DNA of 64,000 nucleotides, from positions 124,001 through 188,000 of the forward strand of contig NZ_JACHGY010000001.1 in assembly GCF_014207595.1 (NCBI RefSeq), written 5' to 3'. Below are positions 1 to 64,000 of this stretch, one piece after another. The notes beneath the pieces are model-generated. The model was not told the origin of the DNA. It did not search any database and saw only the letters and a program-made list of their open reading frames with translations. Source of the DNA: Algisphaera agarilytica. GTDB taxonomy: Bacteria > Planctomycetota > Phycisphaerae > Phycisphaerales > Phycisphaeraceae. The position numbers were made by a program, and so were the translations under genes. The first letter of the stretch is position 1. Every line of letters begins with the position of its first letter.

Positions 1-570
1 TCGGTTTCCCGGTCCGGTGTTTTGTTCGATATAACGGTAGTTTTCGCCGACCAGAAAGATGTCGCTGGGGATCGCGTAAATCCGCTCAACCTTCGTCCCC
101 GCAACCGGGGTCTTGGCCACGTTGTCGTATTCAGGCCAAGGGAAACGGTAGCCATTGCCGCGCAGAGCGGCCTGGTTAAACCGCATGTCATTCACCCCGT
201 AGCTGCGGATGCTGTATTCATCTGCCGGCAGGGGCAGCCCGGCTGTGGATCGGGCGATATCGTCCTCCGGGCAAGCGTAGACCGCGGCATCGCTCACGTA
301 GTCTCGAACCAACAAAATGCCGGACCAATCGTTGAAGCCAAGGTCGGAGGGCGGCGCGGTGACCATCGGAACGAGGTAGCCATCGTAATCCACGGTATAG
401 GTGGTGTGAGCGACAATCGTCTGACGGACGTTTGAGCCGCACGCGATCTGCCTCGCCGAGGCACGCGCAGACGCCAGGGCGGGCAAAAGGATGCCAATCA
501 AAAGCGCGATAATCGAAATGACCACCAAAAGCTCGATGAGCGTGAAAGCTTTTTCGCACGGGCGGGTCAT
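1..570 (-). CDS. Prepilin-type N-terminal cleavage/methylation domain protein (3' end outside window)
   Basis: The reading frame is open from an ATG at 570 to the window edge (190 codons, no stop), so the C-terminus is missing. The N-terminus has a short charged leader, then the type IV pilin-like hydrophobic segment [20 protein letters not shown] at about residues 9-28, with the expected cleavage site before the Phe and the methylatable Glu five residues in. This is followed by a globular part with a YxVDYDGY motif and a cysteine in YACPEDD, as in planctomycete pseudopilin-like proteins. It is the last visible gene of the minus-strand set led by the LacI-type gene. A surface or pseudopilus role is inferred from the family; no substrate is known. 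Confidence 0.85.
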   Translation of the reverse strand, partial: MTRPCEKAFTLIELLVVISIIALLIGILLPALASARASARQIACGSNVRQTIVAHTTYTVDYDGYLVPMVTAPPSDLGFNDWSGILLVRDYVSDAAVYACPEDDIARSTAGLPLPADEYSIRSYGVNDMRFNQAALRGNGYRFPWPEYDNVAKTPVAGTKVERIYAIPSDIFLVGENYRYIEQNTGPGNR

Positions 571-663
571 GGGGCATCCCTTTTTTGAAGAAACTAAGGG
601 GCAAATGTCTTGAGTGAATGCCGTGGCCGCGCGTTAACGCAGCCACGGCCTGTATCTGGAGCG

Positions 664-1224
664 TCAGCACGCGCGTTTCCGGCGAAGCATGCATAACCCA
701 CCGGCCGCCAGCAAGGCGAGGGATGCGGGCTCGGGCACCGCTTGAATCGAGTCGAAGGTGTAAGACGCGGATTCGCTGCTGAAAGGCAAGATGCGGATCT
801 GCAGCACGTACGACTCGGCGTTGATATCGGCCGAGGAACTCACGTCGAAGCTGATCGGCGAGTCGGTGTTGGTGTCGGTCACAACCGTGGCCTGGCTGGT
901 GAAGACGCCGGCACCATCGAAGTACTGGGCGGTAACGTTGATGAAGTCTTCGTTCGCAACCGCAGGATTAATCGTGACCGCGCTGTCGGCAAGATCGATC
1001 TTGAAACCGGCGTTGTTCCACACGATGCCCGAATCGACATTCGCGCCGCTGGATTTGGTCAGCGTGACGGTCCCGTCGAGATTATCGACAACCGATGCGG
1101 CACCGAATGCACCGCTGAAAAACGTGGTGTCGTCCATGTTGTCGATCACCGCTGCACTGGCGGGCAGCGATGCGATCACGGACGTGACGGCGAGAGCGGT
1201 TGAACATAACAGATGGCGAAACAT
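664..1224 (-). CDS. Secreted protein with PEP-CTERM sorting signal
   Basis: 186 residues. The ATG at 1224 is preferred because AGGAGG lies 6 bases upstream; an upstream start at 1266 would put extra residues before the signal peptide. Residues 1-22 form a signal peptide ending in ASA. The C-terminus has VPEP, a hydrophobic stretch and an RRKR tail, the PEP-CTERM signal recognised by exosortase. No exosortase gene is in the window. The mature domain resembles the upstream neighbour (1284-1820): both have a DGxxTLT-like strand, a GV/IxW segment and a C-terminal RIRI...F.FD.I.A segment, so the two look like diverged duplicates. Function unknown; possibly a carbohydrate-binding beta-sandwich. Confidence 0.85.
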   Translation of the reverse strand: MFRHLLCSTALAVTSVIASLPASAAVIDNMDDTTFFSGAFGAASVVDNLDGTVTLTKSSGANVDSGIVWNNAGFKIDLADSAVTINPAVANEDFINVTAQYFDGAGVFTSQATVVTDTNTDSPISFDVSSSADINAESYVLQIRILPFSSESASYTFDSIQAVPEPASLALLAAGGLCMLRRKRAC

Positions 1225-1283
1225 ATGGGTCCTCCTGGGGTAATAGAACTCGATTCGTGAAAGCATCCCCCGAGCGTCACGGT

Positions 1284-1820
1284 TTATTTGGGTTCCGATG
1301 CGGTGTTGCGGGTCGCTGTGATCTGGTCGAAGACAAACCCTGCGCCTTCCTTCCCGACGGGATTGATCCGTATCCGCAGACGGTATTTCGAAGCCCCATC
1401 GACACCCTGACTCTCCGCAAAAGCGGCGACGCTCTTGAGCACCTGCGGCGCGACTCGGCTCGTGTCTTCAAGCCAGGTCTTCTCGGCGATAAATGTTCCG
1501 TCGGCCTTGAAGAAGAGAAGCGAGGTGACGTAGTAACCGCCCCCAACCGCTGAATTCGGGGTTAGGGTCAGCACATCATGATCCGCGTCGAGCGGGATGT
1601 CGGTTTCCCCGCCAATCAACCAATCCACCCCGGCGTCCTGATCGCCGGCCTGACGGGTGAGCGTCGCTAGTCCATCGCCCTCGCCACTTGCCTGGACCTG
1701 CAGGGGGCCAAACGGCTTCGCAAAATTCTCGTCGGTGAGCAGCGGATCATCGATATGAGCCGTCGCGGTAACTGCTATCAATGAAAGCAAAGCTGATGCA
1801 AGTGAGAAATGTTGATGCAT
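1284..1820 (-). CDS. Secreted protein of unknown function, paralogue of the adjacent PEP-CTERM protein
   Basis: 178 residues with an N-terminal signal peptide (about residues 1-21, ending TATA). The remainder is beta-rich and parallels the PEP-CTERM protein encoded immediately downstream, especially near residues 45-70 (GDGLATLTR...GVDWLI) and in the final RLRIRINP...FVFDQITA. It lacks a PEP-CTERM tail, ending at ASEPK. So one copy would be sorted to the surface and the other released or periplasmic. It lies between the regulator gene and the PEP-CTERM gene, with gaps of 40-60 bases, probably in one transcript. No enzymatic motif was recognised. Confidence 0.75.
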   Translation of the reverse strand: MHQHFSLASALLSLIAVTATAHIDDPLLTDENFAKPFGPLQVQASGEGDGLATLTRQAGDQDAGVDWLIGGETDIPLDADHDVLTLTPNSAVGGGYYVTSLLFFKADGTFIAEKTWLEDTSRVAPQVLKSVAAFAESQGVDGASKYRLRIRINPVGKEGAGFVFDQITATRNTASEPK

Positions 1821-1860
1821 GGTGAACCTATTGAAAAAGCAGGGCGTTTGCGGTGGTCGG

Positions 1861-2856
1861 TCAATCGTCTTGACGAATCCGGGCTACCGAATCGCGGGTG
1901 ATGAGTTCTGTAGGCAGGCAGCAATCCAGCGGCGCGAATGAGTCCGTGGAATTGCACGCCTGAATCATGTGATCGACCGCGATCCGGGCCAGTTGTTCCA
2001 GCGGCTGCCGGATAACGGTTTGGGGCGGGCTGAGGTATTGCCCGACAGGCAAATCTTCGAGCGTAATCGTCGAGATGTCTCGGCCGAGTTGGAGCCCGAG
2101 CACGTTGCTGAGAATATGCAGGACCTCCATGCAGGCGTCTTCGCTGAAGTTGAGGATGGCGGAAACGCCCTGCTGCTTCCAGCGCGACAAGGTGTCGTAC
2201 ACCGGTTGAGCCGACGTGTACTTCACACGGTCGAGCTCCGGGGTGATGCCGTGCTTGGCGAGGGTGTCTTGATAACCACGCAAGCGCTCGTTGCTCCCCC
2301 ACTCGTCGGGCTGGATCGCCAGGAAAGCGATGTCGCGGTGGCCATGTTCGATAAGGTGCTCGGTTGCAAGCACAGCTTGTTGATAGTGATCGGCGTAGAC
2401 GCTCGACACCCCCTGCTTGGACATGGGGTGGTTGATGCTCACCACGGGCAGGGAAGGGATGTCGGTCAGCTCGGCGAGTCGTTCATCGAAGATGATGCCG
2501 ATGACGCCGTCGACATGCGTCTCGTAGACAAGGTCCAGGCTCTCGATATCGATGAGCTCGACCAGCATGCGTTTATCACTGAGCATGCGCGACACCAGCG
2601 AAGACATGATGCCGACGTAGCCCACGGGGAACGATGGGCTGTGCCGGCCCGTCACGATGCCGATGCATTTGTGCGCGATCTTGGGCGAAAAGCCCAACTG
2701 CCGACTGCTGGTCAAGACGCGCCGCCGCAGGTCGGAATTGACCGCGGGGTGGCGGTTAAACACGCGAGACACCGTGCCCGCCGAAACCTCGGCGTGCTGC
2801 GCTACGTCAAGAACCGAAATTGAAGTGTTCGATCGTGCCAAGGGGACGCCATCCAA
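1861..2856 (-). CDS. LacI-family transcriptional regulator
   Basis: 331 residues. A LacI-type helix-turn-helix lies at about residues 13-34 (VLDVAQHAEVSAGTVSRVFN), followed by the hinge and a periplasmic-binding-protein-like sensor domain (GIVTGRHSPSF..., FLAIQPDEWGSNERLRGY). It should bind an operator as a dimer and respond to a sugar. It is divergent from the GH99-like and GH130-like genes. The 160-bp gap contains two AATGAA...TTCA palindromes sitting on two promoters, so autoregulation and control of both divergent units is the simple reading. The effector is unknown; an oligosaccharide from the local glycosidases is likely. The ATG at 2856 gives a normal family length. Confidence 0.93.
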   Translation of the reverse strand: MDGVPLARSNTSISVLDVAQHAEVSAGTVSRVFNRHPAVNSDLRRRVLTSSRQLGFSPKIAHKCIGIVTGRHSPSFPVGYVGIMSSLVSRMLSDKRMLVELIDIESLDLVYETHVDGVIGIIFDERLAELTDIPSLPVVSINHPMSKQGVSSVYADHYQQAVLATEHLIEHGHRDIAFLAIQPDEWGSNERLRGYQDTLAKHGITPELDRVKYTSAQPVYDTLSRWKQQGVSAILNFSEDACMEVLHILSNVLGLQLGRDISTITLEDLPVGQYLSPPQTVIRQPLEQLARIAVDHMIQACNSTDSFAPLDCCLPTELITRDSVARIRQDD

Positions 2857-2906
2857 AGAGTCGTGAAAGCTGGACCGTTCGAAAGAAACTTTGAGACTAC
2901 TTAATC

Positions 2907-2934
2907 ATGATACAGGACTAAATGAAAAATTCAA
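2907..2934 (-). promoter_or_regulatory. Candidate promoter of the lacI-type gene (minus strand)
   Basis: Read on the minus strand, TTGAAT (2934-2929) and TATCAT (2912-2907) are separated by 16 bp, matching the sigma-70 consensus at 4/6 and 5/6 positions. The start codon follows about 50 bp downstream. The -35 hexamer is inside the imperfect palindrome at 2921-2936. Confidence 0.55.
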
Positions 2935-2956
2935 TTGACAAATGAAATATTTCATT
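2921..2956. promoter_or_regulatory. Two operator-like palindromes for the LacI-type regulator
   Basis: AATGAAATATTTCATT at 2941-2956 is a perfect 16-bp palindrome lying exactly between the -35 and -10 hexamers of the plus-strand promoter. A second, imperfect copy, AATGAAAAATTCAATT at 2921-2936, has the same half-sites with a gap one base shorter and overlaps the -35 of the minus-strand promoter. Occupation would block both promoters. The assignment to the adjacent LacI protein is inference from position and symmetry. Confidence 0.65.
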
Positions 2957-2961
2957 ATAAT
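2935..2961 (+). promoter_or_regulatory. Candidate promoter of the GH99-like/GH130-like unit
   Basis: TTGACA at 2935-2940 and TATAAT at 2956-2961 are both perfect consensus hexamers. The spacing is 15 bp, shorter than the preferred 17. The spacer is occupied by the perfect palindrome at 2941-2956. Confidence 0.6.
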
Positions 2962-3017
2962 TTGCTGAGCACTGTCAATTCTTGACTTACGAGCACCGCT
3001 TCAGCGATTTATCCGCC

Positions 3018-4163
3018 ATGGACCGCCCCAAACCCACCATCTCATTCACCACCCGTGACTCGACCGAGCCGCTCGCCCTGCCCGCGGTTCTGGGGCATTT
3101 CTTGCCTTGGTACACACTCCAGGGCTCGAGCTTCCCGCTCGCAGCCGAAGACGCCGCAACCATTACACACCCGCCCACGATCGAAAACGATCGGCACTGG
3201 CGTGATCCCCGAGCTGTGTACCGACGCACGCATCACCATATGCCCGAGATCGGGCGATACGACTCGCGCGACCCCGAAACCCTCGGCTGGCAATTCGGCT
3301 GCATGGTGGATGCGGGCCTGACCGGCTTCATCATCAATTGGAATGGCCAGAACTCGGTCGAGAACACCATCACCCTGGCGGTGCTGGAAGCCCTGGAAGC
3401 CTGGAACCAAGCCAACCCCGACACCCCACTGGCCTACTGCCTTTCGATCGACTCCCAGGCACAGCTGCCCACCGAAGGGAAGACGCCGGCTCCATTGGCT
3501 GAAGACGTCGCATATATCAAGACGCACCTGTTGCGCTCGGCGTATCTGCACCGCGATGGCCGGCCGGTGTTTACCTGCTTTCCGTATGAAGACAACCTCC
3601 CCGATTGGCTCGAGGCATTCGACCAGCAGTTTGGCTCCGGAGGCTATGACTTCCTCTGGTCCAACGTGGCAAAAGGCCAAGGCGAAACCGGTTGCTTCCT
3701 CTGGGTCGAGCCCAGCGAATCATCAACCGATTACTCCAACGCCTATCCGTGGCTTGATCCCGAAGATTCCGGCGAAGGACGCGCTCGGGAACGCTACGCC
3801 CAATGGTCTGATCCCAAGCACCGCCACCTCTACGGGATGGCGGGAGTTTGGCCTGGCTTCGACGACAGCCTAGTGGCATGGGCCTGGAAGCCGAAGGAAC
3901 AACACGACCGCGTCCGGCCCCGAATCATTGCGCGGCAAAACCAGAAGGGAAGCTGCTACCAGCAACTGTGGCAGTCTTACCTCGACGAACTTGATCGGGC
4001 CGAAAGCCTGCCGCTGCCGCTGGTACAGATCGTGACCTGGAACGATTGGGCCGAGGCCACCACGATCGAACCCGCCCGGGACTACGGCAGATCGCTGCTG
4101 GAGGAGACCCGGCAATACGTTGCCCTGGCCCGCGAACGATGGAAGAGTAAATGCCCACACTAG
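3018..4163 (+). CDS. GH99/WbsX-like glycoside hydrolase
   Basis: 381 residues from the ATG at 3018. An in-frame TTG at 2982 could add 12 residues, but neither start has a clear Shine-Dalgarno. The protein resembles the GH99/GH71-like TIM-barrel group: an early GHFLPWY strand, a TGFIINWNG strand near residue 110, and the typical late VTWNDWAEATTIEP motif near residue 340. No signal peptide is visible, so it is probably cytoplasmic, acting on an imported oligosaccharide. The gene overlaps the next one by 13 bases and follows the operator-bearing promoter. The exact linkage cut cannot be told from sequence. Confidence 0.75.
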   Translation: MDRPKPTISFTTRDSTEPLALPAVLGHFLPWYTLQGSSFPLAAEDAATITHPPTIENDRHWRDPRAVYRRTHHHMPEIGRYDSRDPETLGWQFGCMVDAGLTGFIINWNGQNSVENTITLAVLEALEAWNQANPDTPLAYCLSIDSQAQLPTEGKTPAPLAEDVAYIKTHLLRSAYLHRDGRPVFTCFPYEDNLPDWLEAFDQQFGSGGYDFLWSNVAKGQGETGCFLWVEPSESSTDYSNAYPWLDPEDSGEGRARERYAQWSDPKHRHLYGMAGVWPGFDDSLVAWAWKPKEQHDRVRPRIIARQNQKGSCYQQLWQSYLDELDRAESLPLPLVQIVTWNDWAEATTIEPARDYGRSLLEETRQYVALARERWKSKCPH

Positions 4164-5362
4164 CCCCACTCATCACCGAACGCCGCCTGATTCTTCAAGC
4201 TCAGGCAGATTGCCCGTGGGCCAACCAGATGGTGCTCAACCCCGGCGTGATCCGCGACCCCGAATCCGGGCGGCTTCAAATGCTCTTTCGCGCTACCGGG
4301 AACGGGCAACCCCGCAATGCTCCGGCCGCTGCGGATTGGCCGTTCCCGATCTACCTGGGCTATGCCTACAGCGATAATTACGGGCACCAATGGAACGCCG
4401 ACTTCTCGAAGCCTGCGCTGAGCCCCAACTTATCCCTGGCACAGGATGAGTTGTATATAGAGGACAGCCGGGGGCGCAGGTCCCTCAACTACGCCAATGG
4501 CTGCATCGAAGACCCCCGCCTGTACTGGTATGAAGGCAAGTGCCACCTCATTGTGGCGTGCCGTGTCTTTCCGCCCGGCGCGTACTGGGAGAAAGACGAC
4601 CCCATGCAATGCGCTCCAGCATGGGCACAAGACACCGACCACGGCCTTGGTCGCGCGGTTCGCGAGAACGTGACGGTCAACCTGCTCTACGAAGTTGACC
4701 TGCAAGCCCTGGAGCGGGGCCAATATGACAACGCGTTTCGGTACATCACGCATCTAACCAACCCCGAATTCGGCGAGAACCGCGACGTTCTGCTCTTTCC
4801 GCGGAAGCTCCTGATCAACGGCCAGCCAAAAATTGTGGCCCTGCATCGTCCCTGGGAAAGCCATCATTACCCCGGACATCAGCAGGTAACCGCCCCATCG
4901 ATTTGGTACGCGATGGCCGACTCAATCGATCAGCTCAAAACCCCGGATGCGAAGCATCGGCTACTCGCTTCGCCCACGTTCGCTTGGGAGAGTAATCGTA
5001 TCGGCGCCAGCGCTCCTCCCCTTGAGGTGGAACCGGGACTCTGGCTCGTGAGTTACCACGGAAAGCAAGACCGCGATATTGGGTACACCCAATCGTTCAT
5101 GCTGCTTCAAGAAACCGGCAACTCGTTGCCAACGGTTGCGCACCGTTGTTCAGACAGGCTGATGATTCCATCGGAGGCGTGGGAGCAGCCCGGCCGGTTC
5201 AAGACCCCATGCATTTTCACCACTGCGCTTGTCCCCCTCGAAGACGATCAACTCATGATTGTCTACGGCGCAGCGGACGAGAAAATCGGTGCCGCCACCA
5301 CCAAGCTGTCGTCCTTGGTGGAACACGTCCGACGATATGATCCGAGCGGAAAGTGCGTGTGA
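4151..5362 (+). CDS. GH130-like beta-propeller glycosidase or phosphorylase
   Basis: 403 residues. The N-terminus has NPGVIRDPESGRLQMLFRA and, near residue 117, CIEDPRLYWYEGK; the EDPR motif is typical of GH130 and related five-bladed propellers (GH43/GH32/GH117 type), where the Asp is catalytic. Further propeller strands include YLGYAYSDNYGHQW. There is no signal peptide. The start lies inside the upstream gene (13-base overlap), indicating translational coupling and a shared role in breaking down an imported saccharide. GH130 members cleave mannosides; an agar-derived or red-algal oligosaccharide is also possible given the locus. Confidence 0.7.
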   Translation: MPTLAPLITERRLILQAQADCPWANQMVLNPGVIRDPESGRLQMLFRATGNGQPRNAPAAADWPFPIYLGYAYSDNYGHQWNADFSKPALSPNLSLAQDELYIEDSRGRRSLNYANGCIEDPRLYWYEGKCHLIVACRVFPPGAYWEKDDPMQCAPAWAQDTDHGLGRAVRENVTVNLLYEVDLQALERGQYDNAFRYITHLTNPEFGENRDVLLFPRKLLINGQPKIVALHRPWESHHYPGHQQVTAPSIWYAMADSIDQLKTPDAKHRLLASPTFAWESNRIGASAPPLEVEPGLWLVSYHGKQDRDIGYTQSFMLLQETGNSLPTVAHRCSDRLMIPSEAWEQPGRFKTPCIFTTALVPLEDDQLMIVYGAADEKIGAATTKLSSLVEHVRRYDPSGKCV

Positions 5363-5404
5363 CGAGCAAAACGCGAATGAAACGGCAGGCGCCTCACACC
5401 ACGC

Positions 5405-7276
5405 CTAGAGGACCGAGAAGTCCGCGAAGATGGCATAGATGGTCAGCACCAACACCAGCAAGACCGCAGCCATGAGTTTGGCCCCCTTCCAAGGCGTTAG
5501 ATCGACGTCGCCGGTGGCTTCGTGAACCCACAGCTCTTTTCGGGGGGACAGGTCACCGATGACGAGCATGATCAGAACCAAGTAAGCGAACACGATGCCC
5601 AGGAAGTGGAACTCGTGGATGTAGTCGGGGGCGAAGTAGGTCGAAACCGTCGTGGTCTCGATGAACTCGGTATAGACAACAGGGGCCGGGCCTTCGCCGG
5701 ATTCGCCTTGCCAACCCGTTTTCACTTGGGTGGGCTGGACGGTCACCTCTTGCACATACGTGATGGAACGGCCCTGGGCTTCGGCGTTGGCAAGTTCGGT
5801 TTGCTGGTGAGCCGCGGGCACAAAATAGGTCGTGCTCGCCTCACGCGAACCCAGGGGGATGAAGTATCCCGCCAAGAGCGTAACGAGGCCGACAACCACC
5901 GCGATGTTGGCGGCCTTGGCGGGCACGTGTCGAGTCAGCATGCCCACGAGAACCACCGAGAAGATCGGCACGGCATAGATGCCGTTCATCTTTTGCAGGT
6001 AGCCGAAGATGCTGCCCACATCCGCGAGCATCGGGGCGATGATCATGGCAAGCACGGCAATCATCCAGCCAACCCACTTGCCCGAGCGAACGGTCTGTTC
6101 TTCGGAGGCCTGTTGATTGATGAAGTTTTTGTAGATGCCAAGTGAAAACAGGGTGCAGGTGGAGTTCAACGCCGAGTTGAACGAACTCAGGATCGCACCC
6201 ACCAGGACCGCCGCGAAGAAACCCGCGAGGTAAGGCGGCATCACCGCACGTACCAGCGATCCATAGCCTTGATCGCTCTTGAAGCCGACATCGTTGGAAA
6301 AGAGAATAAACGCCATGATCCCGGGCAGGACCAGGTAGAGCGGGCCAAGTAGCTTGAGCAAGGCGCAAAGCAGCAGGCCCTTCTGGCCCTCCCGGAGGTT
6401 TTTGGCACCAAACGTCCGCTGAATGATCTGCTGATTGGTGCACCAATAGAAGAGGTTGAGTAGCGCAATCCCCGTGAAGATGGTCCCCATCGGCACGCCG
6501 GTCTCCTGGCTGCCGATGGAGTTGAATGTCTTGTGTTCGACCCCCCGGTCCTGCATCACCGAAAAGCCGTTCAGGATGCCGGTCCCGTCTCCGAATGTAC
6601 GGCTGATGGCGTCGAGCCCGAAGAACGTGATCATCAAGCCGCCGATGAGCAGTCCCACGCCGTTGAGCGTGTCGGAGACGGCAACCGTACGTAAACCGCC
6701 GAACAGCGCGTAACAGGAGCCGATCAGGCCGACGACCCACACGGTCGACCACAGCACGAACGTATCCGCGTTAAACGTGGCCCCCAGGATCGACACCTCG
6801 TCTTGATCGGGCGCCAAGCCGATGAGCTGTTTGACGCTGATGATGTCCACCAATCCGAGGGCACCGCTGTAGAGGATGATGGGCAGCAGCAGGAACGCAT
6901 AGGCGGAAAGAAAGATCGCATCGGTCATGGTCCGGGTGGTCGCGTCGAAACGATTCTCCAGAAACTGGGGGACCGTGGCGATGCCGCTGCGCAGGTACTT
7001 GGGCAGGAAAAACAGCGCCATGCAGATCAAGGCGATGACCGCCACCACCTCCCAAACCATCACCGCGAGGCCGTCTTTGAAAGCCGCCCCGTTCAGCCCA
7101 ACCATCTGCTCGGTCGACAGGTTGGTGAGTAGCAACGAGCCCGCGATGACGATTCCGCCCAGAGAACGACCACCGAGGAAATAGCCCGACGACGAATCGT
7201 GGTCGTCTTTGCGTGTTAAGAAAAAAGTCAGGACCGCCACCATCGCGGTGACCAGGAGAAAGGAAATTAGGACCAT
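5405..7276 (-). CDS. Sodium:solute symporter (SSS family, SLC5-like)
   Basis: 623 residues with about 14 predicted hydrophobic segments. The start is supported by GGAGAGG five bases upstream of the ATG at 7276. Family features include the early GYFLGGRSLGG region (about residues 31-41), the STEQMVGLNGAAFKDGLAV segment following TM2, and QQIIQRTFGAKN in the middle. A hydrophilic loop of about 70 residues (near residues 475-550, rich in Thr/Glu) separates the last core helices. It likely imports a sugar or oligosaccharide with Na+. It lies 390 bases beyond the GH86 gene on the same strand and may be the distal gene of that cluster or have its own promoter. Confidence 0.9.
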   Translation of the reverse strand: MVLISFLLVTAMVAVLTFFLTRKDDHDSSSGYFLGGRSLGGIVIAGSLLLTNLSTEQMVGLNGAAFKDGLAVMVWEVVAVIALICMALFFLPKYLRSGIATVPQFLENRFDATTRTMTDAIFLSAYAFLLLPIILYSGALGLVDIISVKQLIGLAPDQDEVSILGATFNADTFVLWSTVWVVGLIGSCYALFGGLRTVAVSDTLNGVGLLIGGLMITFFGLDAISRTFGDGTGILNGFSVMQDRGVEHKTFNSIGSQETGVPMGTIFTGIALLNLFYWCTNQQIIQRTFGAKNLREGQKGLLLCALLKLLGPLYLVLPGIMAFILFSNDVGFKSDQGYGSLVRAVMPPYLAGFFAAVLVGAILSSFNSALNSTCTLFSLGIYKNFINQQASEEQTVRSGKWVGWMIAVLAMIIAPMLADVGSIFGYLQKMNGIYAVPIFSVVLVGMLTRHVPAKAANIAVVVGLVTLLAGYFIPLGSREASTTYFVPAAHQQTELANAEAQGRSITYVQEVTVQPTQVKTGWQGESGEGPAPVVYTEFIETTTVSTYFAPDYIHEFHFLGIVFAYLVLIMLVIGDLSPRKELWVHEATGDVDLTPWKGAKLMAAVLLVLVLTIYAIFADFSVL

Positions 7277-7666
7277 GAAACCTCTCCAATGAGATCGTTA
7301 GCCTGGACTTGCCGAGTCGCCTCAAGCGATCGCGACCGTAGCTGAGAGATGTATAGACAAGACGGATCGACACCCGCAAGACTGAAACATGTAGGCGGTG
7401 ATGACATGACGGACACCACTACGCCATAACAATAATCCATCAGCAACGGATTCATCAAGGGTTTCGAGCGCGGAGACTAGAAACCCGGTGCGATTGCTCT
7501 AATCAAGCCCCGGCTTCACCTCACACCAAAGCGCACTCGTCGGCTGGATCAGCCGCGACTTGCCCGATGAGACGCCGGGGATCAATGGTGATTCGCAAGG
7601 AGATTTCACGGGGAAACCATCCGGGACAAACAAGTCATACCAAGCGTAGGCTAATTACTCGAATCG
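7277..7666. other. Intergenic region between GH86 gene and symporter gene
   Basis: 390 bases with no supported gene; an open frame entering the GH86 gene on the opposite strand from 7567 has no coding character. One inverted repeat, GGGTTTC at 7459-7465 and GAAACCC at 7480-7486 (7-bp stem, 14-base loop), could act as a weak hairpin after the GH86 gene or as a regulator site. It has no T-tract. Confidence 0.4.
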
Positions 7667-9715
7667 TTATTCAGCCACCATCACCTGACTTGAATCTGCA
7701 AGATCGATTCGAACAACCGCAACCTTCGCCATCGCGTTTACCTCAGGGGAATCGAGGTGCAAGCGGACCGAATTTCGACCTTCCTGTAGGGCACCCGCGG
7801 GAATCGCCAAGCGGATGGGAGCGATCACGTCTCGGCTGCCTTCGGAAAGGTCCAGAGTGATCGATGATTGGTAGTCATTGATCCAGGCCTCGAGCTGAGT
7901 GCCGGGTTTGAAGCTCGTGGGCGACGAGATGCTGGCGACGAGATGCGCTTGACTATCGGCACCAACCTCGGGCAGATCGATTTCAAAACGCGCTGCGCGA
8001 TCCGCTTGGTTGCCGAGGGGTTGCAGTGTCGCGTTTGCGTAAAACCGGTAAACCGCTTGTGACCGTGACGCCTGGCTGGTGGCGAGCCCGACTTGCACAA
8101 TCACGGTTTCGGCTGGGCCGAGCTGGATGTTCGAAAGGCTGACGGACTCGCGGGCCTCCTGATCGATCTGCCAATGGCCTTCACCGACTTGGGTGAAATG
8201 GCCGGGCGCTTCGCCGACCCACTTCATCCTGGCGATACGTGCCTCACCGACGGTTTCCGTGGCTCCGAGATCGAGGTTCAGCGTGGTCTGTTTTGCAGGA
8301 GCGTTGTGCAGCAGTACCCAGAGCTGATCCTTATCACGCGCCGCGATCTGGAACAGCCCCAGCGATTCGGCGGGGGTGATGCCTTCCCACCGGCTAACCA
8401 CACGCTCGCCCTTGAGGTTCTTAAAGAACCCGTAGAAGTCGATGAACCGGGTGGGTTCGGTCGAAAGGTCGTCGGGCGCATTCGGCCGGGTGTAGAGGGC
8501 TTGCCCCCGTTGCATCCCGTAGCCCCGATCACTCTCCGGCAAAATGAAGGGGACCGTCAGATCGACCTCGGGGCGATCCATGAACGTCATCCAGAGCCGT
8601 GTGATCGTATTGCCGTAGAGGTGGTGGAGGTATTCGCTCGCCCAAGGGCCCAACTGAGGTGTAATACCCTGACGGCCGAACTCGGTGATCAGAACCGGGA
8701 GCGAAGGTTCGCCCCAAGTCGCCTGGTGGTGTGCATAGACCAGATCGAGGTAGGCTTCCGCCTTGCCGAAGTCCCACACGTAGATGTTGCCCTGCTTGAA
8801 CTGGTCATGCATGTTCGGCGAATCCAGCTTATTCGCAGGGGGTTCCGCGCCCGGATCCATGCTGCCGTGGGCCCAGTATTCCTTGGTGTAGATGTGGAAG
8901 TCGTACGCATCCGAGACGTCGCCCACTTGCTCGATGTACTTCTTCTCCCAACCCGAGTTATCCGCGGCCCACCGACGCCAATCGCCCAGCGGGTGCCCCC
9001 ACGCCGTACAGGGGCCCGCGATTTTCACCTCGGGGAATTGGCTCTTGACCTCGATGGCCAACATCCGTGAAAAGTCCAGGAAGTCCTGAACGGGAACCGG
9101 CGTGTTGTCCCAGTTGGCATCGGGCTCATTGAGCGCCGAGAAATAGGTCGGCAGCGGACCGCCATGCTTACGGATCCCAGCCAACCATTGGTTGATCAGG
9201 TCGATCGCAGATTCAAAATCTTCGGGCTGCACCCCTTTACGGTTGCCCCGGATCATCGTGTCGTCGGCCTGAGCTTCGCTGGTGCGTTTGGTCGAACGCT
9301 CCGATTCGGGGTAATTGCCCCCGGCAATCGCGTGTTCGATCTCTCCGTAACGCGCTTCAGCGCGTTTGTATAGCTTCGCAAAGTTCTTCGATTGCCGATC
9401 AAGCATCTCGGAATAGCCGGCCCGGTACTTGTCACCGCCCGGCCCTTTGAGATAAGGGCCGGTACCCCGTGCGGGCGAAACCCCCAACGCCTTCAGCTCG
9501 GCGACCAACTCATCATTGAACATCCCCGGGATGTGGTAGGTTCGGAAGTAGCGCTCGCGATCAACATCGGCAACGCTGTGCGGACCGGCTTTTTGTTCCA
9601 GCAGAATGTCTGGGTTCACGTGCAGGGTGATGTCTTGCGCCGAAGCCGAGCGCATCGGGGCCGCAAAGAGCAGCAAAGCCAAAACCATCACACTCAATCG
9701 CTCGAACTTCATCAT
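7667..9715 (-). CDS. GH86-type beta-agarase/beta-porphyranase, secreted
   Basis: 682 residues from the ATG at 9715 (a second ATG follows directly). A signal peptide spans about residues 1-26 (hydrophobic core MVLALLLFAAPM, cleavage after SASA). The (beta/alpha)8 domain begins with RYFRTYHIPGMFND, as in GH86. The likely acid/base Glu197 is in ALNEPDANW and the nucleophile Glu345 in LITEFGRQG, as expected for clan GH-A. After about residue 440 come beta-sandwich modules. It should act endo on agarose or porphyran outside the cytoplasm. It is 45 bases downstream of a symporter gene. Porphyran activity would normally need sulfatases, none of which are in the window, so agarose is slightly favoured. 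Confidence 0.85.
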   Translation of the reverse strand: MMKFERLSVMVLALLLFAAPMRSASAQDITLHVNPDILLEQKAGPHSVADVDRERYFRTYHIPGMFNDELVAELKALGVSPARGTGPYLKGPGGDKYRAGYSEMLDRQSKNFAKLYKRAEARYGEIEHAIAGGNYPESERSTKRTSEAQADDTMIRGNRKGVQPEDFESAIDLINQWLAGIRKHGGPLPTYFSALNEPDANWDNTPVPVQDFLDFSRMLAIEVKSQFPEVKIAGPCTAWGHPLGDWRRWAADNSGWEKKYIEQVGDVSDAYDFHIYTKEYWAHGSMDPGAEPPANKLDSPNMHDQFKQGNIYVWDFGKAEAYLDLVYAHHQATWGEPSLPVLITEFGRQGITPQLGPWASEYLHHLYGNTITRLWMTFMDRPEVDLTVPFILPESDRGYGMQRGQALYTRPNAPDDLSTEPTRFIDFYGFFKNLKGERVVSRWEGITPAESLGLFQIAARDKDQLWVLLHNAPAKQTTLNLDLGATETVGEARIARMKWVGEAPGHFTQVGEGHWQIDQEARESVSLSNIQLGPAETVIVQVGLATSQASRSQAVYRFYANATLQPLGNQADRAARFEIDLPEVGADSQAHLVASISSPTSFKPGTQLEAWINDYQSSITLDLSEGSRDVIAPIRLAIPAGALQEGRNSVRLHLDSPEVNAMAKVAVVRIDLADSSQVMVAE

Positions 9716-9760
9716 CGGGACGCTTCTTTCACGTAAGTCAATCGAAAACATTGAATCGGA

Positions 9761-11548
9761 TCAGTGCGTTGATCTTCGCGCAAGCCTGTAACAGATGCCC
9801 AGGATGAGCCCCGCCAACAACAGCATGATTAGGCCAAAGGTAATCAGCACCCCCCTGCCTTGGGTATCGCTGGTGAAGACCGCAAGGATCAGCATCAATA
9901 AGCTCAGGAACACAACGGTGTAGCCGCAGATCTCAGCGGGGAGAGTTGATCTTCCGCTCTGACCATTATCTTCGGGCTGCTTTGCATACGCCGCGGTAAT
10001 CGCAGAAACCCGCGACCAACCAACGTAATCTCGGCTCGAGGTCAACTCGGCGATACACAACCCAACCAGCGTCACCGACGAGCCGACGACCAAGTCGGTC
10101 ACCCGCGGGTTAATGGTCGCCAAGTCGTGAAGCCACGCGGTCCCGGGCACCCCCACCAGAAACTCCGGCCCGCTGAGCAGGCCGAACCGAGCCAACACCG
10201 CCGACAAACCGCCCACGATCGTGACGATCCAGACCGCAGACAGGCTCAGCTTTTTCGAGAACAAACCCCAGATCGTGGGCAAGACCAACGGCCCGGTCAG
10301 CATCGCGGTGACCGCGAGGATGAAACCGACGTAGGTTCCCAATCGCGGGATGAGGATCGCACCGGACAGGACGATGACACCCAGGACTACGGTCATGACC
10401 CTGCCCACACGTACCAACTCTTTCTGGTTGGCGTGGGGCCGGACGAGTTTCTGGTAGAACTCGGCCGTCAAGGCCCCCGCGTAGACGTTGAGTTGCGTCG
10501 TGGCCATGCTTGCTGTGGCGGACGCCATCGCGGCGACCAGCAAACCGACCATCCCCGCCGGCAGCACGAACTCACACGCCCGGATGTAGGCCTGCTCACT
10601 CAGCTGGTTGATCTCCGCGGCGGACAGGCCCTCGGGGATCGGCTCGATCACCCGGTAGATCATCGGGGGCAACATCCAGAAGATCGGGCTGATCAGGTAC
10701 ATGACCCCGAAGATGTACGCGGACTTCCGCGCGTCTTTGGGTGTCCGCACGCAGGTGTAGCGTTGAACAAAAGCCCATTCGCCACCGACTTTGAAGTAAT
10801 GGACCGCCACCCACCCCAATAGGAACCACCAGGTGAAATCTGCAGCAACAGGTTTAAGAAACCCCTCCGGGGCTTGCGAAGCAAACGCGTTGAACCCTCC
10901 CACCTGATCAAGGATCAGCGGGACAACAAACATAACCGACACCGTAAGCACAATGAACTGCAGCACATCCGTCATGAGCACAGCCCACAGCCCGCCGGCA
11001 AAAGTGATCACGACCACCAGGATGCACAACGCGATCGACAAGTACGTGACCGACAGGTGCCCGGTATCGGCGTCGGCTAGAAAAGCCAGCGAAGACTCGG
11101 GAGAGATCGGCACGAGCGCCGCAACAATCACGCTCAGCCCGTAGACCGCCAGCCCCATCGAAAACATCCCGAAAGTGCCGTTCAGCCAGATGTAAAACTG
11201 CACGATCGAGGGACCAAACCGCCGGTCCAGGAATTCGGAAGCCGAGGAAACGCCCAGCCTCCGCCAGTAGCCCGCCAGCGTCCAACCGACCAGAAGCGCC
11301 GCGACGCCGTAGCACATGCTGATCGACACCGCGACCAACCCGTACCGATAGGCAACCCCGCCCCACACCACAAAAGTCCCGGCGGAAAACATCGTCATGA
11401 AGCCACTGAGCCCACTCATCCACCACGGCGACTGCCCCCCGGCGGAGAACATGTCGGACGTGTTCTTCACCCGAGTCGCGAAGTACACGGTGATGGCCAG
11501 AAGGCCGATCACATACAGGAGCAGGACAAGGTAATCGGGGAAAGACAT
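9761..11548 (-). CDS. Sodium:solute symporter (SSS family)
   Basis: 595 residues, about 14 membrane segments. The N-terminus reads DYLVLLLYVIGLLAITVYFA, then SDMFSAGGQSPWWMSGLSGF, the standard SSS motif after TM1. WAFVQRYTCVRTPKDARKSA matches the central cytoplasmic signature, and the C-terminus has two further helices. It is distinct in sequence from the other symporter (5405-7276), so it is not a recent duplicate. It sits between the GH16 and GH86 genes with gaps of 45-56 bases, which points to uptake of the agar-type oligosaccharides these enzymes release. Confidence 0.9.
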   Translation of the reverse strand: MSFPDYLVLLLYVIGLLAITVYFATRVKNTSDMFSAGGQSPWWMSGLSGFMTMFSAGTFVVWGGVAYRYGLVAVSISMCYGVAALLVGWTLAGYWRRLGVSSASEFLDRRFGPSIVQFYIWLNGTFGMFSMGLAVYGLSVIVAALVPISPESSLAFLADADTGHLSVTYLSIALCILVVVITFAGGLWAVLMTDVLQFIVLTVSVMFVVPLILDQVGGFNAFASQAPEGFLKPVAADFTWWFLLGWVAVHYFKVGGEWAFVQRYTCVRTPKDARKSAYIFGVMYLISPIFWMLPPMIYRVIEPIPEGLSAAEINQLSEQAYIRACEFVLPAGMVGLLVAAMASATASMATTQLNVYAGALTAEFYQKLVRPHANQKELVRVGRVMTVVLGVIVLSGAILIPRLGTYVGFILAVTAMLTGPLVLPTIWGLFSKKLSLSAVWIVTIVGGLSAVLARFGLLSGPEFLVGVPGTAWLHDLATINPRVTDLVVGSSVTLVGLCIAELTSSRDYVGWSRVSAITAAYAKQPEDNGQSGRSTLPAEICGYTVVFLSLLMLILAVFTSDTQGRGVLITFGLIMLLLAGLILGICYRLARRSTH

Positions 11549-11604
11549 AAACTAAACTTCGTCGACGGTGAATCAATCGGTCAGCATAAAAACGCGTCGG
11601 CAAT

Positions 11605-12915
11605 TCATTCCGGCTCGTCGGTGTCATCTGATTTGGGCTGGTAATACCGAACCCAATCGACTTTCATGCTGGTGCCATCGATCGCATCCGTGACGGGGCC
11701 GTCCCATTTGATAATCGCCAGGCTCAACCAGATCGGGGATTCGCTGAACGCAAACTCGTTGCGCTCACGCCGGATCTCCTTGCGATCCAGATAGAAAACG
11801 ATCTCGTCTTCGGTCCACTTCAAGCCGAAGGTGTGGTAATCGGTGCCGAAATTAGAGGAGGTGGTCACGTCCAGGCTGGTGATGTCGACCCAGTCCTTGC
11901 CGTCGTGGTACTGAATCTTGAAATCGGAAGCCATCCCAACCCATTTGTCGCTTTTCGTGTCGTTCCACCCGTTGATGAACTGGATACATCCAACAGTAAT
12001 GTCCGAGGGCCACTCGAACTCGATCCATTTCTGTCCCTTAGGCTGCGTGATCCAGCTCGTGGCGACATCCCCATCAACCGCGAATTCGTCTTTCGTTTGA
12101 CGGTTGTAGGAGCCGCTTGAGGTGATTATGAGTTTGGGGTCTTTGGCGTAGTCGACAAGGCCGGCAAGTCTGCGATCGGCCGCTTTCGACATCGGCGGGG
12201 GATACTTGCCGCGTTTCTCGCTGAACACACGGAATTCACGCACGTGGAAATGTGGGCCGTTGTTCGAAACCATCCTGATCTTCCGGGTGGTGACGGGGAT
12301 CTCGAGCGGGAAGCTGTAGTCGTGGCGGGTGCCATAGGTATAACTCTTCGAATCCGAGGGGTGGGTCTGCTTCCCGTTCGGAAGCGTCCGGATGTCGCTC
12401 CAGTTGTGGATGTTGGTATTCACCTCGTTGGGATAATGCCCTTCATTGATGTCGATCTCAAAGCGCTTACCCTCCTTTGGGTCGGCCCCTCGCGTCATCA
12501 ACCAAAAGGAATTATTCGTTCCGTTGGCCTCGGCGTAGCGGTAGCGACACTCGAAGTAGCCGTACTTAAACTTCTTCTTGGTCCAGATGCTTCCAGACGT
12601 CCAATCTTGCCCACCCCGGCGCTCCTTCCGGTTCACCAGCTCAAGGATCCCGTTGGAAACCACCGCATTTTCCCGCCAACGGCTGCAAAGAATGTGCCCG
12701 CTGGGCCCATTTTGAGATTCCCAGTACTTATCCAATTCACGGTCTGCGTAGTCGAACTCATCCGACCAGGCTAACTCCCACTCGGACAGATCGATATCAA
12801 TGTCCGCATGTGTTTTGTCATGCTCTTGCATTCTCGGCGTGGCTCCGGCCCATGGTTGGTGGACCACAATAGATAAGCACAACAGGGCTACAAAATAAAC
12901 AATGTTCAGTTTCAT
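11605..12915 (-). CDS. GH16-family glycosidase with an inserted discoidin-like region
   Basis: 436 residues from the ATG at 12915 (a TTG four codons upstream is less likely). A signal peptide covers about residues 1-25. The GH16 core begins at WELAWSDEFDYADRELDKYW; the catalytic motif E153-I-D155-I-N-E158 is intact, followed by GHYPNEVNTNIHNW. Instead of continuing directly, about 180 residues intervene before the core resumes at DYHTFGLKWTEDEIVFYLDR (about residue 357). The insert has an IRMVSNN...VREFRVFS segment resembling the end of an F5/8 type C domain, then AVDGDVATSWIT...WIEFEW and ASDFKIQYHDGKDWVDI resembling its beginning and middle. It probably hydrolyses agar/porphyran-type galactans with a built-in binding module. 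Confidence 0.85.
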   Translation of the reverse strand: MKLNIVYFVALLCLSIVVHQPWAGATPRMQEHDKTHADIDIDLSEWELAWSDEFDYADRELDKYWESQNGPSGHILCSRWRENAVVSNGILELVNRKERRGGQDWTSGSIWTKKKFKYGYFECRYRYAEANGTNNSFWLMTRGADPKEGKRFEIDINEGHYPNEVNTNIHNWSDIRTLPNGKQTHPSDSKSYTYGTRHDYSFPLEIPVTTRKIRMVSNNGPHFHVREFRVFSEKRGKYPPPMSKAADRRLAGLVDYAKDPKLIITSSGSYNRQTKDEFAVDGDVATSWITQPKGQKWIEFEWPSDITVGCIQFINGWNDTKSDKWVGMASDFKIQYHDGKDWVDITSLDVTTSSNFGTDYHTFGLKWTEDEIVFYLDRKEIRRERNEFAFSESPIWLSLAIIKWDGPVTDAIDGTSMKVDWVRYYQPKSDDTDEPE

Positions 12916-12982
12916 AGAAATGTTCAATTAATGAATGGATGACTAAGCAGCTCGTTTCGTAGGCCAAAACTACAACCTACAA

Positions 12983-13531
12983 TCAAGGAACCGCCAGAAC
13001 CGGGTACTCACCAGAATCACACTTTGAGAGTGCAGGCTGACGGATGCGAATCGCAGCGGGTGATTGCTCAGGTATCCAACTTTGCCCGGTGAGATCGCTG
13101 AGTAACAGTGCTTGAGTGAGGTCAATCCCTCCCTCAACAGATTCGTTAGCTAGGGCGTCCAACACGCCATCGGAATAACGCGTCACGGAGGTCAACCTTG
13201 CCCCGACTTCGGCGAGATCCTCGGCTGTCATGCCCGTATTGATCTCAGATGGATCACCACAGGTGTAGATTTGAGCATAAACCCCAGCCCCCCCAGGGCT
13301 GAGGTCGGGGTAATCAAAAGTTCCCGATCCGGTGTCAAACGGAGGGAGCTGCTCCGCTCTCGCTTTGACAATTTTGCCGGTATTGAGGTCATACCCCCAC
13401 TGGGTGACCAGCCCACCGGCATCCTGGCCGCTCGAGGCGTTGTAAACCAAGAACCCCGCAAGAACCAGCACTACGACAGCGCCGATGGCACCGTACAACG
13501 GTTTGTCTTGCAAAACACTACGAATAGACAT
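12983..13531 (-). CDS. Small membrane-anchored protein of unknown function paired with a pseudopilin
   Basis: 182 residues: a short cytoplasmic N-terminus, one transmembrane helix at about residues 13-30 (YGAIGAVVVLVLAGFLVY), then a soluble extracytoplasmic domain with two cysteines (near residues 91 and 172). No known domain was recognised. The gene follows a pseudopilin gene by 146 bases, the same pairing as two tandem copies at 30053-32689, although sequence similarity to those membrane proteins is limited to the architecture. It may help anchor or assemble the pseudopilin; this is inference from recurrence only. Confidence 0.7.
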   Translation of the reverse strand: MSIRSVLQDKPLYGAIGAVVVLVLAGFLVYNASSGQDAGGLVTQWGYDLNTGKIVKARAEQLPPFDTGSGTFDYPDLSPGGAGVYAQIYTCGDPSEINTGMTAEDLAEVGARLTSVTRYSDGVLDALANESVEGGIDLTQALLLSDLTGQSWIPEQSPAAIRIRQPALSKCDSGEYPVLAVP

Positions 13532-13677
13532 GGTGAATTCATCCAGAGAGAGTGATTTCGGCCGCCCGCATTACTAGCCTGATTCGGCGTGCAAGATCGG
13601 TTCAGGCGATCAGGTAAGAAGAAATTGACCGAGAACTCGTAAAGCAGCGCCTCAGACGGAAGTTCGACCTCGTGTAC

Positions 13678-14601
13678 TTATTGAAACGCGTCCCACATTG
13701 AGCCTCTGAAATCAAATCCGGCACGATTGTTGGCGTCTTCAACCGTGGCAATGTTGCTCAACGATTCAACGTGGCCATCCGTAAAGAGGTAGTTCGGGCT
13801 ATATTCACTGGCGTTATCCGCAAAACCGTTAGACCCCTTGGCGTGGTGAAAAATCCGGATCCGAACAAAACTGCTGGCCAGCGGATCGTGGAAGCTGGGG
13901 GCGATGGGCGAGTCGGAGAGAGCCCCGACTACGTTTCTTGCGAACGCCCCCCCGCTAGCAATGTCCAGCGTCACCGCTTCCGCAAGCATGATGGTGCGGG
14001 ACCCTTGGGTGACATCGCTATAACGCAACGAACGGAAATTGCCCGAAACACCCCGGACGGAGTTGGTGGGGGATATTTCTGCGGTATCTTCGGTCAGTGC
14101 GCCACCTGAGCTCACCACATTGATGCGGTTGATTGAGTAGGTTCGGGCCGGATAGAAGGCACCTTGCGCGATCGCCGCTCCGGATGGCTGACGACGCTCA
14201 ACGGTATCCAGTGGACACGCCCAAAGCGGAGCTTCACCGGTCACCCCGTCAAAACCAACCGCCTGAAAGCCGGTGTTGCGGACAAAACTTGCGGGGCTAC
14301 GGCCGTCGTAGCCGTCCATACCGAGCAGGTCGTCGTAGCTGAGTTGGCCTGCCGTGGCCACACGATTCGACACTAGTGGGGTGATGTAATCGTCGTAGTC
14401 CACTGAATATGTTGCTTGGGCCCGCCCGATTTGCTGAAGCTGTGTACCACAAGCAAGCGAGCGTGAAGCAAAACGAGCACCACTTAATGCGGGAAGTAGA
14501 ATACCAATAAGCAGTGCGATAATACTTATAACCACAAGCAATTCAATTAATGTAAAACCTTTGCGGCAGGTGGCATGGTCAGTTGTTAGCTTTTCTTGCA
14601 T
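13678..14601 (-). CDS. Prepilin-type protein (H-x-DG planctomycete pseudopilin family)
   Basis: 307 residues using the ATG at 14601; the open frame extends upstream to 14646, but the leader then becomes atypically long. [20 protein letters not shown] at about residues 15-34 is a textbook prepilin segment with the processing site after Gly and Glu at position five. Later parts include [11 protein letters not shown], a cysteine in WACPLDTVE and a C-terminal [12 protein letters not shown]. It is the first gene of the minus-strand agarolytic run and is divergent from the AraC-type regulator. Recruitment of pseudopilins to polysaccharide capture is a hypothesis for planctomycetes. Confidence 0.88.
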
Positions 14602-15030
14602 GAGATAGATCCCAATGTGATGGGTTAGCGAAATGGCATGGACCATCGATACCTGAAGATGGGCAACGATCCGCTACAAGCCGGCACATGCCGGGCAATG
14701 ATCCATATAAATAAAATACGTCCGTTTTTTACGTTGAATAGGCACTGTTTCAACAATAATATGGACAAATGCGACACCGATGACGCTTGAGTGAATCCAC
14801 CCCAGGCTTACCAATTCCGTTCAAAACCACGGGGCATACCAAAACTGATTACAACCAATGCGATTAAATCTGGATGAACCTACCCAAATGACCAAGATCA
14901 TCTTTGGGCTTCATGGCTTGATTGGCTGAGATTAATTTCGCAAATTACATCACGAACTATATTGACGAATCGTTTCTATATTTTTACATATATTGTCAAA
15001 TCACTACAAACAATTTATTAAGATAGTGAC
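14602..15030. other. A+T-rich divergent control region
   Basis: 429 bases without a gene, clearly richer in A+T than the surroundings. It separates the pseudopilin-led agarolytic run (minus) from the AraC-type gene (plus) and must contain promoters for both. The recognisable element is the pair of direct repeats at 14958-15001. Apart from that, no convincing paired promoter hexamers for the minus strand were found. Confidence 0.5.
14958..15001 (+). promoter_or_regulatory. Direct repeats, candidate AraC/XylR-type binding site
   Basis: TATATTGACGAAT at 14958-14970 and TATATTGTCAAAT at 14989-15001 match at 11 of 13 positions and start 31 bp apart, three helical turns, so they lie on the same DNA face. 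AraC/XylR-type regulators bind such direct repeats. TTGACG (14962-14967) with TACATA (14985-14990) at 17-bp spacing is a possible promoter overlapping the site. The downstream gene encodes a XylR-like regulator, suggesting autoregulation; this is inference. Confidence 0.45.
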
Positions 15031-16167
15031 ATGGATACCATCAATCCACGCGTCGGCGTATTACTTGAGACGGATACAGCTTGGGCTCGACATCTAATCG
15101 AAGGCATCATTCTGTACTCAAGATCTCATTCGCCTTGGGATCTGTACCTTGACCCTTTACCGATCGATAGCAGTTGGCACATCCCAGGCGATTGGAAAGG
15201 CGATGGGATTATCGCGCGTGTTTCCTCGCCCTACGTATTAAATAATTTACGTAGCCTGGGCCTGCCGGTCGTGAATGTATCGGGTAACCAAGTCGAGGGG
15301 TGCGACTACCCCCGTGTGATGACTTCACCCAGTTCGCAAGCCGAGCTCGCGTACGATGCGTTCCGGTCTCGAGGTTTCGAACAGTTTGCGTATGTCGGCC
15401 CGGTCAACCACGCCCATGTCCAACAGCACTGCGACGCCTACAAACAATGCCTTGAACAGCACGGCTATGAACTTATGGTGCATCAGCCGCAATCGTCTGA
15501 TGCGCTAAAACAATGGCTGCGCTCTGCCCCTAAACCTATGGCGGTGTTTTGCTGGGGATCCCATTGGGGCGGCCGGATCATCAACGCATGTGCCGCAGAT
15601 AAAATAAGTGTTCCTCACGATGTCGCGGTCCTCGGTTCGAACTACGACGAGATCTACAACGAAGCTTCTTTCCCACCACAGGCCGGCATCGAAATGAACC
15701 CACGGCACATCGGTGAGCTTGCGGCATCGGTGCTGGACCGCCTGATGAAGGGGCAAGAGGTTGAAAAGTTGGAGTGGTTCCTCGAACCGGTTAAAGTCGT
15801 TGAGAAGCCCTCGATTGACACCTTTGCGGTTGCCGACGAGCGGGTTCGCCAAGCCATCGATTTTCTGAATCAGAATGCGCTTAATCCGATTTCGGTTGAT
15901 GATGTGGTTGAGGTGGTCCCTATCCCCCGGCGCACCCTTGAACGGCGTTTCCGCAAATGCACCGGCCACTCCATCCGCGACTACACACGACAACTCCGGG
16001 TCAACCACGCCAGGGAGCTGCTGGCCAATACCGATCAGACCATGGTCGCGATCTCAGATGAATGTGGTTTTTCATCCTACAACTACTTCAACCGGGTATT
16101 CAAACAGATGGTCGGGGTGTCGCCCAGTCGATATCGCCGAGACTGGAAAGAATCGGCCAACCGATAA
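15031..16167 (+). CDS. XylR-like AraC-family regulator with sugar-binding domain
   Basis: 378 residues. The N-terminal about 270 residues form a periplasmic-binding-protein-like sensor, as in LacI/XylR proteins (RVGVLLETDTAWARHLIEGI; later VAVLGSNYDEIYNE). The C-terminal about 100 residues hold two helix-turn-helix motifs of the AraC type: ISVDDVVEVVPIPRRTLERR and TMVAISDECGFSSYNYFNRV, ending with GVSPSRYRRDW. By analogy with E. coli XylR it should be a sugar-responsive activator. It is divergent from the GH16/GH86/symporter run and is the likely controller of it. Confidence 0.9.
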   Translation: MDTINPRVGVLLETDTAWARHLIEGIILYSRSHSPWDLYLDPLPIDSSWHIPGDWKGDGIIARVSSPYVLNNLRSLGLPVVNVSGNQVEGCDYPRVMTSPSSQAELAYDAFRSRGFEQFAYVGPVNHAHVQQHCDAYKQCLEQHGYELMVHQPQSSDALKQWLRSAPKPMAVFCWGSHWGGRIINACAADKISVPHDVAVLGSNYDEIYNEASFPPQAGIEMNPRHIGELAASVLDRLMKGQEVEKLEWFLEPVKVVEKPSIDTFAVADERVRQAIDFLNQNALNPISVDDVVEVVPIPRRTLERRFRKCTGHSIRDYTRQLRVNHARELLANTDQTMVAISDECGFSSYNYFNRVFKQMVGVSPSRYRRDWKESANR

Positions 16168-16280
16168 CGGTCATCCATTATTTATATACTCGAACTATCG
16201 AATAATCATGTCGACATCACGGCATGCGTCGTTTTCTACTTATAGCCAGATCACCCTCAAGTTAATACTACTCTTATCAT

Positions 16281-16306
16281 AAAAAAAACCCGGCCTTTCG
16301 GCCGGG
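16281..16306 (-). terminator. Rho-independent terminator of the PEP-CTERM gene
   Basis: On the minus strand CCCGGCC, loop GAAA, GGCCGGG is followed by eight T residues (16288-16281). The perfect 7-bp stem and T-tract lie 45 bases beyond the stop codon of the gene at 16352-17083. On the plus strand no T-tract follows, so it acts for the minus strand. Confidence 0.88.
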
Positions 16307-16351
16307 CTATTGAATCGGGTTAGTTCCCGACCGAGGAGGTATTTCGATTTT

Positions 16352-17083
16352 CTACTTGCGGCGCTTGCCGAGCAGAGCGAGGCTACCCAGGCCAAGCAGT
16401 GCGAGGCTCGCGGGCTCAGGAATCACCGCTAAACCTACAAGATTTGGATCAAAAGAATTGACGTTACCGTTGGGCCCGAGGTCTTCGCCTGGGACTATGA
16501 AGCCCGCGATGAGAGAAGCATCCGCGACACCGAAACTGGCAACATCAATAGTTACCCCCCCTAGCGGGCGACCGGACAGAGTAGATGCGCCAACACGTTC
16601 GGCGGTATAAGTCGTAAACTCATCACCAAAGACAGTGGTACCCGAAGCATCAGAAGTTCCCAGAGCATTTCCGCCCGCATCAATCGCGGTAATCAAACCA
16701 GGCCCTTGATAAAAGACTGTCGTGCCTGCGTTAAAAATAACAAACAGCACGTCCGAAACTCCAACATTCCCAGCTCCGAAATCAAACGTCGCGCCAGACC
16801 CAGCACCAATTGTGCCGGTACCCGGTGATTGATCTGATATGGCCGCGCTCGCTGTTGCAGGGGGCGTGGTTCCGGTTGGATAAAGGATTTGGCTACTGCC
16901 AGTGGTGCCGGTAGAGAACAACAGGTCGCTAAAGGAATCCGTCGCAGTGGTGAATGAAACTAAGTTACCGTCAAGAGTGCCGTTGTCGGTTGTAACACCA
17001 GTGATGATGTCCGCGTTGGCATTTACGGTCATCAATCCGCTCAAAGCAAGACCGGTGAGAGTAAAGAGCGATTTTTTAATCAT
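16352..17083 (-). CDS. Secreted protein with PEP-CTERM sorting signal
   Basis: 243 residues from the ATG at 17083; GGAGG lies 9 bases upstream, and the longer frame from 17176 would place 31 unlikely residues before the signal peptide. Residues 1-23 are a signal peptide (KKSLFTLTGLALSGLM...NANA). The mature part is Gly/Thr/Ser-rich and low in charge, beta-rich, with no recognised domain. The C-terminus reads IPEPASLALLGLGSLALLGK and then RRK, a typical PEP-CTERM signal. It follows the agarolytic regulator convergently and ends in a strong terminator. Surface adhesion or matrix function is possible but not shown. Confidence 0.85.
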   Translation of the reverse strand: MIKKSLFTLTGLALSGLMTVNANADIITGVTTDNGTLDGNLVSFTTATDSFSDLLFSTGTTGSSQILYPTGTTPPATASAAISDQSPGTGTIGAGSGATFDFGAGNVGVSDVLFVIFNAGTTVFYQGPGLITAIDAGGNALGTSDASGTTVFGDEFTTYTAERVGASTLSGRPLGGVTIDVASFGVADASLIAGFIVPGEDLGPNGNVNSFDPNLVGLAVIPEPASLALLGLGSLALLGKRRK

Positions 17084-17514
17084 TATCCTATGCCTCCAGT
17101 AAGAAGTATGAATCCAATACATTTCGATCCAAGAGATGAAATTGATGGGACGCAACGGGCGGTACCCATCTGACACTCAAAATGTATCCCGCCATTCATT
17201 TTTGAATACTGGATTTCAGAATAAAGACATGAACTTTTACGACACGCCTATCGCGCCCGACATGTCGCAATCGTTCATGTTTATGGCGCAATAACCGGTT
17301 TCGATCCCGCCCGGGCTTGTGCTATGGTTGTTCCTGCAATGAACGCGTTGACGTTTTTGCGGGAGAAATCGATAGCCGTGGTATGTGTTGCCCGGAATGA
17401 AATTATCCGTTTGCTTTGATGCCGCGCCCGCCGATTGCCGACAGCCTCTCATTGGCAGGAATATGACGCTTGTCATTGCAGTCATCAAACTCAAGTATTT
17501 AATGGTTATTTGTT
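17084..17514. other. Intergenic region between divergent PEP-CTERM and propeller-glycosidase genes
   Basis: 431 bases. An 85-codon open frame on the minus strand (17237-17494) is rejected as a gene because it has no ribosome site, no family features and an Arg/Cys/His-rich composition. TTGTCA at 17470-17475 could be a -35 for the downstream plus-strand gene, but a well-spaced -10 is not visible. Nothing else was recognised. Confidence 0.4.
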
Positions 17515-18528
17515 ATGCGTGATTCAATGTTCGTGTCTCAAGCTCATAGTTCCATCGGCACCGGCGACTTCCTGAAACCCGTGCCCAATCGCGCTCGGTT
17601 TCAAAATGAAGACTACTACATCTGGGGAGCGTCGGTCGTCCGCCACGAAAACACGTTCTACATGCTCTATGCCCGGTGGCCCCGCAAGATGGGTCACGAT
17701 GCCTGGGTCACGCATTCCGAGCTCGCTTACGCCACCGCGGATGACCAGCTGGGCCCGTATACCCATGGCGATGTTGTGATGCCTGAGCGCGGGAATCCCT
17801 ATTGGGACGGGCTGTGCACGCATAACCCCACCGTCCACGCCTTCGAGGGCCGGTACTACCTCTATTACATGGGGACGCGGGGCACGAGTAAGCCGCGTGA
17901 ATACTGGAACTTCCGCAATAACCAGAGCATCGGCGTCGCGGTCGCTGATCACCCGGCCGGGCCGTGGGAACGTTTCGATCAGCCGATCATCGACGGGCGA
18001 TCCGAGGTGGAGAACACCGTTTGCTGCGCGAACCCAACGGTGACGCGTCGCCCCGACGGCAAGTACCTGATGATTTACAAGGCGGTCCGGAAAGACAATA
18101 CGCCGCCGTTCTACGGCCCCGTGGTCCACTTTGCCGCGGTCGCCGAAACACCAACGGGCCCCTTTATCACCCGGTCCGGCACGGTGTTCGACGCCCAGGG
18201 TGTCGACTTCCCCGCGGAAGACCCGTTCATCTGGTACCAAGACCAGCGGTACCACGCCATCGTCAAGGACAACAACGGATCATTCACCCCACACGGGCTG
18301 GCCTTGGTCCGTTTCGTTTCCGACGACGGGTTTGACTGGTCGCTATCCGACGAGCCGTTCATTACGACTCCCCGTGTTGTGTGGGAAGACGGCCGTGTCC
18401 AAGAACTGCTACACCTCGAACGGCCCCAAATCTATTTCGAGGGCGACCGACCCGCGGTGCTGTTCTGTGCCGCAGATACCGAAGAAGGCCGTCACCACAG
18501 CTTTAACGTACACATTCCACTCGGGTAG
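17515..18528 (+). CDS. Five-bladed beta-propeller glycoside hydrolase (GH43/GH117-like)
   Basis: 337 residues, no signal peptide. Propeller blades are recognisable: YYIWGASVVRHENTFYMLYA, CTHNPTVHAFEGRYYLYYMG, CCANPTVTRRPDGKYLMIYK and EDPFIWYQDQRYHAIVKDN, each with the strand-turn pattern of GH43/GH32/GH117 enzymes; the Asp of EDPF is a candidate catalytic residue. It is probably a cytoplasmic exo-acting glycosidase. GH117 enzymes release 3,6-anhydro-L-galactose from agar oligomers, which would suit this locus, but the family cannot be fixed without alignment. An alternative ATG four codons downstream exists. Confidence 0.7.
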   Translation: MRDSMFVSQAHSSIGTGDFLKPVPNRARFQNEDYYIWGASVVRHENTFYMLYARWPRKMGHDAWVTHSELAYATADDQLGPYTHGDVVMPERGNPYWDGLCTHNPTVHAFEGRYYLYYMGTRGTSKPREYWNFRNNQSIGVAVADHPAGPWERFDQPIIDGRSEVENTVCCANPTVTRRPDGKYLMIYKAVRKDNTPPFYGPVVHFAAVAETPTGPFITRSGTVFDAQGVDFPAEDPFIWYQDQRYHAIVKDNNGSFTPHGLALVRFVSDDGFDWSLSDEPFITTPRVVWEDGRVQELLHLERPQIYFEGDRPAVLFCAADTEEGRHHSFNVHIPLG

Positions 18529-18646
18529 CCGCAAACCCCCGAAGATTCAGTTTATTTGAACCGTTAACTCACGCTCTGTGATCGCTTCTGGGTTTCCTGC
18601 TGCGTCCCAACGGCCTATGCTGTCACTTTCCCAGGAGTGACCCGCC

Positions 18647-19780
18647 ATGAACAACCGTTATTCACCAGCCTTTTCCAAGGCTATACCTCTATTCGCAACT
18701 GCAGCCATGCTGCCTTGGATCGCGACGACTCCCGCAGTTGCCGAGCCGCCTTCTTTAGACGTCGGTGCTGCGGTGCTGCGGATCACACACGCCGTGGATA
18801 ACGTGCAGCGTTCGAATTACGGCAAGAACTCTTTCACCGTGATCAACACAGGAGGGAAGGCGATCACAGGGTTCACGCTCGACGTGACCGGCGCACTATA
18901 TCCCGACTGCGTGTTCGATCCCGAGGGTTTGGCGGGAGACAGCGTCGCCAAGCCGCTCAACATCGACACGCCCGGGGGCACGGGGCTTGTGGCTCCCATC
19001 GACATGCAAGACTCGCCTTACGTCGGCGAGGGCGGAGCGAAGGGGTATCGGGGACTCCAGCTGGTATTCGATCCCGAAGTCGATGGCGGCTTCAGCCCCG
19101 ATGAATCCGTGGGCTTCTCCATCGACATGGACCCCAACTCCATCGCTGGCACGAACAAGAAACCGCTCGACCAGGGCACGACCCCCAAGTGGGACGTCGG
19201 CGGGGTCTCGGGCGCCGAACTCATCGGCTCCACGTTTACTGTCACGTTCGCCGACGGCAGCCAGGCCCAGGGCCAGCTCCACGGCACCACCAAACAGGCG
19301 GGTTCGCATGGTTTGGCGTCGCAGGACCTGCCCGGCCACGACGTGACGCTCACCGTCAACGGCCTCGCGCCCGGTGAGGTGGGGACCTACTCCGACGAGG
19401 GAATCCAGGTCGTCGTCAACGGCCCAGCAGGCCTCACCGCCCGCGTTGTCTTGACCCACGGGTTGATCCAGCCCGTGACCCCCTACGCAGACTTCCTCAC
19501 CGAGCAACTTGAAGTCCTCGCAGCCGCTGACTTCCCGGCGAACAACGCCGCCTGGTTCCAAACCCTTGACGTCATGCTCACCGGCGAAGACCAGGACATC
19601 ACCGAAGCATTGACCAACGCGCCCCGCCCCACCTACGACTTCACCGTCCACCCCGACAAGCCGTTCAGCCTCGACGCCGACAAGCTGCCCGTCGGCGTGG
19701 TCGCCGCGGTGGTCGATCCCGCAAACGATGCTCTGCCTATGGGGCCGGTCACCGAACCGATCTACCTGAAGTATGAATGA
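18647..19780 (+). CDS. Secreted protein of unknown function
   Basis: 377 residues. AGGAG lies about 10 bases upstream of the ATG. A signal peptide spans about residues 1-32 (FATAAMLPWIATTPAVAE). The body is beta-rich with repeated Gly/Asp turns; one segment (RSNYGKNSFTVINTGGKAIT) resembles strands of secreted beta-sandwich domains that discuss 'fixed' carbohydrate-binding folds in planctomycetes, but no family was recognised. No membrane anchor or PEP-CTERM tail is present. It ends two bases before the convergent acid-sugar operon terminus (stop to stop), so it probably closes the carbohydrate region. Confidence 0.75.
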   Translation: MNNRYSPAFSKAIPLFATAAMLPWIATTPAVAEPPSLDVGAAVLRITHAVDNVQRSNYGKNSFTVINTGGKAITGFTLDVTGALYPDCVFDPEGLAGDSVAKPLNIDTPGGTGLVAPIDMQDSPYVGEGGAKGYRGLQLVFDPEVDGGFSPDESVGFSIDMDPNSIAGTNKKPLDQGTTPKWDVGGVSGAELIGSTFTVTFADGSQAQGQLHGTTKQAGSHGLASQDLPGHDVTLTVNGLAPGEVGTYSDEGIQVVVNGPAGLTARVVLTHGLIQPVTPYADFLTEQLEVLAAADFPANNAAWFQTLDVMLTGEDQDITEALTNAPRPTYDFTVHPDKPFSLDADKLPVGVVAAVVDPANDALPMGPVTEPIYLKYE

Positions 19781-19781
19781 G

Positions 19782-20873
19782 CTAACCCAGCCGTGCGGCG
19801 ATCGCCTCGGCCACTTCAGTGGTGGAGGCCGTTCCGCCGAGGTCGCCGGTTAGCACTTGCCCTTCCTCCAAGACCTGCGCGACCGCGCTTTCGATCTTGA
19901 CCGCGGCATCGAGGCAGAGCTTGTCGTCGTGCTTGTCACCGAGCCAGTCGAACATCATGCCGGCCGAGAGGATGGTGGCCATGGGGTTGGCGACGTTCTG
20001 GCCCGCGAGCTGCGGCGCGGTGCCGTGCGAAGGCTGGAAGAGGGCGTGGTCTTCGCCGATCTCGCCGGACGGGCCGAGGCCTAGGCCACCGACCAAACCT
20101 GCGCCGAGGTCCGAGAGGATGTCGCCGAACTGGTTCTCCATGACCAGCACGTCGAAGTCCCAGGGGTTCTGCACCATGTACAGGCTCATCGCGTCGACGT
20201 AGACCGCGTTGCTCTCGATGTCGGGGTAGTTCTTGGCAACGTCGAAGAACACCTCGCGGAAAAAGGCGAAGCTGCGGAAGACATTGGCCTTGTCGACACT
20301 GGTGACCATCTTCTTGCCGTCGCTCGGTCGGCCGTTGCGGCGCTGCGCTAAGCGGAAGGCGAAGTCGGTGACCTGCGAGGTGCCTTTGCGGGTGACCACG
20401 AGCGTGTCGGTCGCGACTTCATCACCGACGCGGCTGCCGCCGTTGAAGGAGGCGAAGAGGCCTTCGAGGTTTTCGCGGATGACGACGAAGTCGATCCCCG
20501 GGCCGGTGTCTTTCAGGGCGCAGGGCGAACCGGGGTAGAGCTTCACCGGACGGATGGCTGAGTGGACGCCGAGCGCCCGGCGGAGGCCGACCATCATGGT
20601 GGGCTGGACTTCGGTGCCGTCGGGTTGGCGCACATCCGGTAGGCCGATCGCCGATAGCAGCACCGCGTCGGCGTCGAGGCAATCATCCAGCACGGCTTGG
20701 GGCAGCGTTTCGCCGGTCTTGCGGTAGAGCTCGGCCCCGGCTTCGTGCGAGGTGTAGGACAGATCAAGCGCCGTGAACACCTCGCCCAAACGGTCGAGGA
20801 CGATACGAGTGGCGGCCATGCATTCCGGGCCGATGCCGTCGCCGGGGAGCAGTGCGATGCGATAGGAACTCAT
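19782..20873 (-). CDS. Isocitrate/isopropylmalate dehydrogenase family protein (tartrate/malate dehydrogenase-like)
   Basis: 363 residues, full length for the family. The N-terminus has LLPGDGIGPE; FVVIRENLEGLFASF contains the substrate-contacting Arg and Glu region; KANVFRSFAFFREVF, the Asp-rich MENQFGDILSDLGAG metal/NAD site, and QPSHGTAPQLAGQNVANPMA all match beta-decarboxylating dehydrogenases. Such enzymes oxidise a 2-hydroxyacid with NAD and Mg2+, sometimes with decarboxylation. The canonical leuB context is absent; it is the last gene of the acid-sugar operon, so a tartrate-, malate- or sugar-acid-like substrate is more likely than isopropylmalate. Confidence 0.85.
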   Translation of the reverse strand: MSSYRIALLPGDGIGPECMAATRIVLDRLGEVFTALDLSYTSHEAGAELYRKTGETLPQAVLDDCLDADAVLLSAIGLPDVRQPDGTEVQPTMMVGLRRALGVHSAIRPVKLYPGSPCALKDTGPGIDFVVIRENLEGLFASFNGGSRVGDEVATDTLVVTRKGTSQVTDFAFRLAQRRNGRPSDGKKMVTSVDKANVFRSFAFFREVFFDVAKNYPDIESNAVYVDAMSLYMVQNPWDFDVLVMENQFGDILSDLGAGLVGGLGLGPSGEIGEDHALFQPSHGTAPQLAGQNVANPMATILSAGMMFDWLGDKHDDKLCLDAAVKIESAVAQVLEEGQVLTGDLGGTASTTEVAEAIAARLG

Positions 20874-20907
20874 TGAAAACCTTGTGAGTTGATGGGAAAA
20901 CGTGGGT

Positions 20908-21207
20908 TCAGGACGCGGGGGTTTCCAGCCAGACGTGCACCGTCTTGCCGGTCACCCAGTCGGCAACAGTCTCGGAAAACGTCTTGAAGTGGTCACTCGC
21001 CAAGTGCACATCAAACGCGGCACGGTCGGTGTACTTCTCGTAGAGGAAGCATTTGCCGGGGTCCTCGGCATCGAAACACACATCGAACTGGTGACAGCCG
21101 GGCTCGAGCTTCAGCGAGTTCTCCGCCTGTTTGAGCATCTCGGGGCGGAACGAGTCGACGTGCTCGGGGGCGACTTCAAACAAGACCGTGACGACATACA
21201 TGGACAT
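20908..21207 (-). CDS. ABM-domain protein (putative quinol monooxygenase/YgiN-like)
   Basis: 99 residues from the ATG at 21207; another ATG two codons later is possible. The sequence MYVVTVLFEVAPEHVDSFRP, then EPGCHQFDVCFDAEDPGKCF and FLYEKYTDRAAFDVHLASDH is the dimeric alpha/beta-barrel (ABM) pattern, with the conserved E-Y and H-x-x-S/T-x-H residues. Such proteins are small monooxygenases or isomerase-like enzymes and often accompany sugar-acid operons. It lies between the aldolase and dehydrogenase genes with gaps of 25-34 bases. Its reaction here is unknown. Confidence 0.82.
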   Translation of the reverse strand: MSMYVVTVLFEVAPEHVDSFRPEMLKQAENSLKLEPGCHQFDVCFDAEDPGKCFLYEKYTDRAAFDVHLASDHFKTFSETVADWVTGKTVHVWLETPAS

Positions 21208-21232
21208 GGGCGGAGTGTATCCGGGAACGGGG

Positions 21233-21865
21233 TTAGCTGGGGAAACGCTCGTGAAGGTCGGCGACCTGGGCGTCGGTGAGGTAACGCGTCTGCTCGCCTC
21301 GCAGCAGCAAGAAAAGCTTGGCGGTTTCTTCGAGTTCTTCCACGGCGTAGACAGCGGCGTCGAGGCTCTTGCCTGCGACCACCGGGCCGTGGTTAGAAAG
21401 CAGCACTGCATGGGACAGCGTTGCGGCACGCTCAACCGCCTCGGCGAGACGTTCGTCGCCCGGCGCGAAATAAGGCACGAGGGGCAGCTTACCAACACGC
21501 ATCACGTGATACGCAGTGATCGGCGGCAGTACGTTTTCGGGGTCGATGCCGTCTATCACCGACACGGCGACCGAATGGGTCGAGTGGAGGTGCACGATCG
21601 ACTGTTCGTTCGGCCGGGCCTGGTACATCGAGTGGTGGAGAAAGGCTTCTTTGGATGGCTTGTCCCCGGCGAGGACGTTGCCGTTGTGGTCGAGCTTGGA
21701 TATGCGGTCGGGGTCGAGTCGGCCGAGGCAGGAGTTGGTCGGCGTGACCAGCATGCCGTCGGGCAGCCGGACGCTGAGATTGCCCGAGCTCCCGGCGGTC
21801 AGGCCGCGGTCGAAGAGCGACTTGCCGTGCATCGCGATGCGTTCGCGGAGGTCGCGTTCACTCAT
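21233..21865 (-). CDS. Class II aldolase/adducin-family protein (OtnC-like)
   Basis: 210 residues. The ATG at 21865 overlaps the kinase stop codon in ATGA. Features are SSGNLSVRLPDGMLVTPT (phosphate-binding region), PSKEAFLHHSMY with the catalytic Glu, the zinc ligands in IVHLHSTHS (about residues 89-97) and the third histidine in LSNHGPVVAGK. In OtnK/OtnC pathways the aldolase acts on a 3-oxo-tetronate 4-phosphate, releasing CO2 and giving dihydroxyacetone phosphate. Coupling to an OtnK-type kinase supports that role. Other phospho-sugar aldolase activities of the family cannot be excluded. Confidence 0.88.
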   Translation of the reverse strand: MSERDLRERIAMHGKSLFDRGLTAGSSGNLSVRLPDGMLVTPTNSCLGRLDPDRISKLDHNGNVLAGDKPSKEAFLHHSMYQARPNEQSIVHLHSTHSVAVSVIDGIDPENVLPPITAYHVMRVGKLPLVPYFAPGDERLAEAVERAATLSHAVLLSNHGPVVAGKSLDAAVYAVEELEETAKLFLLLRGEQTRYLTDAQVADLHERFPS

Positions 21866-23175
21866 GGCAACATCTCTAGGGCGGTGGTAAAGAAATGTTC
21901 GTCCCCGAAGTTGCCGGATTTGAACGCGATCGCCATCGCGGGCTCTTGCCCCAGCGTCAGGGTCCACGGAACGCCGGGGCAGATCTCCGGGCCGATGCGC
22001 AGCGCTTTGACATCGAGTGCTTTCGCCACCGCGCCCGATGTTTCTCCACCCGCGACGACAAGCCGCCGCACGCCCAGTAACTCGGTCATCTCGCATACCG
22101 CTCGGCCGAGGAACGCTTCGATGGTGGCGGCCACCGCGGCACCACCATGCTCGGCCTGGAGTTGGGACACCTTGTCCGGGGAGGTGGTCGAAGCGACAAG
22201 GATCGGCTGCGTCTCGGGCTGTGTTTTCGCCCACTCGAGCAGACGTACCAGCTCGGTTTCAGCATCTGCCATCAGGGCGGGCACGTCCACCGACCACACC
22301 GCCATGGATTCGCTGGCCCGTTTCACCTGGGCCTGGGTGGCGGTCGAGCAACTGCCCGCGATCACCAGGCTCCGGCCCGACACGTTTGGCAACTCCGGCT
22401 CACTGGGTGTTGCGGCCAAACGGCCTTCGCTGCGATAGACCTCGGGCAAGAAGCGAGCGAGACCCGACCCGCCCGTGACCAACGGCATCGACGCCACAGA
22501 CCCAGCCAAAGTTGCCAGGTGTTCGTCGCTGCAAGCGTCGGTAATCACATGAGCCACGCCGTTTGTGTCAAGCGTCTGTAGTGCCGCGGTAGCCGTCTCA
22601 CTCCCTGCTGACACCGCCTCGTAACCCAGCAAACCCAGCGGCCGAGACGTCTGTGCCGATAGCACCCGCACCAGGTCGGCGTCGGTCATCGGGTTGAGCG
22701 GGTGGTTCTGCATGCCCGACTCGTGCAGCAGCTTGTCACCCACATACAGGTGTCCGCGGTAGACGGTACGGCCCGCGCGGGGGAACGCCGGGCAGAAGAC
22801 GGTTTGGGAGACGCCGAGCGTGTCCATCAACGCCTCGGCAACGGGGCCGATATTTCCCTCGGGCGTGGAGTCGAAGGTGGAGCAGTACTTGAAGTAGAAA
22901 CGCTCGACCCCAATGGCCTGCAACGCAGCGAGCGATTGCAGCGACTCGTCGATGGCGTCCTGCTTCGGGATCGACCGGGTTTTGAGCGCGACCACGATGG
23001 CGTCGGCGCTTTGCGTAAGGGCGAGCGTTGTCGGCGTCGGGATGCCGAGCACCTGCACCACGCGCATGCCGCCCTGCACGAGGTTGATCGCCAGGTCGGT
23101 CGCGCCGGTCACGTCGTCGGCGATGCAGCCGAGGAGGGGCGCTGCTTCGGAAGATGTAGGTTGGTCTTCAGCCAT
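21862..23175 (-). CDS. Four-carbon acid sugar kinase family protein (DUF1537, OtnK-like)
   Basis: 437 residues, normal for the family. The N-terminal domain begins with LGCIADDVTGATDLAINLVQ, the DUF1537 signature; YFKYCSTFDSTPEGNIGPVA and FCPAFPRAGRTVYRGHLYVG are further conserved segments. The C-terminal nucleotide-binding domain has VTGGSGLARFLPEV and VAGGETSGAVAKAL, the Gly-rich ATP site. The family phosphorylates 3-oxo-tetronates, threonate or erythronate at the terminal hydroxyl. It overlaps the aldolase gene by 4 bases. Which epimer is used here depends on the partner dehydrogenases. Confidence 0.92.
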   Translation of the reverse strand: MAEDQPTSSEAAPLLGCIADDVTGATDLAINLVQGGMRVVQVLGIPTPTTLALTQSADAIVVALKTRSIPKQDAIDESLQSLAALQAIGVERFYFKYCSTFDSTPEGNIGPVAEALMDTLGVSQTVFCPAFPRAGRTVYRGHLYVGDKLLHESGMQNHPLNPMTDADLVRVLSAQTSRPLGLLGYEAVSAGSETATAALQTLDTNGVAHVITDACSDEHLATLAGSVASMPLVTGGSGLARFLPEVYRSEGRLAATPSEPELPNVSGRSLVIAGSCSTATQAQVKRASESMAVWSVDVPALMADAETELVRLLEWAKTQPETQPILVASTTSPDKVSQLQAEHGGAAVAATIEAFLGRAVCEMTELLGVRRLVVAGGETSGAVAKALDVKALRIGPEICPGVPWTLTLGQEPAMAIAFKSGNFGDEHFFTTALEMLP

Positions 23176-23185
23176 TCATCAAATC

Positions 23186-23815
23186 TCAGCGTTCGATCGC
23201 GATCGCACGGACCGGCGAGCCATCGCCGCCGTTGATCTTCAGGGGTAACGCGGTGAACTCCACGGCGGTCGATTCGAGTTGATCCAGATACGCCAGGCCC
23301 TCGACGATCAGCACGCCGCCGCGGAACAGCGTTTGGTGGACCTCGGTGAGCTCTTCCATGTTGTTCACGTCCGCGACCGATGGCGGCTCGACGCCGATCA
23401 TGGCGACCTGGTGCTCGACCAGCCAGTGGGCTAGTTCGAGCGAGATACGGGGGAGTTCGTCGCGGTAGGCGTCGGTGCCGTAGCGTTTGTACCAGTCGGT
23501 TCGGAAGAGCAGGCGTGCGCCGGTCTCGATACTACCAGCGAGTCCACCCAAGTCTTCCACGGTGATGAGCTGCTTCGGCTCGGCGGGCGCAAGGTTGATC
23601 ACCGTCGCGGGGCCCACGCAGACCGACAGGTCTTGCTGGTCGAGGGTTGCGCCGCCGGGCAGGAAGTGATGCGGGGCGTCCATGTGCGTGCCGCTGTGGG
23701 AGTAGAGTGACAGGGTGGTGGCGTTCCACCCCTCGACTTCGAGGCGACGGGCGACGGAGATGTCCACGCCGCGCATCGTGTCGTCCACCGGCAGGGTCAG
23801 GTCGATCACCCGCAT
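23186..23815 (-). CDS. Cyclase/kynurenine formamidase-like metal-dependent hydrolase
   Basis: 209 residues from the ATG at 23815, which overlaps the upstream gene's stop by one base (TGATG); a GTG just before it is also possible. The metal-binding motif HSGTHMDAPHHF (about residues 40-51) identifies the cyclase family (PF04199 type). The family hydrolyses cyclic or amide-type substrates, for example lactones or formylkynurenine. In an acid-sugar operon, hydrolysis of a sugar lactone made by the adjacent dehydrogenase is an attractive but unproven role. Confidence 0.87.
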   Translation of the reverse strand: MRVIDLTLPVDDTMRGVDISVARRLEVEGWNATTLSLYSHSGTHMDAPHHFLPGGATLDQQDLSVCVGPATVINLAPAEPKQLITVEDLGGLAGSIETGARLLFRTDWYKRYGTDAYRDELPRISLELAHWLVEHQVAMIGVEPPSVADVNNMEELTEVHQTLFRGGVLIVEGLAYLDQLESTAVEFTALPLKINGGDGSPVRAIAIER

Positions 23816-24855
23816 CACACGCCCCCTTCCAGGAGGTTGCGCTCAGGCAGTCCCGACTCGGCCGAGCGATACACCGCTTCGACCACGGCGAGCGATTTGA
23901 GATACTCCGTGCCGCTGGTCTCGAACGGCTGACCATCACGGAGGCGATCGACAAAGTGCTGCTGCGTGGCGAACACACAGTCGCCCGCAAACCCCCGGTT
24001 CTCGCAGGGGTAGTCGAGGTCTTGCTCGGGCTGGCCGAGGGGCTGGAGCGTGAGGAGCCCGTTGCCGTAGAGCCGCAGCGAACCGCCTCGGCCTTCGACG
24101 AGCGCTTCGCCAAACGTGAACCGCGCGTCCGGCGAGGTCGGTTCGTTGTAGCGGTTGCCGTCCCAGATGCCCTTCGCGCCCGAGCCGAACTCGAACATCA
24201 GCGTCGCGGCGTCTTCCCCGGCGATGTCGGGATTGAGCTTGCGCAGCGAGGCGTAGATGCCGTCGATTTCGCCGCCGAGGTAGCGGTAGGTGTCGATGAA
24301 GTGCACGCCGGTCTCGAAGATCAGCAGGCGTGGCATCTCGCGGAAGTAGGGCTGCCGGGCGAGGTACGCGTCGTGCTGCCAGCCGTCGCCCATCCGGCAG
24401 CGAAACGACACACTGTGCAACTCGCCGATCGCCCCCGCATCGACCTGCTTGCTGATCTCGCGGTACCACGGCTGAAACCGAAAATTCTCGTGCACCATCA
24501 ACCGTACGCCCGCCTGCTCGGCCACGGCGACGATCTCCTTCGCTTCGTCAAACGTCGGGGCGAGCGCCTTCTGACACATGATGTCGATGCCACGCTCGGC
24601 GGCGAGCTTCACCAAGGCCAGGTGCGAATCCGGCCGGGTGATGATGTCGACGAAGTCGGGCTTCTCCGCATCAAGCATCGTGTCGACATCTTCGTAGGTG
24701 GTCGCGATGCCGTACTCAGACGCCGCGGCTTGCGCCGCCTCGCCGTTGACGTCACAGACCGCCGCCAGGTCCACGCCCTCGATCCTCGACCAAGCGTCGA
24801 AATGGAATTGGCTGAAATAGCCCGCGCCGACCGCGACGCCTTTGAGACTGCTCAT
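23815..24855 (-). CDS. Gfo/Idh/MocA-family oxidoreductase
   Basis: 346 residues. The N-terminal Rossmann fold starts GVAVGAGYFSQFHFDAW with the G-x-G-x-F/Y variation typical of the family; DFVDIITRPDSH and the active-site region MCQKALAPTFDEA (EKP-like motif, here QKA) follow. The canonical EKP Lys is present as Lys in CQKAL. The C-terminal half is the mixed beta-sheet substrate domain, including ETGVHFIDTYRYLGGEID. It probably oxidises a sugar or sugar acid with NAD(P). It sits between the transporter and cyclase genes, so it may carry out the first step after uptake. Confidence 0.9.
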   Translation of the reverse strand: MSSLKGVAVGAGYFSQFHFDAWSRIEGVDLAAVCDVNGEAAQAAASEYGIATTYEDVDTMLDAEKPDFVDIITRPDSHLALVKLAAERGIDIMCQKALAPTFDEAKEIVAVAEQAGVRLMVHENFRFQPWYREISKQVDAGAIGELHSVSFRCRMGDGWQHDAYLARQPYFREMPRLLIFETGVHFIDTYRYLGGEIDGIYASLRKLNPDIAGEDAATLMFEFGSGAKGIWDGNRYNEPTSPDARFTFGEALVEGRGGSLRLYGNGLLTLQPLGQPEQDLDYPCENRGFAGDCVFATQQHFVDRLRDGQPFETSGTEYLKSLAVVEAVYRSAESGLPERNLLEGGV

Positions 24856-24904
24856 CCGTACTACCTCTACCCGTGCAGCAAATCAAAAACGACATCTAAG
24901 GGGT

Positions 24905-26308
24905 TCAATCGAACATCCACAAGTATGCCTGAGGGAATCTAACGTGGATCACGATCGCCACCACCACGAGAATCATCAGGGCAAAGAACGTCAAGCGGGC
25001 TTTCAGTGCGCCGGGCGAGATTTCTTTCATCTCCCGCCGCGGGTTCATGAAGACCCAGGCAACACAGGCCGCCACGTTGAGGGCCGCCGCCAGCACAAAG
25101 AACGAGTTGGCCGTGCCCGTTTCCGGGGCGAAGAACGGCAGCGTCACGCTGGAAACAAAGATCGGGAACACGATCGCGCTGACCGCGGCACCCATGTTGC
25201 CCATCATGTTCATCGCCGCCGACACAGCGCCGGAGCGCGAACCGCCGATGTCGATGCAGAACGCCCAGCTCGGGCTCAACGTCATCTCCACACCGAACAG
25301 AGCCAGCGAGTAGCTGAGGATCAAGACCCAGACCGAATTCATCTCGACCGCTTGAGTCGTGAGCAGCAGACCGATCGCACCCAACGCGAAGCCGATCATC
25401 GCGGGCAGCCGACGCGAGAGGACGGGCATGCCGCGCTTGTGCAGGGCCGTGACCATGTAACCCGAAAGCCACAGCGCCACCGCCCCGCTCAGCAAAGGCA
25501 GTGATGCCATCCAGGCTTTGTCTTCTCCATAAGTCTCGCTGACGTAGGGCTGCATCCAGGAGATGCTGATGAAAAACGTGAAGTTGCTGGCGATGTATTG
25601 GAACATCGCCAAGAGCACGTTGCCCGAGGTGACCACCTGGATATACGGCACGGTGGATTCAGTGGCCTTCTCTTCCTCGATGCCCTTCTCGATCAGGTCC
25701 GCCTCAGCATCATTCACCAAGGGGTGATCACGCGGGTCATCGCGGTACCAGAACCACCACGCCAAGCCCCAGACCACGCCGATCAAGGCGTTGGCGACAA
25801 ACGTCATCCGCCAGCCGATCAGGTCGATCAGCATCGGCATCAAGACCAGGCAAACTGCCGCCCCCACCCGGGCCCCCGAGTGAAAGATGCCCAGCCCCAG
25901 ACCGCGTTCACGGGCGGGCAGCCAGCTGTACATCGCCCGCGCGGCTCCGGGATACGCCCCCGCCTCGCCCACGCCGAACAGAAAACGCACGACGATCAGC
26001 GCGATCGCGGTGTACACAAACCCGGTCCACGCGGTGAAGATACTCCACGCAATGACCACAATGGTCAGCGCCAACCGCGGGCCGGCCTTGTCGCTGAACC
26101 AGCCCGCCGGGATCTGGAACAAGGCGTAACCCACCGCGAAAATGCCGAAGGCGAGTCCCATCCGCTCGTCGGTCAGCCCCGAGATGTCTTCCTGCATGTC
26201 CAGCTTCGCCGACGAGATCGCCACGCGGTCCATGTAGGTGTTCATCGTGTGGAGGAACAGCAGAAATACAAGCAGGAACCGTTGACGCGTCACAAAGGTA
26301 TGAGACAT
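24905..26308 (-). CDS. MFS transporter, anion:cation symporter type (hexuronate/galactonate-like)
   Basis: 467 residues from the ATG at 26308; the frame continues to 26356 but the added residues do not look like a membrane-protein start. Twelve hydrophobic segments are visible. NTYMDRVAISSAKLDMQEDI in TM1 and the loop GWFSDKAGPRLALTIVV (motif A) plus GVGEAGAYPGAARAMYSWLP in TM4 are characteristic of the ACS subfamily that moves hexuronates, galactonate and similar acids with H+ or Na+. It is the promoter-proximal gene of the acid-sugar operon, supporting a carboxylated substrate. Confidence 0.9.
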   Translation of the reverse strand: MSHTFVTRQRFLLVFLLFLHTMNTYMDRVAISSAKLDMQEDISGLTDERMGLAFGIFAVGYALFQIPAGWFSDKAGPRLALTIVVIAWSIFTAWTGFVYTAIALIVVRFLFGVGEAGAYPGAARAMYSWLPARERGLGLGIFHSGARVGAAVCLVLMPMLIDLIGWRMTFVANALIGVVWGLAWWFWYRDDPRDHPLVNDAEADLIEKGIEEEKATESTVPYIQVVTSGNVLLAMFQYIASNFTFFISISWMQPYVSETYGEDKAWMASLPLLSGAVALWLSGYMVTALHKRGMPVLSRRLPAMIGFALGAIGLLLTTQAVEMNSVWVLILSYSLALFGVEMTLSPSWAFCIDIGGSRSGAVSAAMNMMGNMGAAVSAIVFPIFVSSVTLPFFAPETGTANSFFVLAAALNVAACVAWVFMNPRREMKEISPGALKARLTFFALMILVVVAIVIHVRFPQAYLWMFD

Positions 26309-26417
26309 AGAACTACTTTCGATTCGGGAGAGATGAGCGAAGCTAAAATACTGCACCTCACAGCAAATGCAATAGCGGTGCGCGCAATTGACCGGATTTG
26401 ATGTTCGGGATGAGGCG

Positions 26418-26485
26418 GTAGGTCAGGCCTTCGACCTGACAGCTGCATCGTATGAAATGCGCATCAGGTCGAAGACCTGACCTAC
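26418..26485. repeat. Palindromic repeat unit (TAGGTCAGG family)
   Basis: Two 23-base arms, 26418-26440 and 26463-26485, are inverted copies with two mismatches; each outer end reads GTAGGTCAGG. The 22 bases between them would form the loop. The outer sequence is shared with the elements at 26565-26633 and 45518-45586, so this is a dispersed REP-like family. It lies upstream of the acid-sugar operon and downstream of prfA. Confidence 0.85.
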
Positions 26486-26502
26486 TTCAGCGGCCCTCGC
26501 TT

Positions 26503-26525
26503 ACGCTTCGGGCTCGGAGTCCGGA
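26503..26525. repeat. Short dispersed-type repeat with CGCTTACGCTTCGGGCTCGG core
   Basis: The segment contains CCCTCGCTTACGCTTCGGG, a sequence type I recognise as frequent in planctomycete intergenic DNA. It lies between the two larger palindromic units. Only one copy was noticed here, so repeat status rests on recollection rather than on this window. Confidence 0.4.
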
Positions 26526-26564
26526 TGGCGGGTGGACTTAATCCGAGCGTGAAGCGTCAGCGTC

Positions 26565-26633
26565 GTAGGTCAGGCATGCTTGCCTGACATCGAGTGATAG
26601 AAACTCCGTGTCAGGCAGGCATGCCTGACCTAC
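26565..26633. repeat. Palindromic repeat unit (TAGGTCAGG family)
   Basis: Arms of about 24 bases at 26565-26588 and 26610-26633 are near-perfect inverted copies; both begin or end with GTAGGTCAGGCATGC. The element ends nine bases before the prfA stop and is nearly identical in the arms to the copy at 45518-45586, 19 kb away. It could form a hairpin after prfA. Confidence 0.88.
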
Positions 26634-26642
26634 ATCTCCGCA

Positions 26643-27743
26643 TCAGAGGGATGCGAGCCGCTGCGCGCGGTCCTCGGCAATAAGGGCTTCGATCAATTCA
26701 TCCAGCGCCCCGGACATGTGCGTCTGCAGGTTGAAGTTACGCCCCAGGCGGTGGTCGACCACCATGTTGTCCTTCCAGCGATACGTCCGCACACGTTCGC
26801 TGCGGCCGCCGGTGCCGATCATCTTGCTGCGTTCCTCGGCGTACTCCGCGTCCTTCTCGGCCTGCATACGTTCGTACACCCGAGCCCGCATGAGCTGCAT
26901 CGCCTTCTGGCGGTTCTGGGCCTGGCTCTTGGATTCCTGCATCCGCACCTCGATGCCGGTGGGCTTGTGGATCATGTGGACGGCGGTGGCGACCTTGTTG
27001 ACGTTCTGTCCGCCGGGGCCCTGGGCGGTGGTGACGTGGACCTCGAGATCGCTGTCGGGGATATCCACCTCGACTTCTTCCGGCTCGGGGAGCACCGCCA
27101 CGGTCGCGGTGCTCGTGTGCACCCGGCCCTGGGTCTCGGTCGCCGGGACACGCTTCACGCAGTGCACCCCGCCCTCGTAGCCAAGCCCCTGCCAGACGCC
27201 CTCGCCACCCACGGTCGCGGTCGCGTGACGCACCCCGCCCTGCTCACCCGCGGCGAGGTCAACGACCTCCATCTTCCAGCCGCGCGACTTGGCGAAGTTC
27301 TGGTAGACCTCGACGAGTTCGCCCGCAAACAGCGCCGCCTCCGCCCCGCCGGTGCCCGCGCGGACTTCGAGGATCACGCTGCCGATCGCCGCGTCGTCGG
27401 CCGTGACCAGTTCGTTGCTGATCTCTTCCATCAGCGCCGCCGAGCGCTCCTGCAAGTCGGGAAGCTCGGCCTCGGCCATCTCGACAAGTTCCGCATCGCG
27501 GTCGTCGCCGGTCGCCTCGATGATCTGTTTCGCCTCGTCCGCCTCGGCGTCGAGTTGTTGAAGCTCGCGGTACTTGCCCACAATCCCCGCGATTGCGGAA
27601 CGCTTGGTGCCCAGCACGCGGAGTTGCTGGTGGTCCGACACGACCTCGGGGTCGGCGAGCTGGCGTTCGAGCTCGTCAAACTGCGCCGCGACTTCGTCGA
27701 GCTTCTGGCGGATCGCGTCGAGGGTGGAGGGATTCAGAGCCAT
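26643..27743 (-). CDS. prfA: Peptide chain release factor 1
   Basis: 366 residues, family length. The catalytic GGQ is in AQGPGGQNVNKVATAVH (about residues 240-255), which triggers peptidyl-tRNA hydrolysis. The tripeptide RVPATETQGR (PAT, about residue 198) is the RF1 form that reads UAA and UAG, distinguishing it from RF2 (SPF). The N-terminal helical domain is full. The downstream side is filled by palindromic repeats; the upstream side carries the terminator of the PEP-CTERM gene. It acts in the cytoplasm on terminating ribosomes. Confidence 0.97.
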   Translation of the reverse strand: MALNPSTLDAIRQKLDEVAAQFDELERQLADPEVVSDHQQLRVLGTKRSAIAGIVGKYRELQQLDAEADEAKQIIEATGDDRDAELVEMAEAELPDLQERSAALMEEISNELVTADDAAIGSVILEVRAGTGGAEAALFAGELVEVYQNFAKSRGWKMEVVDLAAGEQGGVRHATATVGGEGVWQGLGYEGGVHCVKRVPATETQGRVHTSTATVAVLPEPEEVEVDIPDSDLEVHVTTAQGPGGQNVNKVATAVHMIHKPTGIEVRMQESKSQAQNRQKAMQLMRARVYERMQAEKDAEYAEERSKMIGTGGRSERVRTYRWKDNMVVDHRLGRNFNLQTHMSGALDELIEALIAEDRAQRLASL

Positions 27744-27770
27744 CGGGGCAAGATACCACAGCCCGGAAAG

Positions 27771-27797
27771 AAAAAGGCTGTGCGTTCAAGCACAGCC
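27771..27797 (-). terminator. Rho-independent terminator after the PEP-CTERM gene
   Basis: On the minus strand GGCTGTG, an 8-base loop, and CACAGCC are followed by TTTTT (27775-27771). The hairpin lies about 30 bases past the stop of the gene at 27828-28496 and before prfA. Confidence 0.85.
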
Positions 27798-27827
27798 TTG
27801 GGAAAAGCAGGATGGAAGCTCCGACGA

Positions 27828-28496
27828 TCAGGCCTTGCGACGGCGGCGGAGGCCCAGCAGCGACAGGCCGCCGAGCATCACAGCCGACATCGGCTCGGGG
27901 ATGATGGTGATGGCGATGTCATCGAAGGTGAAGTCGATACCCTCGAGGTTGACCAGCACCAGCGAGAAGCCGTCCTCCGCAGCGAGCGGAGCGATGAAAC
28001 CGTCGGGGATGACGCTGTCTTCGATGGAGTTGGAGTCCGAGCCGACACTCACCGTGGCGGTGGTGCTCGAACCGTCGCCGGTGATCACGAAGTCGACGAC
28101 AAAGTTGCTGGTACCCGCTTGGTTGGTCACGGCGTTGCCGTTGGTTTCGGGGGCGGTAAATGCATCACCCGCGTTAGCGCTGACCAACACCTGGGGGGAA
28201 CTGCCCGAACCGATCTCATCGACTTCGCCGCCGTACTCCACGGTGCCGTCGGTGATCAGGAACAAGGCGTCGAAGTTGAGGTCGCCGGTAAAGTCGAAGG
28301 TCATGGTGCCTTCGATCGTGTAGCTGTCGGTCGAACCGATCACACCCGCCCCGAGGAGCGAGAAGGTTTGTTCGGAGTTGGCGGCGATCACACGGTTCGA
28401 ATCGGTGTAGTTGACCAACGAACCGAAGGCCTGGGTCGATCCGAGACCACAGACAGCAGTGGCAGCGAGAGCGGCCGAGAGAACTGAGAAACGCAA
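27828..28496 (-). CDS. Secreted protein with PEP-CTERM sorting signal
   Basis: 222 residues from a TTG at 28496. This start is chosen because GGAGAGGAG lies 6 bases upstream and the signal peptide (RFSVLSAALAATAVCGLGST) begins there; the longer ATG frame from 28532 would translate the ribosome site itself. The mature part is beta-rich (SNFVVDFVITGDGSSTTATV), without a recognised domain. The C-terminus IPEPMSAVMLGGLSLLGLRR with further Arg/Lys is the PEP-CTERM signal. It stands alone between terminators, so it is monocistronic. Function unknown. Confidence 0.85.
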   Translation of the reverse strand: MRFSVLSAALAATAVCGLGSTQAFGSLVNYTDSNRVIAANSEQTFSLLGAGVIGSTDSYTIEGTMTFDFTGDLNFDALFLITDGTVEYGGEVDEIGSGSSPQVLVSANAGDAFTAPETNGNAVTNQAGTSNFVVDFVITGDGSSTTATVSVGSDSNSIEDSVIPDGFIAPLAAEDGFSLVLVNLEGIDFTFDDIAITIIPEPMSAVMLGGLSLLGLRRRRKA

Positions 28497-28612
28497 GACT
28501 ATCTCCTCTCCAAAGAAAACGGTACATCCCAAGACCGACCCCGGATGGTCGATGCATGATTAAACCGGAAATCGGCTCTTGGAACAACCCTGAAACTTTA
28601 AGGATATCCCCG

Positions 28613-28650
28613 AAAAACAGCGTTCACCGGCGCGGGGCCGATGAACGCTG
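28613..28650 (-). terminator. Rho-independent terminator of rpmE2
   Basis: On the minus strand CAGCGTTCA (28650-28642) pairs with TGAACGCTG (28626-28618), with additional G/C pairs inside, and TTTTT follows (28617-28613). It begins 30 bases after the rpmE2 stop. Confidence 0.88.
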
Positions 28651-28680
28651 GATTGGATTCGAGTTGGAAGCGTCGTGGGT

Positions 28681-28941
28681 TTACTTCTTGCCGAAGTAGT
28701 TGCCCGCGAACTTCTTTTGGAACTTCTCGACGCGGCCGGCCGTGTCGACGAACTTCTGCTTACCGGTGAAGAAGGGGTGGCTGGCGCTGGAGATGTCCAC
28801 CTTGACCAGGGGATACTCGTTGCCGTCTTCCCACTTGATCGTTTCCTTGGAGGTCGCGGTCGAGCGGGTGATGAACATCTCGTCGGCCGAGACGTCACGG
28901 AAGACTACGGTGCGGTACTCGGGGTGGATGTCGTTCTTCAT
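28681..28941 (-). CDS. rpmE2: Ribosomal protein bL31, type B
   Basis: 86 residues from the ATG at 28941. [20 protein letters not shown] is the standard start of type B L31, followed by [20 protein letters not shown] and a basic C-terminus. There are no CxxC zinc ligands, as expected for the zinc-independent B form. It is a component of the large subunit near the inter-subunit bridge. The frame is open far upstream, but only this segment has family similarity. A terminator follows; a short repeat-rich region separates it from the divergent aminotransferase gene. Confidence 0.96.
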
Positions 28942-28944
28942 GGC

Positions 28945-29126
28945 GTATTTGGGGGTTAGGTGTTGGGGGCTTAGGGGCTTGGATCGAATATCCGGGACCC
29001 TTGGGGCCGCCCGATTTTTCGAGTCGAATACTATACACTTTGCCGCCCGATCCGCAACCACCCCTTGCCCAGAAAGCTCGCCATTTCCAGCCCAAGCCCC
29101 CAACCGCCAAGCCCCCAAGCCCCCCC
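28945..29126. repeat. Inverted pair of GGGGCTT-type low-complexity repeats around a divergent promoter region
   Basis: The plus strand at about 28948-28982 contains GTTGGGGGCTTAGGGGCTTG; the minus strand at about 29126-29088 contains GGGGCTTGGCGGTTGGGGGC. The two stretches are thus inverted copies of one G-rich repeat. The right arm lies inside the start of the aminotransferase reading frame and encodes its Pro/Ser/Gln-rich leader. Confidence 0.6.
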
Positions 29127-30030
29127 CGACATCTACCTCAACGGGCGGATGGTTCCCGCCTCGGAAGCCTCGATTTCGGTCTCCGATGCCGGTTTTCAGC
29201 ATGCGGTGGGGCTTTTTGAGACGTTTCAGGTCCACCAGGGCCGAGCGTTCCGCCTCCAGCAGCACCTGGATCGGCTCGCGGGCTCGGCCCGAGAACTGGG
29301 CCTGGTCGACGAATTCCACACCGAACCCCTGGCCGAGGCGGTCCAGAAAACCATCGAGCACAACCAGCTGGTCCGGGCCCGCGTCCGCCTGACGCTCACC
29401 GCCGGGACGCTCTCCATGCTGCAAACCGCCGCGGACGGCAAACCCGAGATCGAGGTGCAGCGCACCCTCGCCATCGTGCCGACCGAGCCCACCGCCTACG
29501 CCCCGGAGTACTACACCCAGGGCATCACCGCCCGCATCCACGGCCCCGCCGCGAGCCCCTTCGACGACAACGCCGGGCACAAAACGCTCAACTACTGGTC
29601 GCGTCTGCGATCGCTCCGCCGGGCCGCCGCCGCGGGGGCAGGCGAGGCGATCTGGCTAAACATCACCAATCACCTCGCGTCCGGTGCAGTGAGCAACCTG
29701 CTGCTGGTGAAGGACGGGAAACTGCTGACCCCGTTCGCGCGGGGCGAAGAAGTGCCCGAAGCCCTGCGGGCGCCGGTGCTCCCGGGCGTGACGCGGGCGG
29801 CGGTGATCGAGCTTGCCCATCAACAGAGCATCGACGTCGTGCGGAAGATGCTGACCGTGGAGGACCTGCTTGAGGCGGACGAGGTGATGCTGACCAACTC
29901 GGGGTGGGGCGTTTTGCCGGTCACCAAGGTCGAGCAACGAGAGATCGCGGACGGCAAAGTCGGCGAGATGACCACGACGCTGCGCGAAGGGCTCAACGCA
30001 ATGTTTGTCGCCGAAACCTCGGGCGATTGA
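29065..30030 (+). CDS. Class IV PLP-dependent aminotransferase (branched-chain/D-amino acid/ADC-lyase type)
   Basis: 321 residues if the TTG at 29065 is used; the first ATG (29149) would cut into the conserved [17 protein letters not shown] start, so a non-ATG start upstream is required and TTG is the only candidate seen. Residues 1-20 are Pro/Ser-rich and derive from a repeat. The fold IV core shows [20 protein letters not shown], the PLP Lys region [35 protein letters not shown] and [16 protein letters not shown]. The family includes BCAT, D-amino acid transaminase and aminodeoxychorismate lyase; sequence alone does not choose. It is divergent from rpmE2. Confidence 0.85.
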
Positions 30031-30052
30031 ACCGCGAGAACTAGAAAACGAA

Positions 30053-30628
30053 TTATTTCTGTTTCTTGTACTTCTGGCTGAACATCTCGCGCATGAGTTG
30101 ATTCATCTGCGAGTCGCCGTTGGCCATGCGGTCGCTGATGTGGTCGCGTAGCCGATCGGCCCTTTCGGCCTGCTCTTCGGCAGAAGGTTCGGGACGATCA
30201 CCGCCCGGCCGGTTCCCACGGAACCGCGACGCCAGTTCCTCACGCTCTTCGGGCGGCATATCCGCCAGCCCCACCAGCATGGAGCGGAACTGGATCATCC
30301 GTGCATCACGCATCGCCTCGGCGAGTTTTTCGTCTTCCGCGCGGAGTTGTTTGCGGGTCTCGGGGTCAAGCGATCCGTACTGCTCGCGGATCACGTCGTA
30401 GTACGGCTGCTTGGCTTCCTTCGACAACCGGTCAAACCGCGGCGACTGAACCAACGCTTGGGCCTCTTCGATGGTCTCGGGCATCGCGGGCGGGGTGAGG
30501 TACCAGGACGCACCACCGACCACGGCCACCACCACCGCCCCGCCGATCACCAGGCTTCCCCGGCGTAGCAAGGCTTTTCGCCGTTCGGCTTTGACATCGA
30601 CTTCTTGAACTGAGAGTTTTCCGGGCAT
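30053..30628 (-). CDS. Small membrane protein paired with a pseudopilin (copy B)
   Basis: 191 residues from the ATG at 30628, chosen because it aligns with the start of the paralogue at 31378-31980; a GTG four codons upstream is possible. The cytoplasmic N-terminus contains EVDVKAERRK, shared with the paralogue, then one transmembrane helix (SLVIGGAVVVAVVGGASWYL, about residues 25-44) and an external helical region with PPAMPET, RLSKEAKQPYYDVIREQYGS and a Pro/Arg-rich linker. No known domain. It starts 27 bases after the pseudopilin stop (30655), so they are co-transcribed. Confidence 0.8.
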   Translation of the reverse strand: MPGKLSVQEVDVKAERRKALLRRGSLVIGGAVVVAVVGGASWYLTPPAMPETIEEAQALVQSPRFDRLSKEAKQPYYDVIREQYGSLDPETRKQLRAEDEKLAEAMRDARMIQFRSMLVGLADMPPEEREELASRFRGNRPGGDRPEPSAEEQAERADRLRDHISDRMANGDSQMNQLMREMFSQKYKKQK

Positions 30629-30654
30629 GATCGGGTCCACGCAAAAAGGTGTGA

Positions 30655-31275
30655 TTACTTGACGACGATATCGACGTGGCCGTCGCCGAAGAGGATGTTG
30701 CGTTTGAAGTGGCGTTTGGGAACCAGGACCGTATCGCCGCCGATGAGATTGAACTCGGTGCCGCCCTCTTCGCCGTCGAAGTCGCTGGCGATCTCGATCT
30801 GGGCGTCGGTCCAGCCCATCCGCTGCACGAACGTGCGGGCAAGCAGATTGTTCATACTCGTGCCCGCCACCGCGGGGCTGTAGACGTAGCTCATCCCCGC
30901 GAGCGGGTAGACCGTGTCGTCATCGGGACAGAGATACAGCGGGTTGGTCTCGGGGGCGGGTCCGGATTTCACATAGCTGTCCAGGATTTCGTAGAGCGGC
31001 GGATCGCCACTGATAGCCACGAACGGCTCGGGGATCGGCCGGGCGAGCGGATAGACCTCGTCGTGGTCGATCAGGTAGCTACCCAAGACCAGGCCGATCT
31101 GGCGGAGGTTGCTGGAGCAGGTCACCCGTTGGGCCGACTTACGAGCTCCGCTGAGCGCCGGCAGCAGCAGGCCAACGAGCAGGGCGACGATCGAGATCAC
31201 CACCAATAATTCGATGATGCTAAAGCCTCGTCGAGGCTGGAGCCTGGGTGGGTGCTGGTTAGTTAGCCGAGCCAT
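30655..31275 (-). CDS. Prepilin-type protein (copy B)
   Basis: 206 residues from the ATG at 31275; upstream codons in frame are not pilin-like. [21 protein letters not shown] at about residues 15-35 is the pilin segment with the G/F processing site and Glu5. Conserved features shared with copy A are [50 protein letters not shown] and the ending [19 protein letters not shown]. Two cysteines (after TCSS and YLCP) may form a disulfide. It is probably translocated and processed by a prepilin peptidase encoded elsewhere. Confidence 0.88.
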
Positions 31276-31377
31276 AAACCTAAATCCAAAGGCAAATACT
31301 ATTGTCAATTGCTGCGTTAGAGACACTCGTATTACGCATGACTGTAGGCCATAGTTACCGCTTAAGCTCAATAATAA

Positions 31378-31980
31378 TCAAGAACCACTCTTTTGCTGGG
31401 CTTCTTTCTGTTTACGGCGTTCGGCCCGCATCTCACCGCGAAGCTGGCTGCTCTGGGCGCTTCCATTGGTGACCCGGTCGTTAACCCGCTCGTTGCTGGG
31501 GCCGTCGCCACGACCACCACCATCGCCGCCGCCCCGGCCGGGCTCCCCGCCCCGCTCGCCACGACGCTCCTCCCGTTCCTCCATCATTTCCTGGCGTTCT
31601 TCAGGCGTAGCCAGCACATACGCCTTGGTGTAAGCGTCTCGCTCGGCGTCACGAGATTCACGCAACGCAGCACGCATCGCCTCGTTCTCCCGGATCATCG
31701 CCTGACGTAAGTCTCGGTCCACCGAGCCGAACTGCTCTCGGATCACATCGAGGTACGGCTGCTTGGCTTCCTTCGAAAGACGCTGGTACCGGGGCGACTC
31801 GACCACGGCTTGGGCTTGTTCAAAAGTCTCGGGCATGGCGGGCGGGGTCAGATACCAAGCCATCCCCGAAGCTCCGGCCACAACCAAGACAGCCCCCAAC
31901 GTGCCCCCCCAGACTTTCAGCCGACGTTGACGTCGCTCGGCTTTTACATCCACTTCAGTTACGGTCATCCGTCCAGCCAT
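31378..31980 (-). CDS. Small membrane protein paired with a pseudopilin (copy A)
   Basis: 200 residues. EVDVKAERRQRRLKVW precedes a transmembrane helix at about residues 27-46 (GGTLGAVLVVAGASGMAWYL), then PPAMPETFEQAQAVVESPRY and RLSKEAKQPYLDVIREQFGS, nearly the same as copy B, followed by a charged helical region and a Gly/Arg-rich, low-complexity tail. It diverges from copy B mainly after about residue 100. The order pseudopilin A, this gene, pseudopilin B, copy B shows a two-gene tandem duplication. Function unknown. Confidence 0.8.
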   Translation of the reverse strand: MAGRMTVTEVDVKAERRQRRLKVWGGTLGAVLVVAGASGMAWYLTPPAMPETFEQAQAVVESPRYQRLSKEAKQPYLDVIREQFGSVDRDLRQAMIRENEAMRAALRESRDAERDAYTKAYVLATPEERQEMMEEREERRGERGGEPGRGGGDGGGRGDGPSNERVNDRVTNGSAQSSQLRGEMRAERRKQKEAQQKSGS

Positions 31981-32068
31981 GGCACTTTTCCATTCTTTGG
32001 GTTAATGGGTGTTAAATTTAACGAGGGGAATCACTATTTTTTCTAAGAACATCCGAGCCCGTAACGGT

Positions 32069-32689
32069 TTAGATGCCCGGCAGATTGATATCGACGTGGC
32101 CATCGGCGAACAGCAGGTTGCGTTTGAAGTGACGCTTGGGCACGAACAAGTCGCTGCCGTCTTCGAGGAAGAACATCGAGCCGCCCTCGTCGCTGTCCTC
32201 GCCGTCGAAGTCGCTGAGGATGCGGATGTAGGACGCATCCCAGCCCATGCGTTCAACAAAACCGCGCGAGAGGATGTCCGGCAGGGTCGCTCCGGCGACG
32301 TGGATTTCGTACTTGTAGCTCATGCCCGACAGCGGATAGACCGTGTCGTCATCGGGGCATTGGTACACACGGTTGGTGTCGGGGGCCTCGCCGATCTGGA
32401 CGTAATACGCCAGGACTTCGTGCAGCGGCGGGTCGGTGCTGAGGCTGGGGAAGGGAGAAGGGATCGGCCGGGCAACGGGGAAGTAGCCATCGAAGTCCTG
32501 GGTGTAGGACTCCATGATGACCCCGAGCTGGCGGAGGTTGCTTGAACAGGTCACACGCTGGGCGGACTTGCGGGCCCCGGCCAACGCGGGAAGCAGCAGG
32601 CCGATGAGCAGGGCGATGATCGAGATCACCACCAGCAATTCGATGATCGTGAAACCGGAGCGGCTGTCGGGGCGGGTTGGGTTGGACAT
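32069..32689 (-). CDS. Prepilin-type protein (copy A)
   Basis: 206 residues. [20 protein letters not shown] at about residues 10-29 is the pilin-type segment. The globular domain has [60 protein letters not shown] (an Asp/Glu-rich turn, possibly Ca-binding) and [20 protein letters not shown], the H-x(8)-DG ending. It is the first gene of the four-gene duplicated set and lies 60 bases after the DUF89 gene on the same strand. Confidence 0.88.
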
Positions 32690-32752
32690 GGGAGGCGTTC
32701 CGTTGGTTCGTGCAGCAGGTTGGGACTGCGGTACAACGTCGGCCTCGGGGGT

Positions 32753-33856
32753 TTATTGCGGCGGCGCAGGCTCGAATTTCATCACCAGATCAAACACCTC
32801 GGCATCCAACGCCTCGGCCACGCCGGTGTCTTTGAGCATCGCTAACTTCAACGTGTCGCACGTCATGCGCGCCGAAAGGTTGGTCTCCACCGCCCGCCCC
32901 ATGCCTTCGAGCACCACCAGGTCCACCCCAGCCGCCTCGACCGCTTCGGCCAACTCAGAGCTGACCCGCGTCAGGTCGATCAACGGGGCGTTGTTCCCGC
33001 TGGCCACGAGGGTCAGCCGCCCCGCCGCGCGGGCATCCCGCAAGACCGGGTCGAACGCCGCGATGCGGGCAACCAGCTCGCCCAACTCGTCGTGGGTCAC
33101 ATCGTTCAGCGACGGATAGGTATTGGCTGTGAGGATCACCTCGGTGCCCCGCTTGAGCAGCTCCCGGGCAAACGGCAGCATCCCCAGCGTCACATCCGGC
33201 CCGGCGTTGTCCACGAACAGCACCGCGGCTTGGTGCGGCGGGCCGTCGAGACGCTCCAGCCACTGGTCCAACGCATCGAACCGCCAGGGACGAGGACGCA
33301 GCTTGGCCCGCACCGCGTGGAAGTCGACCCGCTGGTCGGTGAACATCGCCGCCGTCTCGGTGGCGCCGAGGTCGTAGATGTTGCCCGTGAAGACGCCCTG
33401 GATGATCGCCACGCGACGCTCGGCCTCGGGCATGGCGTCCAACTGCTGCAGCAAGTCGGGCAGCAACGCCAGGGCGTGCTCAGTGTCGGTGTGCTTGGCC
33501 AGGCGGTAAGCATCATCGATGCCCGCGGCCCGCAGGGCACGTTCCCGGGCGTAACAGATCTTCAGGATGTCCAGCGAGCCGAAGGCCGCGGGGTCTTGCC
33601 CGAGGATGTCGAGGTAGCCGTTGAACCGGTCGAGCGCTTCGCCGATCGCCCGCTCCACTTGCTCGGCGTCTTCGCCGCGGTCGTCGGCCTCTTTGCGGTA
33701 CGCCTCGAGCAGCGTCGGGAAGTGCCGACGAAACAGGTCCAGCCAATACGCGCAACGCTCGGCGTTTTCGATCAGATCCCATTCGCACGGCCGATACCCC
33801 TCCGGGTCGGCTAGGCGCGGAAAGACCGCGGTGTCGGTTGAGGCGCTCGCGTCCAT
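32753..33856 (-). CDS. DUF89/ARMT1-like metal-dependent phosphatase
   Basis: 367 residues; AAGGGA lies 8 bases upstream of the ATG. The helical N-terminal region precedes LFVDNAGPDVTLGMLPFARE and LTANTYPSLNDVTHDELGEL, then VVLEGMGRAVETNL near residue 330. The D-N-A...D and E-G-M-G-R-A-x-E-T-N signatures are those of the DUF89 subfamily that includes the phosphatase domain of PANK4, which removes phosphate from damaged phosphopantetheine or similar metabolites. It sits 20 bases upstream (in transcript order, downstream) of hisH, so it may be co-transcribed with it; a metabolite-repair role is the best guess. Confidence 0.82.
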   Translation of the reverse strand: MDASASTDTAVFPRLADPEGYRPCEWDLIENAERCAYWLDLFRRHFPTLLEAYRKEADDRGEDAEQVERAIGEALDRFNGYLDILGQDPAAFGSLDILKICYARERALRAAGIDDAYRLAKHTDTEHALALLPDLLQQLDAMPEAERRVAIIQGVFTGNIYDLGATETAAMFTDQRVDFHAVRAKLRPRPWRFDALDQWLERLDGPPHQAAVLFVDNAGPDVTLGMLPFARELLKRGTEVILTANTYPSLNDVTHDELGELVARIAAFDPVLRDARAAGRLTLVASGNNAPLIDLTRVSSELAEAVEAAGVDLVVLEGMGRAVETNLSARMTCDTLKLAMLKDTGVAEALDAEVFDLVMKFEPAPPQ

Positions 33857-33876
33857 GCCGTTTCCCTTCAGCGGGC

Positions 33877-34509
33877 TTACATCGCCGAGAAATTCTTGAG
33901 GATCTGCAGGCCCACCCGCTGGGACTTCTCGGGGTGGAACTGGGTCGCCCAGACGTTGTCGCGGTGCAGCGCTGCACAGAACGGCGCGCCGTAGTCGGCC
34001 GTCGCGGCGACGACCGCGTCGTCCTCGGGCACGCAGTAGTAGCCGTGCACGAAGTAGACGTAGGCTTCGTCGTCCAGTCCGGCAAAGAGCGGGCTATCAC
34101 CACACACATCCAGCCGGTTCCAGCCCATTTGGGGGACCTTCAGCCGCGGCTGGTCGGGGCCCTGGCCTTCCTGGAAGCGGAGCACCGTGCCCTTCACCAC
34201 ACCCAGCCCGGGCACCGGGTCGTCCTCGGCGTCTTCGGTCGAGCTGTCCAGCAGCAACTGCATCCCCATGCAGATGCCCATGAGCGGTCGGCCCGAGTCG
34301 ATGAAGTCGTGCACGGGCTGCGTGAACCCGCGGTCGTGCAGATGTGCCATCCCGTCGGCGAAGTTGCCCACGCCGGGCAGGATCAGCTTCTCGCAGCCGG
34401 TGATTTCGTTCGGGTCGGACACAACCACCGCCCGCGTTCCGCCCAGATGCTCAAACGCCTTCTGGACCGACCGGAGATTTCCCATGCCGTAATCGAGGAT
34501 GCCAATCAT
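33877..34509 (-). CDS. hisH: Imidazole glycerol phosphate synthase, glutaminase subunit
   Basis: 210 residues from the ATG at 34509. IGILDYGMGNLRSVQKAFEH is the typical start. The class I glutaminase nucleophile Cys is in LMGICMGMQLLLDSS (about residue 81), and the His-Glu pair is in TQFHPEKSQRVGLQIL. With HisF it makes imidazole glycerol phosphate and AICAR in histidine synthesis. hisF is not adjacent; hisB and hisC lie 6-8 kb away on the same strand, so the his genes are scattered. The DUF89 gene follows within 20 bases. Confidence 0.95.
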   Translation of the reverse strand: MIGILDYGMGNLRSVQKAFEHLGGTRAVVVSDPNEITGCEKLILPGVGNFADGMAHLHDRGFTQPVHDFIDSGRPLMGICMGMQLLLDSSTEDAEDDPVPGLGVVKGTVLRFQEGQGPDQPRLKVPQMGWNRLDVCGDSPLFAGLDDEAYVYFVHGYYCVPEDDAVVAATADYGAPFCAALHRDNVWATQFHPEKSQRVGLQILKNFSAM

Positions 34510-34518
34510 TGGTCTAGT

Positions 34519-34592
34519 GATAAGGGGTGAGGATTGAGGGATGAGCAAAAAGGGGTGAGTTTATCTCAGGCCTCACGACTCAAGCCTCACTG
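34519..34592. repeat. Inverted GTGAGG/TTGAG low-complexity repeat
   Basis: The plus strand has GGGGTGAGGATTGAGGGATG at about 34523-34542, and the minus strand shows GTGAGGCTTGAGTCGTGAGG read from about 34588 down. The arms are imperfect inverted copies of one short repeat. They fill the space between hisH and the OmpA-type gene. Confidence 0.5.
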
Positions 34593-34600
34593 CTTCCCGA

Positions 34601-35239
34601 TCACTCTCCCGAAAGCAGCACCACGATTTCGACGCGGCGGCTGAGCTTCTTGGTTTCCTTGGCCTTCTGGGCACCGAAACCGGCGGCGTACATCAGCTCG
34701 GCGGGGAGGCCTTGCTCTTCGAGGTAGCGGTAGACCGCAGCCGAGCGCTCGAGGCTGAGCTGGAGGTTGTCGACCCAGCCCGACTTCTTGATCGGGTCGG
34801 TGTCGGTGTAGCCTTCCACACGGACCCGGCGGCCGGGGTACTCGGCGTCGATGATGCTGGCGATGCTCGACAGCGTGCTCTTGGAGGTGTTGTTGAGGGC
34901 GACTTTGCCCGGGGCGAACAGCAGGTCGCCGGGGACACTGACGGTGATCGCCTGGTCGGTTGCACTCGCGGTGACGCCGCCGCCGACGTTGTCGAAGGCC
35001 GTCTCATCAACCGCGGTCGAGGCTCCAGCCAGATCGCTGCGGAGCGTCGAGTTCTCCATGTTGAGGGCGTCGTTGGCCCGACGCAGGTCGTCGATGAGGT
35101 TCTGGGCTTCCTGGTTCTGCTCGAACAGGGCGTTGCGTTCGTCACGCAGACGCTTCATCTCGGGGCCGCAGCCGGTGGCGACGATGGCGAAGACCAGGAG
35201 GCCCAGGCCGAATACCTTGCTTTTGTGTTGACCGATCAT
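34601..35239 (-). CDS. OmpA/Pal-family peptidoglycan-binding lipoprotein
   Basis: 212 residues from the ATG at 35239, with AAGGA upstream; the frame is open farther upstream but without coding character and overlaps the divergent dehydrogenase gene. Residues 1-24 are a lipoprotein signal with Cys in VATGCG. A coiled coil (MKRLRDERNALFEQNQEAQN, about residues 28-70) follows. The C-terminal OmpA domain has VRVEGYTDTDPIKKSGWVDN, LSLERSAAVYRYLEEQGLPA and SRRVEIVVL, which bind the diaminopimelate of peptidoglycan. It should tie the outer membrane to the wall, consistent with a Gram-negative envelope. Confidence 0.9.
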   Translation of the reverse strand: MIGQHKSKVFGLGLLVFAIVATGCGPEMKRLRDERNALFEQNQEAQNLIDDLRRANDALNMENSTLRSDLAGASTAVDETAFDNVGGGVTASATDQAITVSVPGDLLFAPGKVALNNTSKSTLSSIASIIDAEYPGRRVRVEGYTDTDPIKKSGWVDNLQLSLERSAAVYRYLEEQGLPAELMYAAGFGAQKAKETKKLSRRVEIVVLLSGE

Positions 35240-35404
35240 TGCCGTTCCTTTCGCCTTGGGCGTTGTGTGGGAGTCCGTTCCAGACCGCCCCTCCAGAGCG
35301 ACAAGATAGCAAAATCCCGGTTCATCGGCGAAGCGAGTTGTACGGGTTCGCCAAGGATCGGGCTGCCGTAAACTGTATTTTGGGCTCGACGCCCCACCCG
35401 ACCC

Positions 35405-38401
35405 ATGCCCCCCGATGTCGCCACCAGCCCGTTCGAAGAAGTCCTGCGTTCCGCAGTGCGGGGCGAGGTTTATTCCGACCCCGCCACCCGGGGCCTCTAC
35501 GCCACCGACGCCAGCCACTATCAGCAGCAGCCCCGGGTTGTGGCCGTGCCCCGAGACGAGGCGGACGTGGTCACGGCATTGAAGATTGCCCACGAGCACC
35601 GCGTGCCCACGACCGCGCGAGGCGGAGGCACCGCCCTGTCCGGCCAATCCTTCGGCCCGGGGATGGTGATCGACTGCTCCAAGTTCATGAACCAGGTCCT
35701 GGAGATCAACGCCGAGGAAGGCTGGGCCCGCGTGCAGCCAGGCGTGGTGCGGGATCAACTCAACGCCGAGCTCAAACCACTGGGCCTGCACTTCGCCCCC
35801 GACCCTGCCACGTCCAGCCGTGCCACCGTCGGCGGGATGATCGGCAACAACTCCTCGGGCACCCGCTCGATGGTCTACGGCAAAACGATCGACCACACGT
35901 TGTCTTGCCGCGTCGCACTGGCGGACGGGACCGTACTGGAATGCGGGCCGATGGACGACGAGGCTTGGCAACGCCGGGCTGCGGGTGGCGATGGGGTCGA
36001 TCCGCGGGAGGCCGAGGTGTACCGCGGCGTGCGTGATCTGGTGAACCGACATCAAGATGCGATCACCGCGAAGTTCCCACGGGTGATGCGCCGGGTGTCG
36101 GGCTACAACCTCGACGAGTTTGTCGACGGCGCGGGCTACTGCGGGCCGATCGGGCCGCGGGCGGATGCCATCGCCCCCGACGCTCACAGGACATGGAACC
36201 TGTCGAACCTCATCGTCGGCAGCGAGGGCACGCTCGGCGTGCTACTCGAAGCCAAGCTCAGGCTCACGCCCCTGCCGCACGCCACGGCCGTGTGCGTCGT
36301 CCACTTCGACGACGACCTTGCCTCGCTCGCGGCGGTTCCAACCATCAACACGCATAACCCCTCAGCAGTCGAACTGCTCGACCGCAGCGTGCTGCGCGAA
36401 GCCAAGGTCAACCCCGCCACCAAAGACATGGCGACCTGGATCAAGGGCGACCCCGCCGCGGTGCTGCTCACCGAGTTCTTCGGCGACACGCCGGAAGACG
36501 TCGCAACCAAGGCCCGCACTTTTGCCGATGCGATGCGTAACCAAAAAGTCGGCTACGCCCACCCGCTGCTGCTCGAACACAGCCAACAACACGACGCGTG
36601 GGAAACCCGAAAGCTCGGTCTCGGCCTGATCTCTAACGTCAAAGGTCCGGTGAAGGGCCAGGCCTTCGTCGAGGACGCGTGCGTACCCGTCGAAGTATTG
36701 CCCGAGTACATCGGCGGGCTGCAGGCGAAGTGTTGCGAGCTCGGCATCGGCTACTCCATGTACGCCCACGCCTCGGTCGGCGTGATCCACTTCCGCCCCG
36801 CCATCGACCTGCACCGCGATGACCACCGCGAGGCGATGCAACAGATCGCAGAATACGCCTTCACCCAAGTGCAAAAGCACGGCGGCGTCTTCGCCGGAGA
36901 ACACGGCGACGGCATCGTCCGCGGCGGGTTCATCCCCCGCACCTTCGGCCCCGAGCTCTACGACGCCTTCGTCCGGCTCAAAACCCTCTTCGACCCCCGC
37001 CACCTCATGAACCCCGGCAAAATCATCGACAGCCCGTCGATGACCGACCCCAAGCTCCTGCGCTACGGTAGCCAATACCGCGTCGCGGAAGTCTCCTCGC
37101 AGTTCCACTACCGCGATCAGGGCGGATTCCGTTTGGCGGTCGAGCAGTGCAACGGTGTCGGGGCCTGCCGCAAGCTCGGGAGCGGGACGATGTGTCCGTC
37201 GTACATGGCCACGCGGGATGAGAAAGACACCACCCGCGGCCGGGCCAACGCGCTGCGGCTGGCGATGTCGGGGCAGATGGGCGGCGATACCGCGGATGAC
37301 GATTCCGAGTTGACGGTTCAAGCGATGACCACGGCGCTCGGCGGCGATGCCGTGCACGAGGTGCTGGACCTGTGCCTATCGTGCAAGGCCTGCAAGAGCG
37401 AATGCCCCAACGCCGTGGACATGGCCAAGCTCAAGGCCGAGGCGACACAGATGCGCCACAACCAACACGGCATCCCACTCGGGGCCAAGCTCATCGGCCG
37501 GATGCCCGACGCCTCGCGTTTCATGTTCGGCCCATTCGCGTGGATCGGCAAAACGCTCGACCGCCTCCCTCCTTACCGCGTGCTCTTCGAAAAACTCACG
37601 GGTATCGACCGCCGCCGTCCGTTGCCCGCGTTCGCATCCCTACACCTGCATTCGTTGCTCAAGCAACGCCCAGCCCAAGAACCTGCTGCGGGCGCGAAGA
37701 CCGTCGTGCTGTTCAACGACACCTACACCAACACCATGGAGCCGCACCTCGGCCTCGCCGCGATCGATCTGCTCGAAGGCTGCGGCTACCGCGTCGTGCT
37801 CGCCAACGCGGGCTGCTGCCAAAGGCCGAGGCTTTCCAAGGGCCTGCTCAAAGAAGCGAAGATACTTGGGCAACATACGCTGCGTAACCTCGACGTTTAC
37901 GCTCAGCAAGGCTGGCCCATCGTGTGCCTCGAACCCTCGTGCGCCTCGGCCCTGAAAGACGACCTGCCCGACCTCATCGAAGACGAAGCGTTGGGACGCC
38001 GCGTCGCGGAGTACGTCACGATGATCGACGTTTTCCTCCAAGCCGAGGGCGTCCAGCTCCGCAGCAAATACCCCGATGTCCTGCTCCACGGCCACTGCCA
38101 CCAAAAAGCCCTCTTCGGCACCAAGGCGATTCGCCAACTCGCCGACGCGATGCCTAACACCACCTGCGAAGAAGTCGATGCGGGCTGCTGCGGCATGGCG
38201 GGCTCCTTCGGCTACGAACACCACGACCTCTCGGAACAAATCGGCGAAGACCGCCTCTTCCCCGCCGTCCGTGACGCGGTGGCGCAAGGTAAAACCGTCG
38301 TGGCGTGTGGCATTTCGTGTCGACACCAGCTCCACGATTTCTTGGACGTAGAGGCCAAGCACTGGGTGGAAACCGTCGAACCCGCCCCCGAAAGCGAATA
38401 G
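35405..38401 (+). CDS. FAD-linked/Fe-S dehydrogenase (YdiJ-like, D-2-hydroxyacid type)
   Basis: 998 residues, close to E. coli YdiJ. Domain order: FAD-binding PCMH domain (TARGGGTALSGQSFGPGMVI; DPATSSRATVGGMIGNNSSG), FAD oxidase C-terminal domain (YAHASVGVIHFRPAIDL; GEHGDGIVRG with its metal-type His/Asp), then two Fe-S-related cysteine groups (GVGACRKLGSGTMCP and CLSCKACKSECPNAVDMAKL, about residues 580-680), and a CCG domain (NAGCCQRPR; DAGCCGMAGSFGYEHH) near the C-terminus. YdiJ oxidises D-2-hydroxyglutarate; D-lactate or glycolate are alternatives. It is cytoplasmic or membrane-associated. Divergent from the lipoprotein gene. Confidence 0.9.
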   Translation: MPPDVATSPFEEVLRSAVRGEVYSDPATRGLYATDASHYQQQPRVVAVPRDEADVVTALKIAHEHRVPTTARGGGTALSGQSFGPGMVIDCSKFMNQVLEINAEEGWARVQPGVVRDQLNAELKPLGLHFAPDPATSSRATVGGMIGNNSSGTRSMVYGKTIDHTLSCRVALADGTVLECGPMDDEAWQRRAAGGDGVDPREAEVYRGVRDLVNRHQDAITAKFPRVMRRVSGYNLDEFVDGAGYCGPIGPRADAIAPDAHRTWNLSNLIVGSEGTLGVLLEAKLRLTPLPHATAVCVVHFDDDLASLAAVPTINTHNPSAVELLDRSVLREAKVNPATKDMATWIKGDPAAVLLTEFFGDTPEDVATKARTFADAMRNQKVGYAHPLLLEHSQQHDAWETRKLGLGLISNVKGPVKGQAFVEDACVPVEVLPEYIGGLQAKCCELGIGYSMYAHASVGVIHFRPAIDLHRDDHREAMQQIAEYAFTQVQKHGGVFAGEHGDGIVRGGFIPRTFGPELYDAFVRLKTLFDPRHLMNPGKIIDSPSMTDPKLLRYGSQYRVAEVSSQFHYRDQGGFRLAVEQCNGVGACRKLGSGTMCPSYMATRDEKDTTRGRANALRLAMSGQMGGDTADDDSELTVQAMTTALGGDAVHEVLDLCLSCKACKSECPNAVDMAKLKAEATQMRHNQHGIPLGAKLIGRMPDASRFMFGPFAWIGKTLDRLPPYRVLFEKLTGIDRRRPLPAFASLHLHSLLKQRPAQEPAAGAKTVVLFNDTYTNTMEPHLGLAAIDLLEGCGYRVVLANAGCCQRPRLSKGLLKEAKILGQHTLRNLDVYAQQGWPIVCLEPSCASALKDDLPDLIEDEALGRRVAEYVTMIDVFLQAEGVQLRSKYPDVLLHGHCHQKALFGTKAIRQLADAMPNTTCEEVDAGCCGMAGSFGYEHHDLSEQIGEDRLFPAVRDAVAQGKTVVACGISCRHQLHDFLDVEAKHWVETVEPAPESE

Positions 38402-38429
38402 CCCGCAAGCGGCTCACCGATGCCAAACA

Positions 38430-40115
38430 TTACCGCGTCAACGGCCGGTACTTGATCCGGTGCGGTTGGTCGGCATCGTCGCCCTTGCGTTTACGCAGGT
38501 CCGCGGCGTAAGCCTCGTAATTGCCCTCGAAGAACTTGACCTGGCTGTCGCCCTCGAAGGCGAGGATGTGGGTCGCCACGCGGTCGAGGAACCAGCGGTC
38601 GTGGCTGATGATCACGGCACAGCCGGGGAAATTCTCTAACGCTTCTTCGAGTGAGCGGATCGTGTTGACGTCCAGGTCGTTGGTAGGTTCGTCGAGCAGC
38701 AGCACGTTGAACTCGGTGGTGAGCATGCGGGCGAGGTTGACACGGTTGCGTTGGCCGCCGGAGAGCGAGCCGACGAGTTGTTGTTGGTCGCTGCCCGAGA
38801 AATTGAAGCGGGCGACGTAGGCCCGGCTGTTCATTTCGAGGTCGCCGAGCTTGACGTTTTCCTTGCCGCCGCTGATGGACTGCCAGACAGAGTGGTCGTC
38901 TTCGAGGCTTTCGCGCATCTGCTCGACGTAGGCGAGCTTGACGGTGTCGCCGAGTTCGAGGGCGCCCGAGTCGGGCTGGTCCTGGCCGACGATCATCTTG
39001 AAGAGTGTGGTCTTGCCCGCGCCGTTGGGCCCGATGATGCCGACGATGCCGCCGGGGGGGAGGTCGAAGCTGACGTCGTCGAGCAGGAGCTTGTCGCCGT
39101 AGCCCTTGGAGACGTTGCGGACCTGGAGCACCTTGTCGCCGAGGCGTGGGCCGGGGGCGAGGTAGATCTGCACGTCCTTGGCCCGCTTGCGGTGCTCGGC
39201 GTCGTAGAGCGCTTCGTAGCGGGCGACACGGGCTTTGTTTTTCGCTTGCCGTGCGGCGGGGGATTGGCCGATCCACTCGGCTTCGCGTTTGAGTTCCTTG
39301 GCCCGCTTGGCGTCGTGCTTGGCTTCGAGCTCGAGGCGTTTCTGTTTCTGGTCCAGCCAGGACGAGTAGTTGCCCTTCCACGGGATGCCTCGGCCGTGGT
39401 CGAGCTCGAGCATCCAGCCCGCGACGTTGTCGAGGAAGTAGCGGTCGTGGGTCACCGCGATCACGGTGCCGGGGTATTGCTGCAGGTGCTTCTCAAGCCA
39501 GGCGATGCTCTGGGCGTCGAGGTGGTTGGTGGGTTCATCGAGGAGCAACACATCCGGTTGTTCGAGCAGTAGACGGCAGAGCGCGACACGCCGCTTCTCA
39601 CCGCCAGAGAGTGGGCCGATCACCGCATCGCTCGGCGGGCAACGCAGCGCGTCCATCGCCATCTCGAGTTTGCTGTCGATCTCCCAGGCACCCATCGCGT
39701 CTAGCTTTTCCTGCACGACGCCCATGCGTTCGAGCAGCTTCTCCATGTCTTCGGGCGACATCTCCTCGCCGAACTTCTCGTTGATCGCGTCGTATTCGGC
39801 CATGAGCTCGGTGACGGGCTTCACGGCTTCGCGGACGACTTCGATCACGGTTTTATCGTCGGGCAGCGGCGGCTCCTGGGGGAGGTAGCCGACGGTCGTG
39901 CCGGGCTGGGCCTGGATCTTGCCCTCGAAGTCGGTGTCGGTCCCGGCGAGGATGCGCAGGAGCGTCGACTTGCCCGCGCCGTTGAGCCCGAGCACGCCGA
40001 TCTTCGCGCCGTAGTAGTAGGACAGGCTGACGTCGTTGAGCACGACATTGCGGTCGTACCGCTTGGTCACGCCCATCATGGAGTAGATGATTTTGGTTTC
40101 GTCGGTCGTGGACAT
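38430..40115 (-). CDS. ettA: ABC-F ATPase, energy-dependent translational throttle protein EttA
   Basis: 561 residues from the ATG at 40115. Two ABC modules are present: Walker A GLNGAGKST (about residue 45) with signature LSGGEKRRVALCRLLLEQPD and Walker B VLLLDEPTNHLD, and Walker A GPNGAGKTT with LSGGQRNRVNLARML and VLLLDEPTNDLD. The start YSMMGVTKRYD...NDVSLSYYYGAKIGVLG and the long inter-domain arm with basic helices match EttA rather than Uup or YheS. EttA binds the ribosomal E site and gates entry into elongation according to ATP/ADP. There is no membrane domain. Confidence 0.94.
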   Translation of the reverse strand: MSTTDETKIIYSMMGVTKRYDRNVVLNDVSLSYYYGAKIGVLGLNGAGKSTLLRILAGTDTDFEGKIQAQPGTTVGYLPQEPPLPDDKTVIEVVREAVKPVTELMAEYDAINEKFGEEMSPEDMEKLLERMGVVQEKLDAMGAWEIDSKLEMAMDALRCPPSDAVIGPLSGGEKRRVALCRLLLEQPDVLLLDEPTNHLDAQSIAWLEKHLQQYPGTVIAVTHDRYFLDNVAGWMLELDHGRGIPWKGNYSSWLDQKQKRLELEAKHDAKRAKELKREAEWIGQSPAARQAKNKARVARYEALYDAEHRKRAKDVQIYLAPGPRLGDKVLQVRNVSKGYGDKLLLDDVSFDLPPGGIVGIIGPNGAGKTTLFKMIVGQDQPDSGALELGDTVKLAYVEQMRESLEDDHSVWQSISGGKENVKLGDLEMNSRAYVARFNFSGSDQQQLVGSLSGGQRNRVNLARMLTTEFNVLLLDEPTNDLDVNTIRSLEEALENFPGCAVIISHDRWFLDRVATHILAFEGDSQVKFFEGNYEAYAADLRKRKGDDADQPHRIKYRPLTR

Positions 40116-40159
40116 GGGCGGCAGTTTAACGGTTGGAAAGCTTGAAGCAGCGCTTCGCT

Positions 40160-40312
40160 GATCGCGGAGCTTGTGAGACGCGGAGGCGCGGAGGCGCGGA
40201 GTAAGACAACGCAATGCGTGGGAGCCAGCCCGATCGATCCTTCGGCGGCAGTCTCTATTACTGGAGCACCGGGGTTTCCTCCGCGCCTCCGCGTCTCACA
40301 AGCTCCGCGATC
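40160..40312. repeat. Perfect 35-bp inverted repeats enclosing 83 bp
   Basis: Bases 40160-40194 (starting GATCGCGGAGCTTGTGAGAC) and 40278-40312 are exact reverse complements over 35 positions. The outer part includes the GACGCGGAGGCGCGGAGG motif, and the left arm is extended by one more GCGCGGAG unit. The 83 internal bases have no gene. No target duplication or transposase is visible. A miniature palindromic element or a leftover of a mobile element is possible. Confidence 0.85.
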
Positions 40313-40350
40313 GCCTTGGACGTACCAGATAAGCTCACCCCCTACCCCAC

Positions 40351-40386
40351 AAAAGAAGCCTCCGGCGGTTAGGCCGAAGGCTTCTT
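40351..40386 (-). terminator. Terminator after tRNA-Pro
   Basis: On the minus strand AAGAAGCCTTCGGC and GCCGGAGGCTTCTT pair almost perfectly (14 bp, one mismatch) around a 6-base loop and run into TTTT. It starts three bases after the tRNA 3' end. Confidence 0.88.
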
Positions 40387-40388
40387 AA

Positions 40389-40462
40389 TCGGGGCGACAG
40401 GATTTGAACCTGCGACCTCCACACCCCCAGTATGGCGCGCTACCAAGCTGCGCTACGCCCCG
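40389..40462 (-). tRNA. tRNA-Pro, anticodon GGG
   Basis: 74 bases on the minus strand. The acceptor stem CGGGGCG pairs with CGCCCCG (40396-40390), discriminator A follows, and the 3' CCA is not encoded. The D-arm AGCGCAGCTTGGTAGCGC and T-arm GCAGGTTCAAATCCTGT are standard. The anticodon stem CCATA/TGTGG encloses the loop CTGGGGG, giving anticodon GGG for CCC and CCU codons. The overall form is that of bacterial tRNA-Pro. Confidence 0.95.
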
Positions 40463-40670
40463 ATAAGGAGTAAGTATTGAGTTTTCAGCAGATTGCAGAG
40501 CGTGGCCGTGAGGGCCGAATCTGGAATCTGTCCCGTTTGGGGCGTGGCACATGGCCAATCCCGGTTTGGGGAGCCGCACACTATAGCAATTCGGGGGCAC
40601 TCACGCTAGGGCGTGTGTGGCCCTCCTATCGAACCGCCCTGCCGTGCTACGGCAGGGCATTGGTCACGCA

Positions 40671-41318
40671 TCAGAGCGAGCCCTTGGTGGAGGGGATGTC
40701 GTCGTGGGTGACTTGGATCGCCATCCGCAGGGCCCGGCCGAAGGCCTTGAACAAGCCCTCGGCGATGTGGTGGTTGTTGTCGCCCCACGGCACCTCGAGG
40801 TGCAGGTTCATCTTGGCGTTGTTCATCACAGCGTTGAAGAACTCTTTGACGAGTTGGACATCGAAGGGTTGGATGTTGGAGCCGACGATTTTGGGATCCG
40901 GGGCTTTGTCGCTGCGCTCCGCAGCCTCCGGCTTGATGGCGTAGTGGGTCCAGTCGACTTTGAAGACGAAGGCCGGGCGGCCCGAGAGGTCCAGGGCGCA
41001 GCGGGCGAGGGTTTCGTCCATGGGGACGGCGGAGTGGCCGTAGCGCTCGATGCCGCGTTTGTCGCCGAGGGCTTGGTCGAGGGCTTGGCCCAGCGCGATG
41101 CCGACGTCTTCGACGGTGTGGTGGTCGTCGATGTGGGTATCGCCGCCGCAGGAGACGGCGAGAGCGAGTCGGCCGTGCTTGGCGACGTGGGTGAGCATGT
41201 GGTCGAAGAAGCCGACGCCGGTGTTGATGTCGTCGGGCGAGCCGGTGCGGTCGAGGTCGATGCTGACCTTGATCTTGGTCTCGTTGGTGTCGCGTTGGAT
41301 GGAGGCGGATCGGGTCAT
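40671..41318 (-). CDS. hisB: Imidazoleglycerol-phosphate dehydratase
   Basis: 215 residues. GVGFFDHMLTHVAKHGRLAL and DDHHTVEDVGIALGQALDQA carry the conserved His and Glu manganese ligands; ALDLSGRPAFVFKVDW and the C-terminal DNNHHIAEGLFKAFGRAL complete the family pattern. It dehydrates imidazole glycerol phosphate to imidazole acetol phosphate. Between VDWTHY and IQPFDVQLVKEFF, where other HisB proteins have only a few residues, AIKPEAAERSDKAPDPKI is inserted; its DNA is a palindromic repeat related to two in hisC. The gene overlaps hisC by 4 bases (ATGA). Confidence 0.96.
   Translation of the reverse strand: MTRSASIQRDTNETKIKVSIDLDRTGSPDDINTGVGFFDHMLTHVAKHGRLALAVSCGGDTHIDDHHTVEDVGIALGQALDQALGDKRGIERYGHSAVPMDETLARCALDLSGRPAFVFKVDWTHYAIKPEAAERSDKAPDPKIVGSNIQPFDVQLVKEFFNAVMNNAKMNLHLEVPWGDNNHHIAEGLFKAFGRALRMAIQVTHDDIPSTKGSL
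40896..40934. repeat. Palindromic repeat in-frame inside hisB
   Basis: On the coding strand the segment runs from AAGCCGGAGGCTGCGGAG to GACAAAGCCCCGGAT. GCTGCG-GAG-CGCAGC can form a hairpin. It keeps the frame and encodes KPEAAERSDKAPD. Related sequence lies at 41469-41504 and 42123-42174. Confidence 0.7.
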
Positions 41319-42505
41319 GGCGAAATGGAGTCCAGGATGGCCAGGAGTTTGTCGTTCTGCTCGGGCGTGCCCACGGTGATGCGGAGCTTGTCGGTGAGGC
41401 CGGGCTTGCTGAAGTAGCGGATGAGGATGTTTTGTTGTTTGAGGGTTTCGTAGATGGTTTTCGCTTGGTCCGGGGCTTCGCTTTGCTCAGCCCTCGGCTT
41501 GGGGACCTGGGCCAGGATGAAGTTGGTGTGGCTTTCGGGGACGGTGAAGCCGCGTTCGAGGAGGGCCGTGGTCAGGCGGGTGCGCTCGGCGACGGTGCGG
41601 TCCCACGTGGACTTCGCGTATTCTTGATCGCGCAGGGCCGCGGTCGCGGCGGCCTGGCTGAGGATGTCGGTGTTGTAGGAATCGCGGGCTTTGTCGAGGG
41701 CTTCGATGATTGCCGGGGAAGCGAGGCCGTAGCCGTAGCGTAGGCCCGCCAGCGAGTAGCCCTTGCTGAGGCTCCGGAGGATGACGACGTTCTCGATGCC
41801 TTCCTGCAGCAGTGGCAGCGCGTTGTGCGGGGCGAAGTCGGTGTAGGCTTCGTCGATCACGAGGATGCCCGCGAACTCGTTGGCGAGCTGACGCAGGGTG
41901 TCGAGCGATTCGAGCTGGCCGGTCGGGGCGTGGGGGTTGACGATGAATCCGAGCTGGCAGCCTGCGGCGTTGAGCTGGTCGGCGTAGTCGGCGGGGAGCT
42001 TGAAGTCTTCGCCGGTGCGCTGCACAACCGTGACGGGTGTGTCCTGGATGTTGGCGAGAACGGGATAGAGCGTGTAGCTCGGATCGGTCATGCCAATGCC
42101 GCCGCCCACGGACCTGGACGTATCCGGGGCTTTCTCGCCCCCTGGCGGGGGCTCGGCAGCCCTCGGCTTGGGGGTGAGTGGGTCGCAGAAGACGGTGATG
42201 AGCATTCTTAGCAACTCGTCGCCGCCGTTGGTGGCGATGACGTGCTGGGCGGAGAGGCCGTGGAGTTCGCCCGCTACTTGGCGGAACTCCGCGGCGTCGG
42301 CTGGGGGATAGAGCCGCAGGGCTTCGGGGCTCAGCCCGCGGATGGCCTCCATGACCGAGTCCGACGGCGGATAGGGGTTTTCGTTGGTGTTGAGCTTGAC
42401 GATGCCCTCGCCGAAGTCGCCGCCGCCGAGCGTTTCGCGGTAGCCGGGCTGCTCGCCGGGGACGTAGGCGTGGAGCTTCTGGATGTTGGAGCGTTCGTAA
42501 GGCAT
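41315..42505 (-). CDS. hisC: Histidinol-phosphate aminotransferase
   Basis: 396 residues, about 35-40 longer than usual. KLNTNENPYPPSDSVMEAIR, GGDELLRMLITVFCDP, VNPHAPTGQLES, VIDEAYTDFAP and the PLP-lysine region RSLSKGYSLAGLRYGYG are canonical. Extra length comes from two insertions: about 25 residues after FCDP (PKPRAAEPPPGGEKAPD) and about 10 residues after FILAQV (PKPRAEQSEAPDQ), both encoded by related repeats. The enzyme converts imidazole acetol phosphate to histidinol phosphate. Its stop overlaps the start of hisB, so the two are coupled. Insertions lie in surface-loop positions, and the catalytic motifs are intact. Confidence 0.95.
   Translation of the reverse strand: MPYERSNIQKLHAYVPGEQPGYRETLGGGDFGEGIVKLNTNENPYPPSDSVMEAIRGLSPEALRLYPPADAAEFRQVAGELHGLSAQHVIATNGGDELLRMLITVFCDPLTPKPRAAEPPPGGEKAPDTSRSVGGGIGMTDPSYTLYPVLANIQDTPVTVVQRTGEDFKLPADYADQLNAAGCQLGFIVNPHAPTGQLESLDTLRQLANEFAGILVIDEAYTDFAPHNALPLLQEGIENVVILRSLSKGYSLAGLRYGYGLASPAIIEALDKARDSYNTDILSQAAATAALRDQEYAKSTWDRTVAERTRLTTALLERGFTVPESHTNFILAQVPKPRAEQSEAPDQAKTIYETLKQQNILIRYFSKPGLTDKLRITVGTPEQNDKLLAILDSISP
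41469..41504. repeat. Palindromic-type repeat in-frame inside hisC (3' part)
   Basis: The coding strand reads CCCAAGCCGAGGGCTGAGCA and then AAGCGAAGCCCCGGA. It is a shorter version of the element at 42123-42174, with the same ends, encoding PKPRAEQSEAPD. Confidence 0.65.
42123..42174. repeat. Palindromic-type repeat in-frame inside hisC (5' part)
   Basis: The coding strand starts CCCAAGCCGAGGGCTGCCGA and ends GAGAAAGCCCCGGATA, sharing both ends with the copies at 41469-41504 and 40896-40934. CCCCCGCCAGGGGG inside can form a hairpin. It encodes PKPRAAEPPPGGEKAPDT. Confidence 0.65.
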
Positions 42506-42593
42506 GGCAAGCGGGCTATCGTCGCAGAGCGGGCCGGGGCGGTCAAAAGCCTAGGCTCCCACGGCGTGTCCCTGCCGACCTACACTATGGAAG

Positions 42594-44219
42594 ATGCGAC
42601 TTTCACGATCAGGGATGAGACGTGGCCGAGCCCTCGGGGCCGTGCTCTGTAGCGCGGGCCTGCTCGCCTTGAGCGTGCCCGAGACCGCGGCCGCCGAGAC
42701 ACGATCCGCTCCCACCTCTGAAGATTCGCCCGTCCCACCATCGTCCACCCCCGCCCTGGTCCCCGACCGCGAGACGACCCAGCAGGCCATCCTGTTGTTC
42801 AACGACGCGGTCACGGTCCAGGCCGACGGCCGGCACAACCGCCTGCTCCGCGCCCTGCGCCACCTCGAGGCCCCCGAGCTGGGTCCGCTGTTTGTGGGGT
42901 TGTCGCGTGCGGACCACCCGTCGCTGCGCGTCCACGGCATGCTCGGCATCGCCGAACTGAATCAGCCGCGTGGCCTGACGCCCTCCGACATCGCCACAGT
43001 TCCCCGGCCCGACGTCCAGGCCGAACTCATCAGCGCCGCGCTCGACGGCGAGCTCATCGACCCGCCAACACGTCTCGCCCTCCTCGGTTGGCAGGGACTG
43101 GACCCGGGCGTGAAGCTTTTGCTTTCGTCACCGCTGGTGGCTGCGGGAGACTTCGACAAGGATTCGCCGGGGTATGCCGATCTGCTCGAAGCGCTGGACG
43201 ACCCCGCCTTAGGCAAAAAGGGTTTGGCCGGTTTGCTCCTCACACAACTGGGCAATGATCAGGGCAAGCAGGTGCTGGCCGATCTCCGCCGATCGACCCA
43301 CCCTTCCGCCCAAGCGGCCCAGGCGACACTTCTGGAAACCGCGTGGTCGCACGGGCTCAACGGCTGTGCCGATTGGGCCTACTCGATCGCGACCACGCCC
43401 GACCTGCCGCCCCGCCTGGAGATGCTCGCCCTGAAAGTCGCGATCCGTTTCGGCGACCGGCGTGCTGACGCATGGTGGTCCGAGCGTTGGTCAAACAGCG
43501 AGGACATCACCTTCCAAACACGCCTCGCCTGGGTTGGCCTGGAGGCCGCGCCCTGGATGGATGCCGAGCGGTTTGAACCGCTGATTGATTCGGAGGATGA
43601 GCTTGTCGCGCAGCTAGGCCGAACCGCCCAGGCGATTTCTATGTCCCGCAACGACACGGCCGAGTTCCCCGAAGTTGAGACGCGTGTCATCAATCTCATC
43701 GAAACCAATCACCCGTTGGCCTGCCGATGGGCGACGCGCTACGCCCAGGACATCGGCTCGGCCGAGTTTGCCTCCGCCGTGGTGCTCAGGACCGAGCCCG
43801 GCGAACCGCGTGGACGGGCCCGCCGACTCGACGCGGTGGTCCGCAGCACGCAGACCCTGATCGAGCTCGAACCCATCCAAGCCAAGACGCTGATCGTCAC
43901 CGCCCTGCAATCCGAAACCGTGGAACCCGCCTGGCAGCGTGGGGTGTTGCTCGGGCTGATCCGTAGCCGGAGCGACGAGGCCCGCGAGATCGTGCAGGAG
44001 CTTCCCGCGTTTTCCGATTTGGACACGCAAGCCCTGGCACTGGTGCTCCGTCTGCAGAGCCCCGAGCCGCTCACCGAGGAGCAGACCCAAACGCTGTCGC
44101 GCGTCATCCGGGGCGGGGCCGAGCTCGACGACTCGCTACGGATTCAATTGGCGTGGACCTATCTCCAGCAGACCGGCCAGGGGCAAGAGGCGATCGCGGC
44201 GGTTTTGGCCCAGCCGTGA
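42594..44219 (+). CDS. Secreted alpha-helical repeat (HEAT-like) protein of unknown function
   Basis: 541 residues. A Sec signal peptide covers about residues 1-34 (RALGAVLCSAGLLALSVPET, cleavage after AAA). The rest is almost wholly helical, with repeated leucine-rich helix pairs such as LLRALRHLEAPELGPLFVGL, DPALGKKGLAGLLLTQLGND and LVAQLGRTAQAISMSRN, suggesting HEAT-like scaffolding rather than an enzyme. No lipoprotein Cys at the signal end. It is divergent from hisC and followed by the DegT gene after 100 bases. Function unknown; a periplasmic scaffold is a guess. Confidence 0.75.
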   Translation: MRLSRSGMRRGRALGAVLCSAGLLALSVPETAAAETRSAPTSEDSPVPPSSTPALVPDRETTQQAILLFNDAVTVQADGRHNRLLRALRHLEAPELGPLFVGLSRADHPSLRVHGMLGIAELNQPRGLTPSDIATVPRPDVQAELISAALDGELIDPPTRLALLGWQGLDPGVKLLLSSPLVAAGDFDKDSPGYADLLEALDDPALGKKGLAGLLLTQLGNDQGKQVLADLRRSTHPSAQAAQATLLETAWSHGLNGCADWAYSIATTPDLPPRLEMLALKVAIRFGDRRADAWWSERWSNSEDITFQTRLAWVGLEAAPWMDAERFEPLIDSEDELVAQLGRTAQAISMSRNDTAEFPEVETRVINLIETNHPLACRWATRYAQDIGSAEFASAVVLRTEPGEPRGRARRLDAVVRSTQTLIELEPIQAKTLIVTALQSETVEPAWQRGVLLGLIRSRSDEAREIVQELPAFSDLDTQALALVLRLQSPEPLTEEQTQTLSRVIRGGAELDDSLRIQLAWTYLQQTGQGQEAIAAVLAQP

Positions 44220-44319
44220 GAAGAGCCACAAACCGTGGCGGCCGTGAGGCTTACGCGATACGCTGTTGCCCCGAATCGACCGAGTCGCACGACTCCCCCG
44301 CCGACCGACCCCACCGATC

Positions 44320-45495
44320 ATGAGCGACATCCCCCTGAGCCAACCCGACATCACCGACCGCGAGATCGACGCCGTGGTCCAAACCCTGCGCAGCGGCCGA
44401 CTCAGCATCGGCCCCAAGCTCGAAGAGTTTGAAGACGAGGTTGCTCGTCGATCCCAACGCCGCGAAGGCATCGGCGTCTCCTCCGGCACGTCCGGCCTGC
44501 ACCTGGTCCTGCTCGCCCTGGGCATCGGCCCCGGGGACGAAGTGATCACCACGCCCTTCAGCTTTGTCGCCTCGGCCAACTGCATCCTGATGGTCGGCGC
44601 GACGCCGGTGTTCGTGGACATCTGCCCCAAGTCGCTGAACATGGACCCGGCCAAGGTCGAAGCGGCCGTGACCGACAAGACCAAGGCCATCATCGCCGTC
44701 GAAGTCTTCGGCAACACCACGCACATGGCCGCGCTCGAAGGCCTGGCCCGCAAGCACGAAGTGGCGCTCATCGAAGACTGCTGCGAGGCGCTAGGCGGGA
44801 CCGCGTCCTGCGGACGCGCCGCGGGCTCCTTCGGCCGGGCGGGCGTCTTCGGCTTCTATCCCAACAAGCAGATCACCACCGGCGAAGGCGGCATGATCGT
44901 GACGGATGACGACCACCTCGCCGAGCGTTGTCGCAGCCTCCGCAACCAGGGCCGGGCGACGGGCGCTCACGTCGGCACCGACAAGAACGCCGGGTCGTGG
45001 CTCGCCCACGAACGATTGGGCTACAACTACCGCCTGTCTGAAATCAACGCGGCGCTGGGTCTGGTGCAGATGCAGCGTCTCGACGAGATGCTCGAGGCCC
45101 GCCGCACCGTCGCCGGGCTGTACATGCGTCGGCTGATGGACTGGGACGACCTGGTCCTGCCCACCATCGAGCCCGGGGCCGAGGCGACGATGTCGTGGTT
45201 CGTCTTCGTCCTCCGCCTCACCGCCAACTACGGCCACACCGAACGCGACCGCATCATCCAGGGCATGAAACGCCACGAGATCGGCGCGTCCAACTACTTC
45301 CCCTGCATCCACCTCCAGCCGTTCTACCGCCAGCAGTTCGGCTTCCAGAAAGGCGACTTCCCCATCGCCGAGTCGATCAGCGAACGGACCATCGCCCTGC
45401 CGTTCTTCAACAGCCTCGATGCCACGCAGGTCGAGCTGGTCTGCCACACGCTCAAGGTCATGATCCAACGCGAGCAGCTGCTCAAGCGTGACTGA
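44320..45495 (+). CDS. DegT/DnrJ/EryC1/StrS aminotransferase
   Basis: 391 residues from the ATG at 44320; the upstream in-frame start at 44266 adds Arg/Pro-rich residues without family similarity. PLSQPDITDREIDAVVQTLR, GVSSGTSGLHLVLLALGIGP, TTPFSFVASANCILMVGATP, EDCCEALGG and the PLP lysine in FYPNKQITTGEGGM (about Lys183) are diagnostic. The enzymes aminate keto-sugar nucleotides for surface glycans or antibiotics. No other sugar-nucleotide genes are near, so the product is unknown. A palindromic repeat follows 22 bases after the stop. Confidence 0.92.
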   Translation: MSDIPLSQPDITDREIDAVVQTLRSGRLSIGPKLEEFEDEVARRSQRREGIGVSSGTSGLHLVLLALGIGPGDEVITTPFSFVASANCILMVGATPVFVDICPKSLNMDPAKVEAAVTDKTKAIIAVEVFGNTTHMAALEGLARKHEVALIEDCCEALGGTASCGRAAGSFGRAGVFGFYPNKQITTGEGGMIVTDDDHLAERCRSLRNQGRATGAHVGTDKNAGSWLAHERLGYNYRLSEINAALGLVQMQRLDEMLEARRTVAGLYMRRLMDWDDLVLPTIEPGAEATMSWFVFVLRLTANYGHTERDRIIQGMKRHEIGASNYFPCIHLQPFYRQQFGFQKGDFPIAESISERTIALPFFNSLDATQVELVCHTLKVMIQREQLLKRD

Positions 45496-45517
45496 GCCCA
45501 GACAGCGGATCTATTTC

Positions 45518-45586
45518 GTAGGTCAGGCATGCTTGCCTGACGGGTGTCGTCGAAATATCCGTGTCAGGCAAGCATGCCTGACCTAC
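45518..45586. repeat. Palindromic repeat unit (TAGGTCAGG family)
   Basis: Arms at 45518-45541 and 45563-45586 are inverted copies of 24 bases with outer GTAGGTCAGGCATGC, separated by 21 bases. The arms match those at 26565-26633 almost exactly, while the loops differ. It lies between the DegT gene and the WXG100-like/FtsK operon and may insulate the two transcripts. Confidence 0.88.
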
Positions 45587-45713
45587 CTCGCCGCCCCATC
45601 CACACGCAATAACCCCGTTTCTGCGGCGTTGCACCCCGAAACGATGCTTCCCCTGCGCGCTTGGTTGATTTACAATTTGGGTGAAGTTTCCCCGCATTCC
45701 AAAGGTGGTTCTC

Positions 45714-45983
45714 TTGGCCAAAGCCCATGTCGATCCGGATGACCTCGTGAAGTTCGCCAAGTCGCTGAACCAGTTCAATCGCACCATGCAAGAGATGACC
45801 GCCAGCCTCAAGGGGCAGATGCGGCGTCTCGAAACCACCTGGCAGGACCAGGAACAAGCCAAGTTCTCGCAGGAGTTTTTCGATGCCCTGCGTTTCATCG
45901 ACCGCTTTGTCGATACCAACGACCAGCACGCCCAGCTGCTGGTCAAGAAGGCCCGCCTGATTGAAGCCTACCTCGACGCCTGA
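45714..45983 (+). CDS. WXG100-like small helical protein (W-x-D variant), first gene of the T7SS-like operon
   Basis: 89 residues from the TTG at 45714. AAAGGTGG at 45701-45708 is well placed, and a GTG at 45681 would add 11 residues ahead of it. TACAAT at 45671-45676 is a possible -10. The protein is two amphipathic helices: DLVKFAKSLNQFNRTMQEMT and FFDALRFIDRFVDTNDQHAQ, joined around TTWQDQEQAKFSQEF, with W-x-D where WXG100 proteins have W-x-G. Size, helix-turn-helix hairpin and position beside an FtsK-type ATPase agree with an ESAT-6/WXG100 secretion substrate. It shares W-x-D-x4-KF-x-QEF with the protein at 46698-46910. Secretion is inference. Confidence 0.72.
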   Translation: MAKAHVDPDDLVKFAKSLNQFNRTMQEMTASLKGQMRRLETTWQDQEQAKFSQEFFDALRFIDRFVDTNDQHAQLLVKKARLIEAYLDA

Positions 45984-46071
45984 CGGCTACCCGTCGGGTA
46001 CCCGCCCTCCTCCTCCCCGCTTCCCGCCTCAACCGTTTCCCTCGCTCGCTCCGCCCAACCCAAGGATGTTC

Positions 46072-46701
46072 ATGGCCAAAGGTGCACGGGTCCAATCGAT
46101 CCAGCAACTCAGCGAGTTCCGAGCCTTCCTCGTGAAATTCGCCGAGGGCGTGCGCCACGGCACCAGCCTGGGCGAAAGCGAAGTGCAGAGCACCGCGCGT
46201 TGGCTCAAAGACGAACACCCCCAACGCCTCCTGACCGAGCGCCGCAAGGCCGAGCGTGCGTTGCAGAACGCGACGGATGACCTACGCCGTAAACGCCTCC
46301 AGCCCACCGCCACCGGCGACCCGCCCTCGACCGTCACCGAGCAAAAAGCCCTGGCCAAAGCCAAGGCCAAGATGCAGTGGCTCGAAGAAAAACTCTCCGC
46401 CACCCAGCGGTGGAACCGGCAGTTCGACAAGGAAGCCATCCAATTCCAGTCCGGCCTCCAGCCCGCCCAAAGCCTGCCCGAAGCGGTCATCCCCCGCGCC
46501 CTGGCCCGCCTCGAAGGCCACCTGATCGCCCTCGAAAACTACCTCGAAGCCCAGTCGTCCCAAGCCTCCCCATCCGCGCCCGGCGCACCTGAAACTGGCG
46601 GCGTGAGCCGTGTCGTTTCGGACGATACCGACAAAGCCCAAGACGACATATCCCCCGCCAACGAAGACGACACCGAGCCCCAAGCCGAGGAGGCCGTATG
46701 A
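46072..46701 (+). CDS. Helical protein with acidic tail, second gene of the T7SS-like operon
   Basis: 209 residues from the ATG at 46072; AAGGA lies 5 bases before it, and another ATG at 46066 is possible. Residues about 1-60 (SIQQLSEFRAFLVKFAEGVR) and 60-150 (KAERALQNATDDLRRKRLQP; ALAKAKAKMQWLEEKLSATQ) are long charged helices, probably coiled coil; the last 45 residues are Ser/Pro then Asp/Glu-rich and disordered. No signal peptide or membrane helix. Its ATGA overlap with the next gene indicates coupling. It may be a chaperone or adaptor for the small WXG100-like proteins; no family recognised. Confidence 0.75.
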   Translation: MAKGARVQSIQQLSEFRAFLVKFAEGVRHGTSLGESEVQSTARWLKDEHPQRLLTERRKAERALQNATDDLRRKRLQPTATGDPPSTVTEQKALAKAKAKMQWLEEKLSATQRWNRQFDKEAIQFQSGLQPAQSLPEAVIPRALARLEGHLIALENYLEAQSSQASPSAPGAPETGGVSRVVSDDTDKAQDDISPANEDDTEPQAEEAV

Positions 46702-46910
46702 GCCTGGGCGTCGGCGCTTCAACCCTGAACGATGCCCGCAAGGCGCTCAACGCCCGGTGGGACGAGCTGTGCCGATCGTGGGACGACGCCGCCGCCCGCA
46801 AGTTTGAGCAGGAGTTCATCCGCCCGATGGACCAGGACCTCAAGCAGGCCATCGACGCGATGATCCAGGCCCAACAGTCCGTCCAACGGGCCCGACAGGA
46901 GTGCACATGA
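46698..46910 (+). CDS. Second WXG100-like small protein (W-x-D variant)
   Basis: 70 residues, in 4-base overlaps with both neighbours (ATGA at 46698-46701 and at 46907-46910). Helix one, ASTLNDARKALNARWDELCR, runs into SWDDAAARKFEQEF and helix two, PMDQDLKQAIDAMIQAQQSV. W-x-D-x4-K-F-x-Q-E-F is the same signature as in the first small protein, though the rest differs. It is shorter than classical WXG100 proteins, lacking most of the first helix extension. Two such proteins in one operon could form a heterodimer, as EsxA/EsxB do. Confidence 0.72.
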   Translation: MSLGVGASTLNDARKALNARWDELCRSWDDAAARKFEQEFIRPMDQDLKQAIDAMIQAQQSVQRARQECT

Positions 46911-49900
46911 CCCAAGGCAACCCCTCCAGCAACGATCCCAAAGCCGCCACCTCCGCCGCGTCGCCCGTGCCGTTGTCGTCCATCGGCCGACGCCAGCTCG
47001 CGGCGCTCGCCGACCTGATCGACCTGTCCAACACCAGCGACCGAACCGAACGCCTGCTCGAGGCAGACGCCCAACAACGCCAGGACTTCATCACAAAGCG
47101 CTTCGAGCAGACCCAGGACCGTGTCTCGACCCGCCACCGCACGAACCGTCACCGCCTCGAAAAAGCCCACGCCAAGCAGGACGCCGCGATCCAGGCCGAC
47201 TACCAACAGCGTAAGGCCAAGCTCGACGCCGACGCGCAGAAGCTGCACAAAAAGCTGCAAGGCCAAACCCAGGACGCCCAGAAGAAAACCGAGTCCGAGC
47301 AGACTCACGAGAAGTGGGTCGCCGACAGCATGCTCGAGGGCCGGATCAACGAACTCAAAGCCGAGTACGAGCGCGACCTGGCTCAACTCGACTCGATGCA
47401 GCAGCAGGCCCAGGGCGTTGACGGACAGGCCGTGGACACGCTCAAGCGATACCGCCACCGCGACCTGCAATTGCCCGAGCACGTCTCGCCGAATGAAGAC
47501 GACCTTGCGGAAACCCCCGCCGACCCCGAGGCCGCGTTCAACGAACTGCTCGATCGGTACCCCTCGCAAGACGCCGAGCTGAAGTCGTCCCTACGGCAAC
47601 TCAAGAAACTCATGCTGCCGACGCTGTTCGTCAGCTTCGTGCCCTATCTGCTTTGGTTCATCCTGACCGCGGGCCTCACCGCCGGGGCGCTCTACCTCGG
47701 CCAGCAACTCGCCTGGGAGTGGACGCCCATCTACACCGGCATCGGTGCCTTCGTCGTCGGCGGAGCTATCGTCTGGGGACTGGGGCGCTTACTGTTCGGC
47801 ATGGGCACCAAGAAAGTCGCCAACGCGCTCGCCGGATACCGCCAACAACGCGAAGCGCATCTGGACTACCTCGACGAGCTCAGTGCAGCCGCAAAGGTTA
47901 AGCGTGACGTGCGCGCTGACGCCGCCCGCCAGGAACGCGACGCCGCCCACGAGAAAACCCACGCCAAGTTCGCCCCCTACTTCGAGAAGATCACCACCCG
48001 CAGCCAGCAGTCCATCGCCGAGCTCAACGAGAAGGTCCAAAGCAAAGCCACCCTGCTCGACGAACACCACCAGCAACAGACCGCCACGTTCAAGGCCGAG
48101 TCCGCCGCGGCGATCAAGCAGATCGACGACCGTCGCAACCGCCGACTCGACATCATCACCCGCCGCCGCGAACGCGACCAACTTGCCCTCGACACCGAGC
48201 ACGGCAGCAGCGCCGCGTCGCTCCAACAACGCTGGGAAGCGGGCCGTGACCGCCTGCTCCACAGCCTCGACGAGATGCGTCGGCTCGAGGAAACCTCCAA
48301 CCTCCCCTGGGCCGACCCCGAGTGGACCAACTGGGTCCCGCCCACCACGCCCGCCCCCGCCGTCCGCTTCGGCTCGATTACGCTCGACACCGAGAACCTC
48401 CTAGACGAGCAGGCCGCCGGGGGCCGGTTCGACCTGAACCTGCCGCCCTCACTTTCTGTGCCCGCCCTCCTCTCCGGGCCGGACCAGCGCTCGCTCTACC
48501 TCGGCACCACGCCCGAGCAGCGCCCCGCGGCGCTCGCGCTCATGCAATCGGTCATGCTCCGCCTGCTCACCACCATGCCGCCCGGGCAAGTGAAGTTCAC
48601 CCTCGTCGACCCCATCGGCCTGGGCGAATCCTTCGGCGGGTTCATGCACCTGGCCGACCACGAAGAATCCCTCGTCAACGGCCGGGTCTGGTCCGAGCCC
48701 GCGCACATCGACCGACGCCTCACCGACCTGACCGACCACATGGGGCAGATGATCCAGAAGTATCTGCGCAACGATTACGCCTCGATCGACGAATACAACG
48801 AGCAGGCCGGGGAGCTCGCCGAGCCGTACCGCTTCCTCGTCGTGGCCGACTACCCGCAGGGCTTCTCGACCGACGCCGCGGCCCGGCTCAACAGCCTCGC
48901 CGCCAGCGGCGCGCGATGCGGCGTCTTCGTCCTCGTGCTCCACGACCAACGCACCAACCCGCCCACCGGCGAGATCGACGACCTCCGCCGACACTGCACC
49001 GTCGCATCGTTCGATCAGGACACCGGCTGGCGTTGGCGGCACGCCGTCACCGAGCGGTTCCCCTTCTTCCCCGACACGCCGCCGAGCGAAGAACTCGTCA
49101 GCCAAATCGTCGGCAAGGTCGGCCGGGCCGCGATCGAAGCGGGCCGCGTCCAGGTCCCCTTCTCCACCATCACCCCCGCACCCGGCAGCGGCGACTTCTG
49201 GTCCCGCAGCGCCTCGGAAGACCTCGAAGTCCCCATCGGCCGCGCGGGCGCGACGCGCCTCCAATCCTTCCGCGTCGGGCGGGGCGTCGCGCAGCACGCG
49301 CTCGTTGCCGGTAAGACCGGATCGGGTAAGTCGTCGCTGCTGCACACGCTCATCACCAACCTCTGCCTCTGGTACCCCCCCGACCAGCTCGAGCTATACC
49401 TGATTGACTTCAAGAAGGGCGTCGAGTTCAAGCCCTACGTCAGCCACCGCCCGCCGCACCTCCGCGCCATCGCGATCGAGTCCGACCGCGAGTTCGGCCT
49501 GTCCATCCTCAAACGCCTGGACGCCATGCTCGACGAGCGCGGCGAACGCTTCCGTGAGACCGGCGTCGCCAACCTCGCCGGGTACCACAAGGCCGAGCCC
49601 GACAAGCCCATGCCCCGCGTCATGCTCATCGTCGACGAGTTCCAGGAGCTCTTCGGCCAGGACGACGCGATCAGCCAGGCTGCCACGCAACTGCTCGACC
49701 GTTTGGTGCGCCAGGGCCGGGCGTTCGGCATGCACGCCTTCCTCGGCTCGCAATCCCTCAGCGGCGCTGCCGGATTGCCTCGCGGCACGATGGGGCAGAT
49801 GGCCGTGCGCATCGCGCTGCAGTGCTCGGAGAACGACAGCCAGCTCATCCTCGGCGACGAAAACTCCGCCGCCCGCCTGCTCACCCGCCCCGGCGAAGCG

Positions 49901-50944
49901 ATCTACAACGACCAGAACGGCACCCTCGAAGCCAACAGCCTCTTCCAGGTCGCCTGGCTGCCCGACCACGAGCTGCGCGACAACCTGCGCAACATCACCG
50001 AACGTGCCGCCGAGCGCAGCGTCGAGTCCGAGGGCTGCTTCGTCTTCGAGGGCAACGCCCCGGCGAGCCTCGCCGACAACCAGCCGCTGAGCGAACTGCT
50101 CGCCCTGCCCGATTGGCCCAAGCCCGATGCCCGCGGCCTGCACGCCACCTCGGCCTACCTCGGCGAGCCCATCGCCATCGACGCCCCCACCGCCATCACC
50201 TTCCCCAAGCTCAACGGCGCCAACGCCCTGGTCCTCGGGCAAAACGCCGACAACACCCTCGGCCTGCTCTGCTCGTCCCTCCTCGGCCTCGCCGCGGCCC
50301 ACCATCCCGACGCCGCCCGCTTTGTCGTCTTCAACGGCTCAACCGAGCCCCAACACGACGAGCAGATCCGCCAGACCCTCGACACCCTGCCGCACGGCGT
50401 CGCCCAGGTGCCCTTCCGTGATGTCGACTCGACCCTCGCCGAGCTCCACGCCGAACTGCAGCGCCGCATCGAAGACGGCGGCACGGAGGCCCCCACCACC
50501 TTCATCGCCGTGTTCGGCCTCCAACGCTTCCGCCAGTTCCGCAAGTCCGACGACGGCTTCTCGTTCTCTTTGGACGATGACGCCGGTAGCTCCGCCAAGC
50601 CCGACGAGCAGTTGCTGGACCTATTACGCGACGGCCCGGTCGTGGGCATGCACCTGATCGTCGTCGCTGACCGCGCTGCGTCCATCGAACCGGTGTTCGA
50701 CCGCCGGGCCCTGCGCGAGTTCGACAACCGCGTGATGTTCCAGATGTCCGCCACCGACTCGGCCCAGATCATCGACAGTAGCGAAGCCAACGACCTCGGC
50801 CCCTACCGGGCACTGCTGTACCGTGAAGACCGCGGCACGATCACACGGTTCCGGCCTTACGGAATGCCGTCGGAAGATGATCTCAAGCGGTTTGAGCTTT
50901 CGCTTACCCGGCCGTATCGCGGCAATAAGGCATCGAATGCTTGA
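46907..50944 (+). CDS. FtsK/SpoIIIE-type membrane ATPase, EccC-like, with coiled coils
   Basis: 1345 residues. An N-terminal coiled coil (about 30-230) is followed by two transmembrane helices (about 237-259, LFVSFVPYLLWFILTAGLTA, and 266-294, IGAFVVGGAIVWGLGRLLFG), a second long coiled coil (about 300-460) and three ATPase-like modules. The first (about 530-720) and third (about 1085-1330) keep RecA-like strands but lack Walker A. The second has GKTGSGKSSLLHTL (about 801) and Walker B MLIVDEFQELF (about 908), plus an FtsK-type DRLVRQGRAFGMHAFLGSQS. This three-module plan resembles EccC of type VII secretion. No DNA-translocase gamma domain is seen. It is coupled to two WXG100-like genes. Confidence 0.85.
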   Translation: MTQGNPSSNDPKAATSAASPVPLSSIGRRQLAALADLIDLSNTSDRTERLLEADAQQRQDFITKRFEQTQDRVSTRHRTNRHRLEKAHAKQDAAIQADYQQRKAKLDADAQKLHKKLQGQTQDAQKKTESEQTHEKWVADSMLEGRINELKAEYERDLAQLDSMQQQAQGVDGQAVDTLKRYRHRDLQLPEHVSPNEDDLAETPADPEAAFNELLDRYPSQDAELKSSLRQLKKLMLPTLFVSFVPYLLWFILTAGLTAGALYLGQQLAWEWTPIYTGIGAFVVGGAIVWGLGRLLFGMGTKKVANALAGYRQQREAHLDYLDELSAAAKVKRDVRADAARQERDAAHEKTHAKFAPYFEKITTRSQQSIAELNEKVQSKATLLDEHHQQQTATFKAESAAAIKQIDDRRNRRLDIITRRRERDQLALDTEHGSSAASLQQRWEAGRDRLLHSLDEMRRLEETSNLPWADPEWTNWVPPTTPAPAVRFGSITLDTENLLDEQAAGGRFDLNLPPSLSVPALLSGPDQRSLYLGTTPEQRPAALALMQSVMLRLLTTMPPGQVKFTLVDPIGLGESFGGFMHLADHEESLVNGRVWSEPAHIDRRLTDLTDHMGQMIQKYLRNDYASIDEYNEQAGELAEPYRFLVVADYPQGFSTDAAARLNSLAASGARCGVFVLVLHDQRTNPPTGEIDDLRRHCTVASFDQDTGWRWRHAVTERFPFFPDTPPSEELVSQIVGKVGRAAIEAGRVQVPFSTITPAPGSGDFWSRSASEDLEVPIGRAGATRLQSFRVGRGVAQHALVAGKTGSGKSSLLHTLITNLCLWYPPDQLELYLIDFKKGVEFKPYVSHRPPHLRAIAIESDREFGLSILKRLDAMLDERGERFRETGVANLAGYHKAEPDKPMPRVMLIVDEFQELFGQDDAISQAATQLLDRLVRQGRAFGMHAFLGSQSLSGAAGLPRGTMGQMAVRIALQCSENDSQLILGDENSAARLLTRPGEAIYNDQNGTLEANSLFQVAWLPDHELRDNLRNITERAAERSVESEGCFVFEGNAPASLADNQPLSELLALPDWPKPDARGLHATSAYLGEPIAIDAPTAITFPKLNGANALVLGQNADNTLGLLCSSLLGLAAAHHPDAARFVVFNGSTEPQHDEQIRQTLDTLPHGVAQVPFRDVDSTLAELHAELQRRIEDGGTEAPTTFIAVFGLQRFRQFRKSDDGFSFSLDDDAGSSAKPDEQLLDLLRDGPVVGMHLIVVADRAASIEPVFDRRALREFDNRVMFQMSATDSAQIIDSSEANDLGPYRALLYREDRGTITRFRPYGMPSEDDLKRFELSLTRPYRGNKASNA

Positions 50945-50971
50945 AAACCAAATTCCGAATCTTGTGCTTAC

Positions 50972-51346
50972 CTACAAATCAGACTCTGCCATCAAGTCTG
51001 TCTTATCCTGTTCGAAGTGGACGTAGTAGCTCGTCCAACAGTCTGAAACCTCAGTTGCTACTTCAGCGCCACACTTACCGCACAGCTGATTAGGCATGCC
51101 TGCAGATGGACCACAGCAGCCCACCCACCTCTCTGATTCGGGGTGGTTGGTCAAGTTCAATCGATCATCCAGATGAATTAGAATTTGTCCCTCTAGATTT
51201 ACCATCCCATCATCTACGATCCAATATTTACCTTGCGGAATGACATTTTCGCCGTCTTTCCACTCGGGGTCGAAGTCGGATGAAACAAGCTCCAACCAAG
51301 TCGTCAAAGGATTACCACATAACGTGCATTTAACGCGGTGTTTCAT
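50972..51346 (-). CDS. Small zinc-ribbon-type protein of unknown function
   Basis: 124 residues from the ATG at 51346, with GGAGG 6 bases upstream. The N-terminus has CTLCGNP and a later region CCGPSAGMPNQLCGKCG, two or more CxxC-type pairs suited to one or two zinc sites. Between them is a beta-rich region (KYWIVDDGMVNLEGQILIHL). The gene is convergent with the FtsK-type gene (28 bases between stops) and has visibly lower G+C than its neighbours, suggesting later acquisition. It may be unrelated to the T7SS-like operon. Function unknown. Confidence 0.7.
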   Translation of the reverse strand: MKHRVKCTLCGNPLTTWLELVSSDFDPEWKDGENVIPQGKYWIVDDGMVNLEGQILIHLDDRLNLTNHPESERWVGCCGPSAGMPNQLCGKCGAEVATEVSDCWTSYYVHFEQDKTDLMAESDL

Positions 51347-51440
51347 TTGTAGCCTCCAGAATTTAAGACTCTCCGCCCACACGGCTCATTGGCAACTTGA
51401 ATGGCCTATACAAGCTTGAAAGCGTGTAGCGTAGAAACAG

Positions 51441-51459
51441 TCCACAGCGTAGCTGTGGA
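51441..51459 (-). terminator. Hairpin after ychF, weak terminator candidate
   Basis: TCCACAGC and GCTGTGGA pair perfectly around a 3-base loop, 46 bases beyond the ychF stop on the minus strand. Only a short interrupted T run (CTGTTTC) follows, so termination strength is doubtful. Confidence 0.45.
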
Positions 51460-51504
51460 AACTTCATAGTAGGAAAAGCCGATCCTAACCACTACATATC
51501 TGGT

Positions 51505-52614
51505 TCATGCCCCCGTCAGGAAGTGGCAGATATCGCCATCCTGCACAACGTACGCCTTACCCTCCGCCCGCAGCTTGCCCGCGTCGCGGATGGCTTTTTC
51601 TTCTTTGTGTTGGACCAGGTCGTCCAGCGTGTAGACCTCGGCGCGGATGAACTTGGCTTCGAAGTCGGTGTGGATGACGCCCGCGGCCTGGGGGGCGGTG
51701 GCACCGATGGGGATGGTCCAGGCGCGGACCTCTTTTTCCCCGGCGGTGAAGTAGCTCTGGTAGCCCAGCAGCTTGTACGCGGCGCGGGCCAGCGCGGCGA
51801 GGGCGGGCTCTTCGAGGCCGACGCTCTCGAGCATCTCGTCGCGGTCGGCGTCGTCCAGCTCGGCGAGCTCGCTCTCGAGCTTCGCACACACCGGCACGAC
51901 CGCGCCGCCCTCTTCCTCGGCCCGGGCGCGGACCCGGCTGACGAGCTCGCCTTCGCCGTGGAGGTCGTCCTCGTCGACGTTGGCGACGTAGAGCACCTGC
52001 TTGGCGGTGATGAAGCCGAAGCTCTTGAGGGCCTTGAGCTCTTCGGGGTCGAGCGAGCCGGAGGCGATGAGGTTGCGGATGGGTTTGCCTTCAGCCAGGA
52101 CGGGCTGGCATTTCTGCAGGAGCGCGAGGCGGGCCTTGGCGTCCTTGTCGCCGGACTTGGCGTTACGGGCGGCTTTTTGGAGGGCGCTGTCGACGGTGGC
52201 GAGGTCCGAGAGCATCAGCTCGGTGTCGATGACCTCGATATCGCGGATGGGGTCGACGCTGCCGTCGACGTGGGTGATGTCGTCGTCTTCGAAACAGCGG
52301 ACCACGTGCAGGATCGCGTCGACCGAGCGGATGTGGCTGAGGAACTTGTTGCCCAGGCCCTCGCCCTCGGAAGCGCCCTTGACGATGCCCGCGATGTCCA
52401 CGAGGCGGAGCGCCGCGGGGATGACTTTTTGGGGCGGGATGTACTGGGTGATGGTGTCCAGTCGGCCGTCGGGCACGGGGACGACGCCGACGTTGGGCTC
52501 GATGGTGCAGAACGGGAAGTTCTCGCTGGGGATGCCCGCGCTGGTGAGGGCGTTGAAGAGTGTGGATTTACCCACGTTCGGTAGGCCGACGATTCCTGCT
52601 TCCATGGGCGGCAT
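51505..52614 (-). CDS. ychF: Ribosome-associated P-loop ATPase YchF
   Basis: 369 residues (366 if the ATG at 52605 is used; neither has a clear ribosome site). [20 protein letters not shown] is the OBG-family P loop, with the ATP-specific NxxE-type region [12 protein letters not shown] (in place of the GTPase NKxD). [20 protein letters not shown] is switch II, and the C-terminal TGS domain [15 protein letters not shown]...ADFEAKF ends with the usual GDICHFLTG-like tail ([11 protein letters not shown]). It hydrolyses ATP on the 70S ribosome and affects translation initiation and stress. Conserved housekeeping gene. Confidence 0.96.
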
Positions 52615-52626
52615 GATAACGACGAC

Positions 52627-52665
52627 GCCCCGCCCCTGCCGGAGGTCACTCGGCGGGGGCGGGGC
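52627..52665. terminator. Strong G+C hairpin between the sigma-factor operon and ychF
   Basis: GCCCCGCCCC (52627-52636) and GGGGCGGGGC (52656-52665) pair perfectly over 10 bp, with CCG/CGG inside. On the minus strand it follows the stop at 52716 by 51 bases but is not followed by a T-tract, and ychF begins only 12 bases later. It could be a Rho-independent variant, or a structure in the ychF leader. Confidence 0.5.
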
Positions 52666-52715
52666 AAGGTGTTTTCAGTCGGATTGGCGTGGGAAAGGTG
52701 TCCCCATGGTCCGCG

Positions 52716-53990
52716 TTATTCGCTTGAGTTGAAAGGCAGGTCCTTGGCGTCAACGCCGATCTTGACCGAGAGGTCGCCGAAGACGACGGTGTAGCCCGGG
52801 GTTTCGGTGGGGTTCCAGGCACAGAGCATCGCCTCGCCGTCGCCCTGCTTCACACCGCGGCCCAGCCAGTGGTAGTCGAGGTCCTGCAGGAAGCTGAGGT
52901 ACAAGCCGGTGCGGCCAACGATCTCGCCGATCTTCTGCCCCTCGGCCTGCATCTGTTGTTGGTCGAGGCCGGTCTTGCCGGTGACCTCTTCGATGAGCCC
53001 GGCCCAGTATCGGCCCATGCCCTCGTCGTCGAGCCCGTCGGGGTGCATCACTTTGCCCACGGCGAAGTAGGACAGTGCATCAAACTGATCGGGGTAGACA
53101 CCGTTGTTGGCATAGGCGAAGAGCTGCAAGACGATCTTGAGGTCTTCGACGCCGTCCTGCTGCACACTGATCTCGTGTGTGCGGTAGCCCTCGGGTACTT
53201 TCAGCTCGAACAGCGACGCATCCAGGGCCGGGTTCCAGACGAACTGATCGATCACCAAGCCGGTTTTACTGTCGGCCGTCGCTTCGCGATGGACCATCTC
53301 CGAACGGACCGGCAGGTTGGTGCTGGGGTCTACCCACATGCTGCCTTCGTACTCCCCCTGGGAAAAGTCGTAGCGGAGCAGCAAGACGCCGTCGATCTCT
53401 TCCTCGCCGATCAGCACAGAGTTGCCATCGGAGATGTTTCGGAATTCTTCGACGATGTCATCGGGGATCTGGCCTTCGGGCAAACCGGACATGTCGGCAA
53501 ACGAGGCGAGCCGATCGGCTTCAACGAGCGACATGATGCGCTGCTCAGAGAAGTCAATCACGCTGATGATGTCCTGGCCAAACATGGTCAGCTTCTGCCG
53601 CATGTGGCCGGGGCTTTTCACCCAGCAATCAACGGCGATCTCGCCCTGATCGCTGTTCATGGTCATGGTGAAGGTGGCGGTCTGGATGGCGTTGAGCTGT
53701 TCGCGGACCTGGGCGTAGGCCGGGCTGGGCGCAGCGCCGAGGAAGACGATCGAGAGCATCACGGCCAAGCCCGCTACAGCGGCGGCCGAAAGTGGAGCAA
53801 TAAATTTCATCGCGGGTCTCCGGTAAAACGGGAGCGGACGCGGAGCCGACGGGGACGAAGACGAAGCGGCTTCGAGGGCCGCGACCGTCTGGGCGACCTC
53901 CGGCATCGGCGGGACCTCCACGCCGTCAAACGCCGTGACGACGTCTTGAATCAACGCATCGTGCTCGGGTTGAGGGTGTTCTTGGGTCAT
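52716..53990 (-). CDS. Membrane-anchored LolA/MucB-like protein, probable anti-sigma partner
   Basis: 424 residues. The cytoplasmic N-terminus (about 1-65) precedes one transmembrane helix ([20 protein letters not shown], about 67-87). Outside, residues 95-270 carry LolA-fold strands ([40 protein letters not shown]) typical of DUF2092/MucB-like lipoprotein-sensing domains, and the rest forms an unrecognised C-terminal domain. The gene overlaps the ECF sigma gene by 4 bases (ATGA). This is the standard position of an anti-sigma factor; a classic anti-sigma zinc motif is not seen, so it may bind sigma through a different N-terminal segment. Confidence 0.75.
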
Positions 53991-54523
53991 CGCGGAACTC
54001 CGGAGGTGAAGTCGTTGTTCTGGCGGACAGAGGCGGGCAGGTCTTGCTGAAGGCGGGCCACCGCGCGGTGGATGAGGACGCTGACGTTGCGGGGCGTGGT
54101 TCCGAGCCGATCGGCGATTTCGGGGTTGTCCATCTGCTCGAAGTGCCGCAACGCAAACGCCTCGGCCTGGCGATCGGGGATGCGTGCCAACACGTCCCGG
54201 ACCGCGTCGACCAATTCAAGGTGCACGATTTGGGAACCTTGCCCCGGAGCATGGCTCGTCACCACGTGCTCGGGGTCGACCCCGCTGTGCTCACGCGACC
54301 GGGCTCGCACCCGGGCCCGCAGCGCATCGATGGCCTTGCGTGTGCCTATCGTCCGCAGCATCGCCTGCCAGTTCTCGACCGGGGCCGATTCAGACATCTT
54401 CATCGCCGCCAGGAAGGTCTCCTGGTAGCAGTCCCGTGCCAAGTCCGCGTCGCCCAGCAGACGGTAAACCGTCTTCCAGACCACGGGGCCGTGCTCGGTC
54501 ACGATGTTGTGCCAATCGGTCAA
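53987..54523 (-). CDS. ECF-type RNA polymerase sigma factor
   Basis: 178 residues from a TTG at 54523 preceded by AGGAG eight bases upstream. A GTG at 54562 would add 13 residues but has no ribosome site. Sigma-2 is seen in VYRLLGDADLARDCYQETFL and the -10 recognition helix AMLRTIGTRKAIDALRAR. Sigma-4 is in VLARIPDRQAEAFALRHFEQ and the HTH PEIADRLGTTPRNVSVLIHR. It is coupled to a membrane protein that likely sequesters it, forming an envelope-stress-type switch. The regulon is unknown. Confidence 0.9.
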   Translation of the reverse strand: MTDWHNIVTEHGPVVWKTVYRLLGDADLARDCYQETFLAAMKMSESAPVENWQAMLRTIGTRKAIDALRARVRARSREHSGVDPEHVVTSHAPGQGSQIVHLELVDAVRDVLARIPDRQAEAFALRHFEQMDNPEIADRLGTTPRNVSVLIHRAVARLQQDLPASVRQNNDFTSGVPR

Positions 54524-54672
54524 ACAGTCGGCTCCTGACGGCCGGGGAACGTCCCCAGCCACCAGAGTAGTCGTGGGGCTCGGCGAAACGTTGCGCGCGT
54601 CACAAGAAATTCCTGAAATCGCACAAAAAGTGTGTTCATTGAAGCGTTTAGCGGAGTGTCTATGGTGGGGCC

Positions 54673-55812
54673 ATGCATGGAAGGAACGCCCCGCGTTACG
54701 CCTTGTCTGACGCCGCGCACAGCCCGCTGCTCGTGTTCTACGAGGTCACGCGGGCCTGCGATTTGGCTTGCCGCCACTGCCGCGCCCGGGCCATGCCCCA
54801 CGCCCACCCGCACGAGCTCTCGACCGCCGGTTCGCTGTCGCTTCTCGAAGACCTCGCCAACTTTCCGAAGCCGCCGATGCTCGTGCTGACGGGCGGCGAC
54901 CCGTTTGCGCGAGCCGACCTTTTCACGCTGATCGAGTATGCGGTGTCTTTGGGGCTGCACACCTCGCTCGCGCCGTCCGCCACGCCGCGGGTGAGCGGGC
55001 CGTTGCTGCGTGAAGCTCAACGGTGTGGCGTGCAACGGTTGTCGATCTCGATCGACTCGGCCGACGCGGATTGGCACGACCGGTTCCGCGGCGAGGCGGG
55101 CACGTTTAACGATGGGCTACGCATCCTGCGCGACTGCCAGGCGATGGGCCTGTCCACACAGGTCAACACCACGGTGATGCCGGGCAACCTGGATCAGCTC
55201 ACCGCGATCGCCGACCTGGTCGAATCGGTCGGTGCGGCGATGTGGTCGGTGTTCTTCCTTGTGCCGACCGGGCGGGCGTATCGGGAAGACCGACTTTCGG
55301 GCAACCAGACGGATGAGGTCTTCGATCTACTGTGGCGTCTGGCGAAGACCCGGCCGTTTGCGATCAAGACCACCGAAGCCCCGTTCTACCGCCGGTTTGT
55401 GAAACAACGGATGGGCGACCCGATGCGGCCGCAACCTGGCAAGGCCGACGGGCCACGACCGCCCGCCCGCTCGCCGCTGGGCATCAACGACGGCAAGGGC
55501 ATCTGCTTCATCAGCCATCGCGGCGAGGTGCAGCCGTCGGGCTTCCTGCCGTTGGTGGCCGGACGTTTCCCCGAGCAGTCCGTCGTGGATGTGTATCAGC
55601 ACCACCCGACCTTCGTCGCGCTGCGCGACCCCGAACAGCTCAAGGGCAAGTGCGGCCGATGCGGATACAAATCAATCTGCGGCGGATCGCGTGCCCGGGC
55701 CTATGCCGTGAGCCGCGACTACCTGGGTGAGGAACCCGACTGCCCGTACCAACCCGACCTTGATCCCGAAGCGACTCCCGCTTCGATCCCTTTGGAGATT
55801 CGTCATGTTTAG
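54673..55812 (+). CDS. Radical SAM/SPASM protein (TIGR04053-like)
   Basis: 379 residues. VFYEVTRACDLACRHCRARA holds the CxxxCxxC cluster (about residues 29-36). PPMLVLTGGDPFARADLFTL, SLAPSATPRVSG and RLSISIDSADADWHDRFRGE follow the TIGR04053 pattern. The C-terminal SPASM-type cysteines are in GKCGRCGYKSICGGSRARA (about 325-345) with a further Cys in EPDCPYQP. Such enzymes take part in heme-type or peptide modification. It overlaps the next radical SAM gene by 8 bases, so the pair works together, possibly in an alternative heme (Ahb) or heme-d1-type route. The pathway partners AhbA/B are absent here. Confidence 0.85.
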   Translation: MHGRNAPRYALSDAAHSPLLVFYEVTRACDLACRHCRARAMPHAHPHELSTAGSLSLLEDLANFPKPPMLVLTGGDPFARADLFTLIEYAVSLGLHTSLAPSATPRVSGPLLREAQRCGVQRLSISIDSADADWHDRFRGEAGTFNDGLRILRDCQAMGLSTQVNTTVMPGNLDQLTAIADLVESVGAAMWSVFFLVPTGRAYREDRLSGNQTDEVFDLLWRLAKTRPFAIKTTEAPFYRRFVKQRMGDPMRPQPGKADGPRPPARSPLGINDGKGICFISHRGEVQPSGFLPLVAGRFPEQSVVDVYQHHPTFVALRDPEQLKGKCGRCGYKSICGGSRARAYAVSRDYLGEEPDCPYQPDLDPEATPASIPLEIRHV

Positions 55813-57061
55813 TGTGAGCAACATCCTCTGCAACCATCAGGCCGGCAACGAAAAACTGCGCTACGGCCACCGCAAGGCCGACCGCGCCCCGGGCGACAAC
55901 GCGCCCCGGCCGGTCGTGGTCTGGGCGGTGACCCGGGCGTGCAACCTCAAGTGTGTCCACTGCTACGCCAACGCCGACGCCAGCGCCGCGCCCAACGAGC
56001 TGACCTACCGCGAGGGCTGCGAGCTGCTTGACCAACTCAAGGAGTTTGGTGCCCCGGCGGTCCTGTTCTCAGGCGGCGAACCCCTGGTCCGCGACGACAC
56101 GCTCGACCTCATGGCCTACGCCCGCCAACTCGGCCTGCCCTGCACGCTCTCGACCAACGGCCTGCTCATCGACAGCATCACCGCGGCCCGCCTCGCCGAA
56201 CTCGGCGTGAAATACGTCGGCATCTCGCTCGACGGCATCGGCAAAACCCACGACAAGCTCCGCGGGCAACGCGGCGCGTTCGAGAAAACCCTCAACGCCA
56301 TCCGCCGGTGCCAACGCCACGGCCTGAAGGTCGGCGTGCGCTTCACCGTCCACCGCTTCAACCTCGACCACCTCGACCAGATCTTCGAGCTCTGCGTCCG
56401 CGAGAACATCGGCCGCCTCTGCGTCTACCACCTCGCCTATGCGGGACGTGGTGGCAAGATGCAGCTCGCCGACCTGACCAAGGATCAGACCCGGCATGCG
56501 GTGGACCGCATCTTCGAACTGACCCAGCAGTTCCATGATCGCGGCACGCCTTTGGAGGTGCTGACCGTGGGCAACCACGCCGACGCGGCCTACGCCGTGA
56601 TGGCCCTGGAGCAGACCGACCCGGCCCGCGCTGCGGCCATCGCCAAGCGTCTCTCGGCCACGGGCGGCAACCGCTCGGGGGCCAACATCTGCTCGGTCAG
56701 CCCCGAGGGCGATGTGCACTACGACCAGTTCTCCTGGCACTACCCCGTGGGCAACGTCCGCGAACAGACCTTCCGCGAGATCTGGGGCGAGCAGCCGACC
56801 GACGTCCGACTCAATCAACTCCGCACCCGCCCCGAGGGCCTGCCCCAGCGCTGCAGCGATTGCCGGTTCCTGAAACTGTGCAACGGCAACCTCCGCACCC
56901 GGGCCGAGGCCGCCACCGGCGACTGGATGGGCGTCGACCCGTCGTGCTACCTGGATGAATACGAGATCGCCCACCGTGAAGTCCACTGCGGCGAGCTGCT
57001 CACGGCCAGCCGTTCGGGGCCCTCGATCGGAGCACGTTTCCAGGCGGATTGGGACGGCTGA
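55805..57061 (+). CDS. Radical SAM protein, AhbC/NirJ-like
   Basis: 418 residues from the ATG at 55805, with GGAG 8 bases upstream. MFSVSNILCNHQAGNEKLRY is the NirJ/AhbC type of start. The cluster motif CNLKCVHCYANADA is at about residues 45-52, with FSGGEPLVRDDTLDLM and VGISLDGIGKTHDKLRGQRG following. The C-terminal cluster cysteines are in ANICSVSPEGDVHYDQ, RCSDCRFLKLCNGN and DPSCYLDEYE. AhbC removes acetate side chains from didecarboxysiroheme in the alternative heme pathway; NirJ makes the d1 precursor. The neighbour overlaps, and gyrA follows. Confidence 0.87.
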   Translation: MFSVSNILCNHQAGNEKLRYGHRKADRAPGDNAPRPVVVWAVTRACNLKCVHCYANADASAAPNELTYREGCELLDQLKEFGAPAVLFSGGEPLVRDDTLDLMAYARQLGLPCTLSTNGLLIDSITAARLAELGVKYVGISLDGIGKTHDKLRGQRGAFEKTLNAIRRCQRHGLKVGVRFTVHRFNLDHLDQIFELCVRENIGRLCVYHLAYAGRGGKMQLADLTKDQTRHAVDRIFELTQQFHDRGTPLEVLTVGNHADAAYAVMALEQTDPARAAAIAKRLSATGGNRSGANICSVSPEGDVHYDQFSWHYPVGNVREQTFREIWGEQPTDVRLNQLRTRPEGLPQRCSDCRFLKLCNGNLRTRAEAATGDWMGVDPSCYLDEYEIAHREVHCGELLTASRSGPSIGARFQADWDG

Positions 57062-57189
57062 AAACAGCTCATCGGGCTGAGTCCGGAGGACGCTGGACGG
57101 CGGCAGAGACGGCTTGATTCGGGTACAATTAGGGCTTGATCCACGGGCGAAAACCGCCCCGTGAAGCCCCTTGTTGGAACCCTTGATTC

Positions 57190-59886
57190 ATGGCCGAAAC
57201 GCCCCCCACCGACCTGCCCGAAGACGATCAGAACCCCGACGAAACCCCCGCTGAGGGCATCGGCGACGGCCCCGTGATCGGCGGCAAGGTCCAGGACCTC
57301 GCGATCGAGCGCGAGCTGGCCGACAGCTACCTGACTTATGCGATGTCGACCATCGTGGACCGGGCGTTGCCGGACGTGCGCGACGGGCTCAAACCGTCGC
57401 TGCGCCGCATCCTCGTGGCGATGAACGACCTCAATCTCCGCCCCGGCAGCAAGCACCGGAAGTGCGCCAAGATCGTCGGCGACACCACCGGCAACTACCA
57501 CCCCCACGGCGACCAATCCGTCTACGCCGCCCTCGTCGGCATGGCCCAGGACTGGAAGATGCGCCACCCCATGGTTGACCCGCAGGGCAACTTCGGCAGC
57601 GTCGACCCCGACCCCCCCGCCGCGATGCGTTACACCGAGGCCCGCATGGCCGCGCCCGCCGCGGACATGCTCGAAGACCTCAAGCTCGACACCGTCGACT
57701 GGCAGGACAACTACGACGGCGTCATGCAGGAGCCCACCGTCCTGCCCGGCAAGTTCCCGAACCTCTTGGTCAACGGCAGCCTGGGCATCGCCGTGGGCAT
57801 GGCCACCAGCCTCGCCCCGCACAACCTCGGCGAGGTGTGTGACGCGATCACCGCCGTGGTGAACAACCCCGACATCGAACTGCCCGAGCTGATGCAGATC
57901 ATCCCCGGGCCCGACTTCCCCACCGGCGGCACGATCATGGGCCGAGCGGGCATCGCTGCGTCGTACCGCACGGGCCGCGGCCGTGTCACCGTCCGCTCGA
58001 AGATCCACCACGAGACCGTGGGCAAGCAGGACCGCTTGGTCGTCACCGAATTGCCTTACCAGGTGAGCAAGGTCAACGGCGTGATCGACAAGATCGTGGC
58101 GATGAACAAGGCCGGGCGTCTGGAAGACGTGGCCGACATCGTCGACGAGTCGTCGAACCGCGGCGGCATGCGGATGGTCATCAAGCTTAAGCGCGGCGCC
58201 TCCCCCGAGGCCGTCGAAAACCAGCTTTACGCCCTCACCCCGCTGCAGTCGACCTTCAGCATGATCAACATCGCGCTGGTTAAAGGCCAACCGCGGACGC
58301 TGAGCCTGCGTCAGATGATCGACTGCTACCTCGACCACCGAGTCGAGGTCATCCGCCGCAAGACCGCGTTCTTGCTCAACAAGGCCCAGCAGGAAGCCCA
58401 CCGCATCGAGGGCTTGATCTACGCCGTCTGCGACATCGACGAAGTCATCCGGCTGATCCGCGAGTCGACGACCCGCGACGAGGCGATCGAAAAATTAATG
58501 GCCCGCGGCTTCCAGATCCCCTCCAGCCACCCGTATGCCCCGAAGATCCCCCAGCGGCTGCTGGAGGTGACGGCGGAGAACGAAACCGTCTTGACCCGCG
58601 TCCAAGCCGAGGCCATCGGCCGCCTGCAACTGATCCAGTTGGTCGGCCTCGAAATCGAAAAACTCGTCAACGACTACACCAAGCTCGTCGGCGAGATCGA
58701 AGACCTCGAAGACATCCTGGCCAACCCCAAGCGGGTCGAGGCGATCATCCTCGAACAGATCGCCGATCTCAAAGCCAAACACGCCAACCCCCGCCGCACG
58801 ATCATCGAAGACGGCGAAGCCAACGACCTCGACATGGCCGCGCTCACGCCGGTCGAGCAGGTCGTGGTGACCATCACCCACTCGGGCTACGTCAAGCGTC
58901 TACCCTCGGCCGAGTACAAGACTCAGGGCCGCGGAGGCAAGGGCGTCATCGGTTCGAAATCGAAGGAAGACGACTTCACCGAAGAAGTCTTCGTCGCCAG
59001 CACGCACGACGACCTGCTCTGCTTCACCAACACCGGCCGGGTCTTCAAGCTCAAGGTGTTCAACATCCCCGAGGCCGGGCGCACCAGCCGCGGCCGGGCG
59101 ATCGTGAACATGATCAAGCTGCAGGACGGCGAGCGGGTGGTCGAGTTCATGCCGATCGCCGACTTCGAGAAGGGCGAAGACTTCCTGCTGTTCGCCACCG
59201 CCAACGGCCTGGTGAAGCGCACCGCCCTGGCGGACTACCGCAACGTCAACAGCTCGGGCCTGATCGCGCTGAACCTCCGCGACGGCGACTCGCTCGTCGG
59301 CGTGAAGTGGGTCAGCGAAGACGACCACATCCTCCTCGGCACCGCGTCGGGCATGGCCATCCGCTTCCAGGCCGAGGACGCACGGGCGATGGGCCGTAAC
59401 GCCAGCGGCGTGAAGGGCATCGACCTGTCCAAGGACGACAAGGTCGTCGGCGTCATCCGCTGTGCCCCCGAGAACAACGCGGCCGACCTACTGACCGTTA
59501 CCGAAAACGGCTACGGCAAGCGGACCCCGCTGATCGAGTACCTCGTCCAATCCGAAGACGGCAGCACCCGGCCGCAGGGACGCGGCGGCAAGGGCCGACG
59601 CGACATCCAGACCACCGCCCGCAACGGCAACGTGGTCGCTCTGCGTCGCATTACCGAGGCCGACGACCTGATGCTGATCACGGTCAACGGCATGATCGTC
59701 CGCATCAACGCCGGGACCGTCCGCCAGACCAAACGTGCCTCGGCGGGTGTCCGCGTCATCAGCCTGGCCTCCGGCGACAAGCTCGTCGGTGTGGCCCGGG
59801 TCAAAGACGAAGACAACCAGGACGACTCCGGGCCTTCCGACAACGGCTCAGCTTCTACCGAAGACACCGAGTCCACCGACGAATAG
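57190..59886 (+). CDS. gyrA: DNA gyrase subunit A
   Basis: 898 residues. An acidic leader of about 30 residues precedes the normal start (DLAIERELADSYLTYAMSTI). The catalytic Tyr148 is in AAMRYTEARM, which forms the DNA phosphodiester link. The GyrA box is TQGRGGKG (about 577-584), so this is gyrase A, not ParC. The C-terminal pinwheel contains repeated GRGG/ASGVK-like blades, and the tail is acidic. In YHPHGDQSVYAALVGMAQDW, residues equivalent to E. coli Ser83 and Asp87 are Gln109 and Ala113, positions where quinolones bind. It works with GyrB to introduce negative supercoils. Confidence 0.96.
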   Translation: MAETPPTDLPEDDQNPDETPAEGIGDGPVIGGKVQDLAIERELADSYLTYAMSTIVDRALPDVRDGLKPSLRRILVAMNDLNLRPGSKHRKCAKIVGDTTGNYHPHGDQSVYAALVGMAQDWKMRHPMVDPQGNFGSVDPDPPAAMRYTEARMAAPAADMLEDLKLDTVDWQDNYDGVMQEPTVLPGKFPNLLVNGSLGIAVGMATSLAPHNLGEVCDAITAVVNNPDIELPELMQIIPGPDFPTGGTIMGRAGIAASYRTGRGRVTVRSKIHHETVGKQDRLVVTELPYQVSKVNGVIDKIVAMNKAGRLEDVADIVDESSNRGGMRMVIKLKRGASPEAVENQLYALTPLQSTFSMINIALVKGQPRTLSLRQMIDCYLDHRVEVIRRKTAFLLNKAQQEAHRIEGLIYAVCDIDEVIRLIRESTTRDEAIEKLMARGFQIPSSHPYAPKIPQRLLEVTAENETVLTRVQAEAIGRLQLIQLVGLEIEKLVNDYTKLVGEIEDLEDILANPKRVEAIILEQIADLKAKHANPRRTIIEDGEANDLDMAALTPVEQVVVTITHSGYVKRLPSAEYKTQGRGGKGVIGSKSKEDDFTEEVFVASTHDDLLCFTNTGRVFKLKVFNIPEAGRTSRGRAIVNMIKLQDGERVVEFMPIADFEKGEDFLLFATANGLVKRTALADYRNVNSSGLIALNLRDGDSLVGVKWVSEDDHILLGTASGMAIRFQAEDARAMGRNASGVKGIDLSKDDKVVGVIRCAPENNAADLLTVTENGYGKRTPLIEYLVQSEDGSTRPQGRGGKGRRDIQTTARNGNVVALRRITEADDLMLITVNGMIVRINAGTVRQTKRASAGVRVISLASGDKLVGVARVKDEDNQDDSGPSDNGSASTEDTESTDE

Positions 59887-59925
59887 TTCCCCTCACCCAC
59901 CGACCCGTTTGAATGAGGAATCCGT

Positions 59926-60264
59926 ATGCCGCTGCAAAAATGGTCTGATCAGATCTGGGTGAGCCAGATGTCACAGGAACCTTCGTTCTCCGAAGAGATC
60001 GAAGTCCTCAAAACCCAATACGCCGCCGCGGACGAACCACCGCATGTGGTGATCGACCTGTCCCAAGTGCCGGTTCTGAACAGCTCGAATATCTCGCAGA
60101 TGCTGGAGATCCGAAAGCTCGCCACCGATCAGGGCCGGAAGGTCAAAATCGCCGGTCCGACCGATGCGGTGTGGTCGGTCTTCCTGACGGCGAGCCTGGA
60201 CAAGGTGTTCGAGTTTTCCCAAGACACCTCGATCGCACTGGCGGAGCTGCAGATCCTCGGGTGA
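59926..60264 (+). CDS. STAS-domain protein (anti-anti-sigma-like)
   Basis: 112 residues. The STAS core is VVIDLSQVPVLNSSNISQML, with Ser-Ser-Asn where SpoIIAA-type proteins carry the phosphorylated Ser, followed by GRKVKIAGPTDAVWSVFLTA and LDKVFEFSQDTSIALAEL. Such proteins bind kinase/anti-sigma partners in partner switching; none is adjacent, so the partner is elsewhere. It follows gyrA by 39 bases and is likely co-transcribed, but its function need not relate to gyrase. Confidence 0.88.
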   Translation: MPLQKWSDQIWVSQMSQEPSFSEEIEVLKTQYAAADEPPHVVIDLSQVPVLNSSNISQMLEIRKLATDQGRKVKIAGPTDAVWSVFLTASLDKVFEFSQDTSIALAELQILG

Positions 60265-60303
60265 TCACGCCGACTGACAGCGAACACTTAACACATAAAC
60301 AAA

Positions 60304-60333
60304 ACCGGCGGCGAGTCATGGCTCGCCGCCGGT
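60304..60333. terminator. Bidirectional terminator between STAS gene and coiled-coil lipoprotein gene
   Basis: ACCGGCGGCGAG (60304-60315) and CTCGCCGCCGGT (60322-60333) pair perfectly over 12 bp. On the minus strand TTTTGTTTAT follows, a good terminator for the gene at 60362-61705. On the plus strand TGTCGTTTG follows, weaker. It lies between two convergent genes. Confidence 0.88.
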
Positions 60334-60361
60334 TGTCGTTTGTCTTGAATGGCACCGGTGA

Positions 60362-61705
60362 TTAGTTGAGCTGGTCGCCATAGGTACGGAAGGCCTGGGC
60401 CAAGCCCTGGGTGGCCTGCCCGACGACGTCTTCGCCGGTCATTTCTTCGGTTTGAGCGAGGCCGTCGGTGATGACTTCGCGGGCCTGCTTGGCGAGCTCG
60501 GCGGCCTGGTTGGCGTACTGGTCGCGTTTGCTCTGGAACTCGGCCGCAGCCGGTGCGCCTGCCACCGCGGGGCTTTCGAGGACCGAGGCCAGCATCTGGC
60601 TGAAGTCACCGGCGTAGTTGGCGTGGCGGCTGAGCACACCCGCCAACTCGGCCTTGGCACCGAGTTGTTCAAAACGCAGCGTCTTCCTGTCGGCCGCGTC
60701 CGCAAAGCGGATGGCGGAATCGAGCTGGGAGATCGCATCGTTCATGCCCGCCGTCGCAGCAGCGAGGTTGGCATCGACATTATCGTTGTAGAGCCCGACC
60801 AGCAGGTCGACACCCTCGGCGACGTTGGTCATGCCCAGCACACGCTCGCCCCCAGCCGAATCCAGGTCACGCGCGGCCGCAGCGCCTTCTGCTTCGACCC
60901 GCTTCTTGAGCTCGGTCAACTGGGCGGACATCTTGTCCCAAAGCTCGATTTCTTTTTTCAGCGAAGCGATCTGCTCCGAAACGAGCTTGGCGGTGATTTC
61001 TTGTTCTTGGGCCAGGCGTTGTGCTTCCTGGGCGTCGATCTCAGCCGAGTACGCCTTGGTGAAGACTTCCTGCTTGACCTCGTCGTTGGGCGCGACGCGC
61101 GATTGCTCTTCGAACTCCTGGGCCCGCGTCAGGTGGCTGGCCGCCTGGCCGTTGAACTTCTCGGCGTTGAGCGTGGCCGCCTCACGTTGCACAGAGAGCT
61201 CGGCGAGGCTGGCGTTGACCGCGGCCTTGCTCTGCTTGATGAGGCCTTGGCCCTCGTCGAGGGCTGCGATGATTTCGCCGCCGTCACCGGTGCGAGACAC
61301 GATCAGAGCGTTGATCCGCTGAACGGTCCCGAGCTGGTTGAACAACCCGGCGCTCTGGCCGTTGATCTGGGTGAAGCCTTTGGCGGCCTTGTCGATCGAG
61401 GCGTTGGCCTTGGACGAACTCACGCCCGCCAGGAGGCGGTGTGCACCGGACTTGGCCAGCTGGTCCACGTCCTGAGCGATCACGGCCTTGAGCTTGGACT
61501 CGGCCTCAGACAACAGGTCCATCCGGGCCTTGCTGTAGTCGCCTTCGCCGTACGCGAAGCCCTGCTCGGCCTCGTCGAGGACGGTAATCGCTTCGCCCAA
61601 CTCGGCACGGGCCTTGGCGGTCTGAGCGATCTGTTCATCGCACCCCACCATCGCCCCGGTCAGCGAAATCGATCCGGCCAGCATCAAAAATTTCAGTCGG
61701 GTCAC
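60362..61705 (-). CDS. Coiled-coil lipoprotein of unknown function
   Basis: 447 residues from the GTG at 61705, preceded by AAAGGG. The longer ATG frame to 61813 makes an improbable leader. The signal TRLKFLMLAGSISLTGAMVG ends at Cys in MVGCDEQ, a lipobox. The mature part is almost entirely charged helices (AEQGFAYGEGDYSKARMDLL, RVEAEGAAAARDLDSAGGER), with heptad patterns suggestive of long coiled coils. Ala/Glu/Lys content is high. No enzymatic motifs. It could be an envelope spacer or sequesters a partner; no family recognised. A strong terminator follows. Confidence 0.75.
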   Translation of the reverse strand: MTRLKFLMLAGSISLTGAMVGCDEQIAQTAKARAELGEAITVLDEAEQGFAYGEGDYSKARMDLLSEAESKLKAVIAQDVDQLAKSGAHRLLAGVSSSKANASIDKAAKGFTQINGQSAGLFNQLGTVQRINALIVSRTGDGGEIIAALDEGQGLIKQSKAAVNASLAELSVQREAATLNAEKFNGQAASHLTRAQEFEEQSRVAPNDEVKQEVFTKAYSAEIDAQEAQRLAQEQEITAKLVSEQIASLKKEIELWDKMSAQLTELKKRVEAEGAAAARDLDSAGGERVLGMTNVAEGVDLLVGLYNDNVDANLAAATAGMNDAISQLDSAIRFADAADRKTLRFEQLGAKAELAGVLSRHANYAGDFSQMLASVLESPAVAGAPAAAEFQSKRDQYANQAAELAKQAREVITDGLAQTEEMTGEDVVGQATQGLAQAFRTYGDQLN

Positions 61706-61946
61706 GCGGCAAGCCCTTTCGTACGAATCAGATGAAACAAGACTGCAGAGGGTTAATCGTTGGAACGTCATAGGATAACGCATCACGCCCCCCCGCAACA
61801 GCCCAGCCGTCATTTCCCCGCCGAATCCCTAACCGCGTCGCGCCTGGCCCGCCGAGACGCCCAAAACCCGCTCGCCAGCCCCGGAATCCGAGATATTTCA
61901 CCACGGCCACGGGAGCGGGGCCAACGCGTAATTATCAGCCCTAGGT

Positions 61947-63125
61947 TCACTCCAATTCGTCGGACAGAGCCGGCGTGATGCCGTAGTCGAGGTCTTCCTT
62001 GAAGAGGGAATCGATCCAGTCGACGTAACGCTGGTACTCCGTGTCGTCGGTCGAGCTGAAGGCGGGCTTCCAGCCCGGGATGTCGGGGGCGGGGAAACGG
62101 GCCGACTCGCGGGCCAGGCCCCACTGCAGCATCAGCGACAGCTTGGGGTTGGCCCGGTCGATCATGGGGGTGCCCTCGTAGCGGAACTGGGTCAGGCGGT
62201 AGAAGTTGGTGTACGCCTCGGCCTCGTCTTCGGGGCGTTTGTTGAACAGCGACAGGCCGGGGATCTCGCCGTGCCCGAAGGTCGGCGCGAAATAGCGTGC
62301 GACGTATTGCGGGTTCACGGTGCGTCGGAACCGAGCGAGCGGCGTCGGCTCCTGCCGGACGTCCACCTGGTCGTAGAGGTCGCGGGCCTGGACCCGGAAC
62401 ATCAGGTCGAGCTGCTCGTGGCCGTCCAGCCGTTTGAACGCCCCGCGGTCTCGACGCCCGGTGGGCACCAAGCGGTTGTCGCTGTATTTCTGGAAGAACG
62501 AATCGAGGGTTTCGTCGGAGATAACGATCCTCGGCTCGGTCGAGAGGTCCACCTCGTAGACCTTGATCAGGTTGATCTGCCGAGACGAAAGAAACTCATC
62601 CCCCTCGACCTCGCCGCGTCGCTCGGGGCGTCGGGGCAGGTCTCGGCGAGGATTATCTGCGTCGTCGGCCCGGGTCTGTGCCAGCCGCTGATGGGCTTCC
62701 ACGATCGCGAGCTCGTCACGCACCACCGGGTGCTCCGGGAAATCGCGGTCCAGCGACATCAACTCCAGCTTGGCCCAACGTAAGGCGTCGAGGTCCCGCA
62801 TCTCTCGCGCAAGAGCCAGTCGGCCGGCAAGGTCATCCTTTGCCAATTCCGCACGTCGGCGTTGGTAAAGCTGCTCCGGGCTTTCGAGGATTTCGAATAC
62901 CGCGATGTCTTCCTGGTCGAACGAGGCGTCGATGCCTTCCACGTTGAGCACCACCACCTCGGCGGTCTGCCGGATCAACTCCCCGCGGTAGACATTGCCG
63001 TCGTCGGTCTGGAGTCGGACGAGGGTCACCTCGGCGTTCGCCGATCCACTCACGGCCAACAGCCCAACCAAGCAGGCAGCCAACAACCACTTGGCAACAC
63101 GATCGCGGATCGGAATGGGAAGCAT
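61947..63125 (-). CDS. Secreted protein of unknown function
   Basis: 392 residues from the ATG at 63125; further-upstream residues are not signal-like. The Sec signal (AKWLLAACLVGLLAVSGSAN, about residues 9-30) precedes a small beta-domain, VTLVRLQTDDGNVYRGELIR and VEGIDASFDQEDIAVFEILE (SH3/PRC-like turn), then helical TPR-like segments (ALAREMRDLDALRWAKLELM), a basic linker and a C-terminal domain with RQINLIKVYEVDLSTEPRIV and NPQYVARYFAPTFGHGEIPG. The family was not recognised. The terminal region is aromatic- and Asp-rich. It is on the same strand as the coiled-coil lipoprotein, 240 bases apart. Confidence 0.75.
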   Translation of the reverse strand: MLPIPIRDRVAKWLLAACLVGLLAVSGSANAEVTLVRLQTDDGNVYRGELIRQTAEVVVLNVEGIDASFDQEDIAVFEILESPEQLYQRRRAELAKDDLAGRLALAREMRDLDALRWAKLELMSLDRDFPEHPVVRDELAIVEAHQRLAQTRADDADNPRRDLPRRPERRGEVEGDEFLSSRQINLIKVYEVDLSTEPRIVISDETLDSFFQKYSDNRLVPTGRRDRGAFKRLDGHEQLDLMFRVQARDLYDQVDVRQEPTPLARFRRTVNPQYVARYFAPTFGHGEIPGLSLFNKRPEDEAEAYTNFYRLTQFRYEGTPMIDRANPKLSLMLQWGLARESARFPAPDIPGWKPAFSSTDDTEYQRYVDWIDSLFKEDLDYGITPALSDELE

Positions 63126-63334
63126 GGCGGGCTCCGGACGTCGGGGGATGAATCGCTTGCCCCAAGCGATCCGATGGCTTGAGGGATAAACGATTATAAA
63201 CCGCAGGGTCACCCCCCGGAAGACAATCGATAACGCCTCGGACGCGGAGGGGCGTCCTGAGTGTTCAAAAGTTGGAGGGCGGAATTAACGGTCGGGGCTG
63301 TATCGAGCTACCGGTCAAGCCGACTTGGCGGGGA

Positions 63335-63730
63335 TCAATCGCCGCCGAGCAGGTCTTCGGCGAGGGTGATCAGGCGTTCGAGCCGAACGGGCTTGAGCAG
63401 GTAGCCGTCCACTTCGAGGTTCTCGGCGTACTGCTGGTGGCGCTTGCCCTCGTTGGCGGTGACCATGATCACGCGGGGTGCCGACTCGAACTTCTTGACC
63501 TTTTCGAGGACCAGGAAGCCCGAGCGCTTGGGCAGCATCATGTCCAGCACCACCAGGTCCGGCGGGTCGCCTTCACAGATACGGACCGCGGAGTTGCCGT
63601 CGCCGCAGACCTGGGTCAGGGCGCCTTCGGCTTGCAGGGCGTGGTCGATCGCGGCGCGGATCTCCGGGTCGTCGTCGACCACCAGGATCTTCTTGTCTTT
63701 CAGGCGCAGCGGTTCGTCTTGGTCGCTCAT
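63335..63730 (-). CDS. Single-domain response regulator
   Basis: 131 residues: a lone receiver domain. KKILVVDDDPEIRAAIDHAL holds the acidic pair, the phosphorylatable Asp is in LVVLDMMLPKRSG (about residue 61), Thr is in VIMVTANEG and Lys in GYLLKPVRLE. There is no output domain, so it transfers phosphate (as CheY or a relay intermediate) or binds a target. No histidine kinase is next to it in the window. The gene is monocistronic in what is visible, with another gene ending about 200 bases upstream. Confidence 0.92.
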   Translation of the reverse strand: MSDQDEPLRLKDKKILVVDDDPEIRAAIDHALQAEGALTQVCGDGNSAVRICEGDPPDLVVLDMMLPKRSGFLVLEKVKKFESAPRVIMVTANEGKRHQQYAENLEVDGYLLKPVRLERLITLAEDLLGGD

Positions 63731-63932
63731 GGTGAATCTCTTTCTGTCGTGCCCTTGTGTGGCACGCTCAATCGGGGGGCGGGATCGGGACCCGGTCGGT
63801 CCGCACCCGGCACGGAAACGATACCCCCGATGCCGTACCGGAAAAACCCGCGGACGCCGGATTATGCCCAGCTCCCTGCCCCGGTCAAGCCGGGCAGGAA
63901 AAATCCCCGAGTCGTCCCGCCGCCGCGCCGGT

Positions 63933-64000
63933 TCAGGCCGTGTATTCCGGGGGCGGGTTTTCGAGCTGCCGCATGAGGTCGTCGGTCATCCACGGCAGAC
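63933..64000 (-). CDS. C-terminal end of a gene running off the window (uncertain)
   Basis: On the minus strand the frame entering from the window edge reads WMTDDLMRQLENPPPEYTA and stops at TGA (63935-63933). Amino-acid make-up is protein-like, and the other frames are less so. Only 22 codons are visible, so no family can be named. It is 203 bases upstream of the response regulator on the same strand. Confidence 0.45.
   Translation of the reverse strand, partial: LPWMTDDLMRQLENPPPEYTA

What the first reader, a model, noticed from the sequence alone, without database searches (positions are those of the whole stretch)
45714..50944. Minimal, divergent type VII (ESX-like) secretion operon in a planctomycete
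Four genes overlap by 4 bases or sit within 90 bases: a WXG100-like protein, a helical protein with an acidic tail, a second WXG100-like protein, and a membrane FtsK/SpoIIIE ATPase with three ATPase-like modules. Known ESX systems combine WXG100 substrates with EccC/EssC ATPases, but here EccB, EccD, EccE, mycosin, YukD and LXG toxins are all absent from the flanks. The organism is also diderm. This is a candidate undescribed reduced system. Family resemblance is seen in sequence; secretion is inferred.
Basis: partly seen in the sequence, partly recalled or inferred. Interest (0 to 1): 0.88.

Follow-up and report, generated by a model that had tools for sequence, protein, structure and literature searches.

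The report
Four-gene type VII-like secretion unit
Four neighbouring genes form a conserved, stripped-down relative of the type VII protein-export machines of Gram-positive bacteria, with one helical protein that looks like the cargo and in a distant relative carries a toxin; a one-line earlier mention of this kind exists, but its parts have hardly been studied.

Summary
Window 45714-50944 carries four tight, co-directional genes: A (89 aa, WXG100 above the Pfam cut-off), B (211 aa, two long helices plus an acidic tail), C (70 aa, short WXG100-like, below the cut-off) and D (membrane FtsK-like ATPase, three P-loop folds, only the middle one intact).

The unit is conserved. D and B occur in exactly the same 54 of 294 genomes of the phylum. 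A, B and C lie upstream of D in 45 of 52 loci with enough flank. No other gene family was seen to travel with them. By sequence D is an EccC/EssC-type motor rather than a DNA translocase.

The kind is not new. A 2012 table footnote (PMC3482391) describes planctomycete 'solo WXG' proteins with a three-domain ATPase whose middle domain alone is active, and A's best solved match is H. pylori HP0062.

What looks new is the role of B. In one Chloroflexota relative a clear B domain ends in a nuclease toxin (Tox-GHH, E 2e-15); other Chloroflexota B ends vary. I read B as cargo, A and C as helical targeting partners, D as motor. Export is inferred, not shown. No toxin was recognised on planctomycete B proteins.

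The parts
45714..45983 (+). A: WXG100 protein, 89 aa (TTG start), WxD at the hairpin turn; C-terminal YLxQR consensus of relatives is YLDA here
   Evidence: PF06013 33.4 bits > 27.3; 16 of 16 rows of A3 hit PF06013; profile hits H. pylori HP0062 3fx7 E 1.3e-12 and EsxA/EsxB structures
46066..46701 (+). B: long helical hairpin with acidic tail, 211 aa; proposed cargo (export domain)
   Evidence: AF2 model helices 12-78 and 90-166, pLDDT 85; same 54 of 294 genomes as D; relatives carry a C-terminal Tox-GHH or Imm33-like domain
46698..46910 (+). C: short WXG100-like protein, 70 aa, with C-terminal cysteine (C69)
   Evidence: PF06013 20.8 bits, below cut-off; hhalign to A family 73% probability; W28, D30, A54, C69 invariant in 15 of 15
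46901..50944 (+). D: membrane-anchored EccC/EssC-type FtsK/SpoIIIE ATPase, GTG start (or ATG 46907); two TM stretches, coiled-coil stalks, degenerate D0, intact D1, degenerate D2
   Evidence: PF01580 E 5.8e-33; TIGR03924 EccCa 120 bits against FtsK 15.6; Foldseek top 8 all EccC/EssC
49307..49330 (+). Walker A of the middle ATPase module (AGKTGSGK)
   Evidence: sequence, numbering, invariant columns
47606..47806 (+). two predicted transmembrane stretches of D (residues 234-265 and 274-300 from ATG 46907)
   Evidence: Kyte-Doolittle windows of 19 residues starting at 234-247 and 274-282

Best explanation
The four genes form a compact type VII-like export module. D is the membrane motor: a two-TM, stalked protein with an inactive D0 module next to the membrane, one working ATPase (D1) and an inactive third module, equivalent to EccC/EssC but shorter. 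B is the cargo: a long helical hairpin that acts as the export domain, the counterpart of the LXG domain. A and C are small WXG100-type hairpins that pack with B into a helical bundle and present it to D, as Lap1/Lap2 do for LXG toxins; the conserved YLxQR end of A is a candidate export signal. ATP hydrolysis by D1 drives the bundle across the inner membrane. In relatives outside Planctomycetota B can carry a toxin; in the window B ends in an acidic tail and is exported unarmed, for an unknown purpose. Shown: gene content, order, co-occurrence, EccC kinship of D, WXG100 kinship of A, one clear toxin-ended B relative. Inferred: complex formation, export, direction, signal, outer-membrane step.
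For: Co-occurrence: D and B in the same 54 of 294 genomes; in 17 of the 54 they are not within 10 kb of each other, in 7 of these on one contig at least 163 kb apart, yet both are kept. WXG100 in 18 of 61 genomes (own included), namely the 17 with full-length D plus one 78%-complete genome. Order: A, B and C upstream of D in 45 of 52 loci with flank; contiguous in 14 of the 17 genomes, one of the 14 across a contig break (and the window). Motor: 15 of 15 aligned D proteins hit the three T7SS ATPase models, 9 also FtsK; the window scores best with EccCa; best solved match T. curvata EccC. Cargo: L172 B (B-model E 1.2e-41) ends in Tox-GHH (E 2.3e-15), preceded by A and followed by a YbjN protein and C; L176 and L177 B share another C-terminal end (by eye); in the Helicobacter plasmid L135 the slot between A and D holds a WHH nuclease followed by a SUKH protein. 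Lap1/Lap2 precedent: passages of PMC9600955.
Against: No toxin domain was recognised on planctomycete B proteins: Pfam on the 16 rows of A2 (25 of 38 weak families shown) and on three long ones, the rest judged by length and tail. What the long ones carry is an Imm33-like domain (12 of 103 entries, repeats included), an odd thing to export. B shows no detectable relation to WXG100 or LXG by profile (8% probability; LXG model silent in the genome) and its model matches only generic coiled coils. In L134 and L135 the equivalence of the toxin-like gene with B rests on position and helical content: the B model gives 0.0015 and nothing. C is below the WXG100 cut-off in the window; 4 of 15 rows reach E 0.01. 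The VIA re-alignment of the D model does not separate EccC/EssC from FtsK and TcpA (all Z 21-23), so the assignment of D rests on sequence scores and Foldseek. Three of 12 genomes with D that were asked had no B by the same profile (G329, G334, G338). Nothing here shows secretion, and no outer-membrane component is known.
Confidence: 0.58

Rival explanations
1. The module is a membrane-anchored intracellular machine, not a secretion system: A, B and C regulate or assemble the ATPase for a stress or defence response, as the association of relatives with TerY-kinase-phosphatase clusters suggests.
For: A Caballeronia plasmid relative sits between VWA, PP2C, kinase and AAA genes; a Rhodococcus plasmid relative beside TerD genes; a Chloroflexota D locus beside a PP2C-like gene (L068, read by eye); PMC4978471 links WxG and FtsK genes to the TerY-P triad. 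No outer-membrane partner is known.
Against: In the mostly planctomycete loci no such genes were seen to recur beside the unit; a toxin-ended B with a YbjN neighbour points to export.
Confidence: 0.22
2. An ordinary T7SS whose remaining components lie unlinked elsewhere in the genome.
For: A, B, C and D are themselves unlinked in some genomes.
Against: YukD, YukC and LXG models find nothing in the own genome; PF06013 finds only A. EccB, EccD, EccE and mycosin were not tested genome-wide.
Confidence: 0.08
3. A degenerate polymorphic-toxin system that has lost its toxins and persists as a relic.
For: A Chloroflexota relative carries a toxin on B; on planctomycete B proteins none was recognised.
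Against: Sequence conservation (D 39-51% identical to the window over 1121 residues with invariant catalytic residues) and identical occurrence of B and D across a phylum argue for present selection.
Confidence: 0.07
4. D is a DNA translocase and the small proteins are unrelated neighbours.
For: D contains an FtsK/SpoIIIE motor; by VIA its modules fit FtsK and TcpA as well as EccC/EssC.
Against: EccCa scores 120 bits against 15.6 for FtsK; the genome has another FtsK-like gene; co-occurrence with B and WXG100.
Confidence: 0.02

Closest known systems
'Solo WXG' plus three-domain YueA-like ATPase of Zhang et al. 2012 (PMC3482391, Table 1 footnote 6; passages seen)
   Same: Planctomycetes named; WXG proteins without toxin; [quoted passage not shown]
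   Different: In the passages seen no loci, no B or C and no gene order are given. The footnote calls them mobile; here the unit sits between ordinary chromosomal genes, and D relatives on plasmids (5 of 72,556 records at E 1e-20) belong to other phyla, where mobility is plausible
H. pylori HP0062/HP0066 'WXG100 secretion system' (PMC4978471, PMC3397514; passages seen)
   Same: WXG100 homologue of A (3fx7, E 1.3e-12) clustered with an FtsK-type ATPase in a diderm; called a minimal type VII set
   Different: H. pylori genes were not fetched here; an HNH-superfamily nuclease is linked there; function also unproven
T7SSa/T7SSb and T7SSc-j with EccC/EssC (PMC11217815; passages seen)
   Same: Membrane EccC/EssC-type ATPase plus WXG100 protein
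   Different: Three instead of four NTPase modules; no YukD or EssB/YukC found; the eight extra subtypes there are all Gram-positive
LXG toxin with Lap1/Lap2 targeting factors (PMC9600955; passages seen)
   Same: A long helical export domain with variable C-terminus and two small helical partners encoded beside it
   Different: No sequence kinship of B to LXG found; no toxin on B in the window

Membership tests
Type VII secretion system (broad sense) | Membrane-bound EccC/EssC-family ATPase | tested here: met
   15 of 15 D proteins hit TIGR03924, TIGR03925 and TIGR03928; the window scores best with TIGR03924, though far below its equivalog cut-off (130.7 against 509 bits); Foldseek best 4nh0; two TM stretches
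Type VII secretion system (broad sense) | WXG100-family small protein encoded with it | tested here: met
   A above PF06013 cut-off; 16 of 16 rows
Type VII secretion system (broad sense) | Demonstrated export of the WXG100 protein or effector | not testable with these tools
   needs culture work
T7SSb (Firmicutes) | YukC/EssB and YukD components | tested here: not met
   none in own genome at E 0.01, B. subtilis control rings
T7SSa (mycobacterial ESX) | EccB, EccD, EccE, mycosin | tested here: inconclusive
   absent among 10 flanking proteins; not searched genome-wide
EccC/EssC ATPase, canonical four-module form | D0 plus three further ATPase modules | tested here: not met
   three modules in alignment and model; third weakly resembles EccC5 residues 1004-1059 (E 9e-4), which I take as ATPase2
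Solo-WXG/three-domain ATPase variant (PMC3482391) | Three modules, only the middle one with intact Walker motifs | tested here: met
   alignments of 17 and 15 rows
LXG effector | LXG domain PF04740 | tested here: not met
   not among hits of window B; no hit in own genome
Polymorphic toxin (B family as a whole) | Conserved N-terminal trafficking domain with variable C-terminal toxin and adjacent immunity gene | tested here: inconclusive
   toxin domain met in L172 (the YbjN gene as immunity is my guess), suggestive in L176 and L177; not met in the window
FtsK DNA translocase | Best match to FtsK models | tested here: not met
   PRK10263 15.6 bits against EccCa 120

The most novel reading that the evidence does not exclude
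A separate branch of type VII secretion in diderm bacteria works with only four proteins: a three-module, single-engine ATPase, two WXG100 hairpins and a dedicated cargo whose hairpin (family B) is a new export domain. Ancestrally it delivered toxins, as relatives in Chloroflexota and proteobacterial plasmids still appear to do; in Planctomycetota it was fixed as an unarmed or Imm33-tailed exported protein with a housekeeping or signalling role, and some route across the outer membrane must exist that uses none of the known accessory parts.
Probability: 0.4. Interest if true: 0.78.

Novelty: new variant of a known kind. Interest (0 to 1): 0.62.

Why it matters
If right, it defines the smallest conserved type VII-like unit and names its cargo, which makes the question 'what is the core of T7SS?' testable in a four-gene system. 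It extends T7SS biology to a diderm phylum and links WXG100/FtsK pairs of Helicobacter and plasmids, whose function has been open since HP0062 was solved, to toxin delivery through the B slot.

Tried and rejected
Considered and rejected: chance cluster (order and co-occurrence too strong); DNA translocase (sequence models favour EccC); recurrent accessory gene (among up to 97 loci no family besides A-D lies within four genes of the unit in more than 8; an uninterpreted minus-strand ORF recurs in 8, and the next, in 7 and 6, look by eye like sigma-70 and primase genes, i.e. shared local synteny); phage origin (116 of 50,697 phage records match the ATPase half of D at E 1e-10, none over 80% of it; of the 10 listed one unannotated 10-kb faecal record, MT836827.1, covers 65% at E 1e-54 and was not followed up; the other nine cover about a third).

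Led nowhere: structure search of B (best Z 11, generic coiled coils; T7SS substrates are not listed, which excludes nothing); deciding whether the third module of D is EccC ATPase2 or ATPase3 (weak, leaning to ATPase2); profile kinship of B to A. Promoter-like sites: 0 found, 0.3 expected; terminator-like: 8 found, 5.4 expected. VIA gives the D0 region Z 14.4 to the EccC5 DUF domain but higher Z to EssC, TcpA and FtsK domains, so only the fold is shown. PADLOC hits of D (SspH 1e-29, mads_8 6e-26) cover the middle ATPase module only; I take them as shared FtsK kinship.

Literature: searches in an open-licence library. Listings were capped (20 of 101, 25 of 409 and 15 of 1,509), and subscription papers are missing; beyond the footnote and the Helicobacter papers I saw no account of a planctomycete T7SS in them. 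The Ter-system paper of Anantharaman et al. 2012 is not held and is cited only through PMC4978471.

Full report
Observation. Searches give four co-directional genes: A 45714-45983, B 46066-46701, C 46698-46910, D 46901(46907)-50944. A is a WXG100 protein above Pfam's cut-off; C matches the same family below the cut-off; B reaches no cut-off; D matches FtsK_SpoIIIE. NCBIfam ranks D first with EccCa (120 bits), then EccCb and EssC, with FtsK at 15.6 bits; all are below the equivalog cut-offs, so D is a divergent relative. Of 15 aligned D proteins 15 hit the three T7SS models and 9 also FtsK, with a weaker best E-value.

Anatomy of D. The alignments of 17 and 15 D proteins show long variable coiled coils, two hydrophobic stretches, then three conserved blocks. 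Only the middle block has an intact Walker A (AGKTGSGKS) and a Walker B (DEFQE), invariant in the 15 rows; in the window the first (..SLYLGTTPEQR..) and the third (..ALVLGQNADN..) lack the lysine. The AF2 model of residues 225-1345 (moderate confidence) has three alpha/beta domains. Foldseek's eight best matches are all EccC or EssC (E 3e-28 to 4e-12); TcpA and FtsK follow at about 1e-8. VIA re-alignment does not separate these families. By sequence the middle block matches EccC ATPase1 best. Compared with the four-module EccC/EssC described in PMC11217815 (passages), one module is missing; weak evidence makes the third block an ATPase2.

Anatomy of A, B, C. A: 16 of 16 rows hit PF06013; the turn reads WxD with invariant E47 and F51 instead of WXG; 67 of 73 A-type C-termini hold YL within the last eight residues, at least 54 of them as YLxQR (the window itself ends YLDA). 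Its profile hits H. pylori HP0062 (3fx7, 2gts) and EsxA/EsxB structures; HP0062 is described as ESAT-6-like with WRD in place of WXG and clustered with an FtsK/SpoIIIE protein (PMC3397514, passages). C: W28, D30, A54, C69 invariant in 15 of 15 near relatives; over a wider set, repeats included, 68 of 85 C-type ends hold a cysteine in the last ten residues, and the five Chloroflexota entries do not. B: two helices of 67 and 77 residues and an acidic tail.

Conservation. Among 61 genomes (own included) a full-length D occurs in 17 and a WXG100 in 18, the same 17 plus a 78%-complete one. Among these 17, A-B-C-D are contiguous in 14 (one across a contig break; in one, L040, D is in two ORFs); in one A-B-C sit on another contig than D, in one B-C-A lie 186 kb away, in one A, B and D lie in three places. 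Of these, 52 have D and more than 1.7 kb upstream; A, B and C are all there in 45 (40 in clean order, 5 with order labels blurred by over-long mechanical ORFs), B and C only in 2, none in 5. Some of the 80 are near-duplicates or from one assembly. Of the five without, three have B elsewhere in the genome and two do not. In 294 genomes of the phylum, chosen at 90% completeness or more, D (E 1e-60) is in 54 and B (E 1e-6) in 54, and the sets are identical. In 37 the two lie within 10 kb; in 17 they do not: 7 on one contig at least 163 kb apart, 10 on different contigs, one of these a contig break. So B is a constant partner of D even where the operon is broken.

Extent. Clustering the neighbours of up to 97 loci shows no other gene that travels with the unit; the most frequent neighbour family occurs in 8 loci. 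A co-directional gene within 60 bases lies upstream of A in 3 of 56 loci and downstream of D in 7 of 87. The unit is four genes. In the window the flanks are aminotransferases, a YchF GTPase, a sigma factor and radical SAM genes among others. Own genome: no YukD, YukC or LXG; one WXG100.

The role of B. Most B proteins end in a short tail. Twelve of 103 entries (some genes are in two sets) carry a C-terminal Imm33-like domain by a model seeded from seven of them; Pfam confirms two of three tested above cut-off (PF24719, 1.4e-14 and 8e-9; the third 9e-4). In Chloroflexota, where B occurs in 5 of 301 genomes, the ends vary: with the genome of D locus L114 added, six B proteins were read. L172, from that genome but on another contig than D, ends in Tox-GHH (E 2.3e-15) and is followed by a YbjN protein and C, with A in front. 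L176 and L177 share a ParB-like end (my reading; no Pfam hit), L178 has another end, L179 is glycine-rich and cut by the contig, L180 short. On plasmids, 5 of 72,556 records hold a relative of the ATPase half of D. In the Helicobacter plasmid the gene after A is a coiled-coil protein with a WHH nuclease end (E 1e-11), followed by SUKH and a small helical protein, then D. In Caballeronia A is followed by a 436-residue helical protein with a restriction-endonuclease-like end (my reading, no Pfam hit), a 113-aa gene, a 76-aa gene and D, inside a VWA-PP2C-kinase cluster. In these two the link to B is positional. A Rhodococcus plasmid has D followed by a protein with a weak B match (E 2e-5) and an end like that of L176, then a small gene and A. 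This resembles the arrangement of LXG toxins with Lap1/Lap2 targeting factors (PMC9600955, passages), which is why I take B as cargo and A and C as its partners.

What speaks against. No toxin domain was recognised on planctomycete B proteins (Pfam on 19 of them; the others by length and tail), so delivery of toxins is not claimed for the window. Profile and structure searches do not tie B to known T7SS substrates. Export has not been measured for this branch in anything I read, and how it would pass an outer membrane is open.

Prior art. [quoted passage not shown] PMC4978471 (passages) calls WxG plus FtsK a minimal set of the type VII system and cites HP0062 and HP0066. The finding is therefore a well-resolved variant of a barely described kind. 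New here, as far as the searches named under Tried and rejected show: the exact four-gene unit, C, the identical occurrence of B and D, and B as a toxin-bearing slot.

Noticed in passing
window 45523-45581 and 26570-26628: REP-like palindromes (TCAGGCAAGCATGCCTGA), here in pairs 41 bases apart, upstream of A and elsewhere; 36 exact 20-base copies in the genome, some paired, none of the reversed control.
   Followed up: partly
L053, L128, L150, L151, L152, L155, L159 and others: B proteins with a C-terminal Imm33-like domain in 12 of 103 entries, an immunity-type domain fused to a putative export domain.
   Followed up: partly
window 46698-46910 and family C: C-terminal cysteine of C: invariant in 15 of 15 near relatives, 68 of 85 entries overall, VR/VK ends in Chloroflexota. 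Purpose unknown.
   Followed up: partly
L134 (Caballeronia plasmid NZ_CP049321.1): WXG100-FtsK unit embedded in a VWA, CARF, PP2C, kinase and AAA cluster with a restriction-endonuclease-like gene (by eye) in the B slot.
   Followed up: partly
L105/L176 (Anaerolineae MAG): Between C and D lie two coiled-coil genes of 856 and 478 aa; D is only 972 aa, as if the membrane and coiled-coil part were split off.
   Followed up: no
phage record MT836827.1, 3639-5333: Unannotated 10-kb faecal record with a relative of the ATPase half of D over 65% at E 1e-54.
   Followed up: no
L045 (G005): A PAS/HisKA/HATPase sensor kinase starts 2 bases after D in the genome where A, B and D are dispersed.
   Followed up: no
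window 50972-51382, minus strand: 136-aa ORF with several cysteines downstream of D, no Pfam family.
   Followed up: no
window 54673-57061: Two adjacent radical SAM genes, the second with a SPASM domain.
   Followed up: no
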